Shown here: positions 1 to 12,058 of the stretch, piece by piece
Numbering within the stretch: position 1 is the first letter of the stretch
How the letters are laid out: each line of letters begins with the position of its first letter
NCBI GenBank assembly: GCA_900313295.1
Contig: OMQS01000052.1
Coordinates: 1-12,058 of the forward strand
DNA length: 12,058 nucleotides
Direction of reading: 5' to 3'
DNA from: an uncultured Eubacteriales bacterium
GTDB taxonomy: Bacteria > Bacillota > Clostridia > Oscillospirales > Oscillospiraceae
Made by a program: the position numbers and the translations under genes
The notes under the pieces: model-generated
Database searches by the model: none
The model's input: only the letters and a program-made list of their open reading frames with translations
Told to the model about the DNA's origin: nothing

Positions 1-52
1 CCTGCCCTACAAAAATTCTTGTAGGGTGGCACCTGCGTGTACCACCGCCCCC
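1..52. repeat. Intergenic hairpin repeat starting CCCTACAA
   Basis: CCCTACAA (5-12) is the exact reverse complement of TTGTAGGG (19-26). A second inverted pair, GGTGG (25-29) and CCACC (42-46), follows directly. No coding sequence covers it. The pattern GTAGG, then a hairpin, then CCGCCCCC recurs at 10917-10945, which suggests a dispersed intergenic element rather than a site private to dtd. There is no T-run after the stem on the plus strand, so it is not a clear terminator. It could belong to the 3' flank of the gene upstream of the window. Confidence 0.5.
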
Positions 53-64
53 ATACAACCCTCT

Positions 65-100
65 GTCATTGCGAGGGCGCAAAGCGCCCGTGGCAATCCG
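65..100. repeat. GTCATTGCGAG...GCAATCCG palindromic repeat
   Basis: ATTGC (68-72) pairs with GCAAT (93-97), and GGGCGC (75-80) pairs with GCGCCC (84-89) around an AAA loop, giving a two-part hairpin. From general knowledge, elements of the form GTCATTGCGAG...GCAATCC are common dispersed palindromic repeats in bacterial intergenic DNA. Here one sits about 55 bp before dtd. No function can be assigned. Confidence 0.6.
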
Positions 101-152
101 TCCTCCCCAACGAGGACATTCCCTAATTTCTATAAAAAAGGAGAAATTCACC

Positions 153-599
153 ATGCGAGCTGTATTAACCTGCGTAAAAAGCGCCTCCGTCACCGTGGAC
201 GGAACCGAGATCGCCCACATCGGGCAGGGCTTCCTCATCCTTCTGGGCGTCACCCATGAGGACACCGAGGCGCAGGCCGTTAAGCTGGCGGACAAGCTCA
301 TGGGTCTGCGCGTTTTTAAAGACGAAAACGGCAAGATGAACCGCAGCCTTTCGGACGTAGGCGGCGAGGTGCTGGTGGTGTCCCAGTTCACCCTGTACGG
401 CAACTGCAAAAAAGGCCGCCGTCCGGAGTTCCTCTCCGCCGCCCGTCCGGAGGTGGCCGTGCCCCTCTATGAAAAGTTCGTTTCCCTCTGTCGAGACAAG
501 GGTTTTTCCGTGCAGACCGGCGAATTCGGCGCCTACATGGACGTGGCCTCCGTCAACGACGGCCCCATGACCCTCATCGTGGACACCGACTCACTGTGA
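153..599 (+). CDS. dtd: D-aminoacyl-tRNA deacylase Dtd
   Basis: The 148-residue product is the normal length for bacterial Dtd, a cytosolic homodimer that hydrolyses D-amino acids (and glycine on tRNA-Ala) from mischarged tRNA. The family signatures are visible: SQFTL at residues 77-81, and NDGPMT at 135-140, where Gly137-Pro138 is the cross-subunit Gly-cisPro motif that selects the D-substrate. The usual GPVT is GPMT here, a mild change. ATG 153 is chosen over the upstream in-frame ATG at 69 because AAGGAG (138-143) lies at good distance and the protein then starts with the family's MRAV form. It begins a short operon with the hydrolase at 618 and hemZ. I see no convincing promoter in 1-152, so transcription may come from upstream (in many Bacillota relA precedes dtd). 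Confidence 0.96.
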
Positions 600-617
600 G
601 TTATAAGGAGAAATGCT

Positions 618-1241
618 GTGAAAATTGACGCCCTTTCCGTAGGCCCCATCGGGACCAACTGCTACATTCTGCAGGACGAGCAGGCCAAGGTCTGCGCCGT
701 CATCGACCCCGGCGACGAGCCGGAGCGCATTATAAAAGCTGTGGAGCGCACCGGCTGCGCCCCCGCCATGATCTTGCTCACCCACGGCCATTTTGACCAT
801 TACACCGCCGTGGAGGGTCTGCTGGAGAAGTGGCCGGAGCTGCCGGTCTATATAAATGAAAAAGATGTCACCGACAGGCACACCAGCGGCTTTGCCCTGC
901 TGTTTCCCCGCCTGCCCGAGAAGAACCAGCGCTATTATAAGGAGGACGACGTGCTCTCCCTCGGCTCGCTGGCCATCCGCGTCATGGAAACGGCGGGGCA
1001 CTCCCGCGGCTCCGTGTGCCTTTTGGTGGGGGACACCATCTTCTCCGGCGACACCCTGTTTTGCGGCAGCTGCGGCCGCACGGACTTTGCCGGCGGCAGC
1101 TATGAGGACATGCTGCAGTCCCTGAAGCGGCTGGCGATGCTGCCGGGGCAGTATCGGGTCTACCCGGGGCACGACCGCCCCACGGATCTGGACTTTGAGC
1201 GCCGGTTCAATCCCTATGTAAAGCAGGGGCTGAGAGAATGA
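618..1241 (+). CDS. Metallo-beta-lactamase-fold hydrolase, glyoxalase II-like
   Basis: This is a 207-residue single-domain protein of the GloB-like branch of the metallo-beta-lactamase superfamily. The metal site is complete: THGHFDH at residues 55-61 (His56, His58, Asp60, His61), His128 in AGHS, Asp145 in the SGDTLF motif and His185 in YPGHD. GRTDF at 154-157 is also typical of these compact enzymes. Likely a cytosolic two-metal thioester hydrolase; the real substrate is not known from sequence. The GTG start at 618 has AAGGAG at 605-610, 7 bases upstream, and begins the family-like MKIDALSVGPIGTNCYI. Its TGA overlaps the ATG of hemZ (ATGA, 1238-1241), so the two are translationally coupled. 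dtd, this hydrolase and hemZ are frequent neighbours in Clostridia. Confidence 0.92.
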   Translation: MKIDALSVGPIGTNCYILQDEQAKVCAVIDPGDEPERIIKAVERTGCAPAMILLTHGHFDHYTAVEGLLEKWPELPVYINEKDVTDRHTSGFALLFPRLPEKNQRYYKEDDVLSLGSLAIRVMETAGHSRGSVCLLVGDTIFSGDTLFCGSCGRTDFAGGSYEDMLQSLKRLAMLPGQYRVYPGHDRPTDLDFERRFNPYVKQGLRE

Positions 1242-2716
1242 AGCTGATCTTGAAAGGGAACGACGCCCGCTATGCCGTGGAGCAGAGCCTGCTGGCCTTT
1301 TTCCCGCAGGAGCGGCCGGTGTACGATCCGGCGGCGGAGGAGGAAAATGAGGCGGTCATCACTCTGTCGCAGGCGGCGAAATATACCACCGCCGTCACGG
1401 CGCTCCGCTATGGCGGCCGCGCGGAAAAAGGCATCTCCCGCGTGGTCATCGCCCCCGAAACCGACGAATATGAAAAGGAGCGCCTGCGCCAGCGGGCGGT
1501 GAAGCTGAGTTTTTTCAAGGCCGCTCAAAAGATCACGGGGGTGACTCCCACCTGGGGCGCCCTCACGGGCATCCGCCCCGCCAAGCTGGCCGCGGGCTAT
1601 CTGGAGCAGGGCATGACCCCCCGACAGGTGAACGCGGTCTTGCGAGACACCTACAGCGTGTCCAAGACCCGCCGGGAGCTTTGCATCCAGGCGGCGCAGG
1701 CGGGGCTGAAAGCCAAGAAAGACCTCCGTCCGGAGGACATCTCCCTCTACATCGGCATCCCCTTCTGCCCCACCCGCTGTGCCTACTGCAGCTTTGTGTC
1801 GCAGGCGGTGGAAAAGAGCTTTGGGCTTATGGAGCCGTATCTGGCGGTGCTGCTGGGGGAGATCACCCAGGCGGCGCAGATGGTGAAAGAGCTGGGTCTG
1901 AACGTCAAGAGCTTTTATATGGGCGGCGGCACGCCCACCACCCTCTCTGCCGACCAGATGGATCGTCTTTTGACCCATCTGAACAGGAGTTTTGACCTGT
2001 CGGGCTGCGCCGAATACTGCATCGAAGCCGGCCGACCCGATACCATCGACCGCGAGAAGCTGCGGGTGCTGCTGGATCATGGCTGTGACCGCATCAGCGT
2101 GAACCCCCAGTCCCTGGAGGACGGCGTTTTGCAGGCCATCGGCCGGCGGCATACGGCCGCGGACATCGAAAAAACCATGGCTCTGGCCATGTCCATGGGC
2201 TTTTCCCATGTGAATATGGATCTCATTGCGGGTCTGCCGGCGGACACCCCCGAGGGCTTCCGCCGCACGCTGGACAAGTGCCTTTCCTTCGGGGCGGACA
2301 ACATCACCGTCCACACGCTGGCGCTGAAAAAGGGCAGCCGCATTCTGCTGGAGGGGCAGCCCATTCCCTCGGCGGAGGCGGTGGGGGAGATGCTGGACTA
2401 CTCCATCTCCGCTCTGCGGAGCGCGGATTTCCACCCCTACTATCTCTATCGGCAGAAGTACATGTCCGGCAGCTTTGAAAACATCGGCTGGTGCATAAGC
2501 GGCGCGGAGGGGCTGTATAATATTTACATCATGGAGGAGCTGCACAGCATCCTCTCTCTGGGTGCCGGCGGCTCCACTAAGATGGTGGATCCCGCGGCGG
2601 GGCGTATTGAGCGCGTGTTCCACGCCAAGTACCCCAATGAGTACATCACCCGTCCGGAGAAGATCCAAAAGAACCTGCAGGAGTTCTCCGCCTTTTACCG
2701 CTCGATGAAAAAATGA
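1238..2716 (+). CDS. hemZ: Oxygen-independent coproporphyrinogen III oxidase-like radical SAM protein HemZ
   Basis: The 492-residue protein has a long N-terminal region of about 165 residues containing TWGALTGIRPAK (105-116), a HemZ hallmark. The radical SAM core follows, with Cys177, Cys181 and Cys184 in CPTRCAYC, GGGTPT (229-234) for SAM binding, and an ISVNPQS segment. HemZ proteins are annotated as oxygen-independent coproporphyrinogen III dehydrogenases, but their role in vivo is less certain than that of HemN. The residue after CxxxCxxC is Ser-Phe, not the Cys of classical HemN, so a different or auxiliary activity is possible. No other haem gene is in the window. It overlaps the preceding gene by ATGA, which fixes the start. 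Two bases after its stop, CCGCC/GGCGG (2719-2731) makes a small stem without a T-run. Confidence 0.88.
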   Translation: MKLILKGNDARYAVEQSLLAFFPQERPVYDPAAEEENEAVITLSQAAKYTTAVTALRYGGRAEKGISRVVIAPETDEYEKERLRQRAVKLSFFKAAQKITGVTPTWGALTGIRPAKLAAGYLEQGMTPRQVNAVLRDTYSVSKTRRELCIQAAQAGLKAKKDLRPEDISLYIGIPFCPTRCAYCSFVSQAVEKSFGLMEPYLAVLLGEITQAAQMVKELGLNVKSFYMGGGTPTTLSADQMDRLLTHLNRSFDLSGCAEYCIEAGRPDTIDREKLRVLLDHGCDRISVNPQSLEDGVLQAIGRRHTAADIEKTMALAMSMGFSHVNMDLIAGLPADTPEGFRRTLDKCLSFGADNITVHTLALKKGSRILLEGQPIPSAEAVGEMLDYSISALRSADFHPYYLYRQKYMSGSFENIGWCISGAEGLYNIYIMEELHSILSLGAGGSTKMVDPAAGRIERVFHAKYPNEYITRPEKIQKNLQEFSAFYRSMKK

Positions 2717-2752
2717 TTCCGCCCGTGGCGGATACGACCCATATCGGGAGGG

Positions 2753-4345
2753 ATGGCTTTGCCGCAGCGCAAGCAGAATTTCATTGAGGGCGCTGCCGTC
2801 CTGACGCTGGCGGTGGCCGTCACCAAGGTCATCGGCGCCGTGTATAAGATCCCGCTGGGAAACCTGCTGGATAAGGACGGCATGGCGCATTTTTATGTAG
2901 CTTATAATATTTATAGTCTGCTGCTCATCGTGTCCACGGCGGGTCTGCCGCTGGCCATGTCCCGGCTTGTGTCCCAGGCGGAGGCCATGGGGCGGGTGAA
3001 CCAGCGCCGTCGGATCTTTCGGGTCACGACGGGGCTTTTTCTCCTGCTGGGGCTTGCCTGCTGCGGCGTGATGCTGTTTTTCGCCGAGCCGCTGGCGCAG
3101 CTGCTCAACGACTCGCAGGCTGCGCCGGCCATACGGGTGCTGGCGCCGGCGGTCTTCTGCGTGTGCATGCTCTCGGCCATTCGGGGCTATACGCAGGGGC
3201 GCGGCGACATGCGCCCCACGGCGGTAAGCCAGATCATCGAGTCGGCCTGCAAGCTGGTGGTGGGGCTTACGGCGGCGTGGCTGCTGGTGCGGCAGGGCGC
3301 GGCGCCCAATGAGTGCGCCGCCGGCGCCATTTCCGGCGTCACCGTGGGTGCCGCCGTGGGGCTGCTGGTGCTGACGGTCTGGCTGCTGCGCGCCCGTCGG
3401 GGCAAACGGGGCACGGACACGCCGGAGAGCCGGCGGGATATTCTGCAGCAGGTGCTGCGCATCGGCATCCCCGTGACTCTCGGCTCCGTGGGCATGAGCC
3501 TTATTACCCTCTTGGATCAGGCGCTGGTGCTGGGGACGCTGCAAAGCTCTCTGGGGCTTTCCGAGTCCGCCGCCGCCTCGCTCTATGGCGAATATACCTT
3601 CGGCATGACGCTTTTTGCGCTGCCGGCTTCGTTTATGTATCCTCTGAGCATCAGTCTGGTGCCGTCCATCAGCGCCGCCATGGTCAGAAACGACCCGCGG
3701 CAGGCCGGAAAGAACGCCGCCGCCGCCCTGAAGCTGGCCATGGTGGCCGCGCTGCCGGTGGGGGTCGGCCTGTCGGTGCTGGCGGGGTCGATATTGCGCC
3801 TGCTCTACCCCGCCGTGCCGGAAACGGCGGCAGCGGCGGCCTACCACCTGCGAGTGCTGGGCATCGCCTCGGTGTTCGTGTGCCTGATGATCGTCACCTC
3901 CGGCATCCTGCAAGCCTACGGGCGGGAGCGCATTCCGGTGCTGACGCTGCTGGTGGGCGGGGGCGTGAAGATCGCCGCCAACTACCTGCTGGTGACCGAC
4001 CCCGCCATCTCCATCCGCGGAGCGCCCATCGGCACGCTGCTGTGCTACGCCGTCATCGCCCTGCTGAATCTCGTCGCCATTGCCGTGACCGTGCCCAACA
4101 GGCCGAAGATAGGAAGCTCGGCGCTGAAGCTGGCCCTGACCACGGCGGCCATGGCGGCCACAGCCTATTGCGCCCATGGGCTGCTTGGCAAATTTGTGGG
4201 CGGGAGTCTGGCCACGGCGCTGTCGATCCTGCTGGCGGCGGCGGTATACGGGATCTTGCTGTTCTCTCTGGAGGTGGTGCGGCGGGAGGAGATCCGCCAG
4301 CTGCCCAAGGGGGAAAAACTGGCAAAATTTCTATTTAAATCATGA
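2753..4345 (+). CDS. SpoVB/YabM-like polysaccharide flippase (MOP superfamily)
   Basis: A 530-residue, strongly hydrophobic integral membrane protein with about 14 predicted helices, of the MATE/MurJ-like oligosaccharide flippase group. The N-terminal pattern (KQNFIEGAAVLTLAVAVTKV then GAVYKIPLGNLL) is characteristic of SpoVB-type proteins, which export lipid-linked peptidoglycan or polysaccharide precursors, including for the spore cortex. In B. subtilis the equivalent position before mazG is held by yabM. Start choice is not certain: ATG 2753 abuts the ribosome site GGGAGGG (2746-2752), whereas TTG 2759 lies 6 bases from it and would give MPQRKQNF. The stop overlaps an ATG at 4342, but mazG probably starts at 4381. 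Confidence 0.88.
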   Translation: MALPQRKQNFIEGAAVLTLAVAVTKVIGAVYKIPLGNLLDKDGMAHFYVAYNIYSLLLIVSTAGLPLAMSRLVSQAEAMGRVNQRRRIFRVTTGLFLLLGLACCGVMLFFAEPLAQLLNDSQAAPAIRVLAPAVFCVCMLSAIRGYTQGRGDMRPTAVSQIIESACKLVVGLTAAWLLVRQGAAPNECAAGAISGVTVGAAVGLLVLTVWLLRARRGKRGTDTPESRRDILQQVLRIGIPVTLGSVGMSLITLLDQALVLGTLQSSLGLSESAAASLYGEYTFGMTLFALPASFMYPLSISLVPSISAAMVRNDPRQAGKNAAAALKLAMVAALPVGVGLSVLAGSILRLLYPAVPETAAAAAYHLRVLGIASVFVCLMIVTSGILQAYGRERIPVLTLLVGGGVKIAANYLLVTDPAISIRGAPIGTLLCYAVIALLNLVAIAVTVPNRPKIGSSALKLALTTAAMAATAYCAHGLLGKFVGGSLATALSILLAAAVYGILLFSLEVVRREEIRQLPKGEKLAKFLFKS

Positions 4346-4380
4346 AAATTACGAATTCCTATTGCAATAAAGGGGAAACT

Positions 4381-5163
4381 ATGGTAAATTTTACGAGGAA
4401 GCTGCGCTATGGCTATGAGGATCTGCTGGAGATCATCCGCCTGCTCCGCTCGCCGGAGGGGTGTCCGTGGGATCGGGTGCAGACCCACAGTTCCATCCGC
4501 AGGGGACTGCTGGAGGAGAGCTATGAGGCGGCGGAGGCCATTGACTTGGATAATGCAGCCATGCTGCAGGAGGAGCTGGGCGACGTGCTGATGCAGGTGG
4601 TGTTCCACGCGGACATCGAGCGCCAGCGCGGCCGCTTCACCATGGAGGACGTGGTGGACGGCGTGGTGAAAAAGCTCCTGTACCGCCACCCCCATGTGTT
4701 TGCCGGCGCCGCAGCGGAGAGTGCCGAGTCCGTGCCCGCCGGCTGGGAGCAGCTGAAGCGGGCGGAGAAGGGGCAGAAGACCACCGCCGAGGCCATGGAC
4801 AGCGTGGCGCGCAGTCTGCCGGGGCTTTGGCGGGCGGAAAAGCTGCAGAAAAAAGCGGCGGACGCCGGCTTTGAGTTCGCGGACATCTCCGGAGCGCTTT
4901 TGAAGCTGGAGGAGGAAGTGCGGGAGCTGCGGCAGGCCGTGGAAGAGGGCAGCAACATATCCGAGGAGCTGGGCGACGTGCTGTTTGCTGCCGTGAAGGT
5001 GGGGCGCTTCGCCGAGGCGGATCCGGAGGAGGCTCTGGCCGGCACCTGCGAAAAGTTCATCCGGCGGTTTCGAGCCGTGGAGGAGGGCGCGCAGACGCAA
5101 GGAAAAGAGATCGGCGACCTGACCCTCACGGAAATGACAGACCTGTGGAACAGGGCAAAATGA
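4381..5163 (+). CDS. mazG: Nucleoside triphosphate pyrophosphohydrolase MazG
   Basis: The 260-residue protein has two MazG domains. The first (about 8-110) carries CPWD (28-31), the Glu pair in LLEESYE (43-49) and EELGDVL (64-70), forming the Mg-binding ExxE...ExxD site. The second (about 170-250) repeats the pattern with LEEEV and EELGDVL. MazG hydrolyses NTPs and dNTPs to monophosphates and pyrophosphate in the cytosol, and is linked to nucleotide-pool cleaning and stress control. The B. subtilis orthologue YabN has an extra N-terminal tetrapyrrole-methylase domain; none is present here. ATG 4381 is preferred to the in-frame ATG at 4342 because AAAGGGGAAA (4369-4378) precedes it and the homologous domain begins at once. 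Confidence 0.94.
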   Translation: MVNFTRKLRYGYEDLLEIIRLLRSPEGCPWDRVQTHSSIRRGLLEESYEAAEAIDLDNAAMLQEELGDVLMQVVFHADIERQRGRFTMEDVVDGVVKKLLYRHPHVFAGAAAESAESVPAGWEQLKRAEKGQKTTAEAMDSVARSLPGLWRAEKLQKKAADAGFEFADISGALLKLEEEVRELRQAVEEGSNISEELGDVLFAAVKVGRFAEADPEEALAGTCEKFIRRFRAVEEGAQTQGKEIGDLTLTEMTDLWNRAK

Positions 5164-5231
5164 TTCTGAAACGAGAATTCGTTTGGAATAAATTCGCATG
5201 ATTACAAAGGAAAATATGGGAGGAATTCAAC

Positions 5232-5507
5232 ATGAACAAAACCGAACTGATCGCTGCTGTTGCAGAGAAGAGCGGCCTGTCCAAGAAGGACAGCGAGGCC
5301 GCCGTGGTCGCTACCATCGCCGCCATCACCGACGCTCTGAAGGCTGAGGACAAGGTGCAGATCGTGGGCTTCGGCTCCTTTGAGGTGAAGAAGAAGGCTG
5401 CGCACATGGGCCGCAACCCCCGCACCGGCGAAACCATGAAGATCGCCGCCAGCAAGAACCCCACCTTCAAGGCCGGCAAGGCTCTGAAGGACGCTGTGGC
5501 CGAGTAA
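5232..5507 (+). CDS. hup: DNA-binding protein HU
   Basis: A 91-residue histone-like protein of normal HU length. It starts [20 protein letters not shown] and has the GFGSFEV turn and the DNA-binding beta-arm with GRNPRTGE (61-68, Pro63 being the intercalating proline). HU dimers bend and compact DNA and help replication and repair. Ribosome site GGGAGG (5218-5223) is 8 bases before ATG. Codon use is biased to a few preferred codons (CTG, AAG, GCC), as expected for a highly expressed gene. In 5164-5231 I find only a weak promoter match (TTCTGA 5164, 17 bp, AATAAA 5187), so its promoter is unsettled. A strong terminator follows directly. Confidence 0.97.
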
Positions 5508-5524
5508 GCTGCAAAGATCTTAGG

Positions 5525-5555
5525 TGCCGGCGCGTTTGCGCCGGCATCTTTTTTT
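5525..5555 (+). terminator. Intrinsic terminator after hup
   Basis: TGCCGGCGC (5525-5533) and GCGCCGGCA (5538-5546) form a 9-bp GC-rich perfect stem with a GTTT loop, followed by TCTTTTTTT. It lies only 17 bases before the rqcP start, and there is no space for a promoter between them. Confidence 0.93.
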
Positions 5556-5571
5556 GAAGGAGTGAGCCTAT

Positions 5572-5829
5572 ATGCGACTGGACAAGTACCTGAAGGTATC
5601 CCGTCTTATCAAGCGCCGCACCGTGGCCAACGAGGCCTGCGACAACGAGCGGGTGACGGTAAACGGGCGGGTGCAGCGCGCCAGCTACGACGTGAAGGTG
5701 GGCGACGAGATCGGCATCCGCTTCGGGCAGAAGGAGCTGCGGGTGGAGGTGGTTTCCGTGCAGGAAAACGTCGGAAAAGCTGATGCCGCCGCCATGTATC
5801 GGGAGATCTCGCCGGACAAACCGTCATAA
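5572..5829 (+). CDS. rqcP: RqcP (YabO), S4-domain ribosome-associated quality-control factor
   Basis: The 85-residue protein is a single S4 RNA-binding domain: MRLDKYLKVSRLIKRRT, an internal VNG turn, VGDEIGIRFGQKEL, and the short C-terminal AAAMY segment seen in B. subtilis YabO/RqcP. RqcP works with RqcH on stalled 50S subunits to add C-terminal Ala tails to incomplete peptides. Ribosome site AAGGAG (5557-5562) sits directly after the hup terminator T-run. Because no promoter fits between terminator and gene, expression probably depends on read-through from hup or a promoter within hup. Its TAA stop overlaps the putative sigma-E -35 element of yabP. Confidence 0.95.
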   Translation: MRLDKYLKVSRLIKRRTVANEACDNERVTVNGRVQRASYDVKVGDEIGIRFGQKELRVEVVSVQENVGKADAAAMYREISPDKPS

Positions 5830-5852
5830 GAAAACAGCGCCTCTCATACACT
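5823..5852 (+). promoter_or_regulatory. Candidate sigma-E promoter for yabP
   Basis: The -10 element CATACACT (5845-5852) matches the sigma-E consensus CATACANT at every fixed position. The -35 element GTCATAAG (5823-5830) keeps the essential ATA (5826-5828), 16 bases before the -10, inside the 16-18 range known for B. subtilis sigma-E. In B. subtilis yabP is transcribed in the mother cell under sigma-E, so the placement is expected. The start site would fall about 5858-5860, in the A-run. Confidence 0.75.
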
Positions 5853-5874
5853 GAAAAAAACAGTGTATGGGAGG
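5840..5874 (+). promoter_or_regulatory. Hairpin enclosing the yabP ribosome-binding site
   Basis: CCTCTCATACACTG (5840-5853) pairs with CAGTGTATGGGAGG (5861-5874): 13 Watson-Crick pairs and one G-U, around a loop of seven A. The 3' arm includes GGGAGG (5869-5874), the yabP Shine-Dalgarno sequence, 7 bases from ATG 5882. The 5' arm includes the sigma-E -10 element. No T-run follows, so this is not a plus-strand terminator. RNA read through from rqcP would hide the ribosome site; RNA begun at the sigma-E start would lack the 5' arm. Confidence 0.8.
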
Positions 5875-5881
5875 ATTTCTT

Positions 5882-6166
5882 ATGGCATACGAGCTGAAGC
5901 AGGCGGCGGAGCTGAGCCAGCGCATGGAGCTGACGGGACGGGAAAAGCTGACGGTGACGGGCGTGGAGGACGTGGAGCGGTTTGACGAGCTGAGCGTGGT
6001 GATGCGCACCGTGGCGGGGGTGCTGGTGGTGAGCGGGGAGGATCTGCACATAGGCAAGCTCTCTCTGGACGGCGGCGAGCTGCTGGTGGAGGGGCGCATT
6101 GACGGGCTGAACTACGAGGACGCGCCGGCGCGAAAAGGCTCCTTCTTCTCCCGCCTGCTGGGGTAA
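5882..6166 (+). CDS. yabP: Sporulation protein YabP
   Basis: The 94-residue protein belongs to the YabP/YqfC family of small sporulation proteins. It has the conserved LTVTGVEDVERFDE, the VVMRTVAGVLVVSGEDLHIGKL core and LLVEGRIDGLNYE, and ends with a basic-aromatic tail (RKGSFFSRLLG). Function is not established biochemically; it is expressed in the mother cell and is a near-universal marker of endospore formers. ATG 5882 is chosen over ATG 5867 because GGGAGG (5869-5874) is 7 bases upstream and 5867 lies inside the stem. The stop is 3 bases from yabQ, so the two are co-translated. Confidence 0.92.
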   Translation: MAYELKQAAELSQRMELTGREKLTVTGVEDVERFDELSVVMRTVAGVLVVSGEDLHIGKLSLDGGELLVEGRIDGLNYEDAPARKGSFFSRLLG

Positions 6167-6169
6167 GGC

Positions 6170-6646
6170 GTGGAACTGTATATCCGGCTGCAGCTGCAGA
6201 CCATGGGGGCAGCCTTCGGTCTGGGCTGCGGGGCGATGCTGGTGTACGACCTGCTGCGCACCGTGCGTCTGGCGCGACGCCGACGGGCAGTGACCCATGT
6301 GACGGATCTGCTGTATGTGCTGGCGGTGGGGTGGGCGCTGCTGCGGTTTGCCCTGTCCATCGGGCGGGGGGAGCTGCGGCTGTACGTGCTGCCCTGCGCC
6401 GCACTGGGCGCCTTCTTCAGCCTGAAGGTGCTGGCGCCGATTTTTCGGCCTGTTTGGCGCTTTTGGCTGGAGGCGGCGGTGCAGATGGGGCGGTATTTAT
6501 GGCGGCCGGTGCAGCTTTTTTGGCATTTTTGCAAAAAAGTATGGCATTCGGCAGAAAAAGTCATTGCCTTTTTGAAAAAAAACAGTAAAATAAAGATATA
6601 CCGAAAGAAAGGCGCGCCGCCGCAGGACGAGGAGGGGGACTCTTGA
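6170..6646 (+). CDS. yabQ: YabQ sporulation membrane protein
   Basis: The 158-residue product has three likely membrane helices (about 8-28, 45-64 and 70-93), with a basic RLARRRR loop after the first, then a cytosolic basic tail rich in Phe, Trp and Lys. This matches YabQ, needed for spore cortex formation in B. subtilis and found in the outer forespore membrane. The GTG start at 6170 follows yabP by 3 bases and has only a weak TAAGG ribosome site within yabP's end, so it likely depends on coupling. The last third is AT-richer than the surroundings and contains a candidate promoter for divIC. Its TGA overlaps the TTG start of the next gene. Confidence 0.88.
   Translation: MELYIRLQLQTMGAAFGLGCGAMLVYDLLRTVRLARRRRAVTHVTDLLYVLAVGWALLRFALSIGRGELRLYVLPCAALGAFFSLKVLAPIFRPVWRFWLEAAVQMGRYLWRPVQLFWHFCKKVWHSAEKVIAFLKKNSKIKIYRKKGAPPQDEEGDS
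6564..6591 (+). promoter_or_regulatory. Candidate sigma-A promoter for divIC inside yabQ
   Basis: TTGCCT (6564-6569) and TAAAAT (6586-6591) are separated by 16 bp that include an A-tract. This lies in a local AT-rich stretch of an otherwise GC-rich gene, about 50 bases before divIC. It would allow vegetative expression of the division gene independent of sporulation yabPQ transcription. Match is 4/6 and 5/6 to consensus; the AT-rich codons for Lys and Phe could also explain it. Confidence 0.5.
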
Positions 6647-6933
6647 AGCAGGATAAGAAGAAAAAACGCAGAGCGCCCATCACGCTGGTGGTGCTGGTGG
6701 TGCTGGTGGCCGTTGTGTCCGTGGAGCTGCTGCGGGTGTACGGGCAGCTGGGCAGCGCCAAGACCCAGCGGGACACCATGGGGCAGCAGCTGGAGGAGCA
6801 GAAAAAGGAAAACAGCGATCTGGAGTCCGATCTTGGCAAGGCCAACGACAAGGAGTTCCTCAAGGGCTTGGCCAAGGATCAGCTGGGGCTTGCCGAGGAC
6901 GGCGAGCGGATATTCTATGACGTGAACCATTAA
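6643..6933 (+). CDS. divIC: Septum formation initiator, DivIC/FtsB family
   Basis: The 96-residue protein is a bitopic membrane protein: a basic cytosolic N-terminus (MKQDKKKKRR), one helix at about 12-32, a coiled coil at 35-68 and the family's C-terminal signature (LAKDQLGLAEDGERIFYD). DivIC forms a complex with FtsL and DivIB in the divisome that controls septal peptidoglycan synthesis. The start is TTG 6643, overlapping yabQ as TTGA, with an excellent GGAGGGGG (6631-6638) site. It lies between yabQ and the S1 gene exactly as in B. subtilis. Confidence 0.9.
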   Translation: MKQDKKKKRRAPITLVVLVVLVAVVSVELLRVYGQLGSAKTQRDTMGQQLEEQKKENSDLESDLGKANDKEFLKGLAKDQLGLAEDGERIFYDVNH

Positions 6934-6969
6934 GGCGATCATTTCGTAAAGGAGAAGATACACACATTT

Positions 6970-7398
6970 ATGGAGTTGGCGGTTGGGAACATCGTCACCG
7001 GCAAGGTGACCACCATCACAAAGTTCGGCGCATTCGTGGCTCTGCCGGAGGGAAAGTCCGGCTTGGTGCACATTTCGGAGGTGGCGCCCACCTTCGTAAA
7101 CGACGTGCACGACTTCCTGTCGGAGGGGCAGGAGGTGTCCGTGAAAGTTCTGGGCATCACGCCGGAGGGGAAAATCAACCTCTCCGTGAAGCAGGCGCTG
7201 CCGAGGCCGGAGCGGCCGCAGCGACGGGAGCAGACGTACCGCCGTCCGGCAGCGCAGCCCGCCCCCGCACCTGCCGAACCGGTGGAGCAGAGCTTCGAGG
7301 ATAAGCTCAAGCAGTTCATGTCCGTGTCGGATAGCAAGCAGTCCGAGCTTAACCGCTATATAGCCGGCAAACGGGGCGGAAGCCGCCGCCGGAAATGA
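6970..7398 (+). CDS. S1 RNA-binding domain protein, YabR-like
   Basis: The 142-residue protein has one S1 domain at about 4-74 (VGNIVTGKVTTITKFGAFVALPEGKSGLVHISE...EGKINLSVKQAL). A Pro/Arg/Ala-rich linker (75-105) follows, then a conserved-looking C-terminal piece (SFEDKLKQFM...LNRYIAGKRGGSRRRK), very basic at the end. YabR-type proteins (general stress protein 13 relatives) bind RNA or ribosomes; the exact job is not settled. The ribosome site AAAGGAG (6949-6955) is 14 bases from ATG 6970, longer than usual, but no nearer in-frame start exists and the S1 domain begins at once. It is the last gene of the block. Confidence 0.9.
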   Translation: MELAVGNIVTGKVTTITKFGAFVALPEGKSGLVHISEVAPTFVNDVHDFLSEGQEVSVKVLGITPEGKINLSVKQALPRPERPQRREQTYRRPAAQPAPAPAEPVEQSFEDKLKQFMSVSDSKQSELNRYIAGKRGGSRRRK

Positions 7399-7407
7399 TT
7401 TTTCAAA

Positions 7408-7450
7408 AAAAACAGGAGCCTGACGCACAGCGCGTCAGGCTCTTTGTTTT
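7408..7450. terminator. Bidirectional intrinsic terminator
   Basis: GAGCCTGACGC (7416-7426) and GCGTCAGGCTC (7432-7442) form an 11-bp perfect stem with a 5-base loop. On the plus strand TTTGTTTTTG follows; on the minus strand the A-run at 7405-7412 reads as a U-run. It therefore ends both the S1 gene (+) and the Cys-rich protein gene (-), which converge here. Confidence 0.93.
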
Positions 7451-7457
7451 TGTTATA

Positions 7458-8555
7458 TCACCGCATTTTCTCCGAGGCGTCTTCATTCAGATGAATGGCG
7501 CCGTAGAGATTCTTGGCGCTGCAGCCGGCACGGCCGCCGCCGGCGCAGGCACAGGCGCAGGCACAGGCGCAGCTGCTGGCGCAGGCGCAATGGCTGCCGC
7601 CGCCAAAGCCGCCGCCGCCGAAACCACCGCCGCGGCTGCCGCCGCCGAAGCCGCCCCGATGGCTGTCGTTGCGGGGGGGCCGGGGACGGGTCTTCGTGCC
7701 CACGCTGCCGGGACGGGGCTTGCCGCCGGGGCCGCGGGGATACCACAGGCCGTTGACGAACACATACTGGGTGCCGAAGCCGCCCCGGTAGCGGGAAGCG
7801 CCGGAGATCACGCTGACAATGACGAACAGCACGATGAGCATGATGACGATGCCGATGATGGAAGAAATAAAGTCGCCGGTGGAATCGTCATAATGATGAT
7901 CGGGATAATTGTCCATAGGCAGGCTGTCGGCGCTGCCGTCGTCGGAGAGCTGGGTGGGCCAGTTGCTGTAGGTGACGGCCAGGGAGAGCTTGTCGCCGTA
8001 GTCCATGTTGCTGGCGGTGAGGACATGGGCGCCGTTCTGGGTGGTGCCATCGGAGGCCTCGCCGGTGACGCCCGCCGGATCGTGCCAAGTGAGAGTCATT
8101 TCATCCACCAGGATGCCGTCGAACCAGCCGGGGGTATAGTCGTAGACCACGGCGCCGCCGTTCAGCCGGTACATGTACTCCTGCACCCAACTGAAGGAGA
8201 AGGTGAACTCCTCTCCGGCGTCGTAGCCGTGGACGAAGTCCACGTATGCGTAGCTGTTGTCATTTTCAAGGTTGGCGATGTTGTCGGTGAGAGCGGTCAG
8301 CTCCCGAATGGAGCCGTTGGGAATGCCGATCTTCACGCCGCCCTGTTGGCTGTTGGCGGCGGGCAGATCCTCCAGCGCCTTCCAGCGGAAGATGAGTCGG
8401 ATGGCAAGACTGCCGTCGTTCACGCTGGGGGTCACATCCACCTGATAGGAGAGGATGCGGTCATAGTCCTGGGCAAAAGCGGTCTGAACCGTCGCGGGCA
8501 GCAGCGCCGCCAGAAGCAGGACGCTCACGAGAAGGGAAAGCAGCTTCTTTTTCAT
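7458..8555 (-). CDS. Membrane-anchored protein with Gly-rich and Cys-Ala repeat cytosolic tail
   Basis: No recognised family. The 365-residue protein has a signal peptide (1-28, cut probably after AFA), an extracellular region (29-228) with alternating aromatic and polar residues suggesting beta-sandwich folds (loosely like the N-terminal part of DUF2207 proteins, uncertain), and one helix at 230-251. A basic segment (RYRGG) then places the rest in the cytosol. The tail has a VFVNGLWYPR box (265-274), Pro/Arg-rich linker, Gly/Phe-rich repeat (301-320) and eight Cys at 323, 325, 329, 331, 333, 335, 337 and 345, seven of them in CA dipeptides. A 20-residue non-Cys end follows. ATG 8555 has AGGAGG 8 bases upstream and overlaps the radical SAM stop (ATGA). 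Co-translation and the many Cys make it the probable substrate of that enzyme. Alternatives are a metal-binding or thiol-redox tail. Confidence 0.85.
   Translation of the reverse strand: MKKKLLSLLVSVLLLAALLPATVQTAFAQDYDRILSYQVDVTPSVNDGSLAIRLIFRWKALEDLPAANSQQGGVKIGIPNGSIRELTALTDNIANLENDNSYAYVDFVHGYDAGEEFTFSFSWVQEYMYRLNGGAVVYDYTPGWFDGILVDEMTLTWHDPAGVTGEASDGTTQNGAHVLTASNMDYGDKLSLAVTYSNWPTQLSDDGSADSLPMDNYPDHHYDDSTGDFISSIIGIVIMLIVLFVIVSVISGASRYRGGFGTQYVFVNGLWYPRGPGGKPRPGSVGTKTRPRPPRNDSHRGGFGGGSRGGGFGGGGFGGGSHCACASSCACACACACAGGGRAGCSAKNLYGAIHLNEDASEKMR
7542..7589 (-). repeat. Cys-Ala coding tandem repeat
   Basis: On the minus strand, residues 329-338 are coded by TGCGCC and TGTGCC in strict alternation, a 12-bp unit present 2.5 times. 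Two further TGCGCC units encode residues 323-326, separated by AGCAGC. Such a repeat can expand or shrink by replication slippage without a frameshift. Confidence 0.9.
7596..7655 (-). repeat. Gly/Phe-rich low-complexity coding repeat
   Basis: Residues 301-320 of the minus-strand protein are GGF/GGGS/GGGF repeats, coded mostly by GGC. It forms a flexible linker just before the Cys cluster. The same DNA opens a spurious plus-strand frame. Confidence 0.85.
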
Positions 8556-9943
8556 GCTTCCGCCTCCTTTCGGTTGCCGGTCTGGAGCTGGCAGATGTGC
8601 TCCATTTTGGCGCTTTCGGCGCGGATGGCCGCGCATTGGGGATCCGTCCAGATCTTCTCCCACGGGTCGGTGAGAATGTTGCCCAGAGTCACGCCGCCCA
8701 GCCAGCTCTGGCAGGGGACGACGGTGCCGTCGGGGGTGATGGCCATGTTGCTCAGGCACGCGCCGCAGGAGGGGATGAGCCGCAGACCGAGGCCGCGCAG
8801 CGTCTCCTCCGGCAGCCAGTCGGGGCTGGTGAAGTCCAGCTCCATGCCCAGACTCGCGGCGATCTCCATGGCGTCGCGGAGAACGTCCTCCAGCTCGGCG
8901 GCGGAAAGACGGGTGGCGACGCTGCCCTCGGTGGTGGCGCTGCCGGAGGGGATAAGGCCGGAGCAGGTGGCATAGCGCACGCCCAGCGAGGCGGCGAAGC
9001 GAAGCGTGTCGGCATAGTCGCGGTTCACGCTGCAAAGGGGCGTGTTGACGGACACGATAAGCCCCGCAGCCACGGCATTTTTGATGCCGGCCACGGTGTC
9101 GCCGAAGCCGTCCACCCCCACGAGGGCGTTGTGTACGGCGGCCTTGTCGCTGTAAAGCGTCACCTGCACGCTGTCGAGGCTGGCTTCATACAGCGCCTTG
9201 CACAGCTCCGGCGTCAGACGGCGGCCGTTGGTGTTCAGCCGCGTGACGAACCACTGGGCGGCGTCCACCAGCTCCACCAGATCGCCCCGCAGAGTCGGCT
9301 CGCCGCCGGTGAAGGTGACTTGGGGGATGTTGGCCGCCTGCAGGCGCTTCAGAACTTCCTTCCACTGAGCGGCATCCAGCTCCTTTACTTCGCCCATAGG
9401 CTGGCCGGCGGCGTAGCAGTGCAGGCATTTCTGGTTGCAGTGCCACAGGCCGTCGCGGGTCATGGCGCTGACCATGAGATCCATGCGGTGGGGGGCGGAC
9501 ATCTTGTCGGCGTACTCGCCCAGAGACAGGGGGGCTACCTCCACCTCCGGTTCCTCGCCTCGGGCGATGGCCACCAGAGAGCGCAGCAGAATGCCCATGT
9601 CCTCCCGCAGCACCTCGGCCTTTACAAAGGGATAGACCTTTTTCTTGGCGCCGCGGACGGCCTGCTCCAGCATGGAGTCCCAGTCGTCGGCGCTGATCTC
9701 CAGCCCAGCGTAAGGCTCCATGCAGTACATGAACTCCGACAGCAGCACTGCCCAGGAGAAGTTCAGCGGCACCAGCTGCGCGCCGTTGAGCAGCAGCAAA
9801 AACGGGTCCTCCGGGGACTGGGAGTGGGGCGGGATCATATGGATGCGCACCACGCCGGGGCCCGTGGGATCCAGGGTAATATGACGCACGCAAGCTAAGT
9901 GCTTGCGGCGATAGTTGCTTTCCAAAAGGGATAAATGGCGCAT
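8552..9943 (-). CDS. Radical SAM protein with partial SPASM region, probable peptide maturase
   Basis: The 463-residue protein has an N-terminal region (1-150) of unknown type. Its middle (LLLLNGAQLVPLNFSWAVLL) loosely resembles a PqqD/RRE-like peptide-binding fold, but I cannot confirm this. The radical SAM core has Cys169, Cys173 and Cys176 in CNQKCLHCYA, FTGGEPTLRGD (211-221) and LNTNG (236-240). The C-terminus has CGAC (393-396) and PDGTVVPC (404-411, the GxxxxC of SPASM/twitch), GNILTDPWEKIW, then Cys437 and Cys451. The full SPASM run CxxCxxxxxCxxxC is absent, so probably one auxiliary cluster. Such enzymes modify peptides (thioethers, epimers, cross-links). ATG 9943 has GAGGAGG 7-8 bases upstream. 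It overlaps the Cys-rich gene, its likely substrate. Confidence 0.9.
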   Translation of the reverse strand: MRHLSLLESNYRRKHLACVRHITLDPTGPGVVRIHMIPPHSQSPEDPFLLLLNGAQLVPLNFSWAVLLSEFMYCMEPYAGLEISADDWDSMLEQAVRGAKKKVYPFVKAEVLREDMGILLRSLVAIARGEEPEVEVAPLSLGEYADKMSAPHRMDLMVSAMTRDGLWHCNQKCLHCYAAGQPMGEVKELDAAQWKEVLKRLQAANIPQVTFTGGEPTLRGDLVELVDAAQWFVTRLNTNGRRLTPELCKALYEASLDSVQVTLYSDKAAVHNALVGVDGFGDTVAGIKNAVAAGLIVSVNTPLCSVNRDYADTLRFAASLGVRYATCSGLIPSGSATTEGSVATRLSAAELEDVLRDAMEIAASLGMELDFTSPDWLPEETLRGLGLRLIPSCGACLSNMAITPDGTVVPCQSWLGGVTLGNILTDPWEKIWTDPQCAAIRAESAKMEHICQLQTGNRKEAEA

Positions 9944-9972
9944 AGGAAACCTCCTCTCTTATGCTTACCCAC

Positions 9973-10001
9973 AGTATAGCAACATGGCGGCAAAATGGCA
10001 A
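9973..10001 (-). promoter_or_regulatory. Sigma-A-like promoter of the radical SAM operon
   Basis: On the minus strand, TTGCCA (10001-9996) and TATACT (9978-9973) are separated by exactly 17 bp. The start would be near 9966, giving a leader of about 22 bases with a strong GAGGAGG. Match to consensus is 5/6 in each element. Confidence 0.75.
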
Positions 10002-10002
10002 G

Positions 10003-10037
10003 AAAAAAAGGAGCCGCCCCCTGTATAGGAGCGGCCC
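10003..10037 (-). terminator. Minus-strand intrinsic terminator upstream of the radical SAM promoter
   Basis: Read on the minus strand, GGGCCGCTCC (10037-10028) pairs with GGGGCGGCTC (10020-10011) with two G-U pairs, then C and seven U (10009-10003). On the plus strand those G-U pairs become A-C mismatches and no T-run follows, so the structure works only as minus-strand RNA. No minus-strand gene lies upstream. Confidence 0.7.
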
Positions 10038-10103
10038 AAGCGGGTGGGATATTGGAAAGCTTCCGTGTATTATAATAGTACGGGCGGGGGACTTTGTAAA
10101 TAG

Positions 10104-10138
10104 GAGGTTTTGCCGAAGACGGAGAGGTTTTGTCGAAG
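10104..10138 (+). promoter_or_regulatory. Tandem Spo0A-box-like repeats
   Basis: GAGGTTTTGCCGAAG (10104-10118) and GAGGTTTTGTCGAAG (10124-10138) are direct repeats differing at one base, with 20-bp period, about two helical turns. Each contains TGNCGAA (10111-10117 and 10131-10137), the core of the Spo0A box. They lie about 75 bp upstream of the hpf -10 and about 110 bp from the radical SAM -35. Confidence 0.6.
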
Positions 10139-10157
10139 CGGGGGAGAAGATTACAAA

Positions 10158-10176
10158 TTTGTGAACTTTTCACAAA
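10158..10176. promoter_or_regulatory. Palindromic operator candidate, Rex- or Crp-like
   Basis: TTTGTGAA (10158-10165) and TTCACAAA (10169-10176) are perfect inverted repeats with a 3-base spacer. The half-sites resemble Rex (TTGTGA...TCACAA) and Crp/Fnr (TGTGA...TCACA) sites, but the space between TGTGA and TCACA is 5 rather than 6. It ends 14 bases before the hpf -35, so it may bind a repressor or activator. Confidence 0.45.
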
Positions 10177-10190
10177 AACAAAGTTAAGGC

Positions 10191-10219
10191 TTTTCAAATT
10201 CATGGCAATGTGGTATAAT
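10191..10219 (+). promoter_or_regulatory. Promoter of hpf with extended -10
   Basis: TATAAT (10214-10219) is preceded by TGG, an extended -10 (TGnTATAAT). A weaker -35, TTTTCA (10191-10196), is 17 bp upstream. The start would be near 10226, leaving a 65-base leader. Confidence 0.8.
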
Positions 10220-10290
10220 GCCCACAAGGATGAAGGGAAACTCCTCCCCGACCCTTTTGGTACAGACACAAGCGAAAGGAGCCAACAACT

Positions 10291-10827
10291 ATGAAGTTCA
10301 CATTTACCTGCAAGAAAGTGCCCCTGAACGATTCCGTGAAAGACTACGCCGAGAAGAAGATCAGCAAGCTGGATCGGTACTTCCCGGAGGAAGCCGAGGC
10401 ATTTGTGACCTTCGCCGTGGAGAAGAAAAACCGCTGTGTGGTGGAGCTGACCATCCGCAGCCAGAACGGCACCCTGTTCCGCGCCCAGGAGGAAGATCGC
10501 GACGGCGATATGCGGGGCGCCATTGACGAGGCCGTGAGTTTTATCGACCGCCGCATCCGCAAGAACAAGACCCGTCTGGCAAAGAACCTGCGTGCAGAGG
10601 CGCTGGTGCCGGAGGTGCCGGCGGAGTTCGACGTGGCGGAGGAGCCGGCCTACGATCTGGTGCGCACCAAGCGCTTCACCGTGAAGCCCATGAGCACCGA
10701 GGAGGCGATTCTGCAGATGAACCTGCTGGATCACAGCTTCTATGTCTTCCGCAACGTGGAAACGGAGACGGTGAGCGTGGTCTATCGCCGCAACAACGGC
10801 GGCTACGGCCTCATCGAAACCGACTGA
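10291..10827 (+). CDS. hpf: Ribosome hibernation-promoting factor, long form
   Basis: The 178-residue protein has the N-terminal RaiA/YfiA fold (1-100: MKFTFTCKKVPLNDSVKDYAEKK start, beta-alpha-beta, basic helix IDRRIRKNKTRL at 85-96), an acidic linker, and the C-terminal long-HPF domain (124-178: VRTKRFTVKPMSTEEAILQMNLLDHSF...NNGGYGLIE). The long form dimerises 70S ribosomes into inactive 100S particles in stationary phase. Ribosome site AAAGGAG (10275-10281) is 9 bases before ATG. It is a single-gene unit with its own promoter and terminator; the Spo0A-box matches upstream suggest control by starvation or sporulation onset. Confidence 0.96.
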   Translation: MKFTFTCKKVPLNDSVKDYAEKKISKLDRYFPEEAEAFVTFAVEKKNRCVVELTIRSQNGTLFRAQEEDRDGDMRGAIDEAVSFIDRRIRKNKTRLAKNLRAEALVPEVPAEFDVAEEPAYDLVRTKRFTVKPMSTEEAILQMNLLDHSFYVFRNVETETVSVVYRRNNGGYGLIETD

Positions 10828-10843
10828 CAACATTATATAGTGC

Positions 10844-10873
10844 AAGGTCGGGGCATTTGCCCCGACCTTTTTT
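10844..10873 (+). terminator. Intrinsic terminator after hpf
   Basis: AAGGTCGGGGCA (10844-10855) and TGCCCCGACCTT (10858-10869) form a 12-bp perfect stem with a tiny loop, and the U-run continues to 10873. Confidence 0.94.
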
Positions 10874-10916
10874 GCGCGCTGCCGCCCGAAACGCACCGCT
10901 CCCTCCCTTGCTCTCC

Positions 10917-10945
10917 GTAGGAGCGGACGCCCCTGTCCGCCCCCG
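10917..10945. repeat. GTAGG...GCGGAC/GTCCGC intergenic repeat
   Basis: GCGGAC (10923-10928) and GTCCGC (10935-10940) are inverted around GCCCCT, preceded by GTAGG and followed by CCCCCG. The arrangement parallels the element at 21-52 and suggests the same type of short dispersed repeat. No gene overlaps it. Confidence 0.5.
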
Positions 10946-10982
10946 ACACGCCTCCAAACCCGAAACAGACCGCTTTTCCGCC

Positions 10983-11011
10983 TTGCATTATGCGCAAAAA
11001 AGCGGCATAAT
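10983..11011 (+). promoter_or_regulatory. Candidate promoter with overlapping palindrome before the alcohol dehydrogenase
   Basis: TTGCAT (10983-10988) and CATAAT (11006-11011) are spaced by 17 bp. ATTATGC (10987-10993) and GCATAAT (11005-11011) are inverted repeats covering the spacer and -10, so a dimeric regulator bound there would block or adjust the promoter. Start would be near 11018, leaving a leader of about 20 bases. Confidence 0.5.
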
Positions 11012-11036
11012 AGGGTTCAGAGAGGATGTGAAAGCC

Positions 11037-12058
11037 ATGCTGCTGAAAAAAATATATTGCCGGATCTTTCAGGCGGCATTTGCGCTGGGTGCGCGGGTGC
11101 TGCCGTGGCGGAAACCGAAGTGCTGCACGGGAGCAGGAAGCCTTGCGCGGCTGCCGGAGCTGCTGAAGGACGCCGGATGCAAAAAGCCCATGATCGTGGC
11201 CAGCCGCCGCCAGTGCGCCGCATCGGAATTCATCGCCATGACGGAAAAGCTGCCGGCATGGAGCGGGTTTCACGCGGTGACGGCCAACCCCAGGATCGAA
11301 ACCGTGGAGCAGATGGTGCGGCAGTTCCGCGCCGAAGGGTGCGACAGTCTGGTGGCCATCGGCGGCGGCTCGCCTATGGACGCCGCCAAGGCCGCAGCGG
11401 CGCGGCTGGCTCGCCCGAACCGCACCGTGGCGCAGATGAAGGGGCTTTTGCGGGTGCGAAAAAAAATCGTGCCCTTTGCGGCGGTGCCCACCACTGCCGG
11501 CACGGGGTCGGAAACCACCATTGCCGCCGTGGTGACGGACGAGGCGCACCACAAGTACGCCGTCAGCGACCTGTGCCTGATCCCCCGCTGGGCGATCCTG
11601 GATCCGGAGCTTACGGTGTCCCTGCCGGCCTCCGTCACGGCGGAAACGGGCATGGACGCCCTGACCCACGCCGTGGAGGCGTATACCAATATATTATATA
11701 ATACAAAGGAAACGCGGACGCTGGCGCGGCAGGCGGTGGCGGCCATTTTCGAGTTTTTGCCCAGAGCCTGCGCCGACGGAAACGACCTGCAGGCGCGGCA
11801 GGAGCTGCTCACGGCGTCCTATCGGGCGGGCTTTGCCTTCACCCGTGCCAGCGTTGGAAACGTCCACGCCATCGCCCACACGCTGGGGGGGCTTTACGAC
11901 GTGCCCCACGGGCGCGCCAACGCCGTGCTGCTGCCGGTGGTGCTGGAGGAGTACGGCGCTGCGGCGCACAAGCGGCTGGCAGAGCTGGCGGACGTGGTGG
12001 GTCTGTGCCCCGCGGGGAGCACGGCGGAGAAGGCGCGGGCGTTCATCGCCGCCATTTA
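11037..12058 (+). CDS. Iron-containing alcohol dehydrogenase (3' end beyond window)
   Basis: An open frame runs from ATG 11037 to the window edge without a stop, 340 codons of an expected 380-400. It is a group III (Fe-ADH) protein: an NAD(P)-binding domain with GGGSPMDAAK (109-118) and PTTAGTGSETT (151-161), and a helical metal domain with Asp207, His211 (MDALTHAVEAYT), His277 (NVHAIAHTLGG) and His291 (PHGRANAVLLP). The spacing is as in FucO, so iron binding looks intact. The N-terminus MLLKKIYCRIFQ...LPWRKP is typical of a clostridial subgroup. Likely an NAD(P)-linked alcohol or aldehyde reductase in fermentation; the substrate is unknown. The ribosome site is GAGAGGA (11020-11026), about 10 bases upstream. 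Confidence 0.93.
   Translation, partial: MLLKKIYCRIFQAAFALGARVLPWRKPKCCTGAGSLARLPELLKDAGCKKPMIVASRRQCAASEFIAMTEKLPAWSGFHAVTANPRIETVEQMVRQFRAEGCDSLVAIGGGSPMDAAKAAAARLARPNRTVAQMKGLLRVRKKIVPFAAVPTTAGTGSETTIAAVVTDEAHHKYAVSDLCLIPRWAILDPELTVSLPASVTAETGMDALTHAVEAYTNILYNTKETRTLARQAVAAIFEFLPRACADGNDLQARQELLTASYRAGFAFTRASVGNVHAIAHTLGGLYDVPHGRANAVLLPVVLEEYGAAAHKRLAELADVVGLCPAGSTAEKARAFIAAI

Follow-up and report, generated by a model that had tools for sequence, protein, structure and literature searches.

A radical SAM enzyme and a membrane protein with a poly-(Cys-Ala) tail as a probable two-gene protein-modification unit

What is the substrate of a radical SAM enzyme whose gene overlaps that of a membrane protein ending in a run of Cys-Ala dipeptides? 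The question is raised by a locus within a stretch of DNA of 12,058 nucleotides, termed the window, the features of which are as follows.

7458..9943, minus strand: two-gene unit, with 9943 in the start codon of the enzyme gene
9973..10001, minus strand: promoter-like site TTGCCA-17-TATACT with TG, a match to a sigma-70-like consensus only, ending ~30 bases upstream of the enzyme gene
8552..9943, minus strand: radical SAM/SPASM (Twitch-like) enzyme, P0002, 463 aa (translation and Pfam)
9464..9943, minus strand: N-terminal domain of the enzyme, approximately residues 1-160, candidate peptide-recognition region
9416..9439, minus strand: CxxxCxxC radical SAM cluster motif, C169, C173 and C176 (alignment)
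8588..8767, minus strand: reduced SPASM region, C393, C411 and C451 retained, CxxCx5C missing (Pfam and alignment)
7458..8555, minus strand: Cys-Ala-tailed membrane protein, P0001, 365 aa (translation)
8472..8555, minus strand: putative signal peptide, approximately residues 1-28 (by eye from the sequence)
7872..8471, minus strand: predicted extracellular DUF2207-like domain, approximately residues 29-228, acidic (hhalign, and Pfam in relatives)
7803..7871, minus strand: predicted transmembrane segment, approximately residues 229-251 (hydropathy maximum)
7593..7655, minus strand: Gly-rich linker, residues 301-321
7503..7592, minus strand: poly-(Cys-Ala) tail HCACASSCACACACACAGGGRAGCSAKNLY, residues 322-351, presumed modification site
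7414..7444, both strands (plus 7414-7444, minus 7442-7416): bidirectional terminator-like hairpin of 12-13 pairs, a consensus match only

Both genes lie on the minus strand, and in the window sequence they overlap by the four bases ATGA (8555..8552), in agreement with the two-gene unit described in the initial annotation. Consensus matching finds three promoter-like sites in the window where 0.5 are expected, and five terminator-like sites where 2.5 are expected.

P0001 has no significant match in Pfam or NCBIfam. Judged from its sequence it is a secreted single-pass membrane protein, with the tail on the cytosolic side by the charge rule. The ectodomain contains 8 K+R versus 31 D+E, and the hydropathy maximum is found in 19-residue windows starting at residues 229-233. 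The C-terminus reads GGFGGGSRGGGFGGGGFGGGS-HCACASSCACACACACAGGGRAGC-SAKNLYG.... The protein has eight cysteines in total, all located within the last 45 residues (positions 323-345), of which seven are in Cys-Ala dipeptides. The translation thus bears out the cysteine count of the initial annotation; its proposal that the tail is tethered to the membrane also holds, the cytosolic side being assigned by the charge rule.

The pair of enzyme and tailed protein is spread over three clades that lie far apart in the phylum of the window, clade A being that of the window and clades B and C the two remote from it. The tail, (Cys-Ala)n-GGGRAGC[S/T]xK, is near-invariant while the ectodomain falls to ~30% identity; clades B and C have variant tails, together with enzymes of fuller SPASM. 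The count over 58 tails left out L001, L002, L005-L020, proteins duplicated over their final 60 residues and fragments no longer than 200 aa. In a set of 13 genes with sites near saturation (the window, L010-L020 and L021) pN/pS is 0.019 for the tail, 0.17 for the Gly-rich linker and 0.54 for the ectodomain; within this set the L016 and L021 proteins are identical and the start of L018 is wrongly placed. Of 8000 scored candidates, at least 2355 are homologous to P0001 at E <= 0.001, and the protein sequence of the tail is constant despite common synonymous changes in its codons. It is thereby confirmed that the gene pair and its tail are not a chance observation. A chance low-complexity open reading frame is separately rejected by the contrast in pN/pS between tail and ectodomain.

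A tail of this kind could serve as a metal-binding or Fe-S scaffold, with its Cys thiolates left free along a single face of a strand, in which case the enzyme would mature or load it, or act elsewhere, and no Cys cross-links would form. The dense Cys-x-Cys spacing is consistent with such a scaffold, an alternating Cys ladder being suited to metal binding by free thiols as well, and the Pfam zinc ribbons Zn_ribbon_3 and Zn_Ribbon_1 are each found in the cytosolic part of some clade A members (7/48 each). We consider this reading unlikely. A metal ladder should have no need of Ala in alternate positions, yet in the last block of the tail Ala and Cys are equally constant, and the pairing with a radical SAM protein would be left needing a reason.

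Among the matches listed, the enzyme gene adjoins the tail gene in 44 of 45 named loci, and the 45th is interrupted by the end of its contig; these loci were picked by Cys-Ala peptide patterns, and so test the pairing of the genes and not the conservation of the tail. The placed pairs run enzyme-then-tail on one strand in 41 of 45 cases, 30 of the 41 overlapping. The order is reversed in clade C and in G508, and a single enzyme gene is accompanied by two tail-protein genes in L039, L045, L047 and G508. There is no third common gene, the most frequent neighbour family occurring in at most 8 of the 45 loci. Nor, among families present in at least four of the 45 loci, is any protease or exporter common to them, in line with the initial annotation, which noted neither a protease nor an ABC exporter in the window; an ABC-type ATPase, judged by eye, is near five of the 45. 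The adjacency is not without exception, and three genomes count against it. G581 has an interrupted tail protein whose Cys-Ala end is ~2.1 kb away from the enzyme; in G502 a TAA breaks the enzyme frame and the Cys-Ala end is on a separate contig; in G250 a TAG falls inside the tail match. Fusions of enzyme and tail in one open reading frame (P0031, P0034 and P0153) are missing either the C-terminal half of the enzyme or the greater part of the ectodomain. By their look they are deletion or assembly chimeras, and they were rejected as Rosetta-stone evidence.

In the sampled genomes the enzyme and the Cys-Ala-tailed protein occur either together or not at all. Counting enzymes at E <= 1e-60, with weaker enzyme relatives that have no tail falling outside the counts, the order sample has the enzyme in 3 of 245 genomes and the tailed protein in the same three, and the class sample has each in 8 of 341, in the same eight genomes. 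The enzyme is present in 15 of 388 genomes of the phylum sample, with a tail-type protein adjoining it in 15/15, the tail end being masked in one. G000 and some of the negative genomes are common to these three samples. Among congeners 13 of 26 are tail-positive; the enzyme, tested in 19 of them, is present in 13/13 tail-positive and 0/6 tail-negative genomes. Homologues of the tail protein occurring often without the enzyme, which the initial annotation had named as evidence against its proposal, were not seen in the order, class, phylum or congener samples. The profile searches were selected without the tail pattern, yet the profiles contain the tail, and a further 70 proteins (P0123-P0192) were retrieved with the tail itself as query.

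The pair counts left out weak matches to the tail profile in G082 (order sample) and in G281, G304, G374, G391, G550 and G601 (class sample). By Pfam those of G281, G550 and G601 are DUF2207 proteins, and that of G374 was aligned alongside them. Plain DUF2207 proteins are thus found in three genomes that have no enzyme, from which it follows that the tail, and not the ectodomain, tracks the enzyme. The ectodomain itself we read as distantly akin to DUF2207 (PF09972), on the basis of profile comparison. That of clade A aligns with four DUF2207 proteins at hhalign 95.5% (E = 1.6e-8), compared with 11.6% for clade B and 1.0% for clade C, and Pfam DUF2207 is matched by 14 of 48 tail proteins at E <= 0.1 (best 1.1e-4), P0001 not being among them. 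The 48 tail proteins match 12 Pfam families, and DUF2207_C (PF20990) is absent from these. The likeness to DUF2207 proteins would comprise a distantly related extracellular domain followed by a transmembrane helix; unlike the tailed proteins, the three scanned DUF2207 proteins come from enzyme-free genomes.

The two genes could be neighbours by descent alone, hitchhiking in the genome while the substrate of the enzyme lies elsewhere; the case for the pair is drawn from sequence only, and among the matches listed the named genomes are mostly metagenome-assembled. This is very improbable, given that the pair persists despite varied gene order and strand, and that presence and absence agree across the samples, including the six congeners without either gene. 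Joint presence and absence, taken with the near-constant tail, suggest that the enzyme modifies the membrane-attached tail. An origin in phage or plasmid is unsupported: none of 600 pattern-matching viral stretches encodes a relative, there is no plasmid match at E <= 1e-40, and the sole match in a phage collection is to an unverified scaffold of 7.4 kb from human faeces, the genes of which look bacterial.

The enzyme of the window matches Pfam Radical_SAM (3.3e-19) and SPASM (1.1e-10). The CxxxCxxC motif is present in all 54 aligned enzymes, comprising 44 of clade A, six of the ten of clade B and four of clade C (44/44, 6/6 and 4/4). C393, C411 and C451 are kept in the SPASM region, and the CxxCx5C set is found in 0/44 clade A enzymes and retained in clades B and C, so that the region fits a Twitch domain and not a full SPASM; the full seven-Cys SPASM with two auxiliary clusters is absent from the clade A enzymes (n = 44). 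The partial SPASM of the initial annotation is thereby borne out. From the alignment, the window clade is one that has lost the cysteines of the second cluster, leaving a Twitch-like domain as in SkfB. The manner of this reduction and the DUF2207-like ectodomain go beyond the initial annotation. The N-terminal domain is common to clades A and B (hhalign 99.4%), with a weak relation to clade C (7.6% and 28.1%). Sequence profiles of Pfam and PDB detect no RRE/PqqD domain in the enzyme; a match of the AlbA model to the clade C enzyme L106 begins at residue 52, ahead of its radical SAM domain.

The two-residue repeat of the tail would also suit an epimerase of 1,3 pattern such as PoyD (described in the excerpted text of PMC8326336), which would convert alternate residues to the D form and give a coiled or beta-helical Cys-lined segment. 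Cys304, an additional cysteine invariant in clade A (44/44 in the alignment), could be the hydrogen donor, and the epimerase YydG is among the weak profile matches (E = 0.007). Such an activity is distinctly unlikely: epimerization does not need Cys, and Cys304 is absent from clades B (0/6) and C (0/4), the partners of which retain the tail.

Modification of the cysteines can be set against known systems. QhpC belongs to a soluble enzyme. The targets of CXXX and ACGX systems are short peptides, with spacing other than that of the Cys-Ala tail. These systems and SCIFF/ranthipeptides resemble the present pair in having Cys-rich peptides adjoining radical SAM/SPASM genes; SCIFF is set apart as a short peptide with other spacing, going by its description in the excerpt of PMC8326336. 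The ACGX and PapB radical SAM models are among the weak matches of the clade C enzymes. The top PDB profile match of the enzyme is SkfB (E = 2.1e-22), a sactisynthase that carries a Twitch domain with a single auxiliary cluster (portion seen of PMC6231123). The enzyme shares with SkfB and the sactipeptide synthases a radical SAM core, a SPASM region reduced to a Twitch that suits one auxiliary cluster and, presumably, a Cys-containing target. The presumed target here is, however, the tail at the C-terminus of a membrane protein of full size, whereas that of the SkfB type is a short leader-core peptide, and unlike SkfB-type systems the pair has no protease or exporter common to its loci and no RRE detected by sequence. 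A short leader-core precursor is not found, the candidate substrates being membrane proteins of roughly 300-500 aa. Alanine is known as a sactionine acceptor, in the Cys5-Ala12 linkage of ruminococcin C1, and QhpD provides a precedent for radical SAM thioethers in a whole protein (both from the partial text of PMC8172795). The QhpD/QhpC system (quinohemoprotein amine dehydrogenase gamma subunit) is alike in that the modified protein stays whole; QhpD differs in targeting Cys-Asp/Glu pairs, and the same partial text describes neither a Cys-Ala repeat nor a membrane anchor.

P0002 scores 53.6 bits on the NCBIfam model of SkfB, against a cut-off of 300, and among the matches listed it lies far under the thioether-maturase models; it is under the cut-off for each of the 25 listed NCBIfam models (the best 25 of 60 matched). 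A defence role as a viperin was rejected, since the PADLOC pVip match (1.2e-13) spans only residues 168-279 of the radical SAM core; the viperin model scores 41.3 bits against a cut-off of 180. A model specific to the enzyme-tail pair was met in neither Pfam nor NCBIfam. Searches of the open-licence literature by topic and motif gave no description of the pair among the matches listed (for example, the best 5 of 1389 and the best 15 of 206), and the terms for the pair have no match in the part seen of PMC9062424. Sequence-like literature matches to the motif letters appear to be DNA letters.

We consider it likely that the pair is a self-contained modification unit, the enzyme acting on the Cys-Ala tail in the cytosol while the membrane protein stays uncleaved, most plausibly to install thioether cross-links. 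The DUF2207-like protein would be exported via its N-terminus and anchored by one transmembrane helix, so that the C-terminal (Cys-Ala)n tail stays cytosolic. The enzyme, with its radical cluster and, in clade A, probably one auxiliary cluster, would bind and then modify the tail. That it acts on the tail is highly probable; that the product is a thioether has about an even chance. The most likely bond would join a Cys sulfur to a carbon of a neighbouring residue, Ala being the one candidate partner that every repeat offers, and would give a cross-linked hairpin that closes about the GGGRAGC turn. Cleavage and export would be unneeded, the end product being a membrane protein whose cytosolic module has been modified. 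A Streptococcus mutans member of DUF2207 is required for acid and oxidative stress tolerance (portion seen of PMC10457818), and by analogy a role in stress tolerance is weakly suggested.

On balance we lean towards a new class of post-translational modification: a radical SAM enzyme dedicated to the task would turn a (Cys-Ala)n tail, at the cytosolic end of a DUF2207-like membrane protein, into a permanent cross-linked module with a sensor, redox or structural role in the envelope. If so, membrane proteins that stay in place would join secreted natural products among the targets of radical SAM peptide chemistry, and RiPP chemistry would serve to make a lasting part of such a protein in place of a secreted peptide. 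A testable function would be gained for a gene pair that has no name and is frequent in gut metagenomes, and a two-gene system whose substrate motif is very simple and strongly constrained would be available for the study of how one enzyme works along a repeat.

The enzyme and its tail protein are encoded on the minus strand of the window, and their extents are those of the translated products.

9943..8552, minus strand: radical SAM enzyme, 463 residues
8555..7458, minus strand: tail protein, 365 residues

The two genes share an ATGA overlap, and the unit is flanked by a bidirectional terminator-like hairpin and a sigma-70-like site. At one end it adjoins plus-strand YabP, YabQ and S1-domain genes, and at the other end plus-strand genes for S30AE (HPF-like) and iron alcohol dehydrogenase proteins (5867–7398 and 10291–12056). 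Starting at the N-terminus, the tail protein (P0001) comprises a signal peptide, an acidic ectodomain (residues 29–227, with 31 D+E versus 8 K+R), a single hydrophobic helix near residues 229–251, a basic stretch (residues 253–322, with 11 K+R and 1 D+E), a Gly-rich linker and the tail HCACASSCACACACACAGGGRAGCSAKNLYG, within which all eight cysteines are located. From this distribution of charge the positive-inside rule predicts that the tail is cytosolic, in the same compartment where the enzyme would be.

The enzyme and the tail travel together. A scan of named genomes gave at least 45 loci carrying the tail protein, titled Oscillospiraceae, Lachnospiraceae, other Clostridia and Bacillota, Acholeplasmatales, Anaeroplasma and a Bacilli bacterium. 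The enzyme adjoins the tail gene in 44 of the 45 listed; in the exception (L056) the contig ends within the tail gene. In the genome samples, where the enzyme was counted as present at E ≤ 1e-60, the order sample contained the tail profile in 4/245 genomes, one of them a weak match lacking the Cys-Ala tail, and the enzyme in the remaining three (3/245). In the class sample the profile matched 14/341, comprising eight Cys-Ala-tailed proteins and six weak matches, and the enzyme occurred in the identical eight (8/341). In the phylum sample the enzyme was found in 15/388 and the tail profile in 13/388, all within those 15; in G608 and G613, with enzyme and no profile match, a Cys-Ala-tailed ORF adjoins the enzyme, and in G935 the tail end is masked. 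Within the genus of the window the tail is present in 26/32 genomes, and among 19 congeners tested the enzyme was present in 13/13 that were tail-positive and 0/6 that were tail-negative.

Some results run against perfect pairing. The tail gene of G581 is interrupted or doubled, since an 89-residue N-terminal fragment of its product adjoins the enzyme and the remainder, Cys-Ala end included, lies ~2.1 kb from it. In G502 a TAA near the N-terminus breaks the enzyme frame and the Cys-Ala end is on a different contig. The enzyme matches of G116 and G573 include stop codons, with one long ORF holding nearly the whole score, and one TAG falls within the tail match of G250.

Gene order was examined for 45 pairs placed in 42 named loci, using script-chosen start codons. 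In 41 the enzyme precedes the tail gene on a single strand; 30 of these overlap (12 by exactly 4 bases), and 36 overlap or are separated by ≤30 bases. The others are one tail-then-enzyme pair and three divergent second copies. Two tail-protein genes per enzyme gene occur divergently in L039, L045 and L047 and in tandem in G508 (L069, L079). No neighbouring family exceeded 8/45 in the neighbourhoods of the listed loci. The pair also occurs in the human gut, at 2479–5087 of a scaffold from human faeces (L123, MT837216.1), again with the ATGA overlap. The flanking genes look bacterial, and although the record is classed as an unverified bacteriophage, misfiling of a bacterial contig is the probable explanation.

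The tail is conserved at the protein level. At least 2355 homologues of P0001 were found at E ≤ 0.001 (phmmer, 8000 scored candidates), and CACACA is present in 119 of the best 120; the single exception (P0021) has an unrelated end. A further 70/70 proteins contain it, this being nearly forced by use of the tail itself as query. In a 48-member alignment, mostly from loci picked by Cys-Ala patterns, CACACACACAGGGRA, the Cys that follows it and one Lys are invariant, with identity to P0001 as low as 27%. Across 13 genes (window, 11 congeners and L021) pN/pS rises from 0.019 in the tail, where pS is 0.43, to 0.17 in the Gly linker and 0.54 in the ectodomain.

P0001 itself gave no significant match in Pfam or NCBIfam, and 14/48 of its relatives matched DUF2207 at E ≤ 0.1 (Pfam). 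By profile comparison the clade A ectodomain, the group that includes the window, aligned with four DUF2207 proteins (95.5%, E 1.6e-8). The proteins of clades B and C aligned with clade A (99.9% and 96.4%) but gave no direct alignment with the DUF2207 set (11.6% and 1.0%). Plain DUF2207 proteins occur in three enzyme-free genomes of the class sample, and it is therefore the tail that accompanies the enzyme. One DUF2207 member, SMU.243, is described as required for tolerance of acid and oxidative stress (PMC10457818).

Clade A comprises the window and the loci of the order sample, class sample and named-genome scan. Among its 58 distinct tails the linker GGGRAG is found in 52, two of the other six ending at a contig edge. 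The last Cys-Ala block has 5 repeats in 25 tails, 6 in 29, 7 in two, and 4 and 2 in one each, the last being a G508 copy with one repeat Cys changed to Tyr. In a subclade (G502, G573 and G581; L084, L070 and L072) the end is RVGCSERGYQVLHWL, replacing RAGCSxKDFY. Clade B (10 genomes, two families) has the tail GCxCVSCACACVSCACACACAGG[G/R]GAGC in the eight genomes with a readable end, one other being cut and one masked. In three clade B loci (L111, L113 and L114) no stop codon separates the tail protein from a following TPM-domain segment that resembles a lipoprotein; of the three, L114 was scanned with Pfam and matched TPM_phosphatase at 9.3e-9. Since these frames are continuous the two may be fused in some species, or translation may begin at an internal start. 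A link between TPM domains and PspA operons has been described (PMC11237479). Clade C (4 genomes, two families) has a longer protein and reversed gene order, and ends CACACACACA[SS/GG]GGCT exactly at the C-terminus. Residues beyond the last Cys-Thr are therefore not required, which limits any cross-link partners within the clade C tail to Cys, Ala, Gly, Ser and Thr.

The N-terminal domain of the enzyme is common to clades A and B (hhalign 99.4%), with weak matches to clade C (7.6% and 28.1%); Pfam and PDB profiles gave no RRE hit. SPASM cysteines are kept in clades B and C (6/10 clade B enzymes aligned). Clade A enzymes retain Cys at 393, 411 and 451; the CxxCx5C set is found in 0/44, for which reason the second auxiliary cluster is read as putatively lost, with ligands assigned by eye from those quoted in PMC6231123 and PMC8188230. 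C304 is invariant in clade A (44/44) and absent from clades B and C.

Sequence-based analysis makes it likely that the enzyme modifies the cytosolic Cys-Ala tail. Among enzymes of solved structure the closest is SkfB (E 2.1e-22), a Twitch-domain sactisynthase (PMC6231123), and the enzyme of the window is likewise Twitch-like. Because both Cys and Ala are constant in the last block, Cys-to-Ala thioethers are favoured as the putative product. Ruminococcin C1 provides a precedent for Ala as the acceptor, and QhpD illustrates that radical SAM thioethers can be installed in a whole protein (both PMC8172795). Less probably, the cysteines might make the tail a metal-binding scaffold matured or loaded by the enzyme, or the enzyme might act on the tail as an epimerase.

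No model specific to the pair was met in Pfam, NCBIfam or PADLOC; the NCBIfam matches of each enzyme (the best 25 of 57–70) were all below cut-off, and no description of the pair was found among the matches listed from the open-licence literature. With modification of the tail as the preferred reading, the pair is a candidate for radical SAM peptide modification applied to the tail of a membrane protein that would remain uncleaved.
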